Source of the DNA: Chthoniobacterales bacterium
Lineage (GTDB): Bacteria > Verrucomicrobiota > Verrucomicrobiia > Chthoniobacterales > JAATET01
Assembly (NCBI GenBank): GCA_015655545.1
Contig: JAATET010000049.1
Coordinates: 1 to 64,000 of the forward strand
DNA: 64,000 nucleotides
Direction of reading: 5' to 3'
Shown here: one piece after another, positions 1 to 64,000 of the stretch
Numbering within the stretch: position 1 is the stretch's first letter
Layout of the letters: each line of letters starts with the position of its first letter
Notes under the pieces: generated by a model
What the model saw: the letters and a program-made list of their open reading frames with translations, nothing else
The model's database searches: none
What the model was told of the DNA's origin: nothing
Position numbers and translations under genes: made by a program

Positions 1-2
1 AA

Positions 3-235
3 AGTCTGCCAGCCCCTAAATTGGATTCAAGGCAAAGCCGGTCATGACCTGGAATGTTGGGGCCGGCGAGTCTGCCAGCCCCTAAATTGGATTCAAGGCA
101 AAGCGGTCTGATGGAAGAACAGCTTATCGCGGGAGTCTGCCAGCCCCTAAATTGGATTCAAGGCAAAGCAAATCGCTCGATCGAGAGGATCTTGGCGTTA
201 GTCTGCCAGCCCCTAAATTGGATTCAAGGCAAGAT
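3..235 (+). CRISPR. CRISPR array, trailer end (4 repeats, 3 spacers)
   Basis: Four copies of a 36-nt repeat begin at 3, 69, 134 and 200. The repeat starts AGTCTGCCAGCCCC and ends TCAAGGCAAAGC. Spacers at 39-68, 105-133 and 170-199 are 30, 29 and 30 nt long and unlike one another. The first three repeats are identical; the fourth loses the consensus at its 3' end (CAAGAT instead of CAAAGC), which usually marks the leader-distal end. The leader and the rest of the array should therefore lie left of the window. A 36-nt repeat with about 30-nt spacers is common in type II and some type III and V systems, but the type cannot be set from the repeat alone. No cas gene is present downstream. Confidence 0.93.
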
Positions 236-275
236 TAGCTAATACATTAGCTGGATGTCGTCACTCCACGAAAAT

Positions 276-1274
276 CTAATCAAATGGAGCGATCGAGGAT
301 GTCTTGCGGATTGCTTCGCGGAGTTCGGTCAGGAATTGGGGCACCTCCATGAAGGGATCGTAGTCTTTGCGTTCCAAAGGCAGGGTCTCGATCGGGAGGT
401 AGCCGCGATAACCGGAATGCCGGATGAGGGTCACTAGCTTCACTAGGTCCGTGCGGGTCGCATTCGGCAGTGTGTCCATCGCCTGTTTGATCTGCCAATT
501 CACCGCATAGGGAGCGACGAGTGCGATGTCGGCATAGGGATCTTTAGTGAGGTATTTTCCGATGTCCACGAGCGGGGCGCACCATTCGTGATCGACGCGA
601 TTGATCAGGCTCAAATGCTGTTCGCCCGTGCTGATGAAGTCGCCGTGGTTTTGCACGGCGACGATGATGCCGAATTTCCGCGCATGCGCCGCGCACTCGC
701 GGAGTGCGTCGGCGGCCCAAGCTTCGACCGCTTCACGATGCGCATGGCCGGAAGCTGCCTGCCAATTTTTGAAGGGTGGCTGTGAATCCGCAAAAACTCG
801 AATCGTGGGCGCGCCGAGCTTGGCGGCGACTTCGATCCAGTCCTTGACGATCTTTACCCCCTCGGCGCGGATGGCGGGATCGGCGGCGACGAAATCGTTG
901 CGGACGCCGGTGCCGCTGAGGTCGAGGCCGAGGTCATGCACGTGGCGTTTGAGCTGGTAAAGGTAGCTGTCGGGCGGTGCCTTCGGATAACCGGGGAAGA
1001 AATATCCGGTGAGATCCACGGCGTCGAAATCCTGTTTCGCGGCAAAATCGCAGACGCTGAAAAGGTCGAGGCCGGTTTGGACATCCCGGGCATGGGCCAG
1101 GAGGATTTCGTTGAACGAATAGATGTTGAGCGCCGGCCGAAGATGCGCGCCGCCGACACGCTTGATCGGCGCCATGAGCGCCGAGGCTTTTTCGGAGCGG
1201 AGGCCAAGGAGCGAGGCGGGCAGGAGCAGCGCGATTTGTTTGAGGAAATCGCGCCGATTTGCCAGGGCATTCAC
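276..1274 (-). CDS. Tat-exported xylose isomerase-like TIM-barrel protein
   Basis: A 332-aa protein of the sugar phosphate isomerase/epimerase (AP endonuclease 2-like TIM barrel) superfamily. The N-terminus carries a twin-arginine signal, NRRDFLKQIALLLPASLLG, so it is probably exported folded. Barrel strands can be followed: FDAVDLTGYF, LDLSGTGV, APTIRVFAD, IIVAVQNHGDF, APLVDIGKY and GYLPIETLPLE, the last supplying a Glu typical of the metal site. The substrate is unknown; in verrucomicrobia and planctomycetes such proteins are many and often tied to sugar catabolism. Its start lies five bases after the end of a decayed gene on the same strand. It runs towards the CRISPR trailer. Confidence 0.85.
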   Translation of the reverse strand: MNALANRRDFLKQIALLLPASLLGLRSEKASALMAPIKRVGGAHLRPALNIYSFNEILLAHARDVQTGLDLFSVCDFAAKQDFDAVDLTGYFFPGYPKAPPDSYLYQLKRHVHDLGLDLSGTGVRNDFVAADPAIRAEGVKIVKDWIEVAAKLGAPTIRVFADSQPPFKNWQAASGHAHREAVEAWAADALRECAAHARKFGIIVAVQNHGDFISTGEQHLSLINRVDHEWCAPLVDIGKYLTKDPYADIALVAPYAVNWQIKQAMDTLPNATRTDLVKLVTLIRHSGYRGYLPIETLPLERKDYDPFMEVPQFLTELREAIRKTSSIAPFD

Positions 1275-1278
1275 GGGT

Positions 1279-1690
1279 TCAAGGATGGGTCTTGGTCGCG
1301 GGGTCGTCGAGGTTGTTCAGCGCGGGGAGGCCGTAGGAGAATCAGCATGTCCGAGGCCAGCTCCGAGACGATCAGCCAACGAGCGTGCGGGCTAGCCGCC
1401 CAAGGTCGTCGAAGAAATAAAAGGCCTCCGCAGGATCGTGCAGGCGATCCGTGTAGACGGGCTGACCGATCTTCGTGACATCCCGCAGCAGGTGCCGCAC
1501 CTCGCCCGCTGGCTTGGAAAAGCGAGCCAAACGCGGAGACGACCGTGAAGATCAGCAGGAAGACCTTGCGCCACGGTCCGGACTGGCTGCTGCGCAGAGC
1601 GCACTCGATAAAAACGGGGATCAGATAAAGATCGACGGCGGCGATCAGGAGGCCCGCCAGCAGGGACGGCAGGGAGAAAAATAAAACTCC
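1279..1690 (-). pseudogene. decayed membrane-protein gene with a protease-like C-terminal tail
   Basis: No single frame makes sense across this stretch. Near 1690-1515 one frame encodes two good membrane segments (SLPSLLAGLLIAAVDLYLIP and KVFLLIFTVVSAFGSLF). Near 1510-1371 the next frame continues plausibly (EVRHLLRDVTKIGQPVYTD, then AFYFFDDLGRLARTLVG and TGA). Near 1371-1340 the first frame resumes with SELASDML, and the other frame ends with SYGLPALNNLDDPATK and a stop at 1279. That tail closely matches the C-terminus of the pseudoprotease at 3006-4538 (SYGLPALDNLGDPETK). At least three frame changes are needed, so I call it a decayed gene or a recombined fragment. The function of the membrane part is not recognised. 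Confidence 0.6.
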
Positions 1691-1779
1691 CCACTCAGCT
1701 CCGAGCGAGCAAGAAATCCGCGCTTGGCCGGGTCGGCAGCACACGTTTTCGCGAAGGATGAAGGGGACTCGGAAATGGC

Positions 1780-1821
1780 TGCGGAAAACGAAAGAGGGCG
1801 ACTTCGCGAGAAGCCGCCCTC
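1780..1821 (-). terminator. intrinsic terminator for the gene at 1848-2392
   Basis: GAGGGCG at 1794-1800 pairs with CGCCCTC at 1815-1821, the stem extending by CTT/AAG after one mismatch around a six-base loop. Read on the minus strand the hairpin is followed by TTTCGTTTTC, and it lies 27 nt beyond the stop codon of the upstream minus-strand gene. Confidence 0.7.
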
Positions 1822-1847
1822 GTGTGCGCGGAGCGTGAGGGCTCGGT

Positions 1848-2392
1848 CTATTTCCTAACCTTTCCGGTGACGACGAACTGAAAAGGATAAGTGCCGCTGG
1901 AGTTCGTGACGACGTAATTCACCGTTAAACTACGCCTTTTACCCTTCGTCTTCGACTGGATCGCGAAAGTCGCTGATGCGACCTCGTCGACAAGAATGAA
2001 CGAGCCGGCTCCCGAGATCACTTTTCTCTTCACCGTGGCCTGGCCGGAGAAAGACGATGCCACCGCACCAGCGAGATTGAAAACACCGGCCGAGACTGTG
2101 TAGGCGCCTCTTTTCGAGAAAGTGATGGTGTTGGAATATGGAGCTGGAATTCCGCCAGCCGAGACAATGCCGGAGAAATTAAACCGCACGGGATTTCCAT
2201 TCTTCGGTCCGTTGACCACAAGCGTGCCCGTGCCGATAATCGGCGGCGAGCCCGAGGAGACGACGAAGCTGGCGGAACCCGTGAAAGAGCCTTTGAACTC
2301 GGCAAAGGGATCGACGATTTTTTTGCCGAGGCTGCATGGGTATCGAGAAGTCCCAGAGCCACCACGAGGAGAACGGGCAGGCGATTGATCAC
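1848..2392 (-). CDS. small secreted beta-rich protein, split by a frameshift at an A7 tract
   Basis: A GTG start at 2392 with AAGGGG seven bases upstream begins a clear signal peptide (VINRLPVLLVVALGLLDTHA, then ASAKK). The signal frame breaks at seven consecutive A residues (2318-2324 as T on the plus strand). One extra A would join it to the mature frame (IVDPFAEFKGSFTGSASF and onwards), which runs to 1848. The mature part is about 150 residues of Ser/Thr/Gly-rich beta-type sequence ending VVTGKVRK and resembles the secreted protein at 62825-63337. No function is known. The slip could be sequence error, a mutation, or transcript slippage. Without slippage, translation could only begin internally at 2219 and would lack the signal peptide. 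Confidence 0.6.
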
Positions 2393-3005
2393 GAAATACC
2401 CCTTGTCAAAATTTTTCAAACGAAGCAATCCTTTTAGCAAATAGCTGTGGAAAAGCGGCGGTATTTTCGCCTTTGACTCGCGGATATTTGTCGAACAATC
2501 CCTTCGCGCATTGATGGCTCCGGAAGTCTGCAGGCCTTGCAGAAATCGGATGGTCGATTCTCCAGCTTGCCTCCGCGACCACTTTGCCCTACGCCTGCGC
2601 ACCGGGCCACGCCTCGGGCCCTGGAAAAACCCGGAATTTCCAACTCGATTTCACGTTTAATACCACGGTCGGAACCCTGACGATCGACAACGACCTCAAG
2701 GCCAAGGCGAAATAGGTCTTAGAATTTTTCGGATGGTGTAGAGCTCGGGGAAGGGAGCAGACTGCGGGCTTTTATGCGCCCGCCCGCCTCAAGTTTCATC
2801 AGACTCTACAGAGGTTGTGAAAGCCGTGGAAACGGCTTTGACAACGGATGGCGGCTTGGACGGCGCGATCGTGAGGGCGGTGCGCTAAGAGTGGGTGTTG
2901 AGGCGAGGAAAAAAGACGCAAAGGGGCGTTATCCTGGGCGATGCGTGAATCGGTGCAGGCGCCGGGCGCGGATGGACGGAAGATTTTTTCCGAATTCGAA
3001 TCCAA
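2393..3005. other. 613-bp stretch without an intact gene; possible gene remnants
   Basis: No complete gene is seen. On the plus strand an open stretch ending with TAG at 2713-2715 encodes a plausible protein tail (FQLDFTFNTTVGTLTIDND, then LKAKAK) but has no convincing start and follows a TGA near 2514. A second open stretch ending with TAA near 2888 could encode EVVKAVETALTTDGGLDGAI followed by VRAVR. Both look like ends of decayed genes rather than expressed genes, and both could be chance. The stretch separates the A7-split secreted gene from the pseudoprotease gene. Confidence 0.25.
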
Positions 3006-4538
3006 TCAAGGAACGGCCTTCGTCTCGGGGTCGCCGAGGTTGTCGAGTGCGGGGAGGCCGTAGGAGTCGCGGAGCTGGTCGGCGGTTTCGCTGACCTCTT
3101 TCGCGTCGAGGTAGAGCACGCCGGGGTCGGACTCGAGTTCGACTTTTTGAAAGCCGTCGATCGGATGCTTCGCGGCTTCGGCCACGTCCTCCAGGCAGCG
3201 GATCGTGCGGCCGTTGATTTTTTCGACGATGATCTCGGCCACGTCGTCGTAGCCGACGGTCGTATCGGCGGGGAGCACCTGGCTGAGGAAGACGATCTTG
3301 CCGCGGTCGGGGGGGAGCTCGTCCTGGAATTCATCGAGATAGGTGAGTCGGGCGGGGGCGTCGTTTTTCCAATCGCTGCCCCATTCGCGCAGGAAGGAGC
3401 GGGAGAGTTCCTGAAAAACGAGGCCGCCGAGGATATAGTAGCGGGGCGCGCGATCTAGGACCATCGGCTCGCTGATGACTTTCGAAAGATCGCGCGGCTC
3501 GAGCGGCAGTTTGAGATCGATGGTGTGGCCGTTTCGGAGAACGGTCATGGGAAGTTCGCCGCCGGGGAGATTCGCGGTGGAGATGAGGTGGCTGAAGGGA
3601 ATTTTCCCGTAGTCGGAGTTTTCGTAATTTCCATCCTCGTCGATCTCGTGGCCGCCCACGCTCATGACGACGTCGGCTTTTTTTAGCCCGGCTTTCTCGG
3701 CGGCGGCGGCGTGCGCCACGGAGACCACATAGACTCCGGCCTGTCCCTTCTTCATGCCGAGGTAGCGGCGGAATTGGGGATCGCGGGTGGGGGAAAAGGT
3801 GATGCCGGCGCGGGAGATGCCGCGGTAGGGCGGCTTCGCGATGCGCGCGAGAAAGTTGGCGATGACGACGTCGGGCACGATGTCGGCGGATTGCGAACGC
3901 GTCTCGTAGCGCATGAGGAGACCGGCCAGCCGGTCGCCGAGGAAGACGGGCATGGTGAAGCTGTTGTCGCGGTATTGCAGCGGCGCGCTGAGGCGGTAGG
4001 TGAGGAGCGCGATCCCGTCGGCCGGGTAATTGCCGACGCTCACGGTCGTGACGACGGCGGGGGTGAGGGCGACGGCGCCGGTATTTTCGAGCTGAAGAAC
4101 GCTGACTCGGGTGCCGACCTGCACGTCTTTGCCGAGCTGCACGGGCTTCGTGCCGTCGAGGAATTTCGGATCCTGAGGCTTGAGAATGGCGAGGTTCGAT
4201 TCGTAATCGACGCTCTCGACATCGGCGGCGACCTTGCCGGAGCTGACGGGCAGCTCGAGCTCGACGTAGGTGTGATTCGCGATCATCTCGGCGGTGACGA
4301 GCACGCGGCCGCCATCGATCACGACGCCAATGCCGCGGCGGTTGAAGGGCGGCTTCTTGGTCCAGGGGCGGCCGAAGTTGAACGACTGGTTCGTCGAGTT
4401 CACACGCACGATGGAATCCGCGGAGGGAAGGGGCGCGGGAGAATTCGCAACGGCGGCGCGAGTCTCGGCCGCCACGAGGAGGCACGGCGCAAGGACGGCA
4501 AGAATGGCGAAAAGATGGGAGCGGAGCAGCGCGATCAT
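3006..4538 (-). CDS. HtrA-like pseudoprotease with PDZ-like domains, catalytic triad lost
   Basis: A 510-aa exported protein (signal peptide about residues 1-28) with the trypsin-like plus PDZ arrangement of S1C proteases. The protease half keeps the fold (GIGVVIDGGRVLVTAEMIA, then SNLAILKPQD), but the usual TNAHVV histidine motif is replaced by TAEMIA and no GNSGGP serine motif exists; the matching stretch reads DNSFTMPVFLGDRLAGLL. A PDZ-like domain follows (GVYVVSVAHAAAAEKAGLKK, then ADVVMSVGGHEI). A C-terminal domain resembles that of its upstream neighbour. Its ATG overlaps the stop of the intact protease gene by four bases, so the two are translationally coupled. I infer a regulatory or substrate-binding partner. 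The last 20 residues recur in the wreck at 1279-1345. Confidence 0.82.
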   Translation of the reverse strand: MIALLRSHLFAILAVLAPCLLVAAETRAAVANSPAPLPSADSIVRVNSTNQSFNFGRPWTKKPPFNRRGIGVVIDGGRVLVTAEMIANHTYVELELPVSSGKVAADVESVDYESNLAILKPQDPKFLDGTKPVQLGKDVQVGTRVSVLQLENTGAVALTPAVVTTVSVGNYPADGIALLTYRLSAPLQYRDNSFTMPVFLGDRLAGLLMRYETRSQSADIVPDVVIANFLARIAKPPYRGISRAGITFSPTRDPQFRRYLGMKKGQAGVYVVSVAHAAAAEKAGLKKADVVMSVGGHEIDEDGNYENSDYGKIPFSHLISTANLPGGELPMTVLRNGHTIDLKLPLEPRDLSKVISEPMVLDRAPRYYILGGLVFQELSRSFLREWGSDWKNDAPARLTYLDEFQDELPPDRGKIVFLSQVLPADTTVGYDDVAEIIVEKINGRTIRCLEDVAEAAKHPIDGFQKVELESDPGVLYLDAKEVSETADQLRDSYGLPALDNLGDPETKAVP

Positions 4539-6001
4539 GGTTTCAAGTTCGATTCTTTGGCCACGCCGTAGCGGGAGCGGATGCGGTCGCGGGCGGCGGC
4601 GACGGCTTTCGCCTCGAGCACCAGCGGGCGGCTCGCGCCAAGGAACTCGATCACATAATATTCCGAGGGCTTCGCCAGGGCATCTGCGACGTCGTCGAGC
4701 GTCTTGATCTTCGCGCCGTTGATGGTGTCCACGATCGATTGGTAGAATTCGTCGGCGTAGGCGTTGACGGGGTCGGAGAGGATGTTGCTGAGGATGACGA
4801 TCTCGGGCCGCTCCTTGTAGAGATCGTTTTCGAGAAAGTGGTCGTAGTAATAGCGGGTGCGGGAATTTTTAAGCGTGGTGGCGTTGACAAAATCCTCGCT
4901 CAACGGCTGGAAGACCAGTCCGCCGAAGAGCACGTAGCGCGGCTTCACGTCGTAGGCATTCGCAAAAATGTTGAAGGGAAACGGCTCGGTGAGCGGGATC
5001 GTGAGCTTGAGCGGCCGGCCATCGCGGATGAGGCCGAGATCGACTTTGTCGCCCTTGAATTTGCGTTCCACGACCTCGGCCATTTGCACGTTGCTGTCGT
5101 CGAGCTCGACGGTGCCGTCGCTGGCGACGGCGTGGCCATCGATGGTGAGAATGACATCCCTCGGCTTGAGGATTCCATCGGCGGAGCCGCCTCCGTAGAT
5201 GTCGCTGACCATCACGCCCTGGCCGTCGTCGGGCAGTCCGAGCGCGCGGCGGGCGGCGGAGTTGTAAAGCGGGAAGGTGGTGATGGCGAGATCGACGTAG
5301 TGATCGTAGCGGCCGTCGGCGATGTCCGTGAGGAAGCGTTTGATGACGGTCGTGGGAATCATGTAGCCGGTGTTCTGCGCGACATCTCCGCTGTAGCCTT
5401 GAAAGGCGACGCCGATGACCTTGCCGTCTTGCACCACGGGGCCGCCGCTGTTGCCGGGATTGATGGCCGCGTCGATCTGGATGACGAGATGCGAGTCGGC
5501 GCCGGAGTGGCTGTATTCCTGAAACTCGACCCGCGAAACGATCCCTCGCGTGACGGAGGCGCGGTCGCCGCCGATCGGGTAGCCATAGACCATGACGTTG
5601 GACTCGAGCGCGGGAATGCCGTTGAAGTCGAGCGGAAGCATGCCTTTGAAAAAGTCGGGATTCGACGGCACGAGCACGGCGAGATCGCAATCGTGCGCGA
5701 TGTGCTGGATCCGTGCGCGATAGCGGTTCGCGTCGCCCTCGCGGGTGATCCAGATGACGCGCGCGTTGCTGACGACGTGGGCGTTCGTCAGGATGCGGTC
5801 GTCGGCGACGACAAATCCCGTGCCGATGCTTTCCTCCACCGAACCGGGATTCCACGGCGTGCTGTAGTCGGCTTCCTGCGAGACGGTCTGAATGCGGACG
5901 AGGCTGCGGCGAATGAGATCCGAAGTGGCGGCCTGCGTGTCCGAAAGGAACGCGGAGATAAGCGGCAGAAGAAAAATGGCGGCGCGGAAAAACTGCGTCA
6001 T
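4535..6001 (-). CDS. HtrA/Deg-like serine protease with PDZ-like domains
   Basis: A 488-aa exported S1C-type serine protease (signal peptide about residues 1-25). The catalytic triad is intact: His75 in LTNAHVV, Asp106 in HDCDLAVL and Ser185 in NPGNSGGP. A PDZ-like segment follows the protease domain (DGQGVMVSDIYGGGSADGIL, then KPRDVILTIDGHAV), and a C-terminal part shares its layout with the dead paralogue encoded directly downstream. Proteins of this family degrade or remodel misfolded envelope proteins. It lies 48 nt after an M23 peptidase gene, so the context is envelope maintenance. It is longer than a one-PDZ DegS and has a C-terminal domain that I do not recognise. Confidence 0.9.
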   Translation of the reverse strand: MTQFFRAAIFLLPLISAFLSDTQAATSDLIRRSLVRIQTVSQEADYSTPWNPGSVEESIGTGFVVADDRILTNAHVVSNARVIWITREGDANRYRARIQHIAHDCDLAVLVPSNPDFFKGMLPLDFNGIPALESNVMVYGYPIGGDRASVTRGIVSRVEFQEYSHSGADSHLVIQIDAAINPGNSGGPVVQDGKVIGVAFQGYSGDVAQNTGYMIPTTVIKRFLTDIADGRYDHYVDLAITTFPLYNSAARRALGLPDDGQGVMVSDIYGGGSADGILKPRDVILTIDGHAVASDGTVELDDSNVQMAEVVERKFKGDKVDLGLIRDGRPLKLTIPLTEPFPFNIFANAYDVKPRYVLFGGLVFQPLSEDFVNATTLKNSRTRYYYDHFLENDLYKERPEIVILSNILSDPVNAYADEFYQSIVDTINGAKIKTLDDVADALAKPSEYYVIEFLGASRPLVLEAKAVAAARDRIRSRYGVAKESNLKP

Positions 6002-6049
6002 GGAGCTGGAAATGGAGCCGCGGTTGGCGTGGATGTCATGTGAAAAATA

Positions 6050-6862
6050 CTATTCCGAATTCAGATCGCCGAAACGATCCACGCGAAAGGTCGAGGATTT
6101 CAGCGGGCGGGCGGAGGACTTGGGAACGGTGATCGTCGTGGATGCCGGCAGGCTGCCCGTCGTGGACTTCGGATCGTTTCTCAGGGCCGCGCCGCCGCTG
6201 GTCGGCGCGCCGAACGTGCGGGTCTCGGTGAAGGTATTGATCGCGACGAGCGTGGTGCGCCCGCCGCCGGGGAGCTGGCGCCGGCCGTTGATGAAGTCGG
6301 TGGGCGAGTAATAATTCGTGAAGTCGTGCCGATAGCCGGTGCGCGAGACGCCCATCTGGATGTTCTTGTGAATTTCAAAATGGAGATGCGCCGGATAAAT
6401 CCCGTGCGCGGTGCCCATGGTGCCGATGAGCTGGCCGCGCAGGACCTGCTGGCCCTCGCGGACCTTGATGGCGTCGAGATGGCCGTAGAGCGAATCCACG
6501 GTCTTGAGCTCGCGCTCCTCGAAATAGATGTGCCGGATCACGACGACATTCCCCCAGCCGAGATGGACGTCGCGCGCGAAGACCACGAGGCCGTGGGCGG
6601 TCGAATAAATCGGATCGCCGAGGTCGGTGTCGCCGCCCTTGATGCCATTCCAATCCTCGCCGAGGTGGCCATTGGGGCGAAAGCCGCGGGCCTTGTAGTA
6701 GCCGTCGGCATCCGGCTTGCCGACGGGAAAGTCGAAGCCGTCCGCGACGCGGGTGCGGGCGACCTGTGGCTTGGGCGGCGGCGTCTGTTTCGGCGTTTCC
6801 GGCGCGGCGACCAAGGCCGACACGACGGCTCCGAGGACGCACCAGAACAAAAACCTACGCAT
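6050..6862 (-). CDS. M23 family metallopeptidase (LytM-like)
   Basis: Chosen start ATG at 6862 gives 270 aa with a signal peptide (MRRFLFWCVLGAVVSALVAA). An upstream in-frame extension lacks protein character. The zinc ligands of M23 peptidases are visible: His66 and Asp70 in NGHLGEDWN and His161 in HLHFEI, with His128 (GHLD) and His159 as catalytic histidines. The family cleaves peptide cross-bridges in peptidoglycan. The C-terminal 80 residues are Thr/Ser/Pro-rich and may be a linker or a wall-binding tail. It is encoded between a small conserved protein and the protease pair, all on the minus strand with short gaps. Confidence 0.9.
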   Translation of the reverse strand: MRRFLFWCVLGAVVSALVAAPETPKQTPPPKPQVARTRVADGFDFPVGKPDADGYYKARGFRPNGHLGEDWNGIKGGDTDLGDPIYSTAHGLVVFARDVHLGWGNVVVIRHIYFEERELKTVDSLYGHLDAIKVREGQQVLRGQLIGTMGTAHGIYPAHLHFEIHKNIQMGVSRTGYRHDFTNYYSPTDFINGRRQLPGGGRTTLVAINTFTETRTFGAPTSGGAALRNDPKSTTGSLPASTTITVPKSSARPLKSSTFRVDRFGDLNSE

Positions 6863-6924
6863 AAGAGCCCGCCAGAATAAGCGTGTGTGAAAGTGGGCGC
6901 AAGTTTTTGGCCCGCGTCGTTTGC

Positions 6925-7323
6925 TCAGTTCTGCTGCCCGACTTGAATGACCGGCATCGGAAAGCGCAGCTGCAACTCGTCGTCGAGGTGGATCTCGATG
7001 TGATGCACGCCGTAGCGCTCGAACTTCACCCCGCCGAAGACATGGACGTTCGTCGCGTTGCCTTCGAATTCGTTGAGCGTGAACTCCACGCGCGACTCGG
7101 CGAGAATCTGCTCGTCCTCGGACGAAATAATCAGCGAGCGCTGTGTGAAGGTGCCTTCTCCGCCGCACCAGCGCGTCCACAGGCAGAGCTTGAAAAATGC
7201 GACCGGCAGCATGGGGGCGGGGATCACGGTGATCACGCCGACGAGCGTCTGCTGGCCGCTCATTTCGGCGCGGACGTCCTCGCAGAGCAGGCTGGCTTGA
7301 AGGTCCGGAAGGATGTCACTCAT
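6925..7323 (-). CDS. conserved hypothetical protein, DUF6941-like
   Basis: A 132-aa soluble protein starting MSDILPDLQASLLCEDVRAE. The pattern LCEDVR, then TLVGVITVI and a C-terminal GVHHIEIHLDDELQL, resembles small bacterial proteins grouped as DUF6941, whose role is unknown; I am only moderately sure of that match. There is no signal peptide or membrane segment. The ATG at 7323 overlaps the stop of uppP by four bases, so it is probably translated from the uppP message. A longer reading from further upstream lies inside uppP and was rejected. Confidence 0.75.
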   Translation of the reverse strand: MSDILPDLQASLLCEDVRAEMSGQQTLVGVITVIPAPMLPVAFFKLCLWTRWCGGEGTFTQRSLIISSEDEQILAESRVEFTLNEFEGNATNVHVFGGVKFERYGVHHIEIHLDDELQLRFPMPVIQVGQQN

Positions 7324-8108
7324 CGGTGGAGAAAGAACAGGCCGAGCAGCAGCAGGCCGAAGGCGATGCGGTAGATGCCGAAGCTCACGAACGAGTGCGA
7401 CTGCACGTAGCGCAGCAGCCACTTCACGGCGATGAAGGATACGGCGGCGGCGACGACGAAGCCGAGCGCGATAAGGCTCCAGGGCTCGTGGACGCCTTCT
7501 TTCAAGCCGCTATGAATTTCCAGCGCGCCGGCGGCGAGCATGGTGGGAATGCCGACGAGAAAGGAAAACTCCGTCGCGGCGATGCGGCCCGTGCCGAGCG
7601 CCATGGCGAACATGATCGTCGAGCCGGAGCGCGACGCGCCGGGAAACGCCGCGGCCACGAGCTGGCCGAGAGCGACCGCGAGCACCACGGGCCACGAGAT
7701 GCCGTCGGCCGATTCGCGTCCTTTGATCGCGCCTTCGACGATGATGAAAACGATGCCGCCGACGATCAGCGCGAGGGCGACCGGCACTAATTCCTCGGGC
7801 AGCTTGAAGCCGAGCTTTTTCATCACGAAGCCACCGATGCAGGTGATGAAAAACGCGACGAAAACCTTGAGATCCAGCAGGCGGCTCGCGGGCTCATGGA
7901 TCCGCAGCATCATGGCGATGCGCTTGTGAAAAAGCGGCAGCACGGCAAGAACCGCGCCGACTTGAATGACGACGTTGAAGAGGTCGGACTTCTGCCCGCC
8001 CAGCCAATGCTCGGCGACCAGCAGGTGCCCCGTGGAGGAAACGGGAATGAACTCCGTGACGCCTTCGACGATGCCGAGGATGACGACGATCAGCCAGGCA
8101 GGCAGCAT
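7320..8108 (-). CDS. uppP: undecaprenyl-diphosphatase UppP (BacA)
   Basis: A 262-aa polytopic membrane protein that dephosphorylates undecaprenyl pyrophosphate, recycling the lipid carrier for peptidoglycan and other surface polymers and giving bacitracin tolerance. Both family signatures are present: EGVTEFIPVSSTGHL at residues 15-29 with the catalytic Glu, and GASRSGSTI in the middle. The length fits the family. It lies 33 nt after glnB and overlaps the next gene by four bases, which makes it part of the minus-strand envelope run. The C-terminus ends in a hydrophobic helix (GLLLLGLFFLHR). Confidence 0.97.
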   Translation of the reverse strand: MLPAWLIVVILGIVEGVTEFIPVSSTGHLLVAEHWLGGQKSDLFNVVIQVGAVLAVLPLFHKRIAMMLRIHEPASRLLDLKVFVAFFITCIGGFVMKKLGFKLPEELVPVALALIVGGIVFIIVEGAIKGRESADGISWPVVLAVALGQLVAAAFPGASRSGSTIMFAMALGTGRIAATEFSFLVGIPTMLAAGALEIHSGLKEGVHEPWSLIALGFVVAAAVSFIAVKWLLRYVQSHSFVSFGIYRIAFGLLLLGLFFLHR

Positions 8109-8141
8109 CGACTGGAATGGAACAGCTCGGGAGGGCCCGGG

Positions 8142-8564
<423 letters not shown>

Positions 8565-8569
8565 CTAAA

Positions 8570-9139
8570 TTGAAGCCATCGCAATGGAGACGCTCGTGGG
8601 TGGGCAAATATCTTCGGCATGTGCCGCGTATCAAACAGCTGCGGGGCACGTGGTTGCACCGCGCGTTCGGCGATCGGCTTTTCGATCCGCATCTGTGGCA
8701 ATGGGAGCGGCGCGGCACTGCGCTCGGCCTGGCGATCGGCGCGTTTTTTTCCGTGCTGCCTTTTCCGTTGCAGAGCATTCCGGCCGCCATCGTCGCCGCT
8801 TGTTTCCGCTCGAACGTCCCCGCGGCGCTGGCCGGCTGCTGGATCACGAACCCGCTCACGTTTCCCATTTTCTTTTATCTCCAGTTGAAAATCGGTTCGT
8901 TCCTGCTCGGGCGGCCGTCGCTCATGGACCAGTTTCAGTCGCTGATGGACAAGCTGAGCTGGCGGTTTTGGGAGTTTCTGCTCGAAGCGCCCGGCGTCTG
9001 GGGAGTGCTGGGCATCGGCGGCATCGTGCTCGGCGTGGCGCTGGGCGTGATTTGCTACTTTGCGATTCTGCTTTGGTTCGATGTCGCGATCCGCGCGATC
9101 CAGCGGTCACGGGCTCGCCGGCATCCGGCGCGGCGGTGA
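8570..9139 (+). CDS. DUF2062 membrane protein
   Basis: A 189-aa protein of the DUF2062 family. The core is recognisable: RGTALGLAIGAFFSVLPFPL, then WITNPLTFPIFFYLQLKIGS, and a final hydrophobic helix (GIVLGVALGVICYFAILLWF). It has about three to four membrane segments and a basic cytoplasmic C-terminus. Some relatives are fused to glycosyltransferases, but no function is established. TTG at 8570 is used as the start, with GGAG about ten bases upstream; there is no better ATG. Transcribed divergently from glnB. Confidence 0.85.
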   Translation: MKPSQWRRSWVGKYLRHVPRIKQLRGTWLHRAFGDRLFDPHLWQWERRGTALGLAIGAFFSVLPFPLQSIPAAIVAACFRSNVPAALAGCWITNPLTFPIFFYLQLKIGSFLLGRPSLMDQFQSLMDKLSWRFWEFLLEAPGVWGVLGIGGIVLGVALGVICYFAILLWFDVAIRAIQRSRARRHPARR

Positions 9140-9190
9140 TGGATTTTTTCGTGACAAGGCGTGCGCGGGCGGGGGAGCTTGGAGCGACGT

Positions 9191-9967
9191 ATGAGTGACC
9201 AAATTCTTTCCGGCAAAACCGGTGTCATATTCGGAGTGGCCAACAAGCGCAGCATTGCCTGGGCGATCGCGAAGGCCTGGCACCGCGCCGGCGCAAAGCT
9301 CATCTTCAACTACCAGGGCGAACGCTTGCGCGAAAATGTCGAGGAGCTCGTCGCCGAGTTCGGCCCCGAGACAAAAATGTTTCCCTGCGATGTGACGAAC
9401 GACGAGGAGATCGAATCGTTTTTCGGACAGGTCAAGGAGATCGCGCCGAAGCTCGACCTCATGCTCCACTCCGTCGCCTACGCGCCGAAGGAGGCGCTGG
9501 AGGGAACCTTCGTCGCGACCACGCGCGAGGCCTTTCGCGTCGCGCACGATGTCTCGGCTTACTCGCTGGTCGCGCTCTCGCGAGGCGTGGCGCCGTTCAT
9601 GACCGATGGCGGCAGCATCGTCGCGATGTCCTATTATGGCGCGGTGAAAGTTGTGCCGCATTACAACGTGATGGGTGTCGCCAAGGCTTCGCTCGAGGCC
9701 AGCGCACGCTATCTCGCCAGCGATCTCGGCGCGCGGAAAATCCGCGTGAACTGCATCAGCGCCGGCCCCGTGCAGACGCTCGCGGCGCGCGGCATTTCCG
9801 GCTTCTCCTCGATGATGAAACATTACGAGGAACACGCGCCGCTCAAGCGCAGCTGCACCACGGAGGAGCTTGGGCAGACCGGCGTCTTTCTCGCCAGCGA
9901 GGGCTCGGGATCGATCACCGGCCAGGTCCTCTACGCGGACGGCGGCTACGAGATCATGGGCATGTGA
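9191..9967 (+). CDS. fabI: enoyl-[acyl-carrier-protein] reductase (NADH) FabI
   Basis: A 258-aa short-chain dehydrogenase-type enoyl-ACP reductase catalysing the last step of each fatty acid elongation cycle. The FabI form of the nucleotide-binding loop is seen at residues 15-26 (GVANKRSIAWAI), and the catalytic Tyr and Lys are six residues apart in HYNVMGVAK. The C-terminal SITGQVLYADGGYEIMG is typical. The ATG at 9191 was preferred over an upstream in-frame start because the protein begins MSDQILSGKTGVIFG as its relatives do. It is the triclosan and isoniazid-type target enzyme. glcD follows after 53 nt. Confidence 0.97.
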   Translation: MSDQILSGKTGVIFGVANKRSIAWAIAKAWHRAGAKLIFNYQGERLRENVEELVAEFGPETKMFPCDVTNDEEIESFFGQVKEIAPKLDLMLHSVAYAPKEALEGTFVATTREAFRVAHDVSAYSLVALSRGVAPFMTDGGSIVAMSYYGAVKVVPHYNVMGVAKASLEASARYLASDLGARKIRVNCISAGPVQTLAARGISGFSSMMKHYEEHAPLKRSCTTEELGQTGVFLASEGSGSITGQVLYADGGYEIMGM

Positions 9968-10020
9968 CACCCGGTGAAGCCGGGAGTCTTCCTCATCCTC
10001 TTTATCTTAATCTTCCTCGA

Positions 10021-11397
10021 ATGATTCCGGCATCACTCCTGCGAAAGCTCCGAGCCAAGCTCGGCGCGGATGCCGTGCGCACCGCGCCGGCGGAGCTCGA
10101 TGCCGCCGCGGGCGACAAATGGTTCGCCGCGCGCCGGCCGGACATGGTCGTTTTCCCGGCTTCGACCGCGGAAGTCAGCGCCGTCATGAAACTCGCGCAT
10201 GCGGCTGGCGCGCCGGTCACGACGCGCGGCGCCGGCTACGGCTACGTGGGCGGCTGCGTGCCGGAGCGGGGGGGCATCGTGCTCAGCACGGCGCGGATGA
10301 ATCGCATCCTCGAAATCAACGAACGCGACTTCGTGGCGCGCGTGCAATCCGCCGTCATCACCGGCACGCTGCAGGATCGCGCCCGAAAAAAAAGTCTCCT
10401 TTATCCGCCCGATCCCGCGAGCCTGCGCGACTGCAGCATCGGCGGAAACATCGCCACGAACGCCGGCGGCCCGCGCTGCCTGAAATACGGCGTCACGCGA
10501 AACTACGTGCTTGGTCTCGAGGTCGTGCTCGCCGACGGCACGATCGTTCGTCTCGGCGGGCGCACGCACAAAAACAAAACCGGCTTCGATTTGATCGGCA
10601 TGTTCGTCGGCTCGGAAGGGCTGCTCGGTATCGTCACAGAGGCCACATTGCGTCTGCTCCCGAACCCTCCCGCCCGGGCGGTTCTTTCCGCCGGCTTTTC
10701 CTCGATGCGTGCGGCCGCGCGCGCCATTCAGGCGGTTTTTCGCTGCGGGTATTTGCCCGCGGCCATGGAGGTGGCCGATCGTTTCACGCTCGAAGCGGCG
10801 AGGGCGCGCATGCCCGAAGCGAATGTGCCGCCGGGCAACGCGCATGTGCTCATCGAACTCGACGGCCAGACGGCGAGCGTGAAAAGCGAGACGCGGGATC
10901 TGATGCGGGTGTTGCAGGAAGCGGGTGCCACGAAAGTCGATACCGCGCTCGACGAAGCGGCCTGCGACCGGCTCTGGAATCTGCGCCGGAGTTTTTCAAA
11001 TTCGTTGCGCGCCACGGTCCTCATCAAGCTCAACGAGGACATCGTCGTCCCGCGCGGGCGGCTCGTCGATCTGATCGATTTCGCGCGCGGTTTGGAAAAG
11101 GAAAGCGGTTTTCCGATCGCGTGTTTTGGCCACGCGGGCGATGGAAATATTCACGTGAACGTGATGGCCGCAAATTACGACGATCCGAAAGTGCACGCCG
11201 CCGTCGAGAGCGTGCTGGATCGTCTTTTCGAAAAGGTGCTCGAATGGGGCGGCGCGATCACCGGCGAGCACGGCATCGGCCTCGCGAAGCTGCGGTGGTG
11301 GCCCGATGCGCTCTCGGATGAGAACCGCGCCCTGCACGCGACGATCAAGCGCGCGCTCGATCCGTGCGGATTGTTGAACCCCGGCAAGTTTGTCTAA
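10021..11397 (+). CDS. glcD: FAD-linked oxidase, glycolate oxidase GlcD-like
   Basis: A 458-aa flavoprotein of the FAD-binding PCMH / FAD-oxidase C family. The FAD site shows TRGAGYGYVGG and GGNIATNAGGPRCLKYGVTR, and the C-terminal domain has CFGHAGDGNIHVNV and GEHGIGLAKL with its metal-binding histidines. Family members oxidise 2-hydroxy acids such as glycolate or D-lactate. The ATG at 10021 was chosen; an earlier in-frame start overlaps fabI and has no domain content. No glcE or glcF lies next to it. A glycerate kinase gene 21 kb away could belong to the same glycolate-to-glycerate route, but this is inference. Confidence 0.88.
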   Translation: MIPASLLRKLRAKLGADAVRTAPAELDAAAGDKWFAARRPDMVVFPASTAEVSAVMKLAHAAGAPVTTRGAGYGYVGGCVPERGGIVLSTARMNRILEINERDFVARVQSAVITGTLQDRARKKSLLYPPDPASLRDCSIGGNIATNAGGPRCLKYGVTRNYVLGLEVVLADGTIVRLGGRTHKNKTGFDLIGMFVGSEGLLGIVTEATLRLLPNPPARAVLSAGFSSMRAAARAIQAVFRCGYLPAAMEVADRFTLEAARARMPEANVPPGNAHVLIELDGQTASVKSETRDLMRVLQEAGATKVDTALDEAACDRLWNLRRSFSNSLRATVLIKLNEDIVVPRGRLVDLIDFARGLEKESGFPIACFGHAGDGNIHVNVMAANYDDPKVHAAVESVLDRLFEKVLEWGGAITGEHGIGLAKLRWWPDALSDENRALHATIKRALDPCGLLNPGKFV

Positions 11398-11405
11398 AGA
11401 CCCGG

Positions 11406-13052
11406 TCAGACTCCGCTCGGTTCCGGAGAGGGGCTGAGGATCCGGGTCTTGCCGCCGTCGCCGTAATTTTTGGTGCGGACGAAATGCTGAAATTTCGCCG
11501 CCGGCATCGGACGTCCGAAAAACCAGCCCTGCGCGTAATGAACGCCGTGGGCCTTGAGATAAGCGGCCTGGTAGGGCTGCTCCACGCCCTCGGCGATGAT
11601 TTCCATGTCGAGTGAGTTCGCGATGCGGATGATCTGGTCCACCAGGCCGGAGCTGGTCGTGTCGCTCTCGATGCCGTCGACGAAGGCTTTGTCGATCTTG
11701 AGATAATCGAGCGGAAAGCGCTGCAGGTAGCTCAGGCTCGAGTAGCCGGTGCCAAAATCGTCCACGGCGAGTTTCGATCCCGGGCCGGTGAGCGCGACCA
11801 TCACGGTGCGGGCGACGGAATTTTCGTCGGCGACGAGTCCGCGCTCGGTGATCTCGAAGATCAGCTGCGAGGCGGGGATGTCTTTTTTGGTGACGGCATT
11901 CACGACATCGACGATGCGGGTGTTCGCAAAATGCTGCGGGGCGAGGTTGATGCCGATGTGGAGCTTCGGATCGCGCCGCATCATGGGGCCGATGGATGCG
12001 GCGATTTTTTTGAGAATTAATTCCGTCATCGGCACGATGAGACCGGTGTTCTCCGCGATGGTAATGAATTCGCCGGCCGGGATCATTCCGCGCCGCGGAT
12101 GCTGCCAGCGCATGAGCGCCTCGGCTCCGACGCACTGTCCATTATCGAGATTGATGAGGGGCTGGTAGTGGACGTCGATCTCGCCGAATTTCACCGCCTC
12201 GCGGAGGTCGGCCTCGAGCGATTGCGCGCGCTTGGCGACACGAATGACGAGGCCCGACAGCAGTGCCGAGACCGCTATGCCGGCGAGCGTGAACTCCACG
12301 GCGCTGCGGGTCATCCGGGCGCGGACGACCGATGCGTCGGCGGCGGTCACGGTGTAGATCGGGTATTTGTCGGAGCGATTCACGCGCACCAGCTGCCCGT
12401 CGAGCCACTGGATGCTATTGAGGATGTTAAGATCGACCCGTTTCGGAGCGGCGATGCCGTCCCCGCCGAAATCCGTGAGCAGCTTGCTGCCATCGAATTC
12501 CACGAACACGCGGCAATCGGATTCCCGGGCGTAATAATCGAAAAATTCGCTGAAGAGTTGCGGGTCGATGAGACCTTCGATGCCGAGTCCGTCCGCGAAA
12601 GTGTAGACGATCACCAGCGACTTCGTCGGAAAACCGCGCTCCGCCGGCGGCTGCACGGCGACGCTGCCGAGGGCGGGCAGGGGAGGCAGATTCGCATCGA
12701 GGATCGGCTCGGGTTTTTCGTAGAGCCGCTCGCTGGTGCAGAGCAGCATGTTCCCGCGGCGGACGCCGATCGCCTGCACGTAGCGATCGAGAAATACGGC
12801 CTGTCGCAGCGTGGTGAGCGTGTTGTTGTCCACCTTGCCTTGCGTGATGCTGGCGACCTTGCGCAGGGTGCTTCCGACGGTATCGAGCACGGACTCCGTG
12901 CGCACGAGGGTGCCCGAGCCTACAAAATCGAGCTCGTGCTCGACCTGGGCCATGCTCTGGCGAAAAGCATAGCCGAGAAATAGCAGTGGGGGCAGTGCGC
13001 CGGCCAGCACCGCGAGCACATAAAGCAGGCGAATAGCGGTCCGATTCCGCAT
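11406..13052 (-). CDS. CSS-motif cyclic-di-GMP phosphodiesterase (EAL)
   Basis: A 548-aa membrane protein: TM helix at about 8-27, a periplasmic region to 250, a second TM at about 256-272, then a cytoplasmic EAL domain. The periplasmic part matches the CSS-motif type with Cys105 in LLCTSER (CTS variant) and a partner Cys180. In E. coli relatives a disulfide here sets activity. The EAL domain looks active: EALMRW at 311, INLAPQHF, EITER, DDFGTGYSSLSYL, KIDKAFV, EGVE and QGWFFGRP. It should hydrolyse c-di-GMP to pGpG in response to the redox state of the periplasm. It is convergent with glcD and divergent from the RND operon. Confidence 0.93.
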   Translation of the reverse strand: MRNRTAIRLLYVLAVLAGALPPLLFLGYAFRQSMAQVEHELDFVGSGTLVRTESVLDTVGSTLRKVASITQGKVDNNTLTTLRQAVFLDRYVQAIGVRRGNMLLCTSERLYEKPEPILDANLPPLPALGSVAVQPPAERGFPTKSLVIVYTFADGLGIEGLIDPQLFSEFFDYYARESDCRVFVEFDGSKLLTDFGGDGIAAPKRVDLNILNSIQWLDGQLVRVNRSDKYPIYTVTAADASVVRARMTRSAVEFTLAGIAVSALLSGLVIRVAKRAQSLEADLREAVKFGEIDVHYQPLINLDNGQCVGAEALMRWQHPRRGMIPAGEFITIAENTGLIVPMTELILKKIAASIGPMMRRDPKLHIGINLAPQHFANTRIVDVVNAVTKKDIPASQLIFEITERGLVADENSVARTVMVALTGPGSKLAVDDFGTGYSSLSYLQRFPLDYLKIDKAFVDGIESDTTSSGLVDQIIRIANSLDMEIIAEGVEQPYQAAYLKAHGVHYAQGWFFGRPMPAAKFQHFVRTKNYGDGGKTRILSPSPEPSGV

Positions 13053-13214
13053 TTGCCGGGGAGTAGATCACATCCCTTAGTCCGTGAGAATGACAATCTT
13101 GCTTGCGAGAATGATAAAATATGCGGGGTTTGCCGCCCCCGCGTTTTTCATTCGCCGAATCCAGATTGGCTTGTTAAGCGGGAGGGCGTGAATTCCCGAG
13201 AGCTGCCGCTCAGC

Positions 13215-14450
13215 ATGCCGTCAGGCAAAATCCCCAGAACCTTGCAGCGTATCATTTTTGCCGCCGGAGCGGTGGCCGCAATTACCGGCTGCGAGCCGCA
13301 GAAAAAGGCTCCGCCGCCACCGCCGCCGGTCGTGCAGGTGCTCACCGTGCAGCCGCAGGATGCGCCGATCTCGCAAACCTGGGTGGCGACCGTCACGGGA
13401 TATATCAATGCGGACATTCGCGCGCAGGTCAGCGGCTACCTTCTCTCGCAGAACTACCGCAACGGCGCCTACGTGAAGGCCGGCGACATTCTTTTCCAAA
13501 TCGACCCGCGTCCGTTCCAGGCCGCGCTCGCGCAGGCCCAGGGCTCGCTCGCACAGGCTCAGGCGCAGAACACGGCCAACGAACTGAATGCGCAACGCTC
13601 CACCGATCTCTACCAGAAGAAGGTCATCAGCCAGCAGCAATACGACGACCAGATGCAGGCCTTCGAAGCCAGCAAGGCCGCGGTGCAGGCTGCGCAGGCA
13701 TCCGTCCAGCAGGCTCAGCTCAACCTTACCTTTACGAAAATCACCGCGCCGGTCACCGGCCTGGCGAGTATTGCCACGGCGCAGGTCGGCGATCTGGTCG
13801 GCCCTTCCTCGGGCACTTTGGCGACAGTCATTCAGGTCGACCCGATCAAGGTGAATTTCATGGTGCCCGAGCAGGGCTACATCAATTTCATCCAGCAATA
13901 TTTCAACGACCCGTCAAAATCGCCGATCGGCGTCGCCGGTTACGACGGCCCAGGCTTCCCGATCACGCTCACGCTCGCGAACGGCGTTTCCTACGAGCAA
14001 AACGGAAAGCCGGTGGTTGGCAAGCTGACGAGCGTGAACAACGTCGTCGGCATCGACACCGGCTCGATCTCGATCCAGGGCGTCTTTCCAAATCCCGGCA
14101 ATCTCCTGCGCCCCGGCCAGTTCGGCCTCGTCACCGCCACCATTCGCGTGGAAAAAAATGTCGTGGTCGTGCCGCAGCGTGCGGTCGTCGATTTGCAGGG
14201 CTTGAACCAGCTGTATCTCGTTGGCCCGGACAACAAGGTGAACGTCGTCCAGGTCAAGCTCGGTCCCACGACCGGCAGCGATCAGATCGTGACCTCGGGG
14301 CTCAAGGCCGGCGACCGCGTGATCGTCGAAGGCACGCAGAAAGTGAAGGACGGCACGCTCGTGAATCCGACTCCCTACATCGAAACGAAGCAGGAAGTCT
14401 CTTCCGACGACCTGCCCGCGCCCACCGCCACGCCCGCCGCGAAGGACTAG
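13215..14450 (+). CDS. RND efflux periplasmic adaptor lipoprotein (AcrA/MexE-like)
   Basis: A 411-aa membrane fusion protein starting MPSGKIPRTLQRIIFAAGAV, with a lipobox ending AITGC, so it is probably lipid-anchored on the periplasmic side. A proline stretch follows the Cys. The barrel-sandwich lipoyl half reads ADIRAQVSGYLLSQNYRNGA, the Gln/Ala-rich coiled-coil hairpin spans about residues 100-180, and the second lipoyl half contains TKITAPVTGLASI. A C-terminal beta-barrel and membrane-proximal domain are present. It links the pump encoded 12 nt downstream to an outer membrane channel; no TolC-type gene is in the window. An alternative GTG start lies a few codons upstream. Confidence 0.93.
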   Translation: MPSGKIPRTLQRIIFAAGAVAAITGCEPQKKAPPPPPPVVQVLTVQPQDAPISQTWVATVTGYINADIRAQVSGYLLSQNYRNGAYVKAGDILFQIDPRPFQAALAQAQGSLAQAQAQNTANELNAQRSTDLYQKKVISQQQYDDQMQAFEASKAAVQAAQASVQQAQLNLTFTKITAPVTGLASIATAQVGDLVGPSSGTLATVIQVDPIKVNFMVPEQGYINFIQQYFNDPSKSPIGVAGYDGPGFPITLTLANGVSYEQNGKPVVGKLTSVNNVVGIDTGSISIQGVFPNPGNLLRPGQFGLVTATIRVEKNVVVVPQRAVVDLQGLNQLYLVGPDNKVNVVQVKLGPTTGSDQIVTSGLKAGDRVIVEGTQKVKDGTLVNPTPYIETKQEVSSDDLPAPTATPAAKD

Positions 14451-14462
14451 CGCACACCCCAC

Positions 14463-17400
14463 ATGTCGCGCTTTTTCATCAACCGCCCGATTGTCGCGAT
14501 GGTCATCGCGATTATCATGGTGATCCTGGGCATCGTCTGCGCCCTGCAGCTCCCGATTGCACAGTTTCCGAACATCGTTCCACCGCAGATTCAGGTGATG
14601 ACGAATTACGTGGGCGCCGACGCGCTCACGGTCGAATCCTCCGTCGCCACGCCCATCGAGCAGCAGGTCAACGGCACCGAGGGCATGGAATACATGTATT
14701 CCATCAACGCCAACAACGGCGCGATGACTCTCAACGGCATCTTCGGGATCAATACGGTGCCGACGACCGACCAGATCCTCATGCAGATGCGGCAGGGCCA
14801 GGCCTCCGCGCAGTTGCCGAGCTCGGTGCGAAACTACGGCATCACCGTGCAGCAGGCGTCGTCCTCGCCGCTCATCGTCTTCGCGCTTTACTCGCCAACG
14901 GGCCAGTATGACGCCGCGTTCCTCGCGAACTACGCGAACATCAACATCAGCAACGAGCTCGCGCGCATCAACGGCGTCGGGCAGGTGAACGTCTACGGCG
15001 CCGGCGAATACGCCATGCGTTTCTGGGTGCGTCCCGACAGCCTCGCGAAGCTCGACATCACGGTTAACGAAATCGTCAACGCCGTGAACGCGCAGAACAC
15101 GGTGAACCCCGCCGGCCAGATCGGCGGCCAGCCCGTGCCGAACGGCCAGGAGTTCACCTACAACGTTATCGCAAAAGGCCGCCTCGTCACCGAGGAGGAA
15201 TTCGGCAACATCGTCGTCCGCGAGAATTCCGACGGCTCCATCGTCCGCCTCAGGGATGTCGCCACGATCAAGCTCGGCGAGCAGTTCTACAACCTGCAGG
15301 GCCGCTTCGACGGCAAGCCGTCCGCCGTGCTCGTCATCAGCCAGCAGATCGGGTCGAACGCGCTGGCCACGGTGAAGCAGCTCCGCGCCGAGATGAACAA
15401 GCTGCAGCAGCGATTTCCCGCCGGTCTTGCCTACGCCGTCTCGCTCGACACCACGCTCGCCGTCACCGCGGGCATGGAGGAGATCATCAAGACCCTCGTC
15501 GAGGCGCTCATCCTCGTCATTATCGTTGTCTTCGTTTTCCTCCAGGGCTGGCGCGCCACGCTTATCCCGCTGCTCGCCGTGCCTGTCTCGCTCATCGGCG
15601 TCTTCGCGCTTTTCCCGCTCTTCGGATTCTCTATCAATACCCTCTCGCTCTTCGGTCTCGTGCTCGCGATCGGCCTTGTGGTCGATGATGCCATCGTCGT
15701 CGTCGAGGCGGTGGAACACCACATCGAGGAAGGCATGTCGCCGAAGGACGCCGCGTTCAAGGCCATGGATGAAGTGTCGTCGCCGGTCATCGCCATCGCG
15801 CTGATTTTGTCGGCGGTCTTCGTTCCGACGATCTTCATTCCGGGAATCACGGGGCAGCTCTACCAGCAGTTTGCGATCACCATCGCGATCTCGGTCATCC
15901 TCTCCGCCTTCAACGCCCTCACGCTCAGCCCCGCGCTCGCCGCGCTGCTGCTCAAGCCGAAGTCCGAAACCCGCGGGCCGCTCGGGATGTTTTTCCGCTG
16001 GTTCAACAAATCCTTCGGGCGCGCCACGAACGGCTACGTGAGCACCTGCCACGCGCTCATTCGCAAATCCGGATTCTCCCTCCTTTTCCTCGCGATCATC
16101 GCAGGCGTCGGCCTCCTGCTTGGCGCCAAGCTGCCCGGCAGCTTCGTGCCCGACGAGGACCAGGGCTATCTCTTCGCCATGGCGCAGCTTCCGCAGGCCA
16201 GCTCGCTCCAGCGCACCGGCGACGTCGCCACGAAGATGGAGAAGATGATTCTCTCGACGCCCGGCGTGGAGAATTGCACCACCGTCGTCGGCCTGAATCT
16301 CATCAGTTCCGTGCAGATGACCTACAGCACGTTTTTCTTCATCAGCCTCAAGGATTGGTCGCTGCGCAAAACCCATGCCCTGCAGATTCCCTCGATCCTG
16401 CAAAGCCTGAACCGCCAGTTCGCATCCCTCCCTGGTGCGATGGGCTTCGCTTTTCCGCCGCCCGCCATTCCCGGCATCGGCACCGCCGGCGGCATCTCCT
16501 TCATCGTCGAGGACCGCTCAGGCGGCACCGTGGAATTTCTCGCCGACAACACCGCGAAATACATCGATGCCCTGTCGAAGCGGCCCGAGTTCACCCGCAT
16601 CACCACGCAGCTCATTCCCGCCGTGCCGCAGATCGGCGTGACCGTGAACATCGAAAAGGCGCTCAAGCAGGGCGTGCAGGTCAGCGACGTCTACCAGACG
16701 CTCCAGGCCTTCCTCGGCGGCGTGATGATCAATTATTTCAACCGCTTCGGCCTCCAGTGGCAGGTCTATCTCGCGGCGGACGGCGACTTCCGCACGAACA
16801 TCCAGCAGATGGGCCTCTTCTACGTCCGCAACAGCCAGGGAAAATCCGTCCCGCTTTCCGCCGTCGTGGATATCAAACCGCGCAACGGTCCCGAATTCAC
16901 CATGCGCTACAACATGTATCGCAGCGCCATGCTCAACGTCTCCACCGCTCCCGGCTACAGCAGCGGGCAGGGAATGGCGGCGATGGAGGAAGTCTTCAAG
17001 GAAATGATGCCCGCTACCATGGGCTTCGACTACTACGGCATGTCCTATCAGGAAAAACAGGCCTCCGAGGGCGTGCCTCCCGCCGTCATCTTCGGCCTCT
17101 CGCTTCTCTTCGTGTTTCTTATCCTCGCGGCTCAATACGAGAGCTGGACCCTGCCCTTCAGCGTGCTTCTCGGCACGCCGATCGCCGTCTTCGGCGCTTA
17201 CGTCGCGCTCACGCTGCGCCGCCATCAGAACACCTTCTACGAAAACGACGTCTACGCGCAGATCGGCCTCGTCATGCTCATCGGCCTTACCGCGAAGAAC
17301 GCCATCCTCATCGTCGAGTTCGCGAAGGACGAATACGAGAAAGGCAAATCCGTTGTCGACGCCGCGCTCGCCGGCGCCCGCCTGCGCCTGCGTCCGATTC

Positions 17401-17636
17401 TCATGACGGCGTTCGCCTTCATCCTCGGCTGCGTTCCTCTGGCCATCGCCACCGGCTCTGGCGCCGTCTCCCGGCGGGTGCTTGGCACCGCAGTCATCGG
17501 AGGCATGCTCGCCGCGACCTTCATCGCCATTTTCCTCATTCCCGTGACCTTCTACGTCGTCGAGAAATGGAGCAGCGGCGGCCACGCGAAAGAAACGCCC
17601 GAGCCACCTCCGCCCGGCCCCGGGCCGGTGGCATAA
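14463..17636 (+). CDS. RND multidrug efflux pump, HAE1 family
   Basis: A 1057-aa inner membrane transporter of the AcrB/MexF type, full length. The N-terminus MSRFFINRPIVAMVIAIIM is typical. The proton-relay aspartates are present as Asp408-Asp409 in GLVVDDAIVVVE, and the second repeat carries GLTAKNAILIVEFAKD. It exports hydrophobic compounds by proton antiport together with the adaptor encoded just upstream. No local TetR or MarR regulator is seen, so control is not evident from the sequence. Codon use matches its neighbours, with strong preference for GC-ending codons. Confidence 0.95.
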   Translation: MSRFFINRPIVAMVIAIIMVILGIVCALQLPIAQFPNIVPPQIQVMTNYVGADALTVESSVATPIEQQVNGTEGMEYMYSINANNGAMTLNGIFGINTVPTTDQILMQMRQGQASAQLPSSVRNYGITVQQASSSPLIVFALYSPTGQYDAAFLANYANINISNELARINGVGQVNVYGAGEYAMRFWVRPDSLAKLDITVNEIVNAVNAQNTVNPAGQIGGQPVPNGQEFTYNVIAKGRLVTEEEFGNIVVRENSDGSIVRLRDVATIKLGEQFYNLQGRFDGKPSAVLVISQQIGSNALATVKQLRAEMNKLQQRFPAGLAYAVSLDTTLAVTAGMEEIIKTLVEALILVIIVVFVFLQGWRATLIPLLAVPVSLIGVFALFPLFGFSINTLSLFGLVLAIGLVVDDAIVVVEAVEHHIEEGMSPKDAAFKAMDEVSSPVIAIALILSAVFVPTIFIPGITGQLYQQFAITIAISVILSAFNALTLSPALAALLLKPKSETRGPLGMFFRWFNKSFGRATNGYVSTCHALIRKSGFSLLFLAIIAGVGLLLGAKLPGSFVPDEDQGYLFAMAQLPQASSLQRTGDVATKMEKMILSTPGVENCTTVVGLNLISSVQMTYSTFFFISLKDWSLRKTHALQIPSILQSLNRQFASLPGAMGFAFPPPAIPGIGTAGGISFIVEDRSGGTVEFLADNTAKYIDALSKRPEFTRITTQLIPAVPQIGVTVNIEKALKQGVQVSDVYQTLQAFLGGVMINYFNRFGLQWQVYLAADGDFRTNIQQMGLFYVRNSQGKSVPLSAVVDIKPRNGPEFTMRYNMYRSAMLNVSTAPGYSSGQGMAAMEEVFKEMMPATMGFDYYGMSYQEKQASEGVPPAVIFGLSLLFVFLILAAQYESWTLPFSVLLGTPIAVFGAYVALTLRRHQNTFYENDVYAQIGLVMLIGLTAKNAILIVEFAKDEYEKGKSVVDAALAGARLRLRPILMTAFAFILGCVPLAIATGSGAVSRRVLGTAVIGGMLAATFIAIFLIPVTFYVVEKWSSGGHAKETPEPPPPGPGPVA

Positions 17637-17664
17637 AGTCCGGAACGGTCGGCGCGCCTTCCCT

Positions 17665-18186
17665 ATGAATAGGATTCTCCCAAAAGTTCTTTTGGCGTGT
17701 GTCGCGATCTCCGCCACGTGCCCGGCGCTTCATGCCGCGGACTTGCCGAACTTCACGAGTCGCGTCGTGACCGATCCGCTGTTGAAGATTCAGACCTCGA
17801 CCAAACTGCTCCCGGAGAAAGACGATAACAGCATTGGCGGCCGTCGCGACGAGAGCCATAAACCGCCTCTTTACAAGAAGGCGCTGGGAAAGTTCGACGT
17901 TTTCATGCTGGAACCATTTTCGCGGACGAAAGGCGCCGAGGTCGATTTTTCGCCGGTGACCTCAAATTCGAAAGGAAAGCTGACCATCTACATCCGCAAC
18001 CATCCTTACGGCGATTTCGATCTGGAAATCATGAAGGCGGACCAAAAGGTTGCTGAGCAAAGCGTCGGGAAAAATCGCTGGGAATCCTTCGTGATCCCTT
18101 ACGATCACCAGCCGGTCATTTTGAAGGCGAAAGCGAACGGATGGGCTTACGAATTCGCGTTTTTGAATTACGCTTTCTCGAATTAG
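17665..18186 (+). CDS. secreted hypothetical protein
   Basis: A 173-aa protein with a signal peptide cut probably after ALHAA (residue 25). The mature part is mixed charged and beta-rich (KLTIYIRNHPYGDFDLEIM and VIPYDHQPVILKAKANGWAY). It has no cysteines after the signal and no recognisable domain. It begins 28 nt after the RND pump and could be transcribed with it, but its codon use and hydrophilic character do not show a functional link. I do not recognise the family. Confidence 0.75.
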   Translation: MNRILPKVLLACVAISATCPALHAADLPNFTSRVVTDPLLKIQTSTKLLPEKDDNSIGGRRDESHKPPLYKKALGKFDVFMLEPFSRTKGAEVDFSPVTSNSKGKLTIYIRNHPYGDFDLEIMKADQKVAEQSVGKNRWESFVIPYDHQPVILKAKANGWAYEFAFLNYAFSN

Positions 18187-18347
18187 CGTGCACCATCTCA
18201 TCGCTGCTTGGCCGCGCCCTGTGCAGTCGGAAGACTTTGTAGCCGGAGGAAGCTCGCTCGGGATTTTGCGCCGCCGGTGGAGAATGAACGCCGAGTGATT
18301 CCACAACAGGTTCGACAATCCGCGCCGCGCCGCGATAATTCCGGGCT

Positions 18348-20024
18348 GTGAGTTACCGCGTCTTCGCCCGTAAATATCGTCCGCAGACTTTCGACGAAGT
18401 GGTCGGGCAGGAGCATATCACGCGCACGCTTCAGAATGCCATCGAGCAGAAGCGTCTCGCGCAGGCCTATCTTTTCGTTGGCCCGCGCGGTATTGGCAAG
18501 ACCTCGACCGCGCGCATTCTCGCCAAGGCGCTGAACTGCGAGAAAGGCCCGACCGTGAATCCCTGCGGCGTGTGCGACGCGTGCAAGGAAATCGCCGAGG
18601 GCAACAGCCTCGACGGGCTCGAGATCTACGGCGCGAGCAACAACTCGGTCGAGCACGTGCGCGAGCTGCGCGAAAACGCCGCCTACGCTCCGGCCCGCGG
18701 GCCTTATAAAATCTATCTCGTGGACGAGGTCCACATGCTCAGCACCGCGGCATTCAACGCGCTGCTCAAGACGCTCGAGGAGCCGCCGCCGCACGTGAAA
18801 TTTATTTTCGCGACGACCGAGGCGCAGAAAGTGCCGGCCACGATCACCAGCCGCTGTCAGCGGTTCGACCTGCGCCGCATTCCGGACGAGCTCATTGCGA
18901 AGCATCTCCAATATATCGCGACGAATGAAAAAGTCGCGCTGGCGGACGATGCCGCCGACGCCGTGGCGAAAGGTGCGGATGGCGGCTTGCGCGACGCCGA
19001 GTCGATGCTCGACCAGCTCGTGGCTTTCTGCGGCGAGAAAATCACCGCGGAAGATGTGCAGACGGTTTTCGGATTCACGGCGCGGGAGACCGTGCAGGCG
19101 CTGAACGATTTTATCTTCGCGCAGGATGCCGGCGGCGCGCTCGCATTGGTCGCGGAGCAAGCCGCGGCGGGCAAGGATTTGTCACGGCTGATCTCCGACG
19201 TGATCGTGCTGCTGCGCGATCAGCTCGTCGCCTCGGTGCAGGCAAAAACCTCACCGGTGCCGCACGAAAAACTGCTCGCGCTGCTCGACCATTTCGCCGA
19301 GGCGGAGAGCCGCCTGCGCTGGGCGAGCGACAAGCGGCTGTATTTCGATGTCGCGGTCATCAAGGCCGTGCATTTGCTGGGCGAGACGAGTCTGGGCGAT
19401 GTGATCGACACGCTCGCGGCGATCGGTGGCGGCGAGTCTCCGCCGCCCGCGAGGCCGGTTGCGAAAATCGCCACGGCTCCGCTGCCGATGCAAAGAGCCG
19501 CGCCCGCGCCTGCTTCGAAAACGGAGCCTGCGCCGCGCCAGGTCGAGCGCGTGCCAGAAGTAAAAACGGTGATCGCTGAAGAACCGCCCAAGGAGGCCGC
19601 ACCCGAACCGCCGGTGGTGCTCGAAGGAATCGACGGCGTCTGGCGTGAGGTCACGGCGGTGCTCACGGGAGAATCGCCGATCCGTTTCGGATGGCTGGAA
19701 CGCGGTGTGTGCGCGGGCTTCGTCGAGGGACGTTTTCGCGTGCGTTTTCCCGCTGCCGATCACGAGCACGCCGATTCGCTTTTTTGGGAAGATGTGCTCC
19801 GGCGCACGGAAGCGGCCTTGACGGCCAAACTCGGCGCGAAGGCGGAGCTGCTCTGCGAGTTTTCGATGGAGCCGGCCGAGCCGGAAAGCGAGCCCGTGCC
19901 ATTGGAGCCGGAGGCCGTGCCCGAGCCGGTGCAAACGCCGGTTGACCCGATGGCGGACTTCAAGAACGATCCGCTCATCCGCAAGGCCATGGAAATTTTC
20001 AAAGCAGAAATCGAAGCCATATGA
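18348..20024 (+). CDS. dnaX: DNA polymerase III subunit gamma/tau
   Basis: A 558-aa clamp-loader ATPase, starting at GTG 18348 (MSYRVFARKYRPQTFDEVVG). Walker A is GPRGIGKTST at about 45-54, the zinc-binding cysteines are Cys64, 73, 76 and 79, Walker B is VDEVHML, and sensor residues follow in TLEEPPPHVKFIFATTE. After residue 370 the chain is Pro/Ala/Glu-rich, as in tau, then a small folded C-terminal part. No A-rich slippery heptamer suited to gamma frameshifting stands out. Its stop overlaps the ATG of ybaB (ATGA), the usual dnaX-ybaB arrangement; recR, which often follows, is missing here. Confidence 0.97.
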   Translation: MSYRVFARKYRPQTFDEVVGQEHITRTLQNAIEQKRLAQAYLFVGPRGIGKTSTARILAKALNCEKGPTVNPCGVCDACKEIAEGNSLDGLEIYGASNNSVEHVRELRENAAYAPARGPYKIYLVDEVHMLSTAAFNALLKTLEEPPPHVKFIFATTEAQKVPATITSRCQRFDLRRIPDELIAKHLQYIATNEKVALADDAADAVAKGADGGLRDAESMLDQLVAFCGEKITAEDVQTVFGFTARETVQALNDFIFAQDAGGALALVAEQAAAGKDLSRLISDVIVLLRDQLVASVQAKTSPVPHEKLLALLDHFAEAESRLRWASDKRLYFDVAVIKAVHLLGETSLGDVIDTLAAIGGGESPPPARPVAKIATAPLPMQRAAPAPASKTEPAPRQVERVPEVKTVIAEEPPKEAAPEPPVVLEGIDGVWREVTAVLTGESPIRFGWLERGVCAGFVEGRFRVRFPAADHEHADSLFWEDVLRRTEAALTAKLGAKAELLCEFSMEPAEPESEPVPLEPEAVPEPVQTPVDPMADFKNDPLIRKAMEIFKAEIEAI

Positions 20025-20332
20025 ATATCGCAAAAATGCTCAAGCAGGCCCAGCAGATGCAGGCCAAACTCGCGGAAACCCAGGCGGAACTTGCCGACAA
20101 AATCGTCGAGGCCAGCGTCGGCGGCGGCAAGGTAAAGGTCGTGGCGAATGGCGCCGGCGACGTCGTTTCCATCAAGATCGATCCCCAGGTGGTCGATCCG
20201 CAGGATGTCGAAATGCTCGAAGACCTCGTGCTCAGCGGCGTGCAGCAGGCCATCGAAGACGCCAAGAAAATGGCCGGCGCCGAGATGGGCAAGCTGACGG
20301 CGGGAATGAATATCCCCGGGATGCCGTTCTAG
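20021..20332 (+). CDS. ybaB: YbaB/EbfC family nucleoid-associated protein
   Basis: A 103-aa protein starting MNIAKMLKQAQQMQAKLAET. Two amphipathic helices flank a beta core (GGGKVKVVANGAGDVVSIKI), as in YbaB/EbfC dimers that bind DNA. The C-terminus ends in GKLTAGMNIPGMPF, typical of the family. It is translationally coupled to dnaX by a four-base overlap. The gene ends four bases into the stop region of the convergent gene at 20329-20901. Confidence 0.95.
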   Translation: MNIAKMLKQAQQMQAKLAETQAELADKIVEASVGGGKVKVVANGAGDVVSIKIDPQVVDPQDVEMLEDLVLSGVQQAIEDAKKMAGAEMGKLTAGMNIPGMPF

Positions 20333-20901
20333 TTGGCTTTTTGCGTTCCGAAGTAATCGGGCGGCGCTTCGAAGCGCTTGATCACCTTGCCTTGCGTGGT
20401 GAAGGAGATGCCTTGGCTCGAAGAGAGGTTGACCATAAGCGCCTCGACGAGCGGGGAAATCGCCGGCGTTTCCGAGCTCCATTCCACGATGAAATTCGCG
20501 CCGGCGCCTCCGGTGGTGTCGGATTTTTCGATCACGACGGTGCGGGTCTCGAATGGCGCGAGCACGACCGGTTTCTCCAGATAATCGCGGATTAGTTTTC
20601 CCGCGGTATTATGGTGGGCGACCTTGTTGAGGCTGATCGGGTGTTCCGGATCGACGTTGTGAATCGACAGGATCGCGGCAAGATCGATGGTGCGTCGGCT
20701 GTCGTGGAGAAAAATGTTCGAATAAATCGGCACGTAGATCATTTGTCCCAGGCTTGTTGCCACGGCGGGCTCGGTCGGAGCGGTGGCGGGTTCGGCATCC
20801 GTAGGGACTGGAGCGGGAGTCTCCTGGGCAAGGGAAGTGCCGCAGGTAAAAATGAAGGAAAGGAGCGGGATCGAGAGATAACAGGCAAGCAAACGGGGCA
20901 T
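20329..20901 (-). CDS. DUF3124 family secreted protein
   Basis: A 190-aa exported protein with a signal peptide (cut near SLAQE, residue 26) and a Pro/Thr-rich linker. The core matches what I know of DUF3124: IYVPIYSNIFLHDSRRTIDL, AAILSIHNVDPEHPISLN, and GGAGANFIVEWSS near the C-terminus. No function is established. It converges on ybaB with overlapping stop codons, and atzF lies 12 nt upstream of it on the same strand, so the two may be co-transcribed. Confidence 0.82.
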   Translation of the reverse strand: MPRLLACYLSIPLLSFIFTCGTSLAQETPAPVPTDAEPATAPTEPAVATSLGQMIYVPIYSNIFLHDSRRTIDLAAILSIHNVDPEHPISLNKVAHHNTAGKLIRDYLEKPVVLAPFETRTVVIEKSDTTGGAGANFIVEWSSETPAISPLVEALMVNLSSSQGISFTTQGKVIKRFEAPPDYFGTQKAN

Positions 20902-20913
20902 GAATAATGGTGA

Positions 20914-22728
20914 TTAAGGCGGCGATGATGCCACGACCGCGGGACGATTGTCGGCTTTATAATCGAGAAAATTTCGCCAGCCGCCGTAGGCGCTGATCGG
21001 TACCGCGCCGCGAGTGGCGTATTCTTCGCAGAGGAAGCCTTTTACGCGCCGGCCGTCCCGCAGGCGGACATTGCCGATGGCCATGGGCGGTGGCACGGCG
21101 GCGACGAAACTGCCGAATGCGCGTTCGCTGAGCGACCAGATCTCGGTCTCGATCGAGACGCCGCGATTTTCTCCCATGCAGACGAGCCCGGGCCGCGGGG
21201 GATTGAATCCCGCGAGATCGAAAAGCGCATAGTCGGACGAGGTCTCGATGGTCTCGATGTAAATGGCGCCGCGATCGATGAGCTGGTGATTGAGCGGGAG
21301 GCCGGTGAGATGGGCGCCGACGACGGCGAGCTCGATGCGGCCGCCGGCGCGCTCCAGAGTCTTGCGCTGGCGGCGCTCGGCGGGGGACTGCAGCTGGCCG
21401 AGAAACTGGCGCGCGATGAGGCAGAGCTCGAAATCGGCAAAGGCCGGTGCGATGAAAGTGACGCCGAGCGGCAGTCCGTCCGGCCGGAAACCAGCCGGCA
21501 CGGCGAGTGCGGAGAGGTCGAGCAGGTTCACGAAATTCGTGTAGAGGCCGAGATTCGAATTCAGGCGCACGGGATCCTGCTGGACTTCGTCGATGCGATA
21601 AATGGTGGGCGTGGTGGGCAGGAGCAGGAAATCGATGCCGTTCCACAAGGGCGCGACTTGCTGGCGGATCGCTTCGAGTTTGTAGATCGCGGAAAAGGCG
21701 GCGGCGGCGGAAATTTCCGCCCCCGATTGAATGATGCCGGCGACGGTCGGATCGCATTCGTTCTTATGCCCGTCGATGAATTTGCCGACGGCGGCATAGC
21801 GTTCGGCGACCCAGGGGCCGCCGTAGAGCAGATTGGCCGCGTCGCGAAAAGGGGAGAGATCGATGGAGGCAGGGAGGCCGCCCAGATCGACGAGGCGGCT
21901 CACCGCGCCGGCGTAGAGTTCGGCGGCGGCATCGTCGCCACAAAAGTCGAGCTGATCGGGCAGCGGAACACCGAAATGGAAGGGGCGCGAAAAGACGGGA
22001 CGATCGGTGAAGGGGCGCGAATAGGGATCGGTGTGATCTTCCCTTGCGAGCAAGTCGAGAATGCGTTCGGAGTCTTCGATATTGTGCGCAAAAATGCTCA
22101 CGCAATCCAACGAGCGGCAGGCCGGGATCACGCCGCTCGTGCTGATGACGCCGCGCGTGGGCTTGAGGCCGACGAGATTATTGAAAGCTGCCGGCACGCG
22201 GCCGGACCCCGCGGTATCGGTGCCGAGGGAAAAACTGGCGAGCCCGGCGGCGACGGCGACGGCGCTCCCGCTGCTCGAGCCTCCGGAAATGAAATCGGGA
22301 TGGAAAATACTGGCGCAAGCACCGTGCGGAGTGCGGGTGCCGACGAGGCCCGTGGCGAATTGATCCATGTTCGTCTTGCCGAGAACGATGGCTCCGGCTT
22401 CTTCAAGGATGCGGACGGCTGCGGCGGACTCCGCGGGCGTGAAGGCAAATCCCGGACAGGCAGCGGTTGTCGGCAGGCCGGCGACATCGATATTGTCCTT
22501 GATGGCGCAAGGGATGCCGGCCAGCGGGAGATCGAGGTGATCGGCGACGGATTCGGCCAACGCGATCGCCTCGGATTCTGGCCGGAGGTGAATCCAAACG
22601 TGGTCGTCGCCACGCTCACGAATTCGTCGATAGATTTCCCGGATCACCTCGGGGGGAGTAAAATCTCCCGATCGATAGCCAGAACGCAGCAGTGAGATTT
22701 CGAGCGTGAGTTTACGAAGGTCAATCAT
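20914..22728 (-). CDS. atzF: allophanate hydrolase AtzF
   Basis: A 604-aa protein with an N-terminal amidase-signature domain and the C-terminal domain found in AtzF-type allophanate hydrolases; the length fits AtzF (about 605 aa). The catalytic triad is visible: Lys77 in CAIKDNIDV, cis-Ser151 in SGGSSSGSAVAV and nucleophile Ser175 in TDTAGSGRVPA. The C-terminal part contains GLPLNHQLIDRGA and GLVCMGEN. It splits allophanate to ammonia and carbon dioxide, the second step after urea carboxylase, but no urea carboxylase gene is in the window. The next gene on the strand, DUF3124, follows closely. Confidence 0.93.
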   Translation of the reverse strand: MIDLRKLTLEISLLRSGYRSGDFTPPEVIREIYRRIRERGDDHVWIHLRPESEAIALAESVADHLDLPLAGIPCAIKDNIDVAGLPTTAACPGFAFTPAESAAAVRILEEAGAIVLGKTNMDQFATGLVGTRTPHGACASIFHPDFISGGSSSGSAVAVAAGLASFSLGTDTAGSGRVPAAFNNLVGLKPTRGVISTSGVIPACRSLDCVSIFAHNIEDSERILDLLAREDHTDPYSRPFTDRPVFSRPFHFGVPLPDQLDFCGDDAAAELYAGAVSRLVDLGGLPASIDLSPFRDAANLLYGGPWVAERYAAVGKFIDGHKNECDPTVAGIIQSGAEISAAAAFSAIYKLEAIRQQVAPLWNGIDFLLLPTTPTIYRIDEVQQDPVRLNSNLGLYTNFVNLLDLSALAVPAGFRPDGLPLGVTFIAPAFADFELCLIARQFLGQLQSPAERRQRKTLERAGGRIELAVVGAHLTGLPLNHQLIDRGAIYIETIETSSDYALFDLAGFNPPRPGLVCMGENRGVSIETEIWSLSERAFGSFVAAVPPPMAIGNVRLRDGRRVKGFLCEEYATRGAVPISAYGGWRNFLDYKADNRPAVVASSPP

Positions 22729-22749
22729 TCCGTTATTACTAAAATGGAA

Positions 22750-22980
22750 ATTAGTAATAACGATTTAAGCAGGCACCGTGCCGAATTTCTGCCTGATCGC
22801 GGTTGGCGCGTGGATTTTGCCTTCCGCGCCTTCCCGGCGAGGCTCGAGCAGCGGCTGCGAATCTTTTCGAGCTCGTCGTCCTCGAGTTCCTTGGGATCGG
22901 GCAGGGCATTGTCCGCTTTTGCGAGCACGTTCATCGAGCTTGATGTGAATGGCTTCCGAGTCGCGGTTTTGCGTGTTTTG
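22750..22980 (-). pseudogene. remnant of a low-affinity iron permease family gene
   Basis: Two minus-strand frames joined by one frameshift near 22915 give the C-terminal part of this family. From 22980, QNTQNRDSEAIHIKLDE is followed by residues near ARKADNALPDPKELEDDELE and then KIRSRCSSLAGKARKAK. The pattern NRDS/T-AI-KLDEL followed by an acidic helix is typical of the cytoplasmic end of low-affinity iron permease-like proteins. The membrane part is missing: an in-frame TAG lies three codons upstream of QNTQ. It fills the 370-bp gap between atzF and the LTD/CotH gene, which otherwise shows nothing. Confidence 0.65.
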
Positions 22981-23098
22981 AAGTGTCCACTATGGATATT
23001 CGCGCTTTGGCCGTGCAGCGGATGTCGCAAAGAATCCCAAGTGCTCCAAAGCCATCGAAGGCCGGGTGCGGCCGGGCTCAATACCTGGCTTCCCAAAA

Positions 23099-26000
23099 TC
23101 AAGGCTGATAGACGCGCTTGAGCCGGAAGAATCGACTGACGTCCTGGGAAACGGGCAGCGCGGAGCGGTAGGAAAGCGTGAGGGTGCCGTCGCTATTCTC
23201 AGTCTGTCCGAGCGGGACGAGCGAGGTATTCGCCCAAGTCGCAAGATTGGTCGAACTTTGGGCGGTCAATACGGCGTCTTCGGCGGCGGGAAAATAGCGG
23301 AAACGGATCACGGCGTAGTTCGCAAGGCCGGTGCCGGGGTTCAGTGGCTCGATCGTCACGGCCGGGAAAGCGGTGAGATCCGCGCTCTTCGGATCCGTGC
23401 CGCGAGAATATTCGAGAAGATTGTCGATTCCATCGAAGTCGGGATCGGCGTCGGGGCTCGAAATCGCATCATCGGCCGCCTCCGGACCAGAGAAGTTCGC
23501 GGCTCGCCATGTGGTGTAAATGATCCGATCGTCCGTGTTCGGAGAACCTGTCGAGACACTGGCCCGCCAATTCGCAGGATCGGCAACGTTTGGATTCGTC
23601 TTCGGATGCATGAGCACGAGCGCGGGCCCGGAGCCGTCGGCCCGGACGGGCCAGGGAGCTTTATCGGTGAAGGTGACGTCGGAAATGGTGTCCTTGTTGG
23701 CGTCGACGAGTTTGATTTGCTCACCGCTATTCGAAAGGCCGGTGCTGTTGAGGAAAACTCCGGCGACAGGCAGCCCGGTGCCGTAACGATATTCGAAAGC
23801 GGCGAGGTTTCGCACGATGAGCACACGCTCGCCAGGTGCGATCAGCCGGATGGGCGACGAGGCGAGGAAGGTGAAATCGACGCCCGCGCTAAAATTCACG
23901 CCGAGAAGGTCGACGTATTTCGTGCCGATGTTCATCAATTCGATAAATTCAAAATCGGTGTCGGTATAGCCCAGGGCGGCTTCGGCACTCGTGGGTTTTG
24001 GATGGTATTGGATTTTCGAGATGATCAAGTTCCCGGCGGCGGCGGCTTCGGAATCAACGAGGAACAAGGCATCGTTCACCGCGGACCAGGTCGAGCCGTT
24101 GAGCACCCGGGTCTTCACGCGTTTCGGGGTGCCGAGCTGGAAGGGAGCGGTGTAGATCTGGGCGGTGGAGCCCGGGCTATTCGTCCAGGCGGTGCGCGGA
24201 TCCGAGCCATCTGTCGTGTAATAAATGGTGCCGCCGCCGCCGAGTGTATTGTTGGTCAAACGGAGCTCGAACGAAGCGGGCACGGGGCCGCCCTGCTGGA
24301 CCACTCCCGTGGAGTCGTCCACGAAATCCGGAGTCGCGACCGGGGTGGGTCCGCTGTTGAGCGGATACATGTTTTGAGCCTGGAAATTGGCGATCATGTT
24401 CGTCCAGCGCCCGGGAATGATGGTGTTCAGGATTCGGTTGCGCTCATTGAGAAAATTGGTGCGCGTGTAGGGGGATGTTTGGCGGTTGTCGCCCCATCGT
24501 GCGGACTCGCCCCGGATGGCGTCGTCGATTTGATCGAAGCGTTTGATGAATGCGGCCTGCACGCCCGAAGGGGAGAGAATGCCGCCGTTGAACATGTATT
24601 TCTGAATCGCGTCGGCGAAGGTGAGGCGGTATTCGGCATTGACCATGAGCAAGTGATGGATGGTCTCCGGGCTGCCCTGGCTGTTGCTTCCCGCGGCCGC
24701 GTCGGCGTCGTAATCGACCGAGCTGTAGCTGGAGGTCTCGAAGACGTGCTCGGCGTCCCAGGAATGGAAACGCCACTTGGCATTCGCGTCGGCCCGGTTG
24801 TAGGACGCGTATAAATTGTGATGGGACCAATCCGAATTTCCCGCGACGAAATTCAGGATCATATAGCTGATGAAGTCGGCCTGATCGAGCTTCGTCCAAA
24901 CGGCTTCGTAGGCCGTCCGCTGCGTGAGGTCGGGTGAAGGATTGGGTGCGGTGAACCCGTTGCCCACGAGGTCGAGTAAGGCTTCGTAGTTGGCCTTCGT
25001 CGTGGAATTGGCCGCGGTGATCGGCAATGTCGGGTCGACCCAGGAGCCCGCGACGAGAGTATTGATGTCGTGCTTGAAGACGTCCCAATCGTCCGAGTTT
25101 CCGCCCAGATAAGCCTCGTCGAAATGATCGTCCGTCTGCTCGTGGAGATTATACATGCCCCAATACATGCCATTCACGAAAAGATGCACCGGGCGTCCGT
25201 GGAACGAATGGCCGCCGAGACTGTTTTGCAGGTCCGCCATCACCAGATCACGCATGTAATCGGCGCGCGTCCGCTGGGTCGCGTCGGGATGCACCCAGGT
25301 ATTGTTGCTCTGCGCGTCGAGAATGAGTTTGTGCTGCTTCGTGGTCGCCGAGTCGCCGTAGACATCGTATTTCACGTCGTCCACCGGATTGAAGTTCATC
25401 GAGAGTTTGTATTGCTTCCAGCGTGTGTCGCTCGTGCCTCCGAAAATATGTACACTGCCATCGGTCTGGAAACCTTTCACCGCATTTGGCGTGGTGGTGC
25501 TGCCGGTGGGGTTGATGAACTCGAATGACGACGCACGATCCACACCCTCCGCGGGGACGTTGGCTTCGGGGCCGACGTAGATACCCCCGTCTTTACTGGT
25601 GCTCGTTGTGCTCGGTCCGAACATGCCTTTCCACGGCACCACGAGCGAGACGGTGGGAACGGCCTTGAGATGGTCGTAGGTGAACCGATTCGCGTCGGCG
25701 GCTGAGGAACCGGTGATTTTCGGGTCGACCGCCCAATCTTCGCCTTTCGGGCTCATCAAACTGTTGCCCACGCGCCCCCAGGGCGAGGTGGTGAGCGTGC
25801 CCATCGTGGGAAGGGGGCCGACTTGAACAAGCACGCGACTCCAAAAAATATAGCTCTGCGTCACGATAGCCGACGCTCCGAGTCCTGTCTTGAAAGTTCT
25901 CGCGCGCACGATTGTGGAGTCAGCGATCGTTAGCGATCCGGCCGGCAGATTCGGACTCACGGAGGTGATCTGCGTTCCGTTGGTTAGGGTCGGTTCGCTG

Positions 26001-26689
26001 CCGTTGAGCGTATAGACGATCGTCGCGCCCGGAGTCGCGGAGGTGAGATTGGTCGTGAAAGAGGTGTCGTAATAACCGCGCTCGATGCTGAAAACCGGTG
26101 GTTTGCAGAAACTCGTAAACGCGCTGGCGGTGGTGTTTGACGCTCCCGGAGTGCTGGGCGTCAAAAAGGCATAGGCGGGATTGGTCACGGAGCCGACCCA
26201 GCCGTAGGAGGAGAGGATGGCCTGACTGGGATAAGGAACTGCAGCCGTGCCGATCTGGATCACGATCGTGCCGTCCGGCTTGCTCAGGATCAGCTCGCCC
26301 GTGGTGCCGAGTTTGAAGTTCGTATGCAGCTGCGTTCCGGCCACGGCGCGATTTTTTCCGGACGCGTAAACGAGCAGGTAGCTATTGGCCGCCACGGTTA
26401 CGGAAGGAAACACCCACATGTTCGGCACGGCTTCGTCGTCGCTCAGGCGCCAGCCCTGCAGATTCACCGCCGTGGCATCGGGATTGTAGATCTCGATCCA
26501 ATCGGGAGTATCGCCGTCCATGTCGATGGGCGCATTGCTCCAGATTTCCGCCCCCGCATGCTCGCTGACGAACTCATTGATCCGGACAGTCGCCTGCGCG
26601 CTCACGGCCAGAAACATGACGGCCAGCAAGACTACGACACTCCGAAAAAGGCTCGGAGCTGATGCGGGGGGAGCGCTCAACATCCTCAC
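23099..26689 (-). CDS. giant secreted lamin-tail / CotH-like protein
   Basis: A 1196-aa exported protein. After the signal peptide (about 1-33) there is a lamin-tail domain (VRINEFVSEHAGAEIW to TIVIQIG), a chitobiase-C-like domain (TPGATIVYTLNGSEPTL), a CotH kinase-like region (GRPVHLFVNGMYWGMYNLHE and WRFHSWDAEHVFE), a second chitobiase-C-like domain (GTIYYTTDGSDPR), a second lamin-tail domain (DFEFIELMNIGTKYVDLLG), and a C-terminal calcium-type motif (DADPDFDGIDNLLEYSRGTD) ending RFFRLKRVYQP. This layout is frequent in verrucomicrobia and planctomycetes. CotH-type proteins can phosphorylate secreted proteins; the substrate here is unknown. It has no PEP-CTERM anchor. Confidence 0.9.
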   Translation of the reverse strand: MRMLSAPPASAPSLFRSVVVLLAVMFLAVSAQATVRINEFVSEHAGAEIWSNAPIDMDGDTPDWIEIYNPDATAVNLQGWRLSDDEAVPNMWVFPSVTVAANSYLLVYASGKNRAVAGTQLHTNFKLGTTGELILSKPDGTIVIQIGTAAVPYPSQAILSSYGWVGSVTNPAYAFLTPSTPGASNTTASAFTSFCKPPVFSIERGYYDTSFTTNLTSATPGATIVYTLNGSEPTLTNGTQITSVSPNLPAGSLTIADSTIVRARTFKTGLGASAIVTQSYIFWSRVLVQVGPLPTMGTLTTSPWGRVGNSLMSPKGEDWAVDPKITGSSAADANRFTYDHLKAVPTVSLVVPWKGMFGPSTTSTSKDGGIYVGPEANVPAEGVDRASSFEFINPTGSTTTPNAVKGFQTDGSVHIFGGTSDTRWKQYKLSMNFNPVDDVKYDVYGDSATTKQHKLILDAQSNNTWVHPDATQRTRADYMRDLVMADLQNSLGGHSFHGRPVHLFVNGMYWGMYNLHEQTDDHFDEAYLGGNSDDWDVFKHDINTLVAGSWVDPTLPITAANSTTKANYEALLDLVGNGFTAPNPSPDLTQRTAYEAVWTKLDQADFISYMILNFVAGNSDWSHHNLYASYNRADANAKWRFHSWDAEHVFETSSYSSVDYDADAAAGSNSQGSPETIHHLLMVNAEYRLTFADAIQKYMFNGGILSPSGVQAAFIKRFDQIDDAIRGESARWGDNRQTSPYTRTNFLNERNRILNTIIPGRWTNMIANFQAQNMYPLNSGPTPVATPDFVDDSTGVVQQGGPVPASFELRLTNNTLGGGGTIYYTTDGSDPRTAWTNSPGSTAQIYTAPFQLGTPKRVKTRVLNGSTWSAVNDALFLVDSEAAAAGNLIISKIQYHPKPTSAEAALGYTDTDFEFIELMNIGTKYVDLLGVNFSAGVDFTFLASSPIRLIAPGERVLIVRNLAAFEYRYGTGLPVAGVFLNSTGLSNSGEQIKLVDANKDTISDVTFTDKAPWPVRADGSGPALVLMHPKTNPNVADPANWRASVSTGSPNTDDRIIYTTWRAANFSGPEAADDAISSPDADPDFDGIDNLLEYSRGTDPKSADLTAFPAVTIEPLNPGTGLANYAVIRFRYFPAAEDAVLTAQSSTNLATWANTSLVPLGQTENSDGTLTLSYRSALPVSQDVSRFFRLKRVYQP

Positions 26690-26811
26690 CTGTCACCTAA
26701 TACAACGGAGCGTTCAAGAACTTTTCCATCCCGAGACCTCCGACAGATCCCGAATTCATCCGGCGATGTGGGAATTGCCCTGACACGAGTCTGCGCGTAG
26801 ATTCGCCGCGG

Positions 26812-28881
26812 ATGAGAACTGCCCGTTGGATTGCCGCCGTATGGATGATGACGGTGCTTTCGAGTCACGCCCAGGTTTATCAGGGGCAAACACTCGTCGA
26901 GCCGCGTCTCATTGCCGACAAGACCGCCATCGTGCCCGGGAAGCCTTTCCGTGTCGCCCTCGTGCTCAAAATGGCCCCCGGCTGGCATACCTACTGGCAA
27001 TATGCGGGAGATGCCGGCATCCCGACGGAAATCAAATGGAGTCTGCCCTCCGGCTTTGGCGTCGGCCCGATCGAGTGGCCTTTGCCCGAGATCAATTTGC
27101 AACGCGAGGCCGATATCCTGACCTACACTTACGGCGGCGAAGTCATGCTCATGCAGACGATCCAGCCGCCGGCGAATCTCAAACCCGGCGCATCCGTCGA
27201 GCTCAAGGCGGATGTTTCGTGGCTGGTGTGCGAGGAGATCTGCATCCCCGGCAAGGCTGTCGGGCTGGCTCTCACGCTGCCGATCGCGGCGAACGCGCAA
27301 CCGGCGCACGCCGCGGAATTTCAACGCTGGACGCCTCGCGTGCCCTCGGTCGATCCGCCTCCGTTTTCGATCGCGTGGAGCCGGAGCGGAAATCAGCTCA
27401 CGGCCAAAGTCTCGCCGCCCGCCGGCACGACGGCGCTGGATTTTTTTCCGCTGCCGCCGGCGGAAGAGCAAATCGGCCACCCCTCGGTGAGCGGTTCCGC
27501 CACGGAAGGCTTTACGATCCGCATCGAGGCGAAGAGCGATCTGCGCGGTGTCGTGGCCCTCAAGAACGTCGACAGAGAGCAAGCCTGGGCAGTCGCGGCG
27601 GCGCCCTCCGCGCCCGCGCCGCCGGCCTCGGCCCATCCCTCGCTGCTGGCGGCGCTGCTCGCCGGGCTGCTCGGTGGCTTGATCTTGAATCTCATGCCGT
27701 GCGTGCTGCCTGTGATCTCGCTCAAGATTTTTGGCTTCGTTCAGCAGGCGGGCCAAAGCCGCCGCCGCATCGCGCTGCATGGATTCGCCTTCGCGGCCGG
27801 CGTCTTCGTGTGGTTCCTGGGACTGGGATTTCTCGTCATCGCGCTCAAGTCCAGCGGCGCGCAGGCGACCTGGGCGGCGCAGTTCCAGAATCCCTGGTTC
27901 ATTCTCGGAACCGCGACCATTGTCTTCATCTTCGCGTTGAATTTGTTCGGCGTCTTCGAGCTGACCTTGCCGGGCCGCGCGACCAATGCCCTGGGCGAAG
28001 CCGGCGGTAGGGAGGGTCTGGGCGGCTCGTTTTTCCAAGGCATGTTTGCGACGTTGCTCGCCACGCCCTGCACGGGGCCTTTCCTGGGCACGACGCTTTA
28101 TTTTGCCTTCGTGCAACCGGCGCCGATCACGCTGCTGATCTTCGGAAGCATCGCCGCCGGCATGGCGCTGCCCTATCTGCTGCTCTCGCTGCAGCCCGGC
28201 TGGGTGCGCTTTCTTCCGAAGCCCGGCGTCTGGATGGAGCGGCTCAAGCAGTTCATGGGTTTCCCGCTCCTCGCCACGCTGCTGTGGCTGCTTTACATCA
28301 TCGGCGGGCAGCGCGGCGCGACCGCGATCATCTGGGTCGCGGCCTTTCTGCTCCTGCTCGGCATCGCCTTGTGGCTCTACGGACTCGCCGCCTCGCCGAC
28401 CGTGAAGCCGGTCAAGCGCGTCCTGGGGCAGCTTCTCGCCGCGGGCCTTGTGATTTTTGGCGCGCAGTTTTTCCTGCTCGATCTTTTTGCGCATGAACAA
28501 GCGCCCGGCGCGGTGCCGATCAAATCCGGCGGCATCGAGTGGATTCCCTACTCCGAGGCCGAGGTCAAAAAACTCCGGGCGGAGGGGAAGCCGGTCTTCG
28601 TCGATTTCACGGCGGATTGGTGCCTGTCCTGCAAATTCAACGAACGCACCGCGATCGACACGGCGGCGGTGCGGGCGAAATTTTCGGAACTCGGCATCGT
28701 GCCGGTGAAAGCCGATTGGACGAATGCGAATCCCGAGATCACCGCCGCGCTGCAACGATTCGGTCGCGTCGGTGTTCCTTTCTACGTGCTCTATCCCGCC
28801 GGCAAATCCGACGCTCCCATCACGCTGCCCGAGCTGCTCACCGAGTCGCTCGTGCTCGATGCGCTCTCGAAAGCACGGTAA
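26812..28881 (+). CDS. dsbD: thiol:disulfide interchange protein DsbD family
   Basis: A 689-aa three-part protein. The exported N-terminal domain has its Cys pair at 140 and 144 (CEEICIPG). The central membrane domain carries NLMPCVLPVISLKIFG and ATPCTGPFLGTTLY, the cysteines that relay electrons across the membrane. The C-terminal thioredoxin domain has WCLSCK with Cys604 and Cys607. It moves reducing power from the cytoplasm to periplasmic thiols. The secreted redoxin encoded 39 nt downstream is a likely partner. Transcribed divergently from the LTD/CotH gene, with about 120 bp between them for promoters. Confidence 0.93.
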   Translation: MRTARWIAAVWMMTVLSSHAQVYQGQTLVEPRLIADKTAIVPGKPFRVALVLKMAPGWHTYWQYAGDAGIPTEIKWSLPSGFGVGPIEWPLPEINLQREADILTYTYGGEVMLMQTIQPPANLKPGASVELKADVSWLVCEEICIPGKAVGLALTLPIAANAQPAHAAEFQRWTPRVPSVDPPPFSIAWSRSGNQLTAKVSPPAGTTALDFFPLPPAEEQIGHPSVSGSATEGFTIRIEAKSDLRGVVALKNVDREQAWAVAAAPSAPAPPASAHPSLLAALLAGLLGGLILNLMPCVLPVISLKIFGFVQQAGQSRRRIALHGFAFAAGVFVWFLGLGFLVIALKSSGAQATWAAQFQNPWFILGTATIVFIFALNLFGVFELTLPGRATNALGEAGGREGLGGSFFQGMFATLLATPCTGPFLGTTLYFAFVQPAPITLLIFGSIAAGMALPYLLLSLQPGWVRFLPKPGVWMERLKQFMGFPLLATLLWLLYIIGGQRGATAIIWVAAFLLLLGIALWLYGLAASPTVKPVKRVLGQLLAAGLVIFGAQFFLLDLFAHEQAPGAVPIKSGGIEWIPYSEAEVKKLRAEGKPVFVDFTADWCLSCKFNERTAIDTAAVRAKFSELGIVPVKADWTNANPEITAALQRFGRVGVPFYVLYPAGKSDAPITLPELLTESLVLDALSKAR

Positions 28882-28920
28882 TGGAATAAACCCCCGCCTC
28901 CACACTCCCACCTCAAAATC

Positions 28921-29514
28921 ATGAAAATCACGCTCCTCGCATTTACGCTCCTCGCCACCGCCTTCGCTCACGCGGCGGTGGAAGTCGGCCAGCCCGCCCC
29001 GAATTTCACCCTCAAGGACGAGGCCGGAAAAGAACGGTCGCTGGCGGAGTTCAAAGGCAGCACGGTCGTGCTCGAGTGGTTCAACTACGGCTGCCCCTTC
29101 GTGCATAAACACTACGACTCCGGCTCGATGCAGAAGCTGCAGAAAGCCGCGAAGGACGACCACGTCGTCTGGCTCTCCATCGTTTCCTCCGCGCCCGGAA
29201 AAGAGGGGCACCTCACCACCGCCGAGGCTGCCACGAAAAAGGCCGAGCTGACCATGCACTCCACGGCGCTCCTGCTCGATGAAGACGGCAAAGTGGGCCG
29301 TCTTTACGATGCGAAGACCACGCCGGACATGTTCGTGATCAACGGCGCCGGCGTGTTGGTCTACAAAGGCGCGATCGACAACCGGCCCACGCCCGACCCG
29401 GCCTCCCTCGAAGGCGCGACCGCCTATGTGAGCAACGCTCTGGCGGCGCTGAAAATCGGAGAGCCGGTCAACCCCTCGGTCACGAAGCCCTACGGCTGCT
29501 CCGTGAAATACTAG
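28921..29514 (+). CDS. periplasmic redoxin (AhpC/TSA-thioredoxin fold)
   Basis: A 197-aa exported protein with a signal peptide (cut near AHAAV, residue 19-20). The thioredoxin-fold core reads APNFTLKDEAGKERSLAEF, then VVLEWFNYGCPFVHKHY with Cys58 as the probable active thiol and no second Cys in a CXXC. A later cysteine occurs near the C-terminus (KPYGCSVKY). The family is known as thioredoxin-like or redoxin domain proteins. It directly follows dsbD, so it is probably reduced by DsbD in the periplasm. Confidence 0.85.
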   Translation: MKITLLAFTLLATAFAHAAVEVGQPAPNFTLKDEAGKERSLAEFKGSTVVLEWFNYGCPFVHKHYDSGSMQKLQKAAKDDHVVWLSIVSSAPGKEGHLTTAEAATKKAELTMHSTALLLDEDGKVGRLYDAKTTPDMFVINGAGVLVYKGAIDNRPTPDPASLEGATAYVSNALAALKIGEPVNPSVTKPYGCSVKY

Positions 29515-29550
29515 CCGGCGGCGCACGGGGCTTGTGCCGCGCGGGTTTTT
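29515..29550 (+). terminator. possible intrinsic terminator after the dsbD-redoxin pair
   Basis: Just past the TAG at 29512-29514, CGGCGCAC pairs imperfectly with GTGCCG around a GGGGCTT loop, and TTTTT follows at 29546-29550. The stem has a bulge, so the call is tentative. Confidence 0.4.
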
Positions 29551-29572
29551 GCGGCTAAGACTCAGCGCGCCC

Positions 29573-30307
29573 ATGTCAAAGACCCTCATTCGCCTCGACG
29601 AGCTTGACCAGGCCGCCTCGCTCGACGAGCAGGACTATCGCGGCAAGCTGAAGAAATATCAGCTCAAGCTCCTCAATCAGCAGCTCATCCTGCGCGAGTC
29701 GAAACGCTCGATCGTCGTCGTCGTCGAGGGACCGGATGCCGCCGGAAAAGGAGGCGCGATCAAGCGTCTCGTCGGGCGGCTCGATCCGCGGCTCGTGCGC
29801 GTCTATTCGATCGTCAAGCCCACGCCCGAGGAGCATCGCCACCACTATCTCTGGCGTTTTTGGAACAAGCTGCCCGGGGCGGGCGAAATCGGCGTCTTCG
29901 ACCGGTCGTGGTATGGCCGCGTGCTCGTCGAGCGCGTCGAGCATTTCGCCACCGATCGCGAGTGGCAGCGCGCCTATGGCGAGATCAACGAATTCGAGCG
30001 CCAGCTGATCGATGACGGGACGATCGTCGTGAAGCTCTACTTCCACATCACGAAAGACGAGCAGCTCGCCCGCTTTCGTCTGCGCGAGGCCGATCCCTAC
30101 AAGCACTGGAAGATCACCGACGAAGACTGGCGCAACCGCAAGAAGTGGAATCTCCACAACGAGGCCGCCGAGGACATGTTCGAAAAGACCTCCACCGATC
30201 GCGCGCCGTGGACGGTGATTCCGGGCAATTTCAAGTGGTTCGCCCGCGTGCGCGCGGTGAAGACCGTGCTCGACGCGGTCGAGAGGGCGCTCGGGTCGAA
30301 GGGCTGA
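29573..30307 (+). CDS. ppk2: polyphosphate kinase 2 family protein
   Basis: A 244-aa PPK2-type kinase that transfers phosphate between polyphosphate and nucleotides. Walker A is GPDAAGKGGAI at residues 53-63 and the Walker B/lid region is VFDRSWYGRVLVERVE at 108-123. The single-domain length suits class I or III PPK2, so the preferred nucleotide (GDP, ADP or AMP) cannot be told apart here. The ATG at 29573 was chosen over an upstream start inside the terminator-like region. It stands alone, facing the minus-strand run that begins with glycerate kinase. Confidence 0.93.
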   Translation: MSKTLIRLDELDQAASLDEQDYRGKLKKYQLKLLNQQLILRESKRSIVVVVEGPDAAGKGGAIKRLVGRLDPRLVRVYSIVKPTPEEHRHHYLWRFWNKLPGAGEIGVFDRSWYGRVLVERVEHFATDREWQRAYGEINEFERQLIDDGTIVVKLYFHITKDEQLARFRLREADPYKHWKITDEDWRNRKKWNLHNEAAEDMFEKTSTDRAPWTVIPGNFKWFARVRAVKTVLDAVERALGSKG

Positions 30308-30371
30308 GCCGCCCCGGACGCCGTCGAAGTTGGCCGCCACCCAGCCTGCGGAGCGACTGGCACTTCTGCGC

Positions 30372-30941
30372 CTAAGGCCGGGGCACGTCCTTCGGCACCG
30401 GAGCGGGCGGCGGCGGGATCGGGTGATCGCTGCGCACGCGCGGCAATTCCTGAACGGCTTCATCCTGTGGGAGCAGCTCCTTGGCCAGGCCGAGCAGCAC
30501 GTCGCGGGTGGCCTGCGTGATGTGGTGCGTGCTCGCGATCCCGACGGCTCCCGGGGGAACGAGCGCGATTTTGTCGCAGGAAAAACAGACCAGCAAATCG
30601 ACGGCGTCGGCGCCGCTGCCGAATCGATAAGCGACCCCGGGGCGCAGGCGCTCCTCGTTTTGCGTGGTGTCGCAGGCGGCGGGGTTTTTCATCGTTTCCG
30701 CGAGCCGGCCCGCCTGCGCGGCGGAAAGGGGGACGGGCTGGCCGATCACCTCGTAGCCGGCGATGAAATTGAGGCCCGCCAGCCGCTGGTTCGGCGGCGT
30801 GTCGCTCGGCATGGTGCGCAGGATCGTCGTGGGGAGGCGCTGGCCGATGAGGCCGGCGGCGGATTCGACCGGTGGGCCGGCGCGCAGCGAGACGCTGAAG
30901 CTCAGTAAAATGGCGAAAAGGACGGGAGGGAGAAATTTCAT
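30372..30941 (-). CDS. secreted hypothetical protein
   Basis: A 189-aa exported protein with a signal peptide (FLPPVLFAILLSFSVSLRAG). The mature part includes GLNFIAGYEVIGQPVPLSAA and a VDLLVCFSCDKIALVP stretch with two close cysteines, and ends in a Pro-rich tail (HPIPPPPAPVPKDVP). I do not recognise the family. Its ATG overlaps the stop of nadA by four bases, so it is the last gene of the glycerate kinase-fabD-nadA run, although nothing in its sequence links it to NAD synthesis. Confidence 0.75.
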   Translation of the reverse strand: MKFLPPVLFAILLSFSVSLRAGPPVESAAGLIGQRLPTTILRTMPSDTPPNQRLAGLNFIAGYEVIGQPVPLSAAQAGRLAETMKNPAACDTTQNEERLRPGVAYRFGSGADAVDLLVCFSCDKIALVPPGAVGIASTHHITQATRDVLLGLAKELLPQDEAVQELPRVRSDHPIPPPPAPVPKDVPRP

Positions 30942-31870
30942 TTGCTGAGCTCGAGCATGCGACGGATCGGGCGTTCCGCACGGACGCGAATGTCTTCGGG
31001 GATGAGAATCTGCGGCTCGAGCTTCAGCAGGCAATCGTGGAGTTTTTCGAGCGTGTTCATTTTCATGTAACGGCAGTCCGCGCAGGCGCAGGCGTCGGTC
31101 GGGCCGGGGATGAAAGTCTTCCCGGGAATCTCGCGGCGCAGGCGGTGGAGCATGCCGCTCTCGGTGACGATGATGAACGAGTCGACCGGCGTGTCGCGGC
31201 AGTAGCCGATCATTTTCTCGGTCGAACAAACCTCGTCGGCGAGCATCCGCACGGCGTAGGTGCACTCGGGATGAGCGACGACCTGCGCGTCGGGATATTG
31301 CTCGCGAATCCTGGCGATGCTGTGGCGCGTAAACTCGACGTGCACGTAGCAATTGCCTCGCCAGAGATCCATTTTGCGGCCGGTCTTTTCCATCACCCAG
31401 GAGCCGAGATTCTGGTCGGGGACGAAGAGGATGTTCCGGTCTTTCGGAGCGGCCTCGACGATGCGAATCGCGTTTCCGCTGGTGACGATGACATCGGAGA
31501 GCGCCTTCACGCCCGCGCTGCAGTTGATGTAGGCGATGACGTAGTAATTTTTCGCGGCGTTCTCGCGCAGGAAGGCCTCGAGCTGCCCGGGCGGGCAGGA
31601 GTCCGAGAGCGAGCAGCCGGCATCCATGTCGGGAATGACGACGGTCTTCGCGGGATTCACGATTTTCGCGGTCTCGCCCATGAAATGAACGCCGCAAAAG
31701 GCGATCACGTCGGCTTCGGTATCCGCGGCGTGGTAGCTGAGGCCGAGTGAATCGCCGACGAAATCGGCCAGCTCCTGAATCTCGCGGGACTGGTAATTAT
31801 GCGCGAGGATCACGGCATTGCGCTCTTTTTTCAGCGCGAGGATTTCTTCGACGAGATCGGTGGCGACCAT
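30938..31870 (-). CDS. nadA: quinolinate synthase
   Basis: A 310-aa iron-sulfur enzyme that condenses iminoaspartate with dihydroxyacetone phosphate to quinolinate in NAD synthesis. It begins MVATDLVEEILALKKERNAV and shows the three pseudo-repeats with HNYQSREIQELADFVGDSL, the conserved CGVHFMGETAKI, and cluster cysteines in AYINCSAG, HPECTY and CADCRYM. The ATG at 31870 is the first in the domain; the open frame upstream belongs to the reverse reading of fabD. The small size matches the widespread short NadA class. No nadB or nadC is nearby. Confidence 0.96.
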   Translation of the reverse strand: MVATDLVEEILALKKERNAVILAHNYQSREIQELADFVGDSLGLSYHAADTEADVIAFCGVHFMGETAKIVNPAKTVVIPDMDAGCSLSDSCPPGQLEAFLRENAAKNYYVIAYINCSAGVKALSDVIVTSGNAIRIVEAAPKDRNILFVPDQNLGSWVMEKTGRKMDLWRGNCYVHVEFTRHSIARIREQYPDAQVVAHPECTYAVRMLADEVCSTEKMIGYCRDTPVDSFIIVTESGMLHRLRREIPGKTFIPGPTDACACADCRYMKMNTLEKLHDCLLKLEPQILIPEDIRVRAERPIRRMLELSK

Positions 31871-31885
31871 AAGGCAATGTGGAAT

Positions 31886-31944
31886 GCGAAATTCGGAATG
31901 CGAAATTAATTTCCCATTTCGAATTTCGAATTTCGAATTTTCGC
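31886..31944. repeat. AT-rich imperfect inverted repeat at the fabD 3' end
   Basis: The left arm (31886-31908, starting GCGAAATTCGGAATGC) pairs with the right arm (31922-31944, ending GAATTTTCGC) over about 20 of 23 positions. The right arm contains three near-tandem copies of AATTTCG. It is sharply AT-rich against its surroundings and supplies the last codons of fabD (KIRNSKFEMGN). Short sequences reading as RNSKFE or QNSKF-like tags are scattered in other bacterial genomes; I infer an interspersed mini-repeat that inserted here. Confidence 0.6.
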
Positions 31945-32862
31945 AACGGCTTCCTCGAGCGTCGCGAGATTCGAGATCGAGAGGACGGGCGTGCCCTTGC
32001 GAATGCGGCCGACGAGTCCGGCGAGCACGCCGCCAGGCCCGAGCTCGACGAGGAGATCGCAATGCTCGTGGTCGAGCAGATATTCGACGCTCTCGGTCCA
32101 GCGCACGCTGCCGGTGACTTGGTCGGCCAGCGCGCGGCGGATTTTCTGAGGCGCGGTGACGGAAATGGCATCGACATTGCAGACGACCGGCACGCCCGGC
32201 TCGGTCATCACGGTTTCCTCGAGCGCAGCCTTCAACCGCTGGTAAGCGGACTCCATCAAGCGCGAATGGAAGGCGCCGGCGACGGTGAGTTCGATCGCCT
32301 TGCGCGCGCCGTAGTCCTTCGCGAGCGAGACGGCGAGTGCGACTTTCGAGGCTTCGCCCGAGACGACGACCTGGCCGGGGCAATTCAAATTCGCGATGTC
32401 CACGTCGGCCGCGGCGGCGAGATCGCGGATGGAGTTTTCGTCCGCGCCGATGACTGCCGCCATGCCGCCCTGCGTCTCGTCGCAGGCGTCCTGCATGGCG
32501 CGCGCGCGTTTGTCCACGAGCGCAAGGCCGGTCGCGAAATCGAAGGTGCCCGCCGCGGCGTGCGCGGTGAATTCGCCCAGCGACAAACCCGCCGCCGCCG
32601 CGAAAGTGAAACCCGGCAGCCGCTCGCGGAGAGCGGCGAGACAGGCGAGTCCGTGGACGTAGAGCGCGGGCTGGCAGACGGCGGTCTTGGTCAATTCCTC
32701 GACCGGGCCTTCGAAGGCAATCTGGCTGAGCGAATACCCAAGCAGGGCGTCGGCTTGTTGGAAAATGGCGGCGGCGGCCGGCGAGGCGGCGGCGAGATCC
32801 TTGCCCATGCCGACGGATTGCGCGCCCTGGCCGGCGAAGAGAAGTGCGATTTTGTGACTCAT
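31906..32862 (-). CDS. fabD: malonyl-CoA:ACP transacylase
   Basis: A 318-aa acyltransferase that loads malonyl groups onto ACP for fatty acid synthesis. It opens with MSHKIALLFAGQGAQSVGMG; the nucleophile Ser94 is in GLSLGEFTAH and the catalytic His199 in GAFHSRLM, with QP and NCPGQVVVSG elements in place. The last eleven residues (KIRNSKFEMGN) are encoded by the AT-rich inverted repeat and are not part of the fold, so the C-terminus was probably altered by that insertion. The ATG overlaps the stop of glycerate kinase by four bases. Confidence 0.95.
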   Translation of the reverse strand: MSHKIALLFAGQGAQSVGMGKDLAAASPAAAAIFQQADALLGYSLSQIAFEGPVEELTKTAVCQPALYVHGLACLAALRERLPGFTFAAAAGLSLGEFTAHAAAGTFDFATGLALVDKRARAMQDACDETQGGMAAVIGADENSIRDLAAAADVDIANLNCPGQVVVSGEASKVALAVSLAKDYGARKAIELTVAGAFHSRLMESAYQRLKAALEETVMTEPGVPVVCNVDAISVTAPQKIRRALADQVTGSVRWTESVEYLLDHEHCDLLVELGPGGVLAGLVGRIRKGTPVLSISNLATLEEAVAKIRNSKFEMGN

Positions 32863-34010
32863 AGGTATCTGGAAAAGGCGATGATCCTACCGGCCTTTTC
32901 CGCGGCGCGCACCAGCAAAGAACGCGCCTCGCGCATCGACTGCTCCTGCGACATCGGGCCGTTCGCCAGGGCGAAGCACGCGTCGAAATAGTCGTCGAGG
33001 TGATTCTCGCCGCGCACCGCGCCGGCGAAAGCAATCACCGGCTTGCCCAGCTTTCGCGCGCGCACCGCGATCCCGCCCGGCCCTTTGCCATCCAGCGTCT
33101 GCGGGTCGATCAAACCCTCGCCCGTGACCACGATATCGACGCTGGCGATGAGGCGGTCGAGATCCATCATGTCCGCAAAAGTGTCGAAGCCGGACCGGAT
33201 CGTGGCCTGGGCAAACGAAAGCAGGCCGAAGCCCAAGCCGCCGGCCGCTCCGGCGCCCGGCGTGTCGCGGAAATTGCAGTGCAGCTCGCTCGTCACGACG
33301 TCCGCAAAGTGAGCGAGATTTTTCTCCATCATCTCCACGACCCCGGGCGACGCGCCTTTTTGCGGGCCGTAAACGTGACTCGCGCCTCGAGAACCGAGAA
33401 GCGAATTGCGCACGTCGGAGATCGCGACGATCTCGGGAGAGAACAAACGCGGCGATTTTGCGATGCGCGCGATGCGGGGGAAATTCTCCGGAACCGGCTC
33501 CACTTTCGCGCCCCGCTCGTCGAGAAACTCGTGGCCCAGTGCGGAAGCGACGCCTGCGCCTGCGTCGTTCGTTGCACTGCCGCCGAGCCCGACAATGATC
33601 TTCCGCGCGCCGCGCCGAGCGGCATCGATAATGAGCGTGCCGGTGCCGAATGTCGTCGCCCGCAGGGGATCGCGCTCGTCCGCCTGCAAACGCCACAGCC
33701 CGCTCGCCGCGCTCATCTCGATCACGGCTTGTCGCATGCTGGGCGTCCACGCATAGGTGGCGCGCACCGGACGGCCCAGGGGGTCGGTCGTTTCGCATTC
33801 GACCATCTGGCCGCCGAAGGCCTGGATGAAAAGCGAGGCCGTGCCTTCACCGCCGTCGGCCAGTGGAAGCTTGTGCAGCCGCGCTTCGGGCAAAGCCCGC
33901 TCGAGGCCCATACAAATCGCCTCGACGGCCTGCATGGCGCTCAAAGAGCCTTTGAATTTATCCGGTGCAACGAGGATGCGCACGCTGGATAGCGGTTTGG
34001 TGGCAGGCAT
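32859..34010 (-). CDS. garK: glycerate kinase (GarK/GlxK type)
   Basis: A 383-aa enzyme phosphorylating glycerate, probably to 2-phosphoglycerate as in the GarK/GlxK family. Recognisable parts are RILVAPDKFKGSLSAMQAVE, LPLADGGEGTASLF, TFGTGTLIIDAA, IIVGLGGSATNDAGAG, GAGAAGGLGFGLLSF and GEGLIDPQTLDGKGPGGIA. It leads a tightly overlapping minus-strand run with fabD, nadA and a secreted protein, an unusual mixture that suggests transcription economy rather than one pathway. It lies just beyond the AT-richer islet. Confidence 0.92.
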   Translation of the reverse strand: MPATKPLSSVRILVAPDKFKGSLSAMQAVEAICMGLERALPEARLHKLPLADGGEGTASLFIQAFGGQMVECETTDPLGRPVRATYAWTPSMRQAVIEMSAASGLWRLQADERDPLRATTFGTGTLIIDAARRGARKIIVGLGGSATNDAGAGVASALGHEFLDERGAKVEPVPENFPRIARIAKSPRLFSPEIVAISDVRNSLLGSRGASHVYGPQKGASPGVVEMMEKNLAHFADVVTSELHCNFRDTPGAGAAGGLGFGLLSFAQATIRSGFDTFADMMDLDRLIASVDIVVTGEGLIDPQTLDGKGPGGIAVRARKLGKPVIAFAGAVRGENHLDDYFDACFALANGPMSQEQSMREARSLLVRAAEKAGRIIAFSRYL

Positions 34011-34103
34011 TGGTGAATCCTGATTTCGAGATCGGACTTAGCATTGGCGAGCTCGGGGATCAAGCTGCACAGCGGGAGAATCTTTGCGCGGGCGTAACTG
34101 AGG

Positions 34104-34550
34104 TCAATTTTGGCCTTCTTTCTTCGATCTGAAGCCAGCCAAGTAAATCCATAGAGAAGCTGCAAATAACAAAATATCTCTTCCCAGTGAAATCCATGTG
34201 CTGGTTGGAGAAGGGTTCCCGCTTCCAAAGCAACCGCAGTCGATCTGCAGTCCGCGAGCCAAACCTTGGGCCAGAGCGACTGCAAAAACCGCGGTCAATA
34301 TGAGGACGGTCAGGTTTGCCGTGAGATGACGCCAGCCGAGGGCCATCATGAGCCCGGCCAGGATTTCAGTCGGCGGGAGTCCCGTCGCCAAAACGTTGAT
34401 TGTGCTGTCAGGAAGGATCTGAAACGACGCGATATTGTCCGCGAATTGGCCGGGATCTATCAATTTCGTGCCCCCCGCATAGACGAATACAGCACCGATT
34501 AACATGCGCGGGACGACAAGCACCCACCGATTGAACAGGAAATCTTTCAT
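34104..34550 (-). CDS. MauE/DoxX-like membrane protein
   Basis: A 148-aa protein with four predicted membrane helices (VVPRMLIGAVFVYAGGTKLI, then LAGLMMALGW, LTVLILTAVFAVALAQGLA and ILLFAASLWIYLAGF). The segment GLQIDCGCFGSGNPS carries the CGCFG cysteines typical of MauE/DoxX-like redox-associated proteins. The start at 34550 overlaps the stop of the rhodanese gene. The pair (anchored rhodanese plus MauE-like) suggests sulfur or thiol handling at the membrane; the exact role is not known. Base composition is visibly more AT-rich than most of the window. Confidence 0.8.
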   Translation of the reverse strand: MKDFLFNRWVLVVPRMLIGAVFVYAGGTKLIDPGQFADNIASFQILPDSTINVLATGLPPTEILAGLMMALGWRHLTANLTVLILTAVFAVALAQGLARGLQIDCGCFGSGNPSPTSTWISLGRDILLFAASLWIYLAGFRSKKEGQN

Positions 34551-35176
34551 TGCTTTGACTCCTCCGGCAGACCGTTTTCCTGCCATTCCGACCAGCCACC
34601 AGCGAAAATCGCGACATTTGAATAGCCGAGTTCCTGGAGTGACTTTTGGACCAGAGTCGAATATGCGCAGTGTGCATTTGAGCAATATACGATCAAAGGT
34701 TGGGCTCGATCCCGTTCGAGCTCGGTTTGATACCTCTTGTAAGCATTCTCAAAGTCCGCAAGCGGCAGGCTGAAGGCGCCGGGAATATGCCCGAAGCGAT
34801 AAAGACGTCCTGATCGCGCATCGAATACCAACCCGCGTTTTTCCTTAATGAACTGCTGAAGTTGTTCCAACGTTACCCTTTGCGGAAGCAAGATATCGCT
34901 TGTGGCCTTCGGCTGTTGTTTGGGTGCAGCTAAATGTGCGACCGCTTTCTCCAGTCGCAATTCCTTCGATTCATAAACCAGCGGAAGTGGCTTATCGCGC
35001 AGTTGATTGACCGTGAAACCAACACCAAAGCCGGCCGTCGCTAGAATAAGTGTCTGAAACGAGTGCTTTGCTACGTTTTTCCATAGGGATCGAAAGTTAA
35101 CGACTCGATTCAGTTTCTTACGGGAAGAATCTCGGACTAATGGCAGGTGATCCGCTAATTCTTCCAAAATTGGCAC
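34547..35176 (-). CDS. membrane-anchored rhodanese-like protein
   Basis: A 209-aa protein with one N-terminal membrane helix (about residues 40-57) and a rhodanese domain in the C-terminal half. The domain shows LVFDARSGRLYRFGHIPGAF and the loop IVYCSNAHCAYST, whose first Cys is the expected persulfide-carrying residue; it ends NVAIFAGGWSEWQENGLP. Rhodaneses transfer sulfane sulfur. It is coupled to the MauE-like gene by a four-base overlap and lies in the AT-richer islet. Confidence 0.87.
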   Translation of the reverse strand: MPILEELADHLPLVRDSSRKKLNRVVNFRSLWKNVAKHSFQTLILATAGFGVGFTVNQLRDKPLPLVYESKELRLEKAVAHLAAPKQQPKATSDILLPQRVTLEQLQQFIKEKRGLVFDARSGRLYRFGHIPGAFSLPLADFENAYKRYQTELERDRAQPLIVYCSNAHCAYSTLVQKSLQELGYSNVAIFAGGWSEWQENGLPEESKQ

Positions 35177-35197
35177 AGGTAAAAACCGCCTTCCCGC

Positions 35198-36799
35198 CTA
35201 GTGAACAAATGTTCTAAACATGCAAGACCTGTTCGGTTCAGCACGAAAACTTTGACCGCCGTCATCACTATAAGCCTCTCCGCCACCCGGATAAGGCGCC
35301 AAATCACTATATTCCATGCCATAGCAGCCGCTGGAAGCGGCTGACTTAATCACCATGGCGTAGCGGATACCCGCTTTTACCGCGATTTCTGGACGGACGG
35401 TCATGAACTTTGGCGACCAACCGATGGAATCTGGCAATACCAATATCGAACTCAGTGCGCTCCCGGCAGGCTGATAGTCCGCGTTGGCCTGATAAATTTC
35501 AACCGTCAGACCTGCATTCGGATAACCGGTTTTGAAGGTGCAAAAGTTGACGGCACTTAAAGTGCCGCTACGGGTGGCGACGAATGACTGTGATCGTTGA
35601 ATCTTTCCCCCGATATCACAATGACTCTTAAAACCGCTGGTGCCCGAAGTATTATCCAGATCAACGGGCGGGGGGATCGGGGTCAGATCAGGCCTTACGG
35701 CGACGCTTACCTTATCTTGGCACTCTATAGGCTTAATAGATCCGTCAGCTGCGAAACTTAGTGGCGCCCAGTAAAAATTCGCCAGGGCTTCGTTCTTTGC
35801 GGCGTTATTCCACAAATCGCTTCCGTAGAGAAAAATGACATCCGAATTCAGCTTTATGGTTGAAACAAAGGAAGGTTGGCCGCCACATGAATCGCTGCTG
35901 ATATTGATACCGGGAGACCAAGGTCCTAGCGGAGATTTGGCGGTGCGATAAGATGTTCCGGTGCCCCCGCAATAACCACAATTTGGGTCTGAATACAAAA
36001 CATAGTATATGCCATTGCGCTTCATCATCGCCGGCGCCTCGGTGCGTCCTTGAGTTACTTTAGAGACAGCGCCGGAGCCGGAGGTATAATCGGCATTCAG
36101 CTTTTCAATCATGATCGCTCCGCCCCCCGCTCTCCAATCGGTGAAGGCCAGATAGGCAATTCCGTCATCATCTACAAACAGGTCGTGGTCGCCGTGATTC
36201 AATCCCGCAACCGGCGCGTCTTTATTGATTCGAAGCCTCGGTTGCGCTATCTCCTTAAAGGGGCCAACAGGACTTGCGCTAGTAAATACGCGATAGCCTA
36301 CTTTATTGTCATAAACATTAATCCACAAAACATATAAGTTGTTTTTTCGATTGTAGATGACATGAGGGCGATAGCATCCATAGGTGCCGCCATCGCAGCG
36401 TGATTGCCAAATCGGCGTTTTGGCATCGAACAAAAATCCTTTGTCCGTCCAATTCACCAAATCTTTCGAGGTGTATACCTTAAACCCACAAAAGGGCGCA
36501 TCCTTGTTCCCCCACTCATAGCCGCAATCATAACTGGTTCCATACAGGTAGAAAACTCCGTTAAAATAGGCGATCTCACCGTCATGGGCGTCAATTGCCG
36601 CCGCGACGGAATCAAACCGGGTGATCTGCTGACCGTTGGCGGTAAAATTAACCAGCGTTGAATGATCTTTTGGAGGGGGTGTTGCCTTATTTGTATCGAT
36701 GGCAAGAGATTTGGCATCGTTGGATTGCGCGCGCAAACTTTCCGACTGAAGCAAAATAGAAAACGCGACGCTTATCCCTAATATCGTAAAATGTTTCAT
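35198..36799 (-). CDS. exported glycoside hydrolase family 43-like protein
   Basis: A 533-aa exported protein with a signal peptide (about 1-24). Residues 70-370 look like a five-bladed GH43-type propeller: AHDGEIAYFNGVFYLYGTSY, GFKVYTSKDLVNWTDKGFLF, RPHVIYNRKNNLYVLWINVY, HDLFVDDDGIAYLAFTDW and EAPAMMKRNGIYYVLYSDP. The C-terminal 150 residues form a separate beta domain that may bind carbohydrate. Such enzymes act on arabinan, xylan or galactan side chains; the substrate is not evident. The gene is clearly AT-richer than the window average and starts 113 bp from tRNA-Ser, which suggests horizontal gain. Confidence 0.8.
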   Translation of the reverse strand: MKHFTILGISVAFSILLQSESLRAQSNDAKSLAIDTNKATPPPKDHSTLVNFTANGQQITRFDSVAAAIDAHDGEIAYFNGVFYLYGTSYDCGYEWGNKDAPFCGFKVYTSKDLVNWTDKGFLFDAKTPIWQSRCDGGTYGCYRPHVIYNRKNNLYVLWINVYDNKVGYRVFTSASPVGPFKEIAQPRLRINKDAPVAGLNHGDHDLFVDDDGIAYLAFTDWRAGGGAIMIEKLNADYTSGSGAVSKVTQGRTEAPAMMKRNGIYYVLYSDPNCGYCGGTGTSYRTAKSPLGPWSPGINISSDSCGGQPSFVSTIKLNSDVIFLYGSDLWNNAAKNEALANFYWAPLSFAADGSIKPIECQDKVSVAVRPDLTPIPPPVDLDNTSGTSGFKSHCDIGGKIQRSQSFVATRSGTLSAVNFCTFKTGYPNAGLTVEIYQANADYQPAGSALSSILVLPDSIGWSPKFMTVRPEIAVKAGIRYAMVIKSAASSGCYGMEYSDLAPYPGGGEAYSDDGGQSFRAEPNRSCMFRTFVH

Positions 36800-36833
36800 A
36801 AATTAATAATTTACACTTTCAGGGACGCTCGCC

Positions 36834-36857
36834 AAAAAGTGGCGGTTTCGCGGCCAC
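36834..36857 (-). terminator. intrinsic terminator for tRNA-Ser
   Basis: On the minus strand, GTGGC and GCCAC (36853-36857 and 36839-36843) close a short hairpin around CGCGAAACC, followed at once by TTTTT (36838-36834). It lies about 55 nt beyond the tRNA 3' end and upstream of the GH43-like gene. Confidence 0.55.
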
Positions 36858-36911
36858 GCCCAAAACGTCATATCCTGTATTTATCGGGGGTTTGCGGGTG
36901 ATTTGGGTTCA

Positions 36912-36999
36912 TGGCGGAGGGGGTGGGATTCGAACCCACGGTCGGTTTCCCGACAGCGGTTTTCAAGACCGCCGCAATCGACCACTCTGCCACCCCTCC
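36912..36999 (-). tRNA. tRNA-Ser(TGA)
   Basis: The minus strand reads GGAGGGGTGGCAGAGTGGTC at the 5' end and closes with CCCCTCC, discriminator G and an encoded CCA. The seven-base acceptor stem pairs fully. The anticodon TGA is at 36963-36965 in the loop CTTGAAA. A long variable arm (CTGTCGGGAAACCGACCG region) and the T-loop GGTTCGAATCC identify a class II serine tRNA. The short reading frames over it (such as GVGFEPTVG) are artefacts. Confidence 0.97.
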
Positions 37000-37119
37000 G
37001 TGGCTGAACACACAAAAGCTAGCTGCGCCGGGGGCCTCACGTCACGGCGAAACCGTGGTACTTTCGCTCAATCCAACAATCCTCCAAATCCCTGATGACT
37101 CCAGATGCGAACTTCGGAT

Positions 37120-37233
37120 ATGAAAAAGTCATGGAACTCGGAAAGTGGAAAAATCGGCTGGATTCTTCTTTGGTTGCTCGGCGTGCCCATTCCGGTGCTT
37201 TTGATCCTGTTCCTGATGCGTGGCTGCACGTAG
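37120..37233 (+). CDS. tiny membrane protein (37 aa)
   Basis: ATG at 37120 to TAG at 37231 encodes 37 residues: MKKSWNSESGKIGWILLWLL followed by GVPIPVLLILFLMRGCT. One strong membrane helix, a Pro-X-Pro kink and a terminal RGCT match a pattern I have seen in small conserved membrane proteins of many Gram-negative bacteria. No function is known. No strong ribosome binding site is seen. It lies between tRNA-Ser and a kinase remnant. Confidence 0.6.
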   Translation: MKKSWNSESGKIGWILLWLLGVPIPVLLILFLMRGCT

Positions 37234-37320
37234 TCGCAGCCGACGTGGAGACTTTCCGTCCGAGGAATCCCCGCGTCTCATGAAATCGATTCCGGTGATA
37301 CGCATCACATTTTTGATGAT

Positions 37321-37722
37321 GTGCTCATCGCGAGCCTTCTGATCACGTATCTGGTGGGGGAGGAAACGCGCGGAAGCGCTGGTCAGCCCTGCGCCAAGAT
37401 TTTTCACATCATCAACGAAATCTCCCGCATCCCTGTTGAAAGCCCGGTCGATCTCGTTCTACGCACTGGGAAGATCGTGGGACTCGCAACCATACGCAGC
37501 TGATTCGCAAGGACGGAAGCGAGGTGCCGACGACGACGCAGTGCGGGGGGCATTCTCGTCTTCCGCGAATTTTGCAGCGTTCCCCTGATCGCGCTCACTG
37601 GCTATGGAATGGAGGCTGGCTTTCTCCATCAACTCACGAAGCCCATTCGTTTCGAGCAGCTGGTCAGATTGCTGCAGGATTTTGCTTCCACTCAAGGGCG
37701 GCCCGTGGAGCTAAACGGCTAG
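37321..37722 (+). pseudogene. remnant of a hybrid sensor histidine kinase (PAS piece fused to a REC tail)
   Basis: The first piece, to about 37490, encodes a PAS-type fragment (GQPCAKIFHIINEISRIPVE, then SPVDLVLRTGKIVGLA). A one-base frame change near 37487 restores NHTQLIRKDGSEVP. The sequence then passes at about 37550 straight to the end of a receiver domain (VPLIALTGYGMEAGFLHQ, then LTKPIRFEQLVRLLQDF), stopping at TAG 37722. The kinase core is gone, so this is an internally deleted, frameshifted gene. The whole 37234-37718 interval holds nothing else. Confidence 0.7.
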
Positions 37723-37889
37723 TAAACCGTCGTGCGCTCGACGGTGGTCGAGGCGGGAACGACGGCGGAAGTGTGGCGGGTCGTCGTCGTGGTGGAGACG
37801 GTGTCGGGAGTGCGCTCGTGGACGGAGATGCAGCCCGCGAGAGTGACGGCCAGTGTCGCCAGGACGACTTTGAGGAGAGAGTTTTTCAT
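37719..37889 (-). CDS. small Thr-rich lipoprotein (56 aa)
   Basis: ATG at 37889 to TAG at 37719 encodes a 56-aa precursor whose signal ends in the lipobox LAGC (Cys20; KVVLATLAVTLAGC). The mature 37 residues are Thr/Val/Ser-rich (DTVSTTTTTRHTSAVVPAST). It resembles other tiny envelope lipoproteins but I cannot name the family. It follows the DUF883-like gene by 67 nt on the same strand and may share its transcript; its stop overlaps the end of the kinase remnant. Confidence 0.7.
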   Translation of the reverse strand: MKNSLLKVVLATLAVTLAGCISVHERTPDTVSTTTTTRHTSAVVPASTTVERTTVY

Positions 37890-37956
37890 ATTGGTTTATG
37901 TTCTGCTCCAGGTTCGGCCGGCGGCGCGTCGGCGGTCGTATTTTTGCGAAATCGCG

Positions 37957-38361
37957 CTACCACCAACGCAACTTCCGCGGCACCTTGTCGAGCGCGTCGG
38001 CCAGGGAGTCGCTCAACTGGCTCGAGACCCGGTCGCTCACGGAAGAGACTTTTTTCCGGAGTGGATCGCTGAGCTGCGAGGCGACTGACCCAAAGAGTTC
38101 TGCGAGTCGCTCCTTGGAATCGCCGAGCGATTCGGCAAGTGTGATGCGACGCGGCGCAGGGCGCGTGGCGGCGGCTACAACCACGCCGACGGCGATCCCG
38201 ATGGCGAAGGCCGAAAGCAAGGCTGTGCGCGGTCTTTCACGCACGCATTGTTCGCCGCGGGCCAGCGCGTCGCCTGTGCATTCGCGTGCGGAGGAGAGGG
38301 CGCTATTTACTTTATCACGTGCAGTGGCCGCAGCGGCGGGGAAGTCGTTTTCGAAGTTCAT
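37957..38361 (-). CDS. DUF883-like (ElaB/YqjD-type) membrane protein
   Basis: A 134-aa protein: N-terminal hydrophilic helix (FPAAAATARDKVNSALSSAR), then ERPRTALLSAFAIGIAVGVV with the short Gly-rich C-terminal-type anchor seen in ElaB/YqjD/DUF883 proteins, and an extra charged helical tail. In E. coli such proteins anchor stationary-phase ribosomes to the membrane. Here the anchor is in the middle and about 60 residues follow, so it is a variant layout. It is probably stress-related. Confidence 0.75.
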   Translation of the reverse strand: MNFENDFPAAAATARDKVNSALSSARECTGDALARGEQCVRERPRTALLSAFAIGIAVGVVVAAATRPAPRRITLAESLGDSKERLAELFGSVASQLSDPLRKKVSSVSDRVSSQLSDSLADALDKVPRKLRWW

Positions 38362-38469
38362 TGGAAGTTTAAGGTTGGGCAGCCTAGCGCGATTTGCCGG
38401 GATTTGCCGGATTTCTTTTCCTTACTACGTGCGGCGATGGCCGACCGGATGCCTGGGACGCTTCGAGCG

Positions 38470-38829
38470 TCAAGCCTGGTCCAGCAGGGAGTCCAGGTCG
38501 GCGGGAAGGAACGGCTTCGTGAGGTGATGCTGAAATCCGGCTTCGAGACTGCGCCGCACATCGGAGGCCATGCCATAGCCGCTCATCGCGATGCAATATG
38601 GAGGACGCGATGCGCCCAGGCGGGCGAGAAGGCTCCAGCCGTCATTATCCGGCAGGCCGATGTCGCAGAGCAACACGTCGTGCTTTATTTTCTGCGCGGC
38701 GGTTTCGGTCTCCGCGGCGGTGCGCGCGACCGTCACGCAATGCCCGGCAATCTCGAGATGCCTCGAAAGATACGCCAGGGTATCCTCGTGATTCTCGACT
38801 AACAAAATATTCAGAGCACGGGAACTCAA
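38470..38829 (-). CDS. single-domain response regulator (CheY-like receiver)
   Basis: A 119-aa receiver without an output domain. Acidic pocket residue Glu12 is in LLVENHEDT, phosphoacceptor Asp56 in VLLCDIGLPDNDGW, the switch residue in IAMSGYG and the conserved Lys in HLTKPFLPADLDSLL. It probably works as a phosphorelay intermediate or partner of a hybrid kinase. The kinase remnant 0.7 kb away ends in a similar receiver tail (LTKPIRFEQL), which hints that the two once belonged to the same system. Confidence 0.9.
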   Translation of the reverse strand: MSSRALNILLVENHEDTLAYLSRHLEIAGHCVTVARTAAETETAAQKIKHDVLLCDIGLPDNDGWSLLARLGASRPPYCIAMSGYGMASDVRRSLEAGFQHHLTKPFLPADLDSLLDQA

Positions 38830-39296
38830 AGCGCCGTGACCATACAGAAAGCCTCGAAATTCGCAAATCAGGGGTTCTCCCCATCGGCGTTGCCGACGGT
38901 TTTGGACCTGAGCGCTTTATTCGATTATACGGCGAAAGGGCACCACGTAGCTGGCCGGATTCAAACGCGGCTGCAACGGCTTCTCCACCGCCGGCGGGAG
39001 AGAATCTGCTGCGGAACCGAGACGCGAAGAAGCGTGGATATCCACAGTCTCGGCCGATTTTTTGCGGCGTAATTTTATTTGGGCAAGCCTCGTATTCACG
39101 TCGGATCGTAGCCAAGCAGGGCGCAGCGATTCGGCCAATAGGGACCATCCCTGAGCAGTGTATCGGAGAGAAATGCGAGGAACTCGTGGCGCGTCGAAAA
39201 GGTGCAGGGATTTCACCGATAGGGGGATCATGCGTGCCACCGATTTCACGAATCGAAAGGCCGCGCTAGGCTCACGTCGAAACCAAAAAAACCGCC
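38830..39296. other. 467-bp intergenic region between a receiver gene and an ECF sigma gene
   Basis: Divergent spacer. No reading frame here has protein-like composition and no RNA gene is recognised. It should hold the promoters for the receiver gene (minus) and the sigma factor gene (plus); I cannot point to convincing -35/-10 boxes. Confidence 0.4.
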
Positions 39297-39896
39297 ATGC
39301 AAGCCACCCTCGATTATCCCACCCTTCTCGAAGATCTCGAACTCGTGGACGGACTCGTGAAGCACGAACCGACCTCCATGGAATTGCTTTGCCGACGCTA
39401 CAGCACGGTGCTGAAAGCCATCATCATGAAAGTGCTGCATGACGAGTCGGAGGCCGAAGACGTGTTGCAGGAGGTTTTTCTCCAAGTCTGGGATCGAGCC
39501 CTGACTTATTCGCCGGAAAAAGGAAAATTATTGAGCTGGCTTTCGACTGTGGCGCGGCGCCGCGCCATCGATCGCGTGCGGCAGACTTGCGCCTATCGCC
39601 GCGCCACGGACCGCTTCGAAGTGGTAAGCCGTCATCCTTGCAAGGAGATCTCCGAGACTCATCCGGTCGAGCACGCGGCGCAGCAAAACGACGTGCGCAA
39701 ACTCATCGATCGCCAGCTCGACCTGCTGCCCGACAATCAGCGCCAGGCGCTCTGTCTCGCTTATCTGGAAGGTCGCAGCCAGCGCGAAATCGCCTCGATC
39801 ACCCGCACGCCGCTTGGGACGGTCAAAACTCGCATCGAGCTTGGCCTCAAAAAACTCTCCCACGCCATCGGCGGCTCGCGGGACAAAATCCTGTAA
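39297..39896 (+). CDS. ECF-type RNA polymerase sigma factor
   Basis: A 199-aa sigma-70 family factor with regions 2 and 4 only. Region 2 shows DESEAEDVLQEVFLQVWDRA and GKLLSWLSTVARRRAIDRVR; region 4 shows LPDNQRQALCLAYLEGRSQR and TPLGTVKTRIELGLKKL. The start at 39297 gives MQATLDYPTLLEDLELVDGL. No anti-sigma gene follows; a strong terminator lies 24 nt past the stop, so it is probably a monocistronic message. It resembles the SigK-type or ECF41-unrelated small sigma groups; the target genes are unknown. Confidence 0.93.
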   Translation: MQATLDYPTLLEDLELVDGLVKHEPTSMELLCRRYSTVLKAIIMKVLHDESEAEDVLQEVFLQVWDRALTYSPEKGKLLSWLSTVARRRAIDRVRQTCAYRRATDRFEVVSRHPCKEISETHPVEHAAQQNDVRKLIDRQLDLLPDNQRQALCLAYLEGRSQREIASITRTPLGTVKTRIELGLKKLSHAIGGSRDKIL

Positions 39897-39919
39897 AACC
39901 TCGCGTTCGAAGCAAAGGC

Positions 39920-39954
39920 GGCGGTCCCAAAAAAATTTGGGGCCGCCTTTTTTT
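39920..39954 (+). terminator. strong intrinsic terminator after the ECF sigma gene
   Basis: GGCGG t CCCAAA (39920-39931) pairs with TTTGGG g CCGCC (39936-39947), eleven base pairs and one mismatch around an AAAA loop, followed by a run of seven or more T. It ends the sigma-factor transcript and overlaps the end of the convergent regulator gene. Confidence 0.92.
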
Positions 39955-40633
39955 ATGACTGCTGCTGCGCGACCCACTCGATCGAGAAGCGGACCATCTC
40001 CTTCGAGTCGTGGAAACCGAGCTTCTCCTTGATGTGGGCACGGTGCGTCTCGATGGTCTTCACGCTGAGATGGAGCTCGTTCGCGATGTCCTGCGCGCCG
40101 AAGCCGCGGCCCATGAGATTGAGAACTTCGAGCTCGCGATCGGAAAGCTTGTCCACGGGCGAGCCAAGACCCTCGTCCATCGAGCGAATCGCTTTGAAGA
40201 CAAGGCGGTCGCTGAATTTCGGACTGAGGTAGGGCTCGCCGGAAAGCACTTTGCGGATTGCGGTAAGAATCGAATCGAGCGCCTCGGCTTTCATCACGTA
40301 GCCGAGCGCGCCGGCCCGCAGCGCCCGGAGCGCGTAGAGAGATTCGTCATGCATCGAGACGACCAGCATCGGCATTTTGGGCGACTCGGCCTTCATGGAT
40401 TTGAGCAACTCGATGCCATTCGTCCCCGGCATGGAAATGTCCACCAATGCGACGTCGGGCTTCAACCGGCGCATGGCGTCGAGCGCTGCCGGTGCGGATC
40501 CGGCCTCGCCGCAGACGTGCAGATCGGGCTCCGCATTGATCATTGCGCAGATGCCGTGCCGGAAAATCGGATGGTCGTCGATGATGAGAACCTGGTGCTT
40601 CTCCGCCGCGGTTGGCGATTCGGATTTCGACAT
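39953..40633 (-). CDS. NarL/FixJ-family response regulator
   Basis: A 226-aa regulator with a receiver domain (IIDDHPIFRHG, phosphoacceptor Asp65 in VALVDISMPGTNG, Lys in GYVMKAEA) and a C-terminal LuxR helix-turn-helix (LSDRELEVLNLMGRGFGAQD, then IANELHLSVKTIETHRAHI). It starts five bases after the end of the PAS kinase gene, so kinase and regulator form a two-component pair. In the recognition helix KTIETH is standard. The target promoters are unknown. Confidence 0.95.
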   Translation of the reverse strand: MSKSESPTAAEKHQVLIIDDHPIFRHGICAMINAEPDLHVCGEAGSAPAALDAMRRLKPDVALVDISMPGTNGIELLKSMKAESPKMPMLVVSMHDESLYALRALRAGALGYVMKAEALDSILTAIRKVLSGEPYLSPKFSDRLVFKAIRSMDEGLGSPVDKLSDRELEVLNLMGRGFGAQDIANELHLSVKTIETHRAHIKEKLGFHDSKEMVRFSIEWVAQQQS

Positions 40634-40638
40634 AAAGT

Positions 40639-42533
40639 TTAATCGTTTGGAAAGGTGCAGGTGACTGTGGTGCCGCTGCCGGTAATCGTCTCGATGGCGA
40701 GATCGCCGCGGATCGCCTGTGCCCGGTATTTCATAATTCCCACGCCCACACCAGCATCACCAGCCGCCGCGCTTCCGCCGGTGGCGGTGCTTTCGGTGCC
40801 ATTGTCGCTCACCTGGAGAATCACGTTTCCAACATCTTCCGTGAGGCGAATCAGGATCCGGGTCGCTCCGGCGTGACGAAGCGCGTTCGTGATCGCCTCA
40901 TGCGCGATGCGAAAGACGTGCAGCGCGACCTCGGTGCTCTGCACCAGCACCGGCTTCTCGCAACGCAGCTCGATGCGTGCGCCCGTGGGCGTGCGCTCGA
41001 CGAGCTCCTGGAGCGCGGACATCAAGCCGGCCGGGTCGATCTCGATGGGGTTGATGCCGCGGGCAAGATTACGGGCGTGGACCACGGAATCGTTGATCAA
41101 CCTCGCGAGGTCGCCAGCGCGCTCGGCACTGGGCGACGCGTCCCGATCGAGTTCCTTGAAAAGCGCCTGCGCACCGAACGCCGCGCCGAGCAATTGCTGG
41201 CAGAGCCCGTCATGCAGCTCCTGGCCAATACGTCGCTGCTCGCGTTCGCCGGCCTCCAGCAGCGCGCGCTCCAGAAACTTTTTTTCCGTCTCGTCGAGCA
41301 CCAGCAGCACGCGACCGGCCTCGGCGCCGGCAGGCCCGGGATAGGGGGCGCTCCAGACCGCTACGTCGAGCCGGCGGCCGTCGCCGGTCTGGAGATGCAG
41401 GTTCACATGATCGTTGCCGGGCATTTCCAAAAGCGCGTCGAGCTGGTCGGGGGAGTTCCATTTCAATGGCAGGTCGAGGAGCCGGCGGCCGACGACTTCT
41501 TCCTTGCGGAGGGCAAAAAGATGTTCGGACTCCGGATTCCAAATTTCCACGCAGCGGGCGCTGTCGAGCGCGATCACCGCGGCTGGTGACGCGTTGGTGA
41601 GAGTTTCGAAAGTTTCGCTGATCCGTCGGAGCGCGGACGTGCGATCCTGCACGCGCCGTTCGAGCTTTTCGCGTGCTTCGGCAATTTCCGCGAGCGCCTC
41701 GTGGCGCGCGGTGATGTCAATGATCACGCCCGCGGCATAGAGCGGATTCCCGGCGTCATCGCGGATGATCGACGAAGTCACGGAGACCCAGGTGACGGAG
41801 CCGTCCTTGCGAAGGTAGCGTTTTTCGATCGTGTAATGGGCGTCGCCGCGTGCGAGCGATTCCTGCCAACCGGCGGTATCGCGCTCGCGATCCTCGGGAT
41901 GAGTCAGTTGATAAGCGGAGAGTGCGGAGAGCTCCTCGCGCGAATAGCCGGTAATGTCGCAAAACATCTGGTTTACGGTCAGGAAGAGCCCGGTATTCGC
42001 ATCCGCGAGCACGTTGCCGACGCCGTTCAATTCGAAGAATGTGCGAAAATCCCGCTCGCGGGCCCGCATCTCCCGCTCCGCGATTTTCTGCCGCGTGATG
42101 TCGCAGTTGATTTCGATGATGGCGGCCAACGCACCGTTTTCCTCCCGGTAGGGAATCCACGTCGTGGAAAGGATGCGCCGGCTTCCATCGCGGTGGTGAT
42201 GCACGATCTCGCCCTCCCACCGGCCTCCGGCCCGTGCCTGGTGTTCCAATGCCGACTGCGGACCTGGCAGTTCCGTGCGCAGCGCTCGGCGCTGTTTCTG
42301 CCGAGAGCCTCGGGAGCCGACCAGCCGTAAAGCTCCTCGTCCGTCGAACTCCAGAAGGTGATCCGCCCTTCGGGATCACGGGCGATGATGTGCGCGTAAC
42401 ACAGCATCGATTCCTGCTCGCGCAATTTCTCGCGCATATCCGACGGCGTGTTGGAAAGATGCTCTTCGGGATTTAGCGTGGGAAAAATAATGTTCGCCGC
42501 AAGCTCGGGCGGTTTTGGACTGCGATCGCTCAC
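40639..42533 (-). pseudogene. PAS sensor histidine kinase (HisKA_3 type) with one frameshift
   Basis: A start at 42533 encodes the N-terminus and a first PAS domain (ARDPEGRITFWSSTDEELYG, then WSAPEALGR). Near 42300 a one-base change is needed to continue (RALRTELPGPQSALEHQARA, then GGRWEGEIVHHHRDGSRRI). Two further PAS domains follow (VNQMFCDITGYSREELSALS and NASPAAVIALDSARCVEIWN), then the HisKA_3 phosphoacceptor IGQELHDGLCQQLLG and a HATPase_c domain (AHEAITNALRHAG, VSDNGTES, VGIMKYRAQAIRG). It should phosphorylate the NarL-type regulator encoded next. If the frameshift is real, a shortened protein lacking the first PAS could still be made from an internal start near 42249. Confidence 0.85.
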
Positions 42534-42673
42534 GATATTGATAGCGAAAAAGTAACAAGCAAACCGCCGGAACGCGATAGGGGATCGCCCTGAGCCAGCC
42601 TCGACGTCCGCGTAATTTCAAGCAGGGCTTTTCCCGATAGCTGGCCAAGCGCGGCGGGCATAGATTGTGCGCG

Positions 42674-43426
42674 ATGGGAAATCTTCTGCGCCTCACGGTT
42701 CTTCTATTGGCCGCATCGGGAAGTCTGCTTGCACAGGAAGCCAGAAAAATCGCGACTCCGGCGCCGACAATCGTGACACCGCTCGACGTGGCCGCGCTCG
42801 CGGACTTCGATGCCAATCCGCCGGCCGTGCGCGCGCTGATCGAAAAATGCCTGCCGCTCACGCATCAAAATCTCGGCTACAAATACGGCTCCTCCGATCC
42901 CGCCGCCGGCGGCATGGATTGCTCGGGGACGATTTTTTACGTGCTCCGCGCCCTCGGCATCGATGACGTGCCGCGCACGGCCAGCGAGCAATACGTCTGG
43001 GCTCGCAAAGCCGATAATTTCGAAGCGGTCGTCAGCCGCAAGAAGAACAGTTTCGAGCTCGACGAATTACGACCCGGCGATCTGCTATTCTGGACCGGAA
43101 CCTATTCGACCGATCTCGATCCGCCGGTGACGCATACCATGATTTATCTGGGAAAGCTGAAGTCCGACGGCCGGCAGGTGATGTTCGGCTCCAGCGACGG
43201 CCGCACATATGGCGGGAAAAAGATGTGGGGCGTGAGCGTGTTCGATTTCACGCTTCCAAAGCCGAAGGAAAAAGGCGCGGGACCTAGCAGCGTCTTCATC
43301 GGCTACGCAACGATACCCGGATTGAGACGGTCCGTGGAAGCGGCGGGGAAACCCGCCTCGACCAAAGCGGAATCCATGAGGGAGCCCTCGGCGACTCCCG
43401 CCCGAAAAAAGAGCAATCCGGAGTAG
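42674..43426 (+). CDS. exported NlpC/P60 peptidoglycan endopeptidase
   Basis: A 250-aa exported protein (signal about 1-20, ending SLLAQ). The NlpC/P60 catalytic Cys83 is in GGMDCSGTIFYVLRALGI, the His in THTMIYLGK, and the preceding NLGYKYGSSDP matches the family. LRPGDLLFWTG is the usual turn before the His strand. It cleaves peptide stems of peptidoglycan. The C-terminal 40 residues are basic and low in complexity. The ATG at 42674 was chosen because it starts the signal peptide. Its neighbours on the other strand are unrelated. Confidence 0.92.
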   Translation: MGNLLRLTVLLLAASGSLLAQEARKIATPAPTIVTPLDVAALADFDANPPAVRALIEKCLPLTHQNLGYKYGSSDPAAGGMDCSGTIFYVLRALGIDDVPRTASEQYVWARKADNFEAVVSRKKNSFELDELRPGDLLFWTGTYSTDLDPPVTHTMIYLGKLKSDGRQVMFGSSDGRTYGGKKMWGVSVFDFTLPKPKEKGAGPSSVFIGYATIPGLRRSVEAAGKPASTKAESMREPSATPARKKSNPE

Positions 43427-43439
43427 CTCGCGCGCTCTT

Positions 43440-43727
43440 TTAAAATGCCGCGAGCGCCAAACTGGCCGCGAGCGCACCGAGAAGAACAACCGCCGTGATC
43501 CACCAAAGCGTCTTGATTCCCGTGGCACGGGTTCCGAATTCCTTCTCGACGAAAGTGCCGTAGTCGAACTCCGCTTCGGGCAGATCGAGCCCCTCGACAC
43601 AATCTTCTTTCCATCCGGAGCGATGGTCCGCGCCGCACTCCGGACAGGCCAGGGCCCGCGGCGGAACACCTTCTCCGCACACCGGGCAATTTTCCGGAGT
43701 CCGCGGGCGGCTGTTGAGGCAGGTCAC
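43440..43727 (-). CDS. zinc-ribbon membrane protein
   Basis: A GTG start at 43727 gives 95 aa. Two CxxC pairs form a zinc ribbon at the N-terminus (CPVCGEGVPPRALACPECGA), a short acidic middle part follows, and the chain ends in one membrane helix (LWWITAVVLLGALAASLALA). It is probably a tail-anchored protein with a cytoplasmic zinc ribbon. Function unknown. It starts six bases after the stop of pckG. The longer open frame through pckG is the reverse-frame shadow and was not used. Confidence 0.7.
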   Translation of the reverse strand: MTCLNSRPRTPENCPVCGEGVPPRALACPECGADHRSGWKEDCVEGLDLPEAEFDYGTFVEKEFGTRATGIKTLWWITAVVLLGALAASLALAAF

Positions 43728-43732
43728 GTTTT

Positions 43733-45580
43733 CTACAGCCGCGAGATCAGCAGCTCGCGCTGGAAGATGAGCTCCTTCGGCAGATCCGTGTAGAGCTTGA
43801 TGAATAGCTCGTCCTGCAGCACCAGCTCGCGGTGCCACTCGACCTTGTCGAGGTGCTGAAGCTTCTCGAATTGCTCGCGCGAAATATCGATGTCCTCCAT
43901 GTCGAGGTCGTCGTAGTCGGGCATCCAGCCGATCGACGTCTCGAGCGCGTGCGCGCCGAACTGGCACCGCTGCACGATCCATTTCAAGACGCGCATGTTG
44001 TCGCCGTAGCCGGGCCAGAGGAATTTGCCGTCGTCGTCCTTGCGGAACCAGTTCACGTGGAAAATGCGGGGCACGTGCTTGATCTTCCCGCGCATCTCGA
44101 GCCAATGCGCGAAATAGTCGCCCATGTTGTAGCCGCAGAATGGCAGCATCGCCATCGGGTCGCGGCGCACCTGGCCGATCGTGCCGGCGGCGGCGGCGGT
44201 CATTTCGCTGCCGACCGTGGCGCCGAGATAGACGCCGTGGATCCAGTTGAACGCCTGGAAAATGAGCGGCATCGTCGTGGGGCGGCGCCCGCCGAAAATC
44301 ATCGCGCTCACTTTCACACCCTCGGGATTTTCCCAGTTCGGATCGATGATCGGACAATTCTTCGCCGGCGCGGTGAAGCGGCTGTTCGGGTGGCTGGAGA
44401 CGATCGGCTTGCCGTCGGCGTCCTTGCGCCCGGGCGTCCAGTCGTTGCCGAGCCAGTCGATCAAATGCGCGGGCGGCTCTTTCGTCATGCCTTCCCACCA
44501 CACGTCGCCGTCATCGGTGAGCCCGACATTCGTGAAAATCGTGTCGCGGCGAATGGAATCCATCGCCATGGGATTGCTATCGTAGCTCGTGCCGGGCGCG
44601 ACGCCGAAGAAGCCGGCCTCGGGATTGATCGCGCGCAGATCGCCATTCGGTCCGGGTTTGATCCAGGCGATGTCGTCGCCGACGCAGCTGACTTCCCAGC
44701 CTTCCTCCTTGAGGTGCCTGGGCGGAATGATCATCGCGAAATTCGTCTTGCCGCACGCGCTCGGAAAGGCGGCGGTCACGTAGGTCTTGAGGCCCGCGGG
44801 ATCTTTCACGCCGAGGATGAGCATATGCTCGGCCATCCAGCCTTCGTCGCGGCCCATCGCGCTGGCGATGCGCAGGGCGAAACATTTTTTTCCGAGCAGC
44901 GCATTCCCGCCGTAACCGGAGCCGTAGCTGATGACGAGTCGCTCGTCGGGAAAATGGGTGATGTAGGTATTCTCCGGATCGCAAGGCCACGGGACGTCCG
45001 CGCGGCCGTCGGTGAGGGGATGGCCGACGGAATGCAGGCACTTCACGAAGAAGCCGTCCGCGCCGATCTGGTCGAGCACGGCGCGGCCCATCCGCGTCAT
45101 GATGCGCATGTTCGCGACGACATACGGGCTGTCGCTGATCTCGACGCCGTATTGCGCGATGGGGGAACCGAGCGGGCCCATGCAAAATGGGATCACATAA
45201 AGCGTGCGCCCGCGCATGCAGCCGCGCAGCAGTCCTTTCAGCCGCGCTTTCATTTTCTCCGGGCTCTCCCAATTATTCGTCGGGCCGGCATCCTTCTCGC
45301 TGTGGGAGCAGATGAACGTCCGCTGCTCGACGCGCGCGACATCGCGTTTGTCGGAACGGACAAGGATGGAGTTCGGACGCTTCTCGGCATTCAGCCACAC
45401 GCCGGCGCCGGACTCCACGATGAGCTGGCGCATGTGCTTGTCCTCGGCATCGGAGCCATCGCAAAGATGCACATCGTCCGGCTAGGTGAGGGCGGCGATT
45501 TCCGCGACCCAGGATTGAAGGTGAGGACTGCCGGGGCAAAAGCTGCGGCATTTTTCGAGAACGGAAGGTATGGCGGGCAT
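43733..45580 (-). CDS. pckG: phosphoenolpyruvate carboxykinase (GTP) with an in-frame amber codon
   Basis: ATG at 45580 to TAG at 43733 would give 615 codons, the normal size for GTP-type PEPCK. Residues 1-32 (ending [12 protein letters not shown]) and 34 onward ([14 protein letters not shown]) both match the family, but codon 33 is TAG (45484-45482) where Gln is usual. The rest is intact: [19 protein letters not shown], the P-loop with the reactive Cys in [27 protein letters not shown] and [10 protein letters not shown]. It makes phosphoenolpyruvate from oxaloacetate for gluconeogenesis. Reinitiation at GTG 45472 ([11 protein letters not shown]) could yield a protein lacking 36 residues. An AT-rich repeat lies just upstream of the start. 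Confidence 0.88.
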
Positions 45581-45595
45581 GATGACTCCGAGGTT

Positions 45596-45632
45596 AATCC
45601 AAAATCTAAAATCCAAAATCTTAAATTCGAGA
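45596..45632. repeat. AT-rich mini-repeat upstream of pckG
   Basis: Near-tandem units of AATCCAAAATCTAA fill 45596-45632 within a GC-rich neighbourhood, between the divergent starts of pckG and the rhomboid-like gene. Read through, it gives KSKIQNLKFE-type peptides, a pattern found scattered in other bacterial genomes. It may contribute promoter sequence. Confidence 0.5.
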
Positions 45633-45684
45633 AACACTTGTCGCCTGTGCGGGGCGTGATTACGTTCAAACGCACCAAAGGACT

Positions 45685-46566
45685 ATGATCGCCGATCGTC
45701 ATTCCGAGGATTATCACCCGATTACATGGGTGGGGCGCGTGCCGATCTATGTCACGACACTGCTGGTCATCGTCCACGTGCTCTGCATGGTCGGCGTGAC
45801 CATCGCGATGGCCGTGACCGATGTTCCCAGAGTCGAGCTTTGCCCGTGGCTGGCGCCCTTTCTGTATTCGAGCGCGGATATTCTGCGCAGCTACAAGGTG
45901 TGGCAATTTGTCAGCTACGCCTTCGTCAACGCGCCTTCCATCTGGTTCGCCGTGGATATGTGGCTGCTGTATTCGTTCGGCCGCGAGGTGGAGAAATTTC
46001 TCGGTCGGCGCGCGTTTCTCTGGCTGTATGTCTCGCTGCTGTTGGTCGGCCCCACGGTCCTCACGCTGCTGGCTCTGCTCGACGTGCCGGCTGCGATTTT
46101 TCCCGCGTTTCTGGTCGGCAGCGGCGCGTTGCACTTCGCGATCTTCGTGGCGTTCGTGGTCATCTACCCGAATGCCGAAATTTTCTTCCTGCGCATCCAG
46201 GCCAAATGGATCGCCGCGATTCTGCTCGCGATCTACACGCTCGAAGACGTGGCCGCCCACGCGTGGGTGCCGCTCGGCGTGCTCTGGCTGGAATGCGCCA
46301 GCGCCGTGCTGATGCTGCGCATGACCGGCGTGACGAACGCCTCCTTCGACGCATGGCTTCCCGCCCCCGATCACGACGAGCCGCCAGCCACGCCCCGGCA
46401 CAAGCGTCTGGAAGCGAAGCCGGAGCTCGGCGTGCACGAATCCATCGATCCGCTGCTCGAAAAAATTTCCAAACAAGGCATCGGCAGCCTCACGAAACGC
46501 GAACGCCAGCAGCTCGAGCAGGCCCGCGTCGCTTTGCTGGAGCAGGAGAAGCATTCGCATCGCTAA
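45685..46566 (+). CDS. rhomboid-like membrane protein
   Basis: A 293-aa protein with six predicted membrane helices and a cytoplasmic tail. The start of the second helix (VWQFVSYAFVNAPSIWFAVD, then MWLLYSFGREVEKFLG) matches the rhomboid fold. The canonical GxSG is not exact: the nearest is VGSGALHFAIF, so protease activity is doubtful. The C-terminal DPLLEKISKQGIGSLTKRER followed by QQLEQARVALL resembles the small domain (DUF6576-like) attached to many rhomboid relatives. It overlaps the next ORF start by one base and heads a five-gene coupled run. Confidence 0.8.
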   Translation: MIADRHSEDYHPITWVGRVPIYVTTLLVIVHVLCMVGVTIAMAVTDVPRVELCPWLAPFLYSSADILRSYKVWQFVSYAFVNAPSIWFAVDMWLLYSFGREVEKFLGRRAFLWLYVSLLLVGPTVLTLLALLDVPAAIFPAFLVGSGALHFAIFVAFVVIYPNAEIFFLRIQAKWIAAILLAIYTLEDVAAHAWVPLGVLWLECASAVLMLRMTGVTNASFDAWLPAPDHDEPPATPRHKRLEAKPELGVHESIDPLLEKISKQGIGSLTKRERQQLEQARVALLEQEKHSHR

Positions 46567-47321
46567 TGGACGGCGCCCCGCAGTCCACCTCATCCGGTGA
46601 AGGCGGCGAGCCCCGCTACGGCATGACCGGCGGGGACAGCCGCCCGATGCCGACGCCGAGCCTGAAGGATCCGTGCTATGTGAATGCCATGGTGCATTTT
46701 TATCGCGGCGAGCTCGGCCGGATCATGATCTGGCGCCAGCGTCTCGACGTGACGACGACCTGGGCGATCACCAGCTCCACGACGATCATCACCGTCGCGT
46801 TTACCTTTCGTGACATTCCGCACATCATCTTCTTTTTCAATCTCGCGCTCGTCTGGATCATGCTCTGGATCGAGGCGCGGCGTTACCGATTCTACGACGC
46901 CTTTCGCGGCCGTGTGCGCATGCTCGAGACGCATTTCCTCGTGCCGATGGTCTCGCAAAGCGACCGCCTCCTCGACGGCGAATGGCGGCGATTGGTCTGC
47001 GAGGATTTGATCCTGCCGTCGTTCAAAATTTCCACGCTCGAGGCCGTAGGCCGCCGCCTGAAGCGCAATTATGTTTTCATTTTCGCGATCATCATGCTGG
47101 CGTGGGCGCTCAAAATTTTCATGCACGCCTCACAGCCCATCACTTCGTTGCGCTCGTTCTACACGGCCTTTGAAGCCGGCCATTTGCCTGCGTGGCTGAA
47201 TGCCGGGATTTTCGTCGGCACCATCGTCGTGGTGACCACGATCATTATTTACGTCGCGCGCAAATCCGACAGCGAAGTCTCGGAATTCGGCAGCGGGAAT
47301 ATTTCGCTCTGGCGGATATGA
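46566..47321 (+). CDS. DUF2270 family membrane protein
   Basis: A 251-aa protein with two pairs of membrane helices. The soluble N-terminus is Pro/Gly-rich; then MVHFYRGELGRIMIWRQRLD and VTTTWAITSSTTIITVAFTF match DUF2270, followed by WIEARRYRFYDAFRGRVRML and a C-terminal pair (NYVFIFAIIMLAWALKIFMH and IFVGTIVVVTTIIIYV). No function is established. The ATG at 46566 overlaps the previous TAA by one base and its TGA overlaps the ATG of mazG. Confidence 0.85.
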   Translation: MDGAPQSTSSGEGGEPRYGMTGGDSRPMPTPSLKDPCYVNAMVHFYRGELGRIMIWRQRLDVTTTWAITSSTTIITVAFTFRDIPHIIFFFNLALVWIMLWIEARRYRFYDAFRGRVRMLETHFLVPMVSQSDRLLDGEWRRLVCEDLILPSFKISTLEAVGRRLKRNYVFIFAIIMLAWALKIFMHASQPITSLRSFYTAFEAGHLPAWLNAGIFVGTIVVVTTIIIYVARKSDSEVSEFGSGNISLWRI

Positions 47322-48112
47322 GCCGATCCGCTCCCGACCACGCCGAGCCCATCGCCCGCCTGCGCGAAATCGTGGCCCGGTTGCGCGCGCCGGACGGTTG
47401 TCCGTGGGATATTGAGCAGACCCACGAAAGTCTCCGCGGCGCGCTGCTCGAGGAAACTTACGAGTTGATCGATGCGATCGATAACGCCGACGACACGAAC
47501 CTGCGCGAGGAGCTCGGCGATCTTTTGCTGCACGTGATCATGCACGCGCAGATGGCGAGCGAGCGCGGGGCTTTCGAGTTCGACGCCGTGGCGGCTGAAA
47601 TTTGCGAGAAGCTGATCCGCCGGCATCCGCATGTTTTCGGCGACCAATCCGCCGCGGATTCCTCCGAAGTCCTCAAGCAATGGGAGCAGATCAAGCGCGA
47701 GGAGAAAGGCGACCGCACCTCGATCCTTGATGGATTGCCCCGGGCCTTGCCCGCATTGATGCGCGCGCAGAACGCGCAGAAAAAAGCGGCGCGCGCGGGT
47801 TTTGATTGGAACGAAGCCGCGGAAGTCATCGCCAAGATCGAGGAGGAAATCGCCGAGGTCCGCCAGGCGATGATCGGCGCGAGCGCGGCCGCCGTGACCG
47901 AGGAAATCGGCGATCTGCTTTTTTCGGTCGTGAATCTGGCCCGTAAACTCGGGCAGGATTCCGAAATGACGCTCAATGCCGCGACGGATAAATTCGTGAC
48001 CCGCTTTCGAGCGGTGGAGCGCGCGGCCGCCGGGAGCGGAAAGCGCGTGGAGGATTGCTCGGTCGAAGAGCTGAATGCTTATTGGGATGCCGAGAAGGCG
48101 CGCACGGCGTGA
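47318..48112 (+). CDS. mazG: nucleoside triphosphate pyrophosphohydrolase
   Basis: A 264-aa tandem-domain MazG. The first domain shows LRAPDGCPWDIEQTHESLRG and ETYELIDAIDNADDTNLREE, then LGDLLLHVIMHAQMA; the second shows KIEEEIAEVRQAM and EEIGDLLFSVVNLARKLGQD. The EExxE...ExxD metal motifs are present in both. It hydrolyses (d)NTPs to monophosphates and pyrophosphate, cleaning abnormal nucleotides or lowering (p)ppGpp. The longer upstream frame inside the DUF2270 gene was rejected. It is coupled to its neighbours by four-base overlaps at both ends (ATGA and GTGA). Confidence 0.95.
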   Translation: MSRSAPDHAEPIARLREIVARLRAPDGCPWDIEQTHESLRGALLEETYELIDAIDNADDTNLREELGDLLLHVIMHAQMASERGAFEFDAVAAEICEKLIRRHPHVFGDQSAADSSEVLKQWEQIKREEKGDRTSILDGLPRALPALMRAQNAQKKAARAGFDWNEAAEVIAKIEEEIAEVRQAMIGASAAAVTEEIGDLLFSVVNLARKLGQDSEMTLNAATDKFVTRFRAVERAAAGSGKRVEDCSVEELNAYWDAEKARTA

Positions 48113-49110
48113 GCGGAGGCTTGGTCGTTCTCAATCCCGGCGGGCGCGATGCCGAGCAGTCGTTTGCCGACGGCGCCGGCAAACCGGGCGATGCCGGCCA
48201 TCCGCCGGTGAACTACCACGGCTATGCCGCCTGCATGCGCGGCCGGTTTTTGCGGGACGTCGCATCCGTGCCCGAAGGCACGGCCGTCGCGCTCGTTCTG
48301 CTGCGGAAACGCAATCTCCGCGCGGTGCTCAAGGCGATCGCGAAGCTGAAGACGCGCGGTGTGCGCGCCTGGATTTCGTTCAAGGAATCCGGCTCGCACC
48401 AGGTAGCCGACTTTCTTTCGAACTACGACCGCGCGCTGCTCTTTCGCGAAATCTGTGTCGCGGCCGATGGCTATCTTTCCAGCACGCCGGAGCTGGAGTC
48501 GCTTTATCGAGCCGGCGGTTGTCGCGAAGGATTTTTCGCGCCGACGCCTTATCCGGTGGAAGAAGAAGCCTGGAATCTCGGCGTTCCGCTCGAAAAGCGG
48601 CTGGGCATTCTGGTCGGCACGCGCGAGTTCGACGTGCCGTCACGCAACCATTGGCGCGCCGTCGCCGTGGCGGCGGATCTGGGACGGGAACTCCAGGTGC
48701 CCGTGGCCGTGATCAACAACGCCGGTCGCCACGGCTTGCGCCTGCTCAAGGCGATTCGCGGCGAGAATCCTTTCCTGCACTTCATCGTCGGGCCTCTCGA
48801 CTACGGCATTTATTTGAAATTGGTGGCATCGCACCGGCTGGTCTTTCAGCTCGATGCCAGCTGCGTGCCGGGCCAGGTGGCGGGCGACGCATTGCTTTGC
48901 CGCACGCCTTGCATCGGAGGAAACGGCGCCGTCGATCGCGTGGCTTTTGGCGACACCGCGGAAGAGTCCATCAAGATGGCCCGCCGTTTGCTGACGGATG
49001 ACGCGGCGTGGAATGTGGCCGTCGAAAATTCGCAAAATATCGCGAGGCAGCGAGTGAGTTTTTCCGCGACCCGCGCTCTGCTCGAAAGCCAAATAAAAGG
49101 GAAATCATGA
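48109..49110 (+). CDS. glycosyltransferase-like protein
   Basis: A GTG start at 48109, overlapping the mazG stop, gives 333 aa. The chain alternates beta strands and helices as in a GT-B fold; the C-terminal half contains LGILVGTREFDVPSRNHWRA, VAVINNAGRHGLRLLKAIRG, HFIVGPLDYGIYLKLVASHR and VAGDALLCRTPCIGGNGAVD, reminiscent of the nucleotide-sugar site of GT4 enzymes. I cannot name a substrate and the match is weak, so conserved hypothetical is a fair alternative. It sits between mazG and a CDF transporter in the coupled run. Confidence 0.6.
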   Translation: MSGGLVVLNPGGRDAEQSFADGAGKPGDAGHPPVNYHGYAACMRGRFLRDVASVPEGTAVALVLLRKRNLRAVLKAIAKLKTRGVRAWISFKESGSHQVADFLSNYDRALLFREICVAADGYLSSTPELESLYRAGGCREGFFAPTPYPVEEEAWNLGVPLEKRLGILVGTREFDVPSRNHWRAVAVAADLGRELQVPVAVINNAGRHGLRLLKAIRGENPFLHFIVGPLDYGIYLKLVASHRLVFQLDASCVPGQVAGDALLCRTPCIGGNGAVDRVAFGDTAEESIKMARRLLTDDAAWNVAVENSQNIARQRVSFSATRALLESQIKGKS

Positions 49111-50033
49111 GCCACGATCACGATCATGCCGGGCATTCGCACGGTGCGGGCGGCCATCATCATGCGCCCGCGGATTTCGGGCGTGCCTTCTTGATCGGCA
49201 TCGCGCTGAACACGGCGTTCGTCGTGATCGAAGCGGGAATGGGATTCAGCTCCAGCTCGCTCGCGCTGCTTTCCGACGCCGGTCACAATCTCGGCGACGT
49301 GCTCGGGCTCGTGCTGGCATGGATCGCCGCCATTCTCGCCAAACGTCCCGCGCTCGGCCGCTACACCTACGGCCTCAAGCGCACGACGATTCTCGCCGCG
49401 CTCGCCAATGCCATCCTTTTGCTCGTCGCCGTCGGGGCCATCGGACTGGAGGCGCTCAACCGTCTGCGCACTCCCGAGCCGGTCCATGCCGGAGTCGTGG
49501 CGTGGGTGTCGGGAGTCGGCATTCTCGTCAACGGATTCACGGCTTTACTTTTCATGTCCGGCAGCAAGTCGGATCTCAATGTCCGCGGAGCATTCCTGCA
49601 CATGGCTGCCGATGCGGTGGTGTCGCTTGGCGTGATGCTGTCGGGCATTTTGATTTTGTTCACCGGCTGGCTGTGGGTCGATCCGGTCGTCAGTCTCGGC
49701 GTGCTGGTCGTGATTCTCGTCGGAACGTGGAGCCTCTTCACGGAATCCCTCGGTCTCGCGCTCGATGCCGCGCCGGCGGGGATCGACCCGGAAAAAGTGC
49801 GCGAGCTCGTGGCCAGGCTGCCGGGGATCTCGGACGTCCACCACGTTCACATCTGGGCGCTCAGCACGACCGAAACAGCGCTCACGGCTCACGTCATCCA
49901 GAACGAACCGTCGCTCGACGACGCGCTGCTGGCGGCGATCCGCGAGGAACTGGAGGAACACTTTGCGATCACGCACGTGACCATTCAATTCGAGAGCGTG
50001 TGCGCTTCAGGTCACGAGATCCCGCCACATTGA
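49107..50033 (+). CDS. cation diffusion facilitator (CzcD/ZitB-like)
   Basis: A 308-aa metal exporter. A His-rich N-terminus (MSHDHDHAGHSHGAGGHHHA) precedes six membrane helices. The metal-site motifs are LLSDAGHNLGDVLGL in TM2 and HMAADAVVSLGVML in TM5 (HxxxD in both). The cytoplasmic C-terminal domain holds VHHVHIWALSTTETALTAHV. It should export zinc, perhaps with cobalt or cadmium, by proton exchange. The ATG overlaps the preceding stop by four bases, and its 3' end overlaps convergent ispH by 22 bp. Confidence 0.93.
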   Translation: MSHDHDHAGHSHGAGGHHHAPADFGRAFLIGIALNTAFVVIEAGMGFSSSSLALLSDAGHNLGDVLGLVLAWIAAILAKRPALGRYTYGLKRTTILAALANAILLLVAVGAIGLEALNRLRTPEPVHAGVVAWVSGVGILVNGFTALLFMSGSKSDLNVRGAFLHMAADAVVSLGVMLSGILILFTGWLWVDPVVSLGVLVVILVGTWSLFTESLGLALDAAPAGIDPEKVRELVARLPGISDVHHVHIWALSTTETALTAHVIQNEPSLDDALLAAIREELEEHFAITHVTIQFESVCASGHEIPPH

Positions 50034-51175
50034 GCGGTCTCGCCGCGCAGGGCAAGAATGCGGCGAATGACGTCTTCGATGAGGTTGTTCGGGCAGGACG
50101 CGCCGGCGGTGATTCCCACATACAGCGGACCGGAGGGAAGCCAATCCCGGGCGAGAATTTCCTCCTTCGAATGCAGGTCGTAGTGGGCGATTTCCTCCGC
50201 GGAATGCAGGCACTCGGAATTGCGCACGAAAAAAGTGGGCGCTTTTTCCCGCTCGCCGATCTCGGCGAGGTGGGTGGTGTTCGAGCTGTTGTAACCGCCG
50301 ACGACGAGAAGCATGTCGAGGGGGGCGCGCAATAATTCAAAGAGCGCGTCCTGGCGCTCCTGGGTCGCTCCGCAAATCGTGTCGAAGAAACGGAAGTTCC
50401 CGGCGATGGCGCCGTCGCGTTCCGCGATGGCCGCGCGCACGCGGTTCTGAACTTCCTCGGTCTCGCTGCGAAGCATCGTCGTCTGGTTGGCGACGCCGAC
50501 TTTTCGCAAATGCTCGTCGGGATCGAAGCCCGGTGAATACGCGCCGTCGAATCTTTCGAGAAACGCCGCCTTGTCGCCGCCGTGGCGGATGTAGTCGCAA
50601 ATCGCGTCCGTCTCTTCCAGATCGAGCACCACGAGATAATGTCCGCCGCCTTCGCCGAGCGCCCGCGAAGCGGTGGCCCGCGTTTCTTCATGGGCCGATT
50701 TGCCATGAATGATCGAGGTGACTTGCTCGCGCGCATTTTGACGCACGCGTTTCCACACGCTCATCACGTCGCCGCATGTCGTATCGACGATCTGGCAGCC
50801 ATGGGCTTTCACGGCTTCGACAATCGGCATCTCCGCGCCGAAGGCCGGGACGATCACGATGTCCTCGGGATGAAGCTCGTCGATATCCGCGTCCGACGGA
50901 TGCGCGGCGAGATGACGGATGCCCATCGCGGCGATCTGCGCGTTTACGTCGGGATTGTGGATGATCTCGCCGAGCAGAAAAATCCGCTGGGTGGGGAAGA
51001 CCTTGCGCGCGGCATACGCGAGATCGATCGCCCGCTCGACGCCGTAGCAAAATCCGAACTGCTTCGCCAATCGGAAGGTCGTCTCACCCACGACGAGCGC
51101 GCCGCCGTTGGCGCGGATTTCCTCGACGAGCGTGCTGCGGTAATGGCCTTCCACCTCGGCCTGCACGCGCTCCAT
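50012..51175 (-). CDS. ispH: 4-hydroxy-3-methylbut-2-enyl diphosphate reductase
   Basis: A 387-aa IspH (LytB), of the longer subclass also found in cyanobacteria and plants. It makes IPP and DMAPP in the final step of the MEP isoprenoid pathway, using a 4Fe-4S cluster. Cluster cysteines are in FGFCYGVERAI, VDTTCGDVMSVWKRV and AGASCPNNLIEDVI; the substrate site includes IHGKSAHEET and a TQERQDALFELL stretch. The ATG at 51175 was chosen; the same frame extends upstream without family similarity beyond NLRTPEI, so a non-standard earlier start is possible. IPP feeds the undecaprenyl carrier recycled by UppP. Confidence 0.95.
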   Translation of the reverse strand: MERVQAEVEGHYRSTLVEEIRANGGALVVGETTFRLAKQFGFCYGVERAIDLAYAARKVFPTQRIFLLGEIIHNPDVNAQIAAMGIRHLAAHPSDADIDELHPEDIVIVPAFGAEMPIVEAVKAHGCQIVDTTCGDVMSVWKRVRQNAREQVTSIIHGKSAHEETRATASRALGEGGGHYLVVLDLEETDAICDYIRHGGDKAAFLERFDGAYSPGFDPDEHLRKVGVANQTTMLRSETEEVQNRVRAAIAERDGAIAGNFRFFDTICGATQERQDALFELLRAPLDMLLVVGGYNSSNTTHLAEIGEREKAPTFFVRNSECLHSAEEIAHYDLHSKEEILARDWLPSGPLYVGITAGASCPNNLIEDVIRRILALRGETAQCGGIS

Positions 51176-51240
51176 GATCTCCGGTGTCCGAAGATTTACG
51201 CGAGTGCGCGCGGGCGGGGCGGGAGTTGTATCGGAAGAGC

Positions 51241-51894
51241 TCAATCGACGAAGAGCGAGCCCTTCGGAGCTTCGAAGACGGCCGGCGAGACCATAAACGC
51301 GGCCGGCGGATCCGGATCCTTGTAATCGGTCGGGCGCTGGAGGTTTTTGCCGAGCGTTTCGTCCTCGGGCTGCGTGTAGGCGATGTTGATCGGCGTGCCG
51401 ATTCTCACGAGGGCGTAGAATTTCGGAGCCACGGTCTTGTGGAGGCGCAGGCAGCCGTGCGTGCGCGGGATGGGCCAGACGTAACCTTGGTGAAATCCGT
51501 AGCCGGGCGTGAAGCCAACCCACCAGGTCATGGGATAGCCGACATAGCGACCGGATGCACCTCCGGATTCACACGGGCGGATGTTGTTGCCATTGACGGA
51601 GAAACCATAGCTGCCGGAGCGCTTCGTCGCGATTTTTTCGATGACGTCAAAATTCCCCGTCGGAGTGCGATGCTCCCCGGGCAATCCGACGCACGTGGCC
51701 GCAACCAAGAGAGGCCGGTTGCCTTCGAGGACGTAGACCGCCTGGTTTTTCAGGGACACCTTTACGCGGACGTTGCCGGGGTTTTGCGGACGATGCGCGG
51801 GCGGGTTGTAATTTTGAGCGACCTGGAGCGTCTCGCAACCGGTGAGTGCAATCGCGGCGCATCCTGCCGCCAGCGCGAATCGAAGAAATTTCAT
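51241..51894 (-). CDS. L,D-transpeptidase (YkuD) lipoprotein
   Basis: A 217-aa lipoprotein precursor with lipobox ALTGC (Cys20). The YkuD domain reads VKVSLKNQAVYVLEGNRPLL, then GLPGEHRTPTGNFDVIEKI, and the active-site motif PIPRTHGCLRLH with the catalytic Cys. Such enzymes form 3-3 cross-links in peptidoglycan or attach proteins to it. It differs from the degenerate YkuD-like protein at 52594-53436, which lacks this motif; together they form an active/inactive pair, as in the HtrA-like pair. Confidence 0.93.
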   Translation of the reverse strand: MKFLRFALAAGCAAIALTGCETLQVAQNYNPPAHRPQNPGNVRVKVSLKNQAVYVLEGNRPLLVAATCVGLPGEHRTPTGNFDVIEKIATKRSGSYGFSVNGNNIRPCESGGASGRYVGYPMTWWVGFTPGYGFHQGYVWPIPRTHGCLRLHKTVAPKFYALVRIGTPINIAYTQPEDETLGKNLQRPTDYKDPDPPAAFMVSPAVFEAPKGSLFVD

Positions 51895-51998
51895 CGCAAC
51901 TTCAAAAGACCAAATCCGGCTCTTTGTCAAACGCCCCCGCAGCCATCAGTGAAAACAAACGTTGCGCTCGCGAGGCGCGGGCTTATTTTGCACGCCCC

Positions 51999-52523
51999 AT
52001 GTTCAGCGAGGACGATTTCCAATACGCGCTCGAAAATACCCGCGTGATTCGCCCTCCGGCGCAGGCGATCCAGACGTTTGGCACCACGAGCTTCCGCTTC
52101 ATGCTCGTGACCGAGCTCATGGACCAGATCGACCGCGTGCGCGTGCGCGACGGAAAAATCCACGCCGAGCGGCCGTCCATTATTTCCCCCCAGCATTACT
52201 CGAAGGTCATGCTCGAGGGCTTTGGCGATGATGCGCGCGGCTTCGCCGACTGGCTCGAAGCTCACGGCCGCGATCTGCGTTTCCTGCGCTACGGTTTTCA
52301 ATTTCGCAAGACCGATATCAGCGAGGAAGTCGTCCATGCGCCCAAGGAGGACGTGATCGGCCGCCTCGGCGAAATGCTCGATGTCAGCAACGAGCCGATG
52401 TCCACGATCATCGAGGGCGTCGAGGAAGGCTGGGAAGTCTGCCTGCTGAAATTCACCGTCGATCTGATCCAGCGTTCGGCGGGCGAAAACGTCGGCGAAT
52501 GGAAACGCCGCGGGCTGCTGTGA
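51999..52523 (+). CDS. conserved hypothetical protein
   Basis: A 174-aa soluble protein starting MFSEDDFQYALENTRVIRPP. The segments FGTTSFRFMLVTELMDQIDR, then VRVRDGKIHAERPSIISPQH and FLRYGFQFRKTDISEEVVHA, are well ordered and suggest a real, folded protein, with a C-terminal ending AGENVGEWKRRGLL. No signal peptide, membrane segment or known domain. The ATG at 51999 lies 104 bp from the divergent L,D-transpeptidase start. I do not recognise the family. Confidence 0.7.
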   Translation: MFSEDDFQYALENTRVIRPPAQAIQTFGTTSFRFMLVTELMDQIDRVRVRDGKIHAERPSIISPQHYSKVMLEGFGDDARGFADWLEAHGRDLRFLRYGFQFRKTDISEEVVHAPKEDVIGRLGEMLDVSNEPMSTIIEGVEEGWEVCLLKFTVDLIQRSAGENVGEWKRRGLL

Positions 52524-52593
52524 GCGTAAGCCGCGCTGATGCCGGCTGGTTTCGTGCTTCCCCATTGCCTCCCGCTGCGCCATCTTTTTGCGG

Positions 52594-53436
52594 ATGAAGT
52601 TGATCAAGTTCGTCATCGTGCTCGCCCTTGCGGCCGCGATCTTCGGAACGGTGGGATTTTTCGCCTGGCAGCTCTACATCAAGCCCGACCAAATCGAGCG
52701 CCGGGAGGAAAAGATCGAGGCCAGCGCGCCACCGGCGACCCCGCCGCCGGACTACAGCCTGCCCGCGTTGTCCAGCGCGCTCGCGCTCAAAAAGACCGGA
52801 AAACTGCTCGAAGCGCGCGACGCCTTGCTGACTTTCATCACGCAATATCCGCAGTCCACGAAACTCGCCGATGCCAAGGCGGCCGTGGGCGAGATCAACA
52901 CGCAGTTCGTGTTCACGAGCGAAGCGGCGCCCGACAAGATCGATTACACCGTCGTGCCCGGCGATTAGCTGGTGAAGGTCGCCAGCAAGACGAAATCAAA
53001 CGCCGAGCTCATTCTCCGCTCGAACAATCTCGCCAGCATCGACCTCTCGGTCGGCCAGTCGCTCCGCATCCCGCAGCTCGACGTTTCCATCGTGCTCGAC
53101 CGCCAGGCGAAGACGCTCACCGTTTTGAACAAGGGCCAGCTCTTCAAGGAATATCCGCTGCTCGCGATGGATCTGCCCGGCAGTGCGAGAGGCAAGGATC
53201 CCGTCCAGACGCAGATCAAGGACAAGATCGCCATCAAGGGCGCGAACCGAGTCGCTTTCGGCAGCCGCGACTACGCCGGCAGTGAGAGATGGCTGATGCT
53301 CGGACTCACGAACTCGCTGATCCGCGGCCGCGGGGATGCCACCGCCCCCTTGCCGGCGGGCCTCGTCGTTTCACAGGAAGACATCGAGGAGATTTTTCCC
53401 CTCGTCACGCAACACACTTCCGTCACCATTCAATAG
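52594..53436 (+). CDS. LysM and degenerate YkuD-like protein interrupted by an amber codon
   Basis: From ATG 52594 the frame encodes an N-terminal membrane helix (IKFVIVLALAAAIFGTVGFF), a TPR-like helical part (ALALKKTGKLLEARDALLTF), and the start of a LysM domain (YTVVPGD). TAG at 52966-52968 interrupts, and the same frame continues LVKVASKTKSNAELILRSNN, then LASIDLSVGQSLRIPQ, so the amber replaces a Ser usual in LysM (GDSL). The final part is YkuD-like (VSIVLDRQAKTLTVLNKGQL) but has no SHGC motif, so transpeptidase activity is unlikely. accA follows after 7 nt. Either a nonsense mutation, a sequence error, or translational readthrough. Confidence 0.7.
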
Positions 53437-53443
53437 AAGAAGC

Positions 53444-54406
53444 ATGAGGGTCACACCGCTGGATTTCGAAAAACCGATCGTCGAGCTCGAACACAAGCTC
53501 GAGGACATCAAGAAGCACCTCCAAGGGCAGGAAATCGACTCCGCTCCCGACGTGCAGAGGATCGCCGTCAAAATCGAAGCCACGCGCCGCGAGATTTACG
53601 AAAACCTCAACGCATGGCAACGTGTGCAGATCGCCCGGCACATCCAGCGTCCATTCTTCCTCGATTACGTAAATCTGGTCTTCACGGATTTCGTGGAATT
53701 GCATGGGGACCGCCTCTTCGGAGACGACGCCTCGATGCCGGGAGGTCTCGCCACGATCGGGGGAATCAAATGCGTCGTCATCGGTCAGCAGAAGGGCCGC
53801 GACGTGAAGGAAAATCTCCTGCGCAATTTCGGCAGCCCGCATCCCGAAGGCTACCGCAAGGCGCTGCGCCTGATGCGCATGGCGGAGAAATTTTCGCTCC
53901 CCGTCGTCACGCTTATCGACACTCCCGGCGCTTATCCGGGAGTGGGCGCCGAGGAGCGGCACATTGCGGAAGCGATCGCCGTGAATCTGCGCGAAATGAT
54001 GATCCTGCGCACGCCCATCGTCAGCGTCGTCATCGGCGAGGGCGGGTCCGGCGGGGCGCTCGGCATCGGCGTGTCCGATCGCGTGCTCATGCTCGAAAAC
54101 GCCTATTATTCGGTGATCAGTCCCGAAGGCTGTGCCGCGATTTTGTGGAAGCACCGCAAACACGCGCCGGAGGCAGCCGAGGCGCTCAAATTGAATGCCC
54201 AGTCGCTCACGGAGCTCGGCGTCGTCGATGGCGTCATCTCCGAACCGCTCGGCGGGGCGCATCACGATCACCAAGCCGCCGCCGAACTGCTCAAAACGGG
54301 CATCGTCTCCGCGCTCCAGGAGCTCGCCAAACTCCCGACCGACAAGCTGCTCGACCGGCGCTACGACAAGTTTCGCGCCATGGGCGTGATCGGCGAGGAG
54401 AATTGA
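53444..54406 (+). CDS. accA: acetyl-CoA carboxylase carboxyltransferase subunit alpha
   Basis: A 320-aa subunit of the carboxyltransferase that makes malonyl-CoA, the substrate FabD loads onto ACP. It begins MRVTPLDFEKPIVELEHKLE; the core has HGDRLFGDDASMPGGLATIG, GRDVKENLLRNFGSPHPEGY, TLIDTPGAYPGVGAEERHIA and GEGGSGGALGIGVSDRVLML, the usual oxyanion-hole glycines. The ATG at 53444 follows the LysM protein by seven nucleotides. accD is not in the window. Confidence 0.97.
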   Translation: MRVTPLDFEKPIVELEHKLEDIKKHLQGQEIDSAPDVQRIAVKIEATRREIYENLNAWQRVQIARHIQRPFFLDYVNLVFTDFVELHGDRLFGDDASMPGGLATIGGIKCVVIGQQKGRDVKENLLRNFGSPHPEGYRKALRLMRMAEKFSLPVVTLIDTPGAYPGVGAEERHIAEAIAVNLREMMILRTPIVSVVIGEGGSGGALGIGVSDRVLMLENAYYSVISPEGCAAILWKHRKHAPEAAEALKLNAQSLTELGVVDGVISEPLGGAHHDHQAAAELLKTGIVSALQELAKLPTDKLLDRRYDKFRAMGVIGEEN

Positions 54407-54435
54407 AGCCGGCCCGTCGCCCTCTTCACGGCCAA

Positions 54436-54462
54436 CATTGCCACGGAAGATCCGCGGCAATG
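54436..54462 (+). terminator. perfectly paired hairpin after accA
   Basis: CATTGCC a CGGA AGA TCCG c GGCAATG forms an eleven-pair stem with one mismatch and a three-base loop, 30 nt past the accA stop and before a convergent gene. No T run follows, so it may be a Rho-independent-like or mRNA-stabilising stem-loop rather than a classical terminator. Confidence 0.5.
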
Positions 54463-54538
54463 CTCCGGGACGGGAGAAGAGGACTGCCCGGCCAAGCGGA
54501 TCAAGCGGGGTCGGGCACCGGTGAAAATCCGCAGCCAG

Positions 54539-55444
54539 TCAGCATACCTCGGGCTCGAGATGCACGGTCACATCGCTGAGCTGGAGGCCGGATACCATCA
54601 GGCGATCCTTTACATGGTGGGAAATATCGTGCCCCTGCCGCACGCTTAAGTCGGGGGAGACACGGATGTGCAGATCCGCGATCAGGGTCAGCCCGCTTTT
54701 TCGCACGCGGCATTTCTCGGCGCTGGAAACATGCTCTACCTGGCAGGCGATCTGGAGAATTTGTCCCGCGAGCTCGGGGGATACCTGCTCGTCGATGACC
54801 TCGCCGATGCCCCGCCGGAGCATGGCCGCGCCGTTCAATAAAATGATCACGCAGGAAAATAACGCCGCCCAGTCGTCGGCGCTCTGCCAGGCAGGACCGC
54901 CGATCAGCGCGATCGAGATGCCAAGAAAAGCCGCAATGGAGGTCATGGCATCCGAGCGATGATGCCACGCGTCGGCCTGCATGGCGGAACTGCCTACGCG
55001 TTTTCCCGCGCCCATCAGCACTCGATAAAAAATTTCCTTTATCCCGATCACGAGCACCAGCACGGCCAGCGTCCAGGCCTCGGGCAGCTGCGCTTCCTCC
55101 GACCGGGAAAAGGCATGCCAGAGGTTGATGGAGCTGTGCACGGCCACCGACGCGCCGGCCCCGATCAGAAAAATCGCGCCGACGACCGCCGCCAGGGATT
55201 CGAGCTTTCCGTGACCGTATGGATGTTCCTTGTCCGGCGGCTTGCCGGCGTAGATCAACGCGCCCCAGATCAGCACGGAGCTCACCACGTCGAGCGAGGA
55301 TTCCAGCCCGTCGGCGAGCAGGGCGTTCGAATGCCCCCAAAAACCGGCGACCACCTTGACCACCGCCAGTGTGGCATTGGCGCCCACGCCGTAGAGAACG
55401 AGCATCCCCCCTTCCTGGCTTCGTTCTCGGAGGGAGCGATCCAC
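54539..55444 (-). CDS. cation diffusion facilitator family transporter (FieF-like)
   Basis: A 301-aa CDF protein without a His-rich leader. Metal-site motifs are NALLADGLESSLDVVSSVLI in TM2 (DxxxD) and ADAWHHRSDAMTSIAAFLG in TM5 (HxxxD). The DD-HD type sites are typical of zinc/iron exporters such as FieF. The C-terminal domain (LTLIADLHIRVSPDLSVRQG) is complete. It ends EPEVC. It is a paralogue of the CzcD-like protein at 49107-50033 but of the other major subgroup. A secreted protein gene lies 15 nt upstream end to end with it on the same strand. Confidence 0.92.
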   Translation of the reverse strand: MDRSLRERSQEGGMLVLYGVGANATLAVVKVVAGFWGHSNALLADGLESSLDVVSSVLIWGALIYAGKPPDKEHPYGHGKLESLAAVVGAIFLIGAGASVAVHSSINLWHAFSRSEEAQLPEAWTLAVLVLVIGIKEIFYRVLMGAGKRVGSSAMQADAWHHRSDAMTSIAAFLGISIALIGGPAWQSADDWAALFSCVIILLNGAAMLRRGIGEVIDEQVSPELAGQILQIACQVEHVSSAEKCRVRKSGLTLIADLHIRVSPDLSVRQGHDISHHVKDRLMVSGLQLSDVTVHLEPEVC

Positions 55445-55459
55445 GGGACTGTGCCTTCG

Positions 55460-55861
55460 CTAGAAGCGTTCGAAGCTCATCACGCCGGCCGCCGGAGCAT
55501 ATTCCTGAGCGCCCGTGACGGGGGCGAGATAGGCGACCGTTTCCTGATCGTCCTTGAGAATCGGCACCTCGCCGGGGCCGACCCAGCCAGGCTGGTGCGT
55601 GGTGATCCGGTATTTCACCGTAATCATGTCTCCGGGCTTCAACTTCGTCTCGCTGCGTCCGACCTTGAGCGCCTCGGCCAGCATCGTCACCTCGCGGATT
55701 GCGGAATCGTCGGTCGGCTGCACATCCACTCTCAGCACGTGCACGCGCAAGACTTCGGAAGCCTCGCTTTGCATCTTCTCGTAAGCGGAGGGCGGCAACT
55801 CGGCGCGGATCTGGGCAATAGCGGTCAAAAAAAGCAGGCAGGTGGTGAGCAGTCGCATCAT
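55460..55861 (-). CDS. small secreted hypothetical protein
   Basis: ATG at 55861 gives 133 aa with a signal peptide (MRLLTTCLLFLTAIAQIRAE). The mature domain has LRVHVLRVDVQPTDDSAIRE, then LKPGDMITVKYRITTHQPGW and GETVAYLAPVTGAQEY-like strands. It is probably a small beta barrel of the OB or similar kind and lacks cysteines. A start 3 nt further downstream (second ATG) is equally possible. It follows panB by about 43 nt on the same strand and may be the last gene of the biosynthetic run. Confidence 0.65.
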   Translation of the reverse strand: MMRLLTTCLLFLTAIAQIRAELPPSAYEKMQSEASEVLRVHVLRVDVQPTDDSAIREVTMLAEALKVGRSETKLKPGDMITVKYRITTHQPGWVGPGEVPILKDDQETVAYLAPVTGAQEYAPAAGVMSFERF

Positions 55862-55904
55862 GACGGGGAGTTTTCTACGATGGATTTCCCCGCTCGGCAA
55901 CCGC

Positions 55905-56675
55905 TCAGACTTCCGGACCTTTGCGCACATCCCGCGCGTAGGACTGCACGGCATCCCGGATGACCGTGGCGACGTCCGCCTTCGGCTCCACGAACTTGGG
56001 GCGAAACCACGGATAAAGGCCGATCACATCGTGAAGAACGCGGATTTGCCCATCGCACCCATCTCCGCTGCCGATGCCGATCGTTGGAATCGCGAGCGTC
56101 CGCGAAATTTCGCGAGCGAGGGGAGGGGTGACCAGCTCCAGCACGACGCCGAACGCTCCGGCTCTTTCCACCGCCGCCGCATCTTCGAAAAGGCGATCGG
56201 CCTGCTGCGGAGTGCGGCCTTTGATTTTGTAGCCGCCTTCTTCGTGGATGTGTTGCGGAAGCATCCCGATATGGGCCAGCACCGAAATTCCTTCTTTCGT
56301 CAGGGCGGAAATAATCCCGGCTCGTTCCTGCCCGCCTTCCAGTTTCACCCCGTGTGCTCCGGCGGCAATCAGGGCACGGGCGCTGGTCAACGCTCCCTCC
56401 GGGTCGTCATAGACTCCTTTCGGAAGGTCGGCCACGACGGTGGCGCGCTCGACCGCCCGCGCCACAGCTCGAGTGTGATGGAGCATATCGTTCAAAGACA
56501 CGCTCGTGGTGTCGGGATAGCCCAAAACCACCATCCCGAGAGAATCTCCAACCAGGATTAAATCCACGCCGCTTTCGTCCAGCAGGCGTGCCAGAGGATA
56601 ATCGTAAGCCGTCAAAGCAACGAGAATTTTTCCCTCTTTTTTGGCTCGGGTGTAATCTTTTTGTAAAAGATTCAT
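55905..56675 (-). CDS. panB: 3-methyl-2-oxobutanoate hydroxymethyltransferase
   Basis: A 256-aa PanB that makes ketopantoate for pantothenate and coenzyme A. Barrel motifs include LVALTAYDYPLARLLDESGV, LVGDSLGMVVLGY with the metal-binding Asp, GAHGVKLEGG, AHIGMLPQHIHEEGGYKIKG and GIGSGDGCDGQIRVLHDVIG. It begins MNLLQKDYTRAKKEGKI. It follows folK after 36 nt; an AT-rich patch spans this junction and could carry an extra promoter. Confidence 0.96.
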   Translation of the reverse strand: MNLLQKDYTRAKKEGKILVALTAYDYPLARLLDESGVDLILVGDSLGMVVLGYPDTTSVSLNDMLHHTRAVARAVERATVVADLPKGVYDDPEGALTSARALIAAGAHGVKLEGGQERAGIISALTKEGISVLAHIGMLPQHIHEEGGYKIKGRTPQQADRLFEDAAAVERAGAFGVVLELVTPPLAREISRTLAIPTIGIGSGDGCDGQIRVLHDVIGLYPWFRPKFVEPKADVATVIRDAVQSYARDVRKGPEV

Positions 56676-56711
56676 ATTTATTTAAAAAACATATATATGC
56701 ATATTATCCTG

Positions 56712-57206
56712 TTAATATAGAACATATTGAGATGGTTTTATTTTTGAAAATATCATAGCGTCAATGCTTTCGGAAAAAGTGATTTGTGCGCCCGGCAACT
56801 TTCGATTCGGCACAATATCAGCCAAAGGCGTAAGAACGAAAACGCGACTCATCAGGCGAGGATGAGGCAGCTGCAAATCGGGCCAATCCAGGATCAGGTC
56901 ATCTGCGTAAAGAATATCGAGATCGAGAGCTCTCGGCGCATTTCGGCTGCGTAATATCGGACGCCCGCTTGCTTGTTCAAGACCCTGTAGTCGGGTAAGC
57001 AGCTGGCGCAGATCTCCCGAATATCCAATCTCGATGGCCGCATTGAGAAAGGCCGGCGAATCCGGCGGGCAGTCGACAGGTTCCGTCTCATAAACACGCG
57101 AAATGAGCACCGGCGGCTCGGCAAATTTCCGGATCGCCGTGACGGCCGCCTGGAGATGGGCAACGCGGTCTCCGAGATTCGACCCGAGTGCGATGCCGAC
57201 GCGCAT
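56712..57206 (-). CDS. folK: 2-amino-4-hydroxy-6-hydroxymethyldihydropteridine pyrophosphokinase
   Basis: A 164-aa HPPK of folate synthesis. It opens RVGIALGSNLGDRVAHLQAA, with YETEPVDCPPDSPAFLNAAI and APRALDLDILYADDLIL (metal-binding DLDI). PHPRLMSRVFVLTPLADIVP is the C-terminal signature. It ends in an unusual AT-rich stretch (IFSKIKPSQYVLY). It starts seven bases after dapB ends, so it is part of the dap run, where folate and lysine genes share a transcript. Confidence 0.95.
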   Translation of the reverse strand: MRVGIALGSNLGDRVAHLQAAVTAIRKFAEPPVLISRVYETEPVDCPPDSPAFLNAAIEIGYSGDLRQLLTRLQGLEQASGRPILRSRNAPRALDLDILYADDLILDWPDLQLPHPRLMSRVFVLTPLADIVPNRKLPGAQITFSESIDAMIFSKIKPSQYVLY

Positions 57207-57212
57207 GTTTTC

Positions 57213-57968
57213 CTAAGAAAGGTCGATCGCGCCCCGGAGGCCGAGAACATCCTGCATATCGTAAAGACCGGCTGGCTGGGAACGGGCCCATTTCGCCGCT
57301 CGCAGCGCGCCGTTGGCGAACGTGTCCCGCGAGGAGGCCTTGTGAGTCAGTTCGAGTCGCTCGCCGACGTTCGCGTAAATGACGGTATGGTCGCCGACCA
57401 CGTCGCCGCCACGCACGGCATGCATGCCGATCTCGGTCTTCGTGCGCTCGCCGACCATGCCTTCGCGACCATGACGAACGTCCTTCGCGTAGCTCAAATC
57501 CCGCGCTTCCGCGAGAATCTCCGCGAGGCGGCGCGCGGTGCCGCTGGGCGAATCCTTCTTCAGGCGGTGGTGCATCTCGACGACTTCGAGGTCGAAGTCC
57601 GCCCCAAGAATCTCCGCGGCTTTTTGCGTGAGCCAGAAAAGCGTATTCACGCCCACGCTGAAATTCGGGGCGAAAACGAGCGGTATGCGGGTTGAGCAGG
57701 CGGCGATGGCGGCGCGCTGGGCGTCGTCGTGGCCGGTGGTGCCAATGACCAGCGGCTTGCCGGCGTCGGCGCAAGCTTCGGCCACGCTTTGGGTCACGGA
57801 CGCGTGCGTAAAGTCGATGACGGCATCGCAGAGTGAAAGCGCGGCGGCGAAATCGTCGCCGTCGTCGACTTGCGCGCCGATGGCGAGTGCGGAATCCGAC
57901 GCGGCACAGGCGATAAGCGCCTGGCCCATGCGCCCTTTGGCGCCGTTGATGAGAAGACGCAGCGGCAT
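57213..57968 (-). CDS. dapB: 4-hydroxy-tetrahydrodipicolinate reductase
   Basis: A 251-aa DapB in the lysine and diaminopimelate pathway. The nucleotide-binding start is LLINGAKGRMGQALIACAAS, then VIDFTHAS, the ATTG region GTTGHDDAQRAA, and the substrate loop LEVVEMHHRLKKDSPSGTAR with the catalytic Lys. It starts seven bases after dapA. Diaminopimelate is a building block of peptidoglycan, so the run supports wall synthesis. Confidence 0.97.
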   Translation of the reverse strand: MPLRLLINGAKGRMGQALIACAASDSALAIGAQVDDGDDFAAALSLCDAVIDFTHASVTQSVAEACADAGKPLVIGTTGHDDAQRAAIAACSTRIPLVFAPNFSVGVNTLFWLTQKAAEILGADFDLEVVEMHHRLKKDSPSGTARRLAEILAEARDLSYAKDVRHGREGMVGERTKTEIGMHAVRGGDVVGDHTVIYANVGERLELTHKASSRDTFANGALRAAKWARSQPAGLYDMQDVLGLRGAIDLS

Positions 57969-57974
57969 GGCGGG

Positions 57975-58850
57975 TCAAATAAGGCCGTATTGAGCGGCGA
58001 TCGCGCGGAGGCCCGGAGTATTGGCCTCGGAAAGGGTGACGAGCGGCAGGCGCACTTCAGGGGTCATTTTTCCCTGCCAGGCGAGGATGGCTTTGGCGGG
58101 CACGGGATTCGACTCGACGAAGATGGCTTTGAAAAATGGATACCACTTGCGGTGCAGCTTCGCCGCACTTTCGGGCTTCCCGGCAAGCCACGCTCCGACG
58201 AGGTGAACGACTTCGCGGGGAATGATATTCGACGCCACACTGATGACTCCGACGGCTCCGGCGGAGAGAAAGGGAAGGGTGAGCGAATCGTCGCCGGAAA
58301 CGATCTCGAAACTGTCTGGCAATGCGTTGCGCAGCTGGCTCACGCGCTCGACGGTGCCGCCGGCTTCCTTGATCGAGGTGATATTCGGACAGTCCGCGGC
58401 GAGCCGCACGATGGTCGGCACGTCGATCTCGATGCCGCAACGACCGGGAATGCTGTAGAGCATGATCGGGATTTTCACCGATTCAGCGATGGCGCGGAAA
58501 TGGCGGTAGAGTCCCTCGGGCGTGGGTTTGTTGTAATAGGGAGCGACGAGCAAGGCGGCGTCGGCGCCGATTTTTTCGGCTTCGATCGTGAGTGCGATGG
58601 CCTCGGAGGTGGCGTTTGAGCCCGTGCCGGCAATGACTTTGCAGCGGCCGGCAGCGGTCTCGACGGCGGCGCGGATGACGTCGCTGTGCTCCTCGTAGGA
58701 AAGGGTGGGCGACTCGCCGGTCGTGCCGACGGGAATGATGCCGGAGATGCCTTCGGCGATCTGGAATTCGATCAGCGAACGGAAGGCCTCCACGTCGAAT
58801 TTATCGTCGCGAAACGGGGTGACGAGGGCGGTGTGGGCTCCTTCAAACAT
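57975..58850 (-). CDS. dapA: 4-hydroxy-tetrahydrodipicolinate synthase
   Basis: A 291-aa class I aldolase, pyruvate plus aspartate semialdehyde to HTPA. The Schiff-base Lys161 is in NITSIKEAGG, Tyr132 in MLYSIPGRCG and the GTTGE element in GTTGESPTLSYEE. APYYNKPTPEGLYRHFRAIA and the C-terminal PVPAKAILAWQGK fit. It starts MFEGAHTALVTPFRDDKFDV and begins 16 nt after dapF. Confidence 0.97.
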   Translation of the reverse strand: MFEGAHTALVTPFRDDKFDVEAFRSLIEFQIAEGISGIIPVGTTGESPTLSYEEHSDVIRAAVETAAGRCKVIAGTGSNATSEAIALTIEAEKIGADAALLVAPYYNKPTPEGLYRHFRAIAESVKIPIMLYSIPGRCGIEIDVPTIVRLAADCPNITSIKEAGGTVERVSQLRNALPDSFEIVSGDDSLTLPFLSAGAVGVISVASNIIPREVVHLVGAWLAGKPESAAKLHRKWYPFFKAIFVESNPVPAKAILAWQGKMTPEVRLPLVTLSEANTPGLRAIAAQYGLI

Positions 58851-58865
58851 GAGTCGGAAAGTGAA

Positions 58866-59681
58866 TCAGAGCGTGACGTCGCCGTCGAAGACGAAATCGG
58901 CCGGCCCGCTGAGCGTGACATTCGTAAAGTCGCCGGCCGTCGCGCCGGTTTCGAAGCCGACCAGCAGCGTTTCTCCGCCGCGGACCTGAATGCGAATCGG
59001 AGCGCTCGCGCCGGTTTCGAGATGATGAATGAGCGCGCAGGCCACGACGCCGGTGCCGCAGGCCAGAGTCTCGCCCTCGACGCCGCGCTCGTAGGTGCGA
59101 ATCGCGATCTCTCCCGGCGCGCGGACGTTGACGAAATTCACATTCGTGCCTTTCGGCGAGAAGTGCGGGTGGTAACGAATCGCCGCACCTAGACGTGAGA
59201 CCTCCACGCTTTCCAAGTCGTCCACGAAAATGACCGCGTGAGGCACGCCGGTATTCACGGAATGGACGGTGAGTTCCTCGCCGCCGGCATCGAGCGTGGT
59301 CGCCACGGCGTAGGAATGCGGCGCGCTCATCTCGATCTGCACTCCGTCGCCGAGGCAGCGCGCGCCGATCACTCCGGCCAGGGTTTCAAAGGCGATCGTT
59401 TCTCCGGTGTGGCCGGAAACTTTCCGCGCAAAGCGGGCGAAGCAGCGGGCGCCGTTGCCGCACATTTCGGCTTCGCCTCCGTCGGCATTATAATAACGCA
59501 TGCGAAAATCCGCGCCACTCTGCGGGGACTCGACCAAGAGCAGGCCGTCCGCGCCGATGCCGCGATGACGGTCGCACAGCCGCGCGATTTGCGCGTGAGT
59601 GAGCGCGAGGGAGGCGTCGCGATTGTCGAGCATCACGAAGTCGTTGCCCGCGCCGTTCATCTTGGTGAAGGAAAGTGTCAT
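58866..59681 (-). CDS. dapF: diaminopimelate epimerase
   Basis: A 271-aa epimerase that interconverts LL- and meso-diaminopimelate. Its two catalytic cysteines are seen: Cys74 in EAEMCGNGARCFARF and the second in GETLACGTGVVACAL. It opens with SFTKMNGAGNDFVMLDN, the family hallmark. It starts the three-gene dap order F-A-B, with trpA 98 nt upstream on the same strand. Confidence 0.96.
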   Translation of the reverse strand: MTLSFTKMNGAGNDFVMLDNRDASLALTHAQIARLCDRHRGIGADGLLLVESPQSGADFRMRYYNADGGEAEMCGNGARCFARFARKVSGHTGETIAFETLAGVIGARCLGDGVQIEMSAPHSYAVATTLDAGGEELTVHSVNTGVPHAVIFVDDLESVEVSRLGAAIRYHPHFSPKGTNVNFVNVRAPGEIAIRTYERGVEGETLACGTGVVACALIHHLETGASAPIRIQVRGGETLLVGFETGATAGDFTNVTLSGPADFVFDGDVTL

Positions 59682-59778
59682 TGGTCGGAAACGCTCAAAT
59701 TATCGCCGCAGTGTGGCGATGCGCAAGTCGCTCCTCCGGAGAGCGGCGCCCGACCGACCGCCGTGCTTGGGGAATTTC

Positions 59779-60585
59779 CTACGCCGAATGCGTCGCTTCG
59801 GCCAGCGGACGGACGAATGCCTCGATCCGTTCCACGAGATCGGCCGCGGCACCGTGCTCCCCGATGCGTCGCACGATCGCACTGCCGACGACGACGGCAT
59901 CGGATTGCGCCGCGACCTGCGCCGCCTGCTCCGGCGTGGAAATTCCGAAACCTACCGCGATCGGAAGCGCGCTATGTTTGCGGATCTCCGCGACCTGCGC
60001 CGCGATGGAGTCCGAGACGGAAGTTTGCTCGCCGGTAACGCCCTCGCGAGAGACGTAGTAGATGAAACCCTCCGCTGTCCGTGCGAGCAATCCGGCCCGC
60101 TCCGCCGGCGTGGTCGGCGCGATCAGACGAATCGAGCGCAAGCCCGGCGCGGCCTTGAACTCGCCATTCGTCCCGACCTCGTCCGGCGGTAAATCGAGAA
60201 ACAGGACGCCGTCCGCCCCCGCGGCAGCGGCATCCGCCTGAAATCGCTCGAAGCCGTAGGTATAGACAGGATTCAGGTAGGTGAAGAGGACGAGCGGCAC
60301 TTGCGAGCGTTCACGGACTTTGCGCACGCATTCGAGCACGCCGCGCACCGAGGCGCCGGCGTCCAGAGCGCGTCCCGCAGCCGCTTGGATCGTCGGCCCG
60401 TCGGCCAGGGGATCGGAAAACGGAACGCCGACTTCGATCACATCCGAACCGGCACGTTCGAGAGCCAGAATCAGCTCCACCGTCGCATCGAGGCTCGGAT
60501 CGCCGGCGGTGAGATAAGCGACGAAGCCCGCGCGGCCTTCAGTCTTCAAACGCGCGAAACAAGCGTCGATGCGGTTGGTGGTCAT
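59779..60585 (-). CDS. trpA: tryptophan synthase alpha chain
   Basis: A 268-aa TrpA that splits indoleglycerol phosphate to indole. Catalytic Glu51 and Asp62 are in VIEVGVPFSDPLADGPTIQ; also seen are PLVLFTYLNPVYTYGFERF, GVLFLDLPPDEVGTN, YYVSREGVTGEQTS and the GFGISTPEQAAQVAAQSDAV phosphate site. trpB is not in the window. The gene starts the minus-strand run towards the dap genes but the 98-nt gap could carry a promoter. Confidence 0.95.
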   Translation of the reverse strand: MTTNRIDACFARLKTEGRAGFVAYLTAGDPSLDATVELILALERAGSDVIEVGVPFSDPLADGPTIQAAAGRALDAGASVRGVLECVRKVRERSQVPLVLFTYLNPVYTYGFERFQADAAAAGADGVLFLDLPPDEVGTNGEFKAAPGLRSIRLIAPTTPAERAGLLARTAEGFIYYVSREGVTGEQTSVSDSIAAQVAEIRKHSALPIAVGFGISTPEQAAQVAAQSDAVVVGSAIVRRIGEHGAAADLVERIEAFVRPLAEATHSA

Positions 60586-60780
60586 GCGCGATTATAATGC
60601 AAACGCATCGACGCGGGCCAGTGTTTGATGAGCGTTTGACGCTCGAGCGAAGCCGGGGGCGAAGAGCGGCGCCGCGAGCCGGATGCTCGCCAATGTTCGG
60701 AGATTCATCGTCGGGACGATGGCACGAGGACGGCGCGAATTCTGTGTTTGTTTCGAGATCCCTCGCCTAAAATCCCCGCC

Positions 60781-61026
60781 ATGGGCGAATTGGACACCTC
60801 TGCTCTCCGCAAATGTCTGCATGACGGATTGTGCCAGCAGCTCACCGGCGCATTGATGTTCGCGAGGGTGCTCGCGGATACATTGGAAAAACGGGGTGAC
60901 GCGCTGTCCGCGGATGGCGAGGCGCTTTTTCGGATGATCGATGCCGCCGCGAATGAAGTGCACACGCTTATGGACGCGATCGGAGCCGCCGCCGCGCCCG
61001 CCCAAAAAAACTCAGACGCGAAATAG
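60781..61026 (+). CDS. orphan HisKA_3-like mini-protein (81 aa)
   Basis: ATG at 60781 gives 81 aa made almost entirely of a two-helix DHp-type segment. LRKCLHDGLCQQLTGALMFA (His14 is the likely phosphoacceptor) resembles the H-box of the PAS kinase at 40639-42533 (QELHDGLCQQLLGAAFG). The second helix reads SADGEALFRMIDAAANEVHT, then LMDAI. There is no HATPase_c domain after it and no kinase frame upstream, so this is not simply a truncated reading. It might act as a phosphotransfer or dimerisation decoy protein. An in-frame earlier ATG exists at 60748. It could also be a remnant of a lost kinase gene. Confidence 0.6.
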   Translation: MGELDTSALRKCLHDGLCQQLTGALMFARVLADTLEKRGDALSADGEALFRMIDAAANEVHTLMDAIGAAAAPAQKNSDAK

Positions 61027-61032
61027 CGAAAG

Positions 61033-61542
61033 CTATTGTCCGCTGGCGCCGGATGTGCCGCTCGAGCTGCCTCCGGTGGAAGAACCGCTCGTCGTGGACG
61101 ACCCGCCGGAATTGTCCGTCGTGCTTGCCGGATTACCATTTGAGGAGGGTGCGCCGCTGTTCGTGCCGTCGGCCGGTCTTCCGCTCATCGAGGGAGTCCC
61201 GGTGTTTTGGGACGTGTTTGCCGCGCCATTCGTATTCATCGGGCTAGGGCTGGAGACCGGCGTGCCGCTGGGATTCGTGGTTGAGCTGCCTGCCGTGGCA
61301 CCTGTGACGACTGTATTTCCACCCGTGGCGGCAGCAGTGGTCGTGTCGGTTGCGGTCGTGGCGTTTGGCGTCACCCGCGGTCCCGGCACCCGTGTGCCAT
61401 CCATGTTCACGGTAGTTGATGTGCCTCCGGATGCCGCCGACGGACCGGCACCGGTGGTTGTTTCGCCGCTGGATTGCGCCCATGCCGCGCAGGACAAGAT
61501 GGGAACGACGGTAATCGCGAGAAGCTTTCGAGTCATTTTCAT
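61033..61542 (-). CDS. low-complexity Ser/Thr/Gly-rich secreted protein
   Basis: A 169-aa protein with a signal peptide (LLAITVVPILSCAAWAQ); the mature chain is nearly all Ser, Thr, Gly, Asn, Pro and Ala (SPSPMNTNGAANTSQNTGTP, ending SSSGTSGASGQ). No fold or family can be recognised. Such chains form linkers or extracellular matrix-like polymers, or are disordered. It converges with the DHp mini-protein, with 6 nt between stops. Confidence 0.6.
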   Translation of the reverse strand: MKMTRKLLAITVVPILSCAAWAQSSGETTTGAGPSAASGGTSTTVNMDGTRVPGPRVTPNATTATDTTTAAATGGNTVVTGATAGSSTTNPSGTPVSSPSPMNTNGAANTSQNTGTPSMSGRPADGTNSGAPSSNGNPASTTDNSGGSSTTSGSSTGGSSSGTSGASGQ

Positions 61543-61676
61543 ATACCGGGAAATCGTGGCTGACCGCGTGCGGAAACTTCAGGGATACCCCTGTTCAATC
61601 ACTCGGGGGACGGGGGTCAAAATCTCTCAGGGTCGTGTGAAGGTGAATAAAGCGCGATGCCGGTCGTTCAAGAATC

Positions 61677-61979
61677 ATGGACGCACAACCGACTCGAAGT
61701 TTCACCGTGCTCCTTTATGCGGCGATCGCATTTTTTACAGTCGGTTGTGCGGTCTATCCGGATGGAACTGCGGTCTTATTGCCACCGCCCCCGCTCGTCG
61801 TTGCAGCTCCGGTTTACAGTTACGGCGGATACCGGGGCTGCTATCGGCCTTATTACGGCTATCGCCCCTATGGTTTCCGGCCCTACTGGGGTGGCTATCG
61901 CGGCGGCTACGGCTCCTATAACCGTGGCGGCTATTATCGCGGCGGCGGTTACTACCGTGGCGGTGGATATTGGCGGTAG
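61677..61979 (+). CDS. Tyr/Gly-rich lipoprotein
   Basis: A 100-aa lipoprotein precursor with lipobox FTVGC (Cys24). The mature chain has a short Pro/Val stretch (LLPPPPLVVAAPVYSYGGY) followed by repeats rich in Tyr, Gly and Arg (YRPYYGYRPYGFRPYWGGYR, ending YYRGGGYWR). Related low-complexity lipoproteins occur in many bacteria, with unknown role; they may be surface or adhesive. It is transcribed away from the Ser/Thr-rich gene with 134 nt between. Confidence 0.65.
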   Translation: MDAQPTRSFTVLLYAAIAFFTVGCAVYPDGTAVLLPPPPLVVAAPVYSYGGYRGCYRPYYGYRPYGFRPYWGGYRGGYGSYNRGGYYRGGGYYRGGGYWR

Positions 61980-62069
61980 AAAGCGTTGAGATTGCTCTCG
62001 ATTTTGTCCGGAGAACGAATCACCGCAGAAAGCATTTGGCACCACTCGGATGGCGCGTAGGCTGGATGC

Positions 62070-62828
62070 ATGCTCCGCCTCTTGATCGTCGCGTTTTTCC
62101 TCTCCGCCAGCGCGGTCGCGCAAACCGTGACTCTCTCCGACGCGCAAGCCATGGCGATCGGCAAACGCATCTGGCAAAATGAATGCGCCGGCACTGCGAG
62201 CGGCCTCACTTCGTGGAACCGGGGCGAAGCTTTCGCGTCGCTCGGCATCGGACATTTCATCTGGTATCCGGCGGGCGCACCGGGCCCGTTCGAGGAAAGT
62301 TTTCCGAAGTTGATCGGCTATTTCGCATCACACGGAATCAGGACGCCCGATTGGCTTGGCGGCCATTGCCCCTGGAAGACACGGGCGGCCTTCATGGCCG
62401 ACATCGGCGGCGAGCGCATGAAACAGCTGCGCGCCCTGCTCGTCGATACCGTGGCCGTGCAGGCGCGATTCTGCGCGCAGCGTCTCGAGCAGGCATTGCC
62501 CAAAATGCTCGCCGCCGCACCCAGGAACGAGCGTGAGCGCATCCGCGTGAATTTCTACCGCGTCGCCGGGCAGCATCTCGGCATGTATGCGCTCATCGAT
62601 TACGTGAACTTCAAGGGCGAGGGCGTCAGCCCCGCCGAACGCTACGATGGCCACGGATGGGGCTTGCTCCAGGTGCTTGAAACGATGGGCGATGGTCCGG
62701 CGCTGCCCGCATTTTCAAAGGCCGCGGCCCATGTGCTCGCACAACGCGTGGCGAATGCCCCCAAAGCCCGCCACGAGGCGCAGTGGCTGCCCGGCTGGCG
62801 CAACCGCGTCGCGAGTTACGCGGACTAG
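62070..62828 (+). CDS. secreted conserved protein, possibly lysozyme-like
   Basis: A 252-aa exported protein (signal about 1-17). The start of the mature chain has WQNECAGTASGLTSWNRGEA followed by FASLGIGHFIWYP, which recalls the E-x(n)-GLT-GxGH type of lysozyme active-site region, and ERIRVNFYRVAGQHLGMYAL, then IDYVNFKGEGVSPAERY. Similar secreted proteins occur in other Gram-negative bacteria but their role is not known; a muramidase fold is only my inference. Its stop overlaps the stop of the gene on the other strand. Confidence 0.6.
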   Translation: MLRLLIVAFFLSASAVAQTVTLSDAQAMAIGKRIWQNECAGTASGLTSWNRGEAFASLGIGHFIWYPAGAPGPFEESFPKLIGYFASHGIRTPDWLGGHCPWKTRAAFMADIGGERMKQLRALLVDTVAVQARFCAQRLEQALPKMLAAAPRNERERIRVNFYRVAGQHLGMYALIDYVNFKGEGVSPAERYDGHGWGLLQVLETMGDGPALPAFSKAAAHVLAQRVANAPKARHEAQWLPGWRNRVASYAD

Positions 62829-63337
62829 CGTTTACCCGTCACCAGCAACGAGCCGTTGTAGCCCGGGTCCGGGGAAGTCACCGTGCCGGTCCACGTCGCG
62901 CGTTTGCCTTTGAAGACGATCGTCCCGACAATCGCGATGGTCGTCGAGGGGGCCGGTCCCACCGCATACGTCACGGAAACCGCCAATTTCCTGCCGCGCA
63001 TGCGCGCTTGGCCGGAGCCCGCGCCCTCGAGTCCATCGACCGTCACCCGCCCATTCAGCAAGCCCGTCTTCGAAATATTGAACGTCTGCGTGGTATTCCT
63101 CATCACGTTTCCGGAGTTCAATATTCCGTTGTAGAGAAATGTGCCGCGCAGGCTGGTTTTGCGACCGGTAAAAGTAAGCGTCGAGCTGCCGGAAAGCGCT
63201 CCGTCGGCCGTCGTCGAAAGCGCCGTTCCCGTGTAGGAACCCGCATAAGGCAGCAGGGTCGGCTTCGCGTGCGCCGCCGCCGCGCCGGCGAGCAAAATAA
63301 TCGACCCCAGGGCAACGGCGAAACGCGGCAGTTCCAT
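62825..63337 (-). CDS. small secreted beta-rich protein
   Basis: The start at 63337 gives 170 aa with a signal peptide (RFAVALGSIILLAGAAAAHA). The mature chain (LLPYAGSYTGTALSTTADGA and following) is Gly/Thr/Ser-rich beta-type sequence ending GSLLVTGKR, with no cysteines. It resembles the A7-split secreted protein at 1848-2392: both have an [YF]-x-GS[YF]TG opening, a central SKT, and an LLVTGK-type ending. A family role is unknown. An in-frame start 24 codons upstream would lack the signal peptide. Confidence 0.6.
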   Translation of the reverse strand: MELPRFAVALGSIILLAGAAAAHAKPTLLPYAGSYTGTALSTTADGALSGSSTLTFTGRKTSLRGTFLYNGILNSGNVMRNTTQTFNISKTGLLNGRVTVDGLEGAGSGQARMRGRKLAVSVTYAVGPAPSTTIAIVGTIVFKGKRATWTGTVTSPDPGYNGSLLVTGKR

Positions 63338-63430
63338 CGCCGCACCATAGGTCCGGCTCTGCGGTCTGTCAAAACGTCGCAGGATGCAGCTTGTCAGCCG
63401 CGTTCTCACACGTGAAAACGGGCTGACTCA

Positions 63431-64000
63431 ATGATGACCAAGGAGCAAATTGCCGAGGTGTTGGAGAATTTCGGGCGCCTGCTCGAGCTCAAAGGCGAGA
63501 ATCCTTTCAAGATCCGCGCCTATTCGAACGCCGTCCGCGCACTGGAAACACTCGCCGAACCGCTCGAAAAACTCGTCGCCGAAGCACGCCTCGACGAAAT
63601 CGACGGCATTGGAAAAGCGATCGCGGAAAAAATCACCACGCTCGTGCAGACCGGCGCGCTGCCGCAATACGACGAGCTCCGCGAGTCCTTCCCCGCCGAT
63701 ATTCTCACGCTTTTCGAGCTGCAGGGGCTCGGCGCCAAAAAAATCAAACTCATCCACGACACGCTGCGGATTTCCTCGATCAGTTCGCTACGGCGGGCTT
63801 GCAAGGATGGCCGCATCGCGGCGATGCCCGGCTTCGGCGAAAAGACCGCCGCGAACATCCTCGCCGCCATCGAGCACCGCAAAAAAAACGCGGGCGCCTT
63901 CCTGCTCGGCGATGTCGCCACCATCGCGCAACGCCTGCTCGACGATCTGCGTTCGCATCCCGAGATCCTGCACGCCGAGATCGCGGGCAGTTTCCGGCGC
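63431..64000 (+). CDS. polX: DNA polymerase X family protein, 5' part
   Basis: The window ends inside this gene, so only 190 codons are seen. ATG at 63431 starts MMTKEQIAEVLENFGRLLEL. The beginning shows the helix-hairpin-helix 8-kDa-like region (LKGENPFKIRAYSNAVRALE, DGIGKAIAEKITTLVQTGAL, LQGLGAKKIKLIHDTLRISS) and the start of the palm (ILHAEIAGSFRR, the GS motif). In bacteria such proteins usually continue with a PHP domain and take part in gap-filling repair. The rest should lie to the right. Confidence 0.9.
   Translation, partial: MMTKEQIAEVLENFGRLLELKGENPFKIRAYSNAVRALETLAEPLEKLVAEARLDEIDGIGKAIAEKITTLVQTGALPQYDELRESFPADILTLFELQGLGAKKIKLIHDTLRISSISSLRRACKDGRIAAMPGFGEKTAANILAAIEHRKKNAGAFLLGDVATIAQRLLDDLRSHPEILHAEIAGSFRR

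What the first reader, a model, noticed from the sequence alone, without database searches (positions are those of the whole stretch)
3006..6001. HtrA-like protease and pseudoprotease encoded as a coupled pair
The upstream gene has His75-Asp106-Ser185 intact; the downstream one keeps the PDZ-like part and shares the C-terminal domain but has lost His and Ser motifs. Their four-base overlap implies equal expression and perhaps a hetero-oligomer in which the dead subunit binds substrates or ligands. An M23 peptidase lies just upstream.
Basis: partly seen in the sequence, partly recalled or inferred. Interest (0 to 1): 0.55.

Follow-up and report, generated by a model that had tools for sequence, protein, structure and literature searches.

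The report
Ancient pair: protease and dead twin
Two neighbouring genes make a cell-envelope protein-cutting enzyme and a dead look-alike of it, and many bacteria of one phylum, and also Leptospira, keep the two together, which suggests that the dead copy is a working partner rather than a relic.

Summary
The upstream gene (A, 4535-6001, minus strand) is an HtrA-type protease with His75-Asp106-Ser185. The downstream gene (B, 3006-4538) overlaps it by ATGA. B is a full-length paralogue (degenerate trypsin domain, PDZ, PDZ_3) without an active site. Both resemble plant Deg2/Deg9. Relatives support the pair: in 99 pairs fetched from the phylum A always keeps the triad and stands first, and 0 of 105 B proteins have a complete triad. 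Trees, including one on the PDZ region alone, place the sampled A and B in separate groups, so duplication and inactivation most likely happened once. An orthologous pair occurs in Leptospira interrogans (matching LIC20143/LIC20144; LIC20144 was described in print as PDZ-only). In four genomes of two families where the two are unlinked, both remain. B is under purifying selection and has conserved residues of its own. Most likely B is an obligate non-catalytic partner of A, perhaps a subunit of a mixed oligomer. Physical association is inferred, not shown. Precedents are MamE/MamO and plant Deg7. The neighbouring M23 gene is conserved only in the genus. Verdict: real and under-recognised; a new variant of a known kind.

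The parts
4535..6001 (-). A: active HtrA/Deg-type serine protease, 488 aa, with an N-terminal hydrophobic leader (by eye)
   Evidence: ORF; Pfam; best solved relatives Deg2 4fln, Deg9 5il9
5408..5824 (-). Trypsin_2 domain of A (residues 60-198); triad codons His75 5777-5779, Asp106 5684-5686, Ser185 5447-5449
4991..5221 (-). PDZ domain of A (residues 261-337)
   Evidence: PF13180
4553..4960 (-). PDZ_3 domain of A (residues 348-483)
   Evidence: PF17815
3006..4538 (-). B: pseudoprotease paralogue of A, 510 aa, with an N-terminal hydrophobic leader (by eye)
3831..4343 (-). degenerate trypsin-like domain of B (about residues 66-236); His to Glu, Asp to Asn115, GNSGGP to DNSFTMP
   Evidence: alignment; low-confidence model whose best fold matches are Deg9/Deg2
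3615..3806 (-). PDZ domain of B (residues 245-308)
   Evidence: PF13180
3051..3458 (-). PDZ_3 domain of B (residues 361-496)
   Evidence: PF17815
4535..4538 (-). ATGA overlap: stop of A, start of B (suggests translational coupling)
   Evidence: read directly
6050..6880 (-). M23 peptidase just upstream; neighbour found in the genus only, probably not part of the pair
   Evidence: PF01551

Best explanation
A and B are an ancient, mostly co-inherited two-gene unit of the cell envelope. A is an ATP-independent Deg2/Deg9-type HtrA protease. B is its catalytically dead duplicate, kept as an obligate non-catalytic partner. Proposed mechanism: the two are made from one message with coupled translation, are exported, and assemble through their trypsin-fold and PDZ modules into mixed oligomers. 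There B supplies extra PDZ/PDZ_3 binding surfaces and inert positions that recruit substrates and set when A's active sites open. Shown here: the separate A and B lineages with loss of the active site in B, co-inheritance, gene order, retention of both genes when unlinked, and selection on B. Inferred: proteolytic activity of A, export, physical mixing, and the gating or recruiting role.
For: 99 of 99 A proteins have the triad and 0 of 105 B proteins do; 78 of 105 B have lost all three residues. In all 99 pairs both genes are on one strand with A first, and 92 of 99 have an in-frame B start codon within 60 nt of A's stop. The 48 A and 48 B sampled form separate groups in the full-length tree (SH-aLRT 84 and 99) and in a tree without the protease domain (82 and 98). 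A and B distances across 48 loci correlate at r = 0.93. Unlinked pairs keep both genes: genus g63 in 3 genomes, with A and B about 1.56 Mb apart in the one-contig genome G305, and G006. B has dN/dS of 0.08-0.22 in the six informative close pairs and conserved residues of its own (Asp111 99%, Asn115 86%, Gln149 84%, Gly311 97%). The degenerate trypsin region is at least 92% covered in all 105 B, and the Trp of a Pro-Trp motif is present in all 105; the motif is shared with A and single-copy relatives. Leptospira A and B fall inside the A and B groups. PMC7709667 (passages) reports both LIC20143 and LIC20144 as detected among secreted proteins in an earlier study. Precedents: Deg7, whose degenerate protease domain mediates trimerisation (PMC4754418 passage), and MamO, needed non-catalytically for MamE-dependent proteolysis (PMC4794232 passages).
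Against: No direct evidence of physical contact; correlated A and B distances also follow from shared descent. In the MamE/MamO precedent the paper reports no detected physical interaction. In one genome (G012, 93% complete) A has no B detected. B evolves about 1.5 times as fast as A, and its trypsin region is the least conserved part of it (entropy 2.31), as expected if B need not copy A's interfaces closely. By the cut-offs used only five A positions distinguish A from single-copy relatives, so no clear B-binding surface appears in A. A few B keep one (24 of 105) or two (3 of 105) triad residues.
Confidence: 0.52

Rival explanations
1. B works beside A but apart from it: a secreted PDZ/PDZ_3 chaperone or adaptor that forms its own oligomers and hands clients to A or to other envelope factors. 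Shared translation only keeps the two in step.
For: Unlinked pairs keep both genes, which needs only a shared pathway. B's PDZ and PDZ_3 regions vary about as much as A's (mean entropies 2.19 and 2.24 against 1.92 and 2.16) while its trypsin region is relaxed (2.31 against 1.24).
Against: The constant gene order and mostly small gaps fit stoichiometric partners better. The degenerate region is kept nearly entire in all 105 B compared.
Confidence: 0.25
2. B is mainly a brake: it occupies positions in the A oligomer or presents a pseudo-substrate so that A is silent until stress.
For: Dead subunits act so in some other protease systems (recalled). The lost active-site region of B has its own conserved Asp111/Asn115.
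Against: A dispensable brake would let some lineages keep A alone. Beside 99 pairs and 6 further A-group loci with B next door, the A-only genomes seen were G012 and, at a contig end, G194.
Confidence: 0.12
3. B was repurposed for another ligand, such as a metal, as in MamO.
For: MamO is a metal-binding HtrA pseudoprotease (PMC4794232).
Against: No His or Cys is conserved in B above 61%; no TauE-like domain was found in B.
Confidence: 0.06
4. B is a decaying gene.
For: It lost its active site and evolves faster than A.
Against: The 105 B frames compared are open and cover at least 95% of the span from Pro-Trp to the end of PDZ_3; dN/dS is well below 1; B-specific residues are conserved and the B group spans the phylum sample.
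Confidence: 0.01

Closest known systems
Plant Deg2 and Deg9 (4fln, 5il9): trypsin-PDZ-PDZ_3 HtrA proteases
   Same: Near full-length similarity of both A and B and the same domain order; Foldseek best matches of the B model
   Different: The plant proteins have a triad and are encoded as single genes (the latter recalled); here an active and a dead copy are encoded together
Leptospira LIC20143/LIC20144 (and LIC11112/LIC11111)
   Same: The L. interrogans A (His93-Asp124-Ser203, the positions reported for LIC20143) and the B 14 nt behind it are orthologues of this pair by tree. PMC7709667 (passages) calls both LIC pairs operons, reports an ATGA overlap in LIC11112/LIC11111, proposes a heterodimer for that one, and raises co-expression as a possible regulatory mechanism for LIC20143/LIC20144
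   Different: That paper described LIC20144 as having only a PDZ domain; here its counterpart aligns to B over 465 residues, degenerate trypsin region included. The passages read do not mention Verrucomicrobiota. LIC11112/LIC11111 was not fetched
MamE/MamO of magnetotactic bacteria
   Same: Active HtrA plus HtrA-derived pseudoprotease in one genomic island; MamO needed non-catalytically for MamE-dependent proteolysis (PMC4794232 passages)
   Different: Described there as arising separately in magnetotactic bacteria; MamO has a TauE-like domain; A scores 82.5 bits against the MamE cut-off of 800
Plant Deg7 (two-protease-domain HtrA)
   Same: One active and one degenerate protease domain with several PDZ domains; the degenerate domain mediates trimerisation (PMC4754418 passage; also PMC3473262 passages)
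   Different: One fused chain in plants; here two genes
DegP/DegQ/HtrA (TIGR02037)
   Same: Protease and first PDZ of A match (126.4 bits)
   Different: Far below the 416.2-bit cut-off; PDZ_3 in place of a usual second PDZ

Membership tests
Deg2/Deg9-type HtrA protease (A) | Trypsin-like domain with His-Asp-Ser and GNSGGP | tested here: met
Deg2/Deg9-type HtrA protease (A) | PDZ followed by PDZ_3 and near full-length match to solved Deg2/Deg9 | tested here: met
Deg2/Deg9-type HtrA protease (A) | Oligomeric state and proteolytic activity | not testable with these tools
   no experiment or complex modelling available
Deg2/Deg9-type HtrA protease (B) | Catalytic triad | tested here: not met
   0 of 105 B have all three residues
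HtrA pseudoprotease (B) | Homology to an active HtrA through the protease domain | tested here: met
HtrA pseudoprotease (B) | Inactive state inherited and under selection | tested here: met
HtrA pseudoprotease (B) | No proteolytic activity | not testable with these tools
   sequence prediction only
Do family (TIGR02037) | Score over curated cut-off | tested here: not met
   126.4 bits (A) and 37.5 bits (B) against 416.2
MamE/MamO | Score over NCBIfam cut-offs; TauE-like domain of MamO | tested here: not met
Hetero-oligomeric HtrA | A and B in one complex | not testable with these tools
   inferred from genomic evidence only

The most novel reading that the evidence does not exclude
A phylum-wide, obligately two-subunit HtrA: each assembly contains catalytic A and dead B subunits, much as ClpP/ClpR rings do (recalled comparison), fixed by one ancient duplication and carried into or shared with Leptospira. 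The A/B branch of PDZ_3 proteins would then be a class of heteromeric HtrAs whose dead subunit has been annotated as a mere PDZ protein.
Probability: 0.42. Interest if true: 0.75.

Novelty: new variant of a known kind. Interest (0 to 1): 0.58.

Why it matters
HtrA proteases are usually described as homo-oligomers (recalled). A dead paralogue kept beside the active one across a sample of a whole phylum, and retained where the two are unlinked, suggests a conserved two-component HtrA. It makes the question of what an inactive HtrA subunit contributes directly testable, in recombinant proteins and in Leptospira biflexa. It would also correct an annotation: the Leptospira 'PDZ-only' protein LIC20144 looks like a full-length pseudoprotease.

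Tried and rejected
Decaying-gene reading: rejected. Metal-binding (MamO-like) reading: no strongly conserved His/Cys in B. Conserved operon partners: neighbour clustering over 99 pairs gave no widely shared sense neighbour. The largest cluster (56 loci) looks like antisense frames over A/B, judged from its positions, and the next two span 12 and 11 loci; M23 was found only in the genus. Structure models from four sequences are weak (B mean pLDDT 55.5; A 61.8); only the overall fold match of B is used, and no complex could be modelled. The genome-contig scan gave one locus, L033, which I take to be the same contig as that of G002 from its equal length (36,947 bases) and identical scores; it was left out of the counts. 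Covariation between A and B was not run, because shared ancestry would confound it with about 100 pairs. The direction of the duplication (B lost in single-copy lineages, or B a fast-evolving daughter of A) is not settled, since the trees have no sure root. Phyla other than the window's were not surveyed, apart from one tblastn of plasmid records.

Rows dropped: L033 (duplicate of L064); the second weak HtrA hit in L165; L189-L195 (single-copy genes of family f17, triad present), L196 and L197 (weak matches) from the residue tally; L182 (100 bases, of no use). The main trees used 48 of 99 pairs plus 14 singles and 2 plant sequences.

Full report
WHAT IS THERE. On the minus strand the window encodes A (4535-6001, 488 aa) and B (3006-4538, 510 aa), sharing ATGA. 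A has Trypsin_2, PDZ_2 and PDZ_3 above the Pfam cut-offs. B has PDZ_2 and PDZ_3 above the cut-offs and a trypsin trace below it. Both have an N-terminal hydrophobic leader by eye, so export is inferred. By sequence both match plant Deg2 and Deg9 over nearly their whole length: A to 4fln at 1.7e-77, B to 5il9 at 5.6e-45. B therefore has a complete but degenerate protease domain. In A the triad is His75-Asp106-Ser185. In B these are Glu, Asn and a rebuilt loop DNSFTMP.

RELATIVES. A search of the own genome (84% complete) found just these two. In the order, 50 of 57 genomes, the own one included, have PDZ_3 matches, and 49 of those 50 have at least two; the other 7 have none. In a sample of 387 genomes of the phylum, 151 match B; by hand count of that table 96 have two or more matches and 55 have one. 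I fetched loci from part of these genomes and found 99 loci, the window included, with A and B together. All 99 A have H, D, S and GNSGG. Of 105 B (those 99, five found alone on a locus, and Leptospira) 78 keep none of the three residues, 24 keep one, 3 keep two, none keeps all, and none has GNSGG. All 105 are nearly entire: at least 92% of the trypsin region and 95% of the span from Pro-Trp to the end of PDZ_3 is filled. A is on the same strand and first in all 99. The one case that one search counts as reversed is L065, whose B open frame begins further upstream but whose B start codon lies at -4. In 92 of 99 an in-frame start lies within 60 nt of A's stop, 36 of 99 have one at exactly -4, and in seven the nearest lies 61-2504 nt away.

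ONE ORIGIN. In a tree of 112 proteins the 48 B are one side of a branch (SH-aLRT 99) and the 48 A another (84). With the protease domain removed the result is the same (98 and 82), so shared decay of the active site does not cause it. These are quick trees without bootstrap. Distances among A and among B correlate (r = 0.93, 0 of 1000 permutations as high; mean B distance 1.49 times that of A), and 23 of 45 splits are shared. The 43 single-copy sequences tallied all have the triad. In a faster tree with more of them, the smallest side holding all A and no B has 48 A and 7 more (support 99); the single-copy proteins, Deg2 and Deg9 lie outside it. Of those 7, six (L198-L203) have a B or a piece of one next door, and L183 is at a contig end. 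The root is not known, so it is open whether B was lost in the single-copy lineages.

EXCEPTIONS, TOLD IN FULL. Where A and B are apart, both are kept. In genus g63 they lie on separate contigs (G265, G294) or, in the one-contig genome G305, about 1.56 Mb apart. In G006 they are on different contigs, with no partner within some 4 kb on the expected side. In G051 a cysteinyl-tRNA-synthetase-like gene (by eye) lies between them, about 2.5 kb. G038 and G044 have them on different contigs, close to contig ends. One partner only: G194 (A at a contig start), G350 (B 76 bases from a contig end, A not found), G045 (by coordinates one pair-type PDZ_3 match near a contig start, not fetched), and G012 (A followed by a histidine-kinase-like gene by eye, no B found, 93% complete).

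A SECOND PHYLUM. A tblastn of B against plasmid-type records found three records. Two are Leptospira interrogans; the one I opened has an 'S1C family serine protease' followed 14 nt later by a 'PDZ domain-containing protein'. The first has His93-Asp124-Ser203, the positions reported for LIC20143 in PMC7709667 (passages). Leptospira A falls in a set with 42 A (98) and B in a set with all 48 B (100), though B has a long branch. The same paper describes a second operon, LIC11112/LIC11111, with an ATGA overlap and proposes a heterodimer there. It says LIC20144 has only a PDZ domain and predicts outer-membrane location for most of these proteins; here the LIC20144 counterpart aligns to the window's B over 465 residues at 30% identity. 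Sulfurovum has a single gene with the triad next to the single-copy group.

SELECTION AND RESIDUES. dN/dS for B is 0.075-0.224 in six close pairs and for A 0.027-0.202; in a seventh pair B has no non-synonymous change and too few synonymous ones to inform; synonymous sites approach saturation in some pairs. A's protease region is its most conserved part (entropy 1.24); B's is relaxed (2.31), while PDZ and PDZ_3 are similar in both. B has fixed features of its own: Asp111, Asn115 in place of the catalytic Asp, Gln149, Gly311, Asp253. Pro-Trp near the N-terminus is shared by A, B and single-copy relatives; that such N-terminal segments pack at HtrA oligomer interfaces is recalled, not tested.

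NEIGHBOURS. Besides what look like antisense frames no widely shared neighbour was found; the next clusters span 12 and 11 of 99 loci. M23 is upstream in the genus only. In 9 fetched loci of another lineage a common downstream protein occurs. The pair thus looks like a self-contained unit.

MECHANISM. Best reading: obligate partners, probably mixed HtrA oligomers with B as a non-catalytic, substrate-binding or gating subunit. Precedents seen in passages are MamE/MamO, where no physical interaction was detected, and Deg7. Contact itself is inferred. Structure models were weak, but the best fold matches of the B model are Deg9 and Deg2.

NOVELTY. Ten paper searches, among them HtrA with pseudoprotease, Verrucomicrobi with HtrA and catalytic triad (one paper, PMC8534766, seen as a listing), Akkermansia with Deg protease (none), PF17815 and the LIC locus numbers, listed no title or abstract start describing this pair in Verrucomicrobiota; the Leptospira paper describes related operons. 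The library lacks most subscription papers. I therefore call it a new variant of a known kind.

Noticed in passing
L177 (G006:C69); by coordinates also G015, G022, G045, G051: Family f4 of the order carries a further PDZ_3 protein (profile positions about 7-145), distinct from A and B; the L177 copy has an intact triad.
   Followed up: partly
L128, L129, L133, L135-L137, L139, L178, L179, downstream of B: In one lineage of the phylum a common protein of 315-511 aa, TPR-like by eye, follows the pair.
   Followed up: partly
window 6925-8552: DUF6941 protein, BacA-type protein (Pfam) and a P-II-like protein (by eye) lie upstream of M23; the block recurs in part in the genus.
   Followed up: no
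Leptospira LIC11112/LIC11111 (PMC7709667): Its reported triad spacing (His77, Asp108, Ser188) is close to that of A here, so Leptospira may hold two such pairs.
   Followed up: no
L189-L195, family f17 of the same class: Single Deg-type genes with the triad that score lower than A and most other singles; no B seen in the fetched loci.
   Followed up: partly

Follow-up and report, generated by a model that had tools for sequence, protein, structure and literature searches.

Locus and predicted hairpin

The window (the whole stretch of DNA analysed here, 64,000 nucleotides from a Chthoniobacterales genome) carries, divergent from trpA, a short gene for an 81-aa protein, here termed the mini-protein (Table 1). 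Pfam finds a single match in it, to HisKA_3 (PF07730), the dimerisation and histidine-phosphotransfer (DHp) domain of NarX-type kinases. His14 sits in CLHDGLCQQLTG, where the H-box reads LHDGLCQQL; when HDGLCQQL is written as a degenerate DNA pattern, the window contains it a single time and none of 100 shuffles of the window contains it. The initial annotation had described a DHp-only gene of this length with His14 and a clean stop, and the translation and the profile match agree with it. The assignment to HisKA_3 stands with a qualification: residues 13-66 align with profile positions 9-62 of 68 at E 2.9e-4, and the score of 21.7 bits is 2.3 bits under the curated cut-off of 24 bits. All six members of the family alignment match HisKA_3, with a best E of 3.9e-6. 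The HPt profile did not match the mini-protein in the Pfam scan, an NCBIfam scan gave no match over any cut-off, and a sequence search of the PDB with the family profile gave no significant match.

Given the family alignment, AlphaFold2 models the protein as a hairpin of two helices (mean pLDDT 78.6, pTM 0.51). The top PDB match of the predicted hairpin in Foldseek is 6lgq_C, from a histidine kinase - response regulator complex (probability 0.98, TM 0.63, E 0.41, the E value alone not being significant); the match agrees with a DHp hairpin and is no proof of one. Only 67 residues follow His14 and predicted helix 2 reaches residue 79 of 81, leaving no ATPase-like fold after the hairpin. By sequence the mini-protein is a HisKA_3 protein and, lacking HATPase, not a histidine kinase.

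Table 1. Coordinates of the mini-protein gene, its predicted parts and other features of the window discussed in the text.
Feature	Position	Strand	Evidence
Stand-alone HisKA_3-type DHp protein, 81 aa + TAG stop	60781..61026	+	Translation, Pfam, same-size homologues, selection test
H-box HDGLCQ: His14 (60820-60822), Asp15 (+1), Gln19 (+5) = DxxxQ motif	60820..60837	+	
Predicted helix 1, residues 6-38	60796..60894	+	AlphaFold2
Predicted helix 2, residues 43-79	60907..61017	+	AlphaFold2
Intergenic region between divergent trpA and mini-protein gene, 195 bases	60586..60780	.	ORF table
trpA, divergent from mini-protein gene	59779-60585	-	Pfam PF00290, E 5e-88
Full HisKA_3 PAS kinase, candidate partner, non-adjacent	40645..41241	-	HisKA_3 41.1 bits, HATPase_c 45.2 bits
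PAS kinase DHp	41047-41241 (41077-41250 in the comparison with the mini-protein)	-	HisKA_3 41.1 bits
PAS kinase HATPase_c	40645-40926	-	45.2 bits
GerE (NarL-type) DNA-binding domain of response regulator beside PAS kinase, candidate target	39986..40150	-	PF00196 58.1 bits

On its other flank the mini-protein gene faces short ORFs, two of which were tested and have no Pfam match. The proteins encoded there include one of 169 aa (61033-61542, - strand) with a signal-peptide-like start, a body rich in Ser, Thr, Gly and Asn, and no Pfam match; a lipoprotein-like protein of 100 aa (61677-61979, + strand) rich in Gly, Tyr and Arg; and one of 252 aa (62070-62828, + strand) that also begins like a signal peptide and matches nothing in Pfam at E 0.001.

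That no HATPase_c follows the hairpin, as first annotated, was confirmed: the only HATPase_c match in the contig lies inside the PAS kinase, 20 kb from the mini-protein gene, and a search of every frame of 58000-64000 gave no HATPase N-box motif. Since both searches came back empty near the gene, a broken kinase with its HATPase in another frame nearby, which the initial annotation had considered, is excluded at this sensitivity. The likeness to the window's PAS kinase that had been pointed out holds for the H-box, to which it is confined, and does not extend to the protein overall, where identity is 33%. At so low an identity a recent truncated copy of that kinase was rejected. A phage or plasmid origin was also rejected, there being no phage match and only weak plasmid matches (E 0.6), to an annotated 7TM signalling protein; one short match to a viral contig turned up in the same comparison.

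Stand-alone relatives

Stand-alone relatives of the mini-protein occur in its genus, in two other families and in its own genome. Of the three further genomes in the genus, G001 and G002 encode proteins of 72-78 aa with the His at residue 14, 41-46% identical to the mini-protein over the aligned part and 73% identical to each other; the gene is absent from the third, G003. Both copies adjoin LolA-like and PAP2 genes, and in G001 a sugar transferase gene also lies upstream. The window's own genome has one more stand-alone DHp gene (G000:C114:36421-36666), whose 82-aa product carries the H-box LHDELGQHL and, at 29 bits to HisKA_3, is over the cut-off. We noted cupin-like and AraC-like genes, named by eye, near this copy.

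Three further copies come from two other families of Chthoniobacterales (Verrucomicrobiota). One, in a lichen MAG (G022), has a longer N-terminus. The other two, in G041 and G047 of a third family, are 96-103 aa long and have a neighbourhood common to both, which in G041 includes DUF2383, DUF892 and HAD genes; the gene is absent from G105, of the same genus as G041. The stand-alone gene clusters with DUF892, DUF2383 and HAD genes in G041 and G047 alike. Genes of these kinds often have to do with stress; that the mini-protein's relatives take part in stress signalling is no more than a lead.

Among the matches listed, there are at least seven stand-alone copies in at least 6 of the 213 genomes of the order. 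Across the 384 genomes of the class, all listed matches other than these seven belong to frames of 341 aa or more. Divergent stand-alone copies that score below the listed matches may exist. The stand-alone family is thus rare and patchy in the order. No conserved gene neighbourhood was found for the window copy, and no kinase, regulator or ATPase gene was recognised beside the stand-alone copies inspected.

Selection, residue signature and descent

Are these genes maintained, or are they debris? Synonymous and nonsynonymous differences per site were compared in three pairs by Nei-Gojobori counts and Fisher tests. Synonymous differences are in excess in G001/G002 (38/52 versus 36/164 nonsynonymous, p = 4e-11), in G041/G047 (31/68 versus 44/220, p = 4.6e-5) and between the window copy and G001 (39/56 versus 75/178, p = 2.6e-4). 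Synonymous sites are near saturation except in G041/G047, which makes the ratios approximate, yet all three pairs clearly point the same way: the stand-alone DHp genes compared, the window copy included, are under purifying selection. The start point is common to the window, G001 and G002 proteins, all of which place the His at residue 14.

The seven stand-alone proteins combine a conserved core with a departure from kinases just upstream of it. All seven keep the His, Asp at +1, Leu at +3 and Gln at +5. As a kinase reference we used 116 DHp domains from the fetched loci, each followed by a HATPase N-box. In these, position -9 is Glu in 113 and position -6 is Arg in 102, whereas none of the seven stand-alone proteins has either residue at its position (Fisher p 1.7e-9 and 1.6e-6, respectively); at position -4, 114 of the 116 kinases but one of the seven have Gly, Ser or Ala (p 4.5e-8). 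Because the sequences share ancestry and are not independent, these p-values are optimistic. A kinase that has been truncated should at first retain the upstream helix-1 residues, and sensor-bearing, ATPase-less proteins in G031 and G015 retain some of the kinase-typical ones. The residues lost at -9, -6 and -4 may serve coupling to a sensor or ATPase domain, and those kept may serve the regulator.

A maximum-likelihood analysis of 63 columns (residues -5 to +57) in 81 DHp segments groups the seven stand-alone proteins together with support of 90/86; when the columns are restricted to the His onward, they split into two groups in the best tree. Common descent of the seven appears likely from these alignments, 63 columns being no proof of a single origin.

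These results bear on whether the mini-protein lacks a function, being either a chance ORF or what is left of a lost kinase. The rare and patchy distribution, the Pfam score just below the curated cut-off and the lack of a conserved neighbourhood for the window copy would each fit such an origin. They are set against same-size homologues in two relatives, in which the His lies equally far from the start, against purifying selection that is significant for the window copy too, and against the common departure from kinases at -9, -6 and -4 in a clade supported at 90/86. A chance ORF was rejected on the homologues and the selection, and we consider a functionless origin of either kind very improbable. 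A genuine DHp-only protein, as opposed to a random or decaying ORF, had been proposed in the initial annotation and is borne out by this evidence, while the lost-kinase remnant that it offered as an alternative is disfavoured by the same homologues and selection.

Possible functions

So, what might a DHp hairpin do without a kinase? Related soil bacteria maintain free-standing copies under selection, and the mini-protein is therefore probably not kinase debris but a genuine accessory that puts phosphate on gene-regulator proteins, takes it off or transfers it. We give slightly less than an even chance to an orphan DHp dimer that acts on NarL-type regulators as a phosphatase or as a phosphate relay or sink. 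We hold a little more tentatively that the stand-alone proteins form a distinct DHp-only family with no trace of an ATPase, acting in trans on NarL-type regulators as a free phosphatase or relay uncoupled from kinases.

As expected for the HisKA_3 family, the hairpin would dimerise into a four-helix bundle (the predicted model is of the hairpin alone). It has no ATP binding and so would not phosphorylate itself. The dimer would dock NarL-type response regulators and could take phosphate off them by DxxxQ phosphatase chemistry; alternatively, the phosphoryl group would be moved onto His14 and then released or passed on. The mini-protein would in this way be a kinase-independent damping, sink or relay element. 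NarX-type kinases dephosphorylate their regulators through the DxxxQ motif next to the His, which NarX requires as a phosphatase and which HisKA_3 proteins conserve (PMC3510030); EnvZ is described as retaining phosphatase activity when its kinase catalytic domain is missing (Zhu et al. 2000, as cited in PMC3510030).

With no adjacent regulator gene, no target is indicated, and the NarL regulator beside the window's PAS kinase is one possibility only as a partner. Set against three full HisKA_3 kinases, the genome's GerE-type matches that pass the cut-off number 13, which may leave some NarL-type regulators without a dedicated HisKA_3 kinase (13 being a count of GerE matches, and not all GerE proteins carrying receivers).

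The invariant His is not obviously needed by a pure phosphatase, and phosphotransfer or a mixed dimer with a kinase therefore fits it equally well. The mixed dimer is the main rival to an orphan phosphatase or relay: the hairpin would form a dimer with a full HisKA_3 kinase through the DHp of each, and would either be phosphorylated in trans by the kinase's ATPase domain or block it, so that the kinase is tuned or inhibited. Retention of the His in all seven stand-alone proteins is consistent with this, and there is a precedent in FasBC, where FasC still works without its HATPase domain and the model is one of DHp-mediated FasB-FasC mixed dimers (PMC12675982). Other HATPase-less DHp proteins also speak for it. 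One in the window's own genome, with a sensor and a DHp in which the His is replaced by Gln, lies upstream of a full-length paralogue and a NarL regulator, and PAS-like+DHp proteins without HATPase are conserved in G007 and G031 with a pN/pS of 0.27. However, the seven small proteins lack the kinase-typical helix-1 residues at -9, -6 and -4, the inspected copies have no recognisable kinase gene next to them, and the window's full kinase is only 33% identical to the mini-protein. We regard a mixed dimer as unlikely overall, if still a serious contender.

The HATPase-less sensor+DHp protein of the window's genome (G000:C73:5837-6556) ends just after the DHp, has the H-box LQDEIAQTL and lies directly upstream of its paralogue, to which it is 47% identical, and of the NarL-type regulator; among 53 related genomes no close copy was found except for a 41% partial match in G005. 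The proteins of G031 and G007 are ~204 aa long and 77% identical to each other, with an N-terminus that is PAS-like by eye and a C-terminal DHp (LHQGVSQ and LHHGISQ). In G015, a frame with a HisKA_3 DHp (LHDTVSQ) ends 71 residues after the His, again without HATPase.

The mini-protein might instead be the phosphoacceptor half of a split histidine kinase, phosphorylated by an ATPase-only protein encoded elsewhere. Rv0600c/Rv0601c of Mycobacterium tuberculosis is a split histidine kinase. Split kinases are also known from CheA3/CheA4 (PMC3591291), and the invariant His of the stand-alone proteins would suit such a role. Against this, no HATPase domain lies beside the window gene and no ATPase gene was recognised beside the relatives inspected, and of the short HATPase frames in the genus several align with profile positions 8-93, as anti-sigma kinases do. 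Short HATPase frames are present elsewhere in the window's genome, with no link to the mini-protein gene recognised. We judge a split kinase improbable.

Comparison with known systems

In most accounts of two-component signalling the phosphoacceptor helices come attached to an ATPase, or at least to what is left of a degenerate one. A DHp-only protein that occurs naturally and is under selection would mean that cells can put the bare hairpin to use, and it would offer a very small natural module for sorting the DHp residues that serve the kinase reaction from those that serve the regulator. The loss of -9, -6 and -4 together with the retention of His, Asp and Gln makes direct predictions on residue roles. 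With the phrases used, a text search of the literature turned up no protein described as DHp-only or HisKA_3-only; this is weak evidence of novelty because annotated HisKA_3-only proteins may sit unremarked in databases.

Several known systems share part of this architecture. Like HPt proteins, the mini-protein is a small helical His-carrying protein without an ATPase, but its sequence is HisKA_3 with no Pfam HPt match, and dimeric function is expected of it. As in the split kinases CheA3/CheA4 (PMC3591291), the phosphoacceptor is on an ATPase-less protein, although no ATPase-only partner gene was recognised adjoining the mini-protein gene. FasC, a pseudokinase partner (PMC12675982), is likewise a DHp-bearing protein that works without its HATPase domain; it is, however, a membrane protein encoded with its partner FasB, whereas the mini-protein is an orphan without a transmembrane part.

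ChpT, Spo0B and PhyT are His phosphotransferases derived from kinases (PMC3433190, PMC5898713). The mini-protein resembles them in having a DHp-type phosphoacceptor without kinase activity of its own, and by analogy it would move phosphate between regulators; they keep a degenerate ATPase-like domain, whereas the mini-protein is the hairpin only. Compared with NarX-type kinases, it lacks the sensor, the HATPase_c and the linker and has lost Glu at -9, Arg at -6 and Gly or Ser at -4, but 54 of the 68 profile positions align, and it has in common with their HisKA_3 DHp the H-box His, Asp at +1 and Gln at +5, in a predicted two-helix hairpin.
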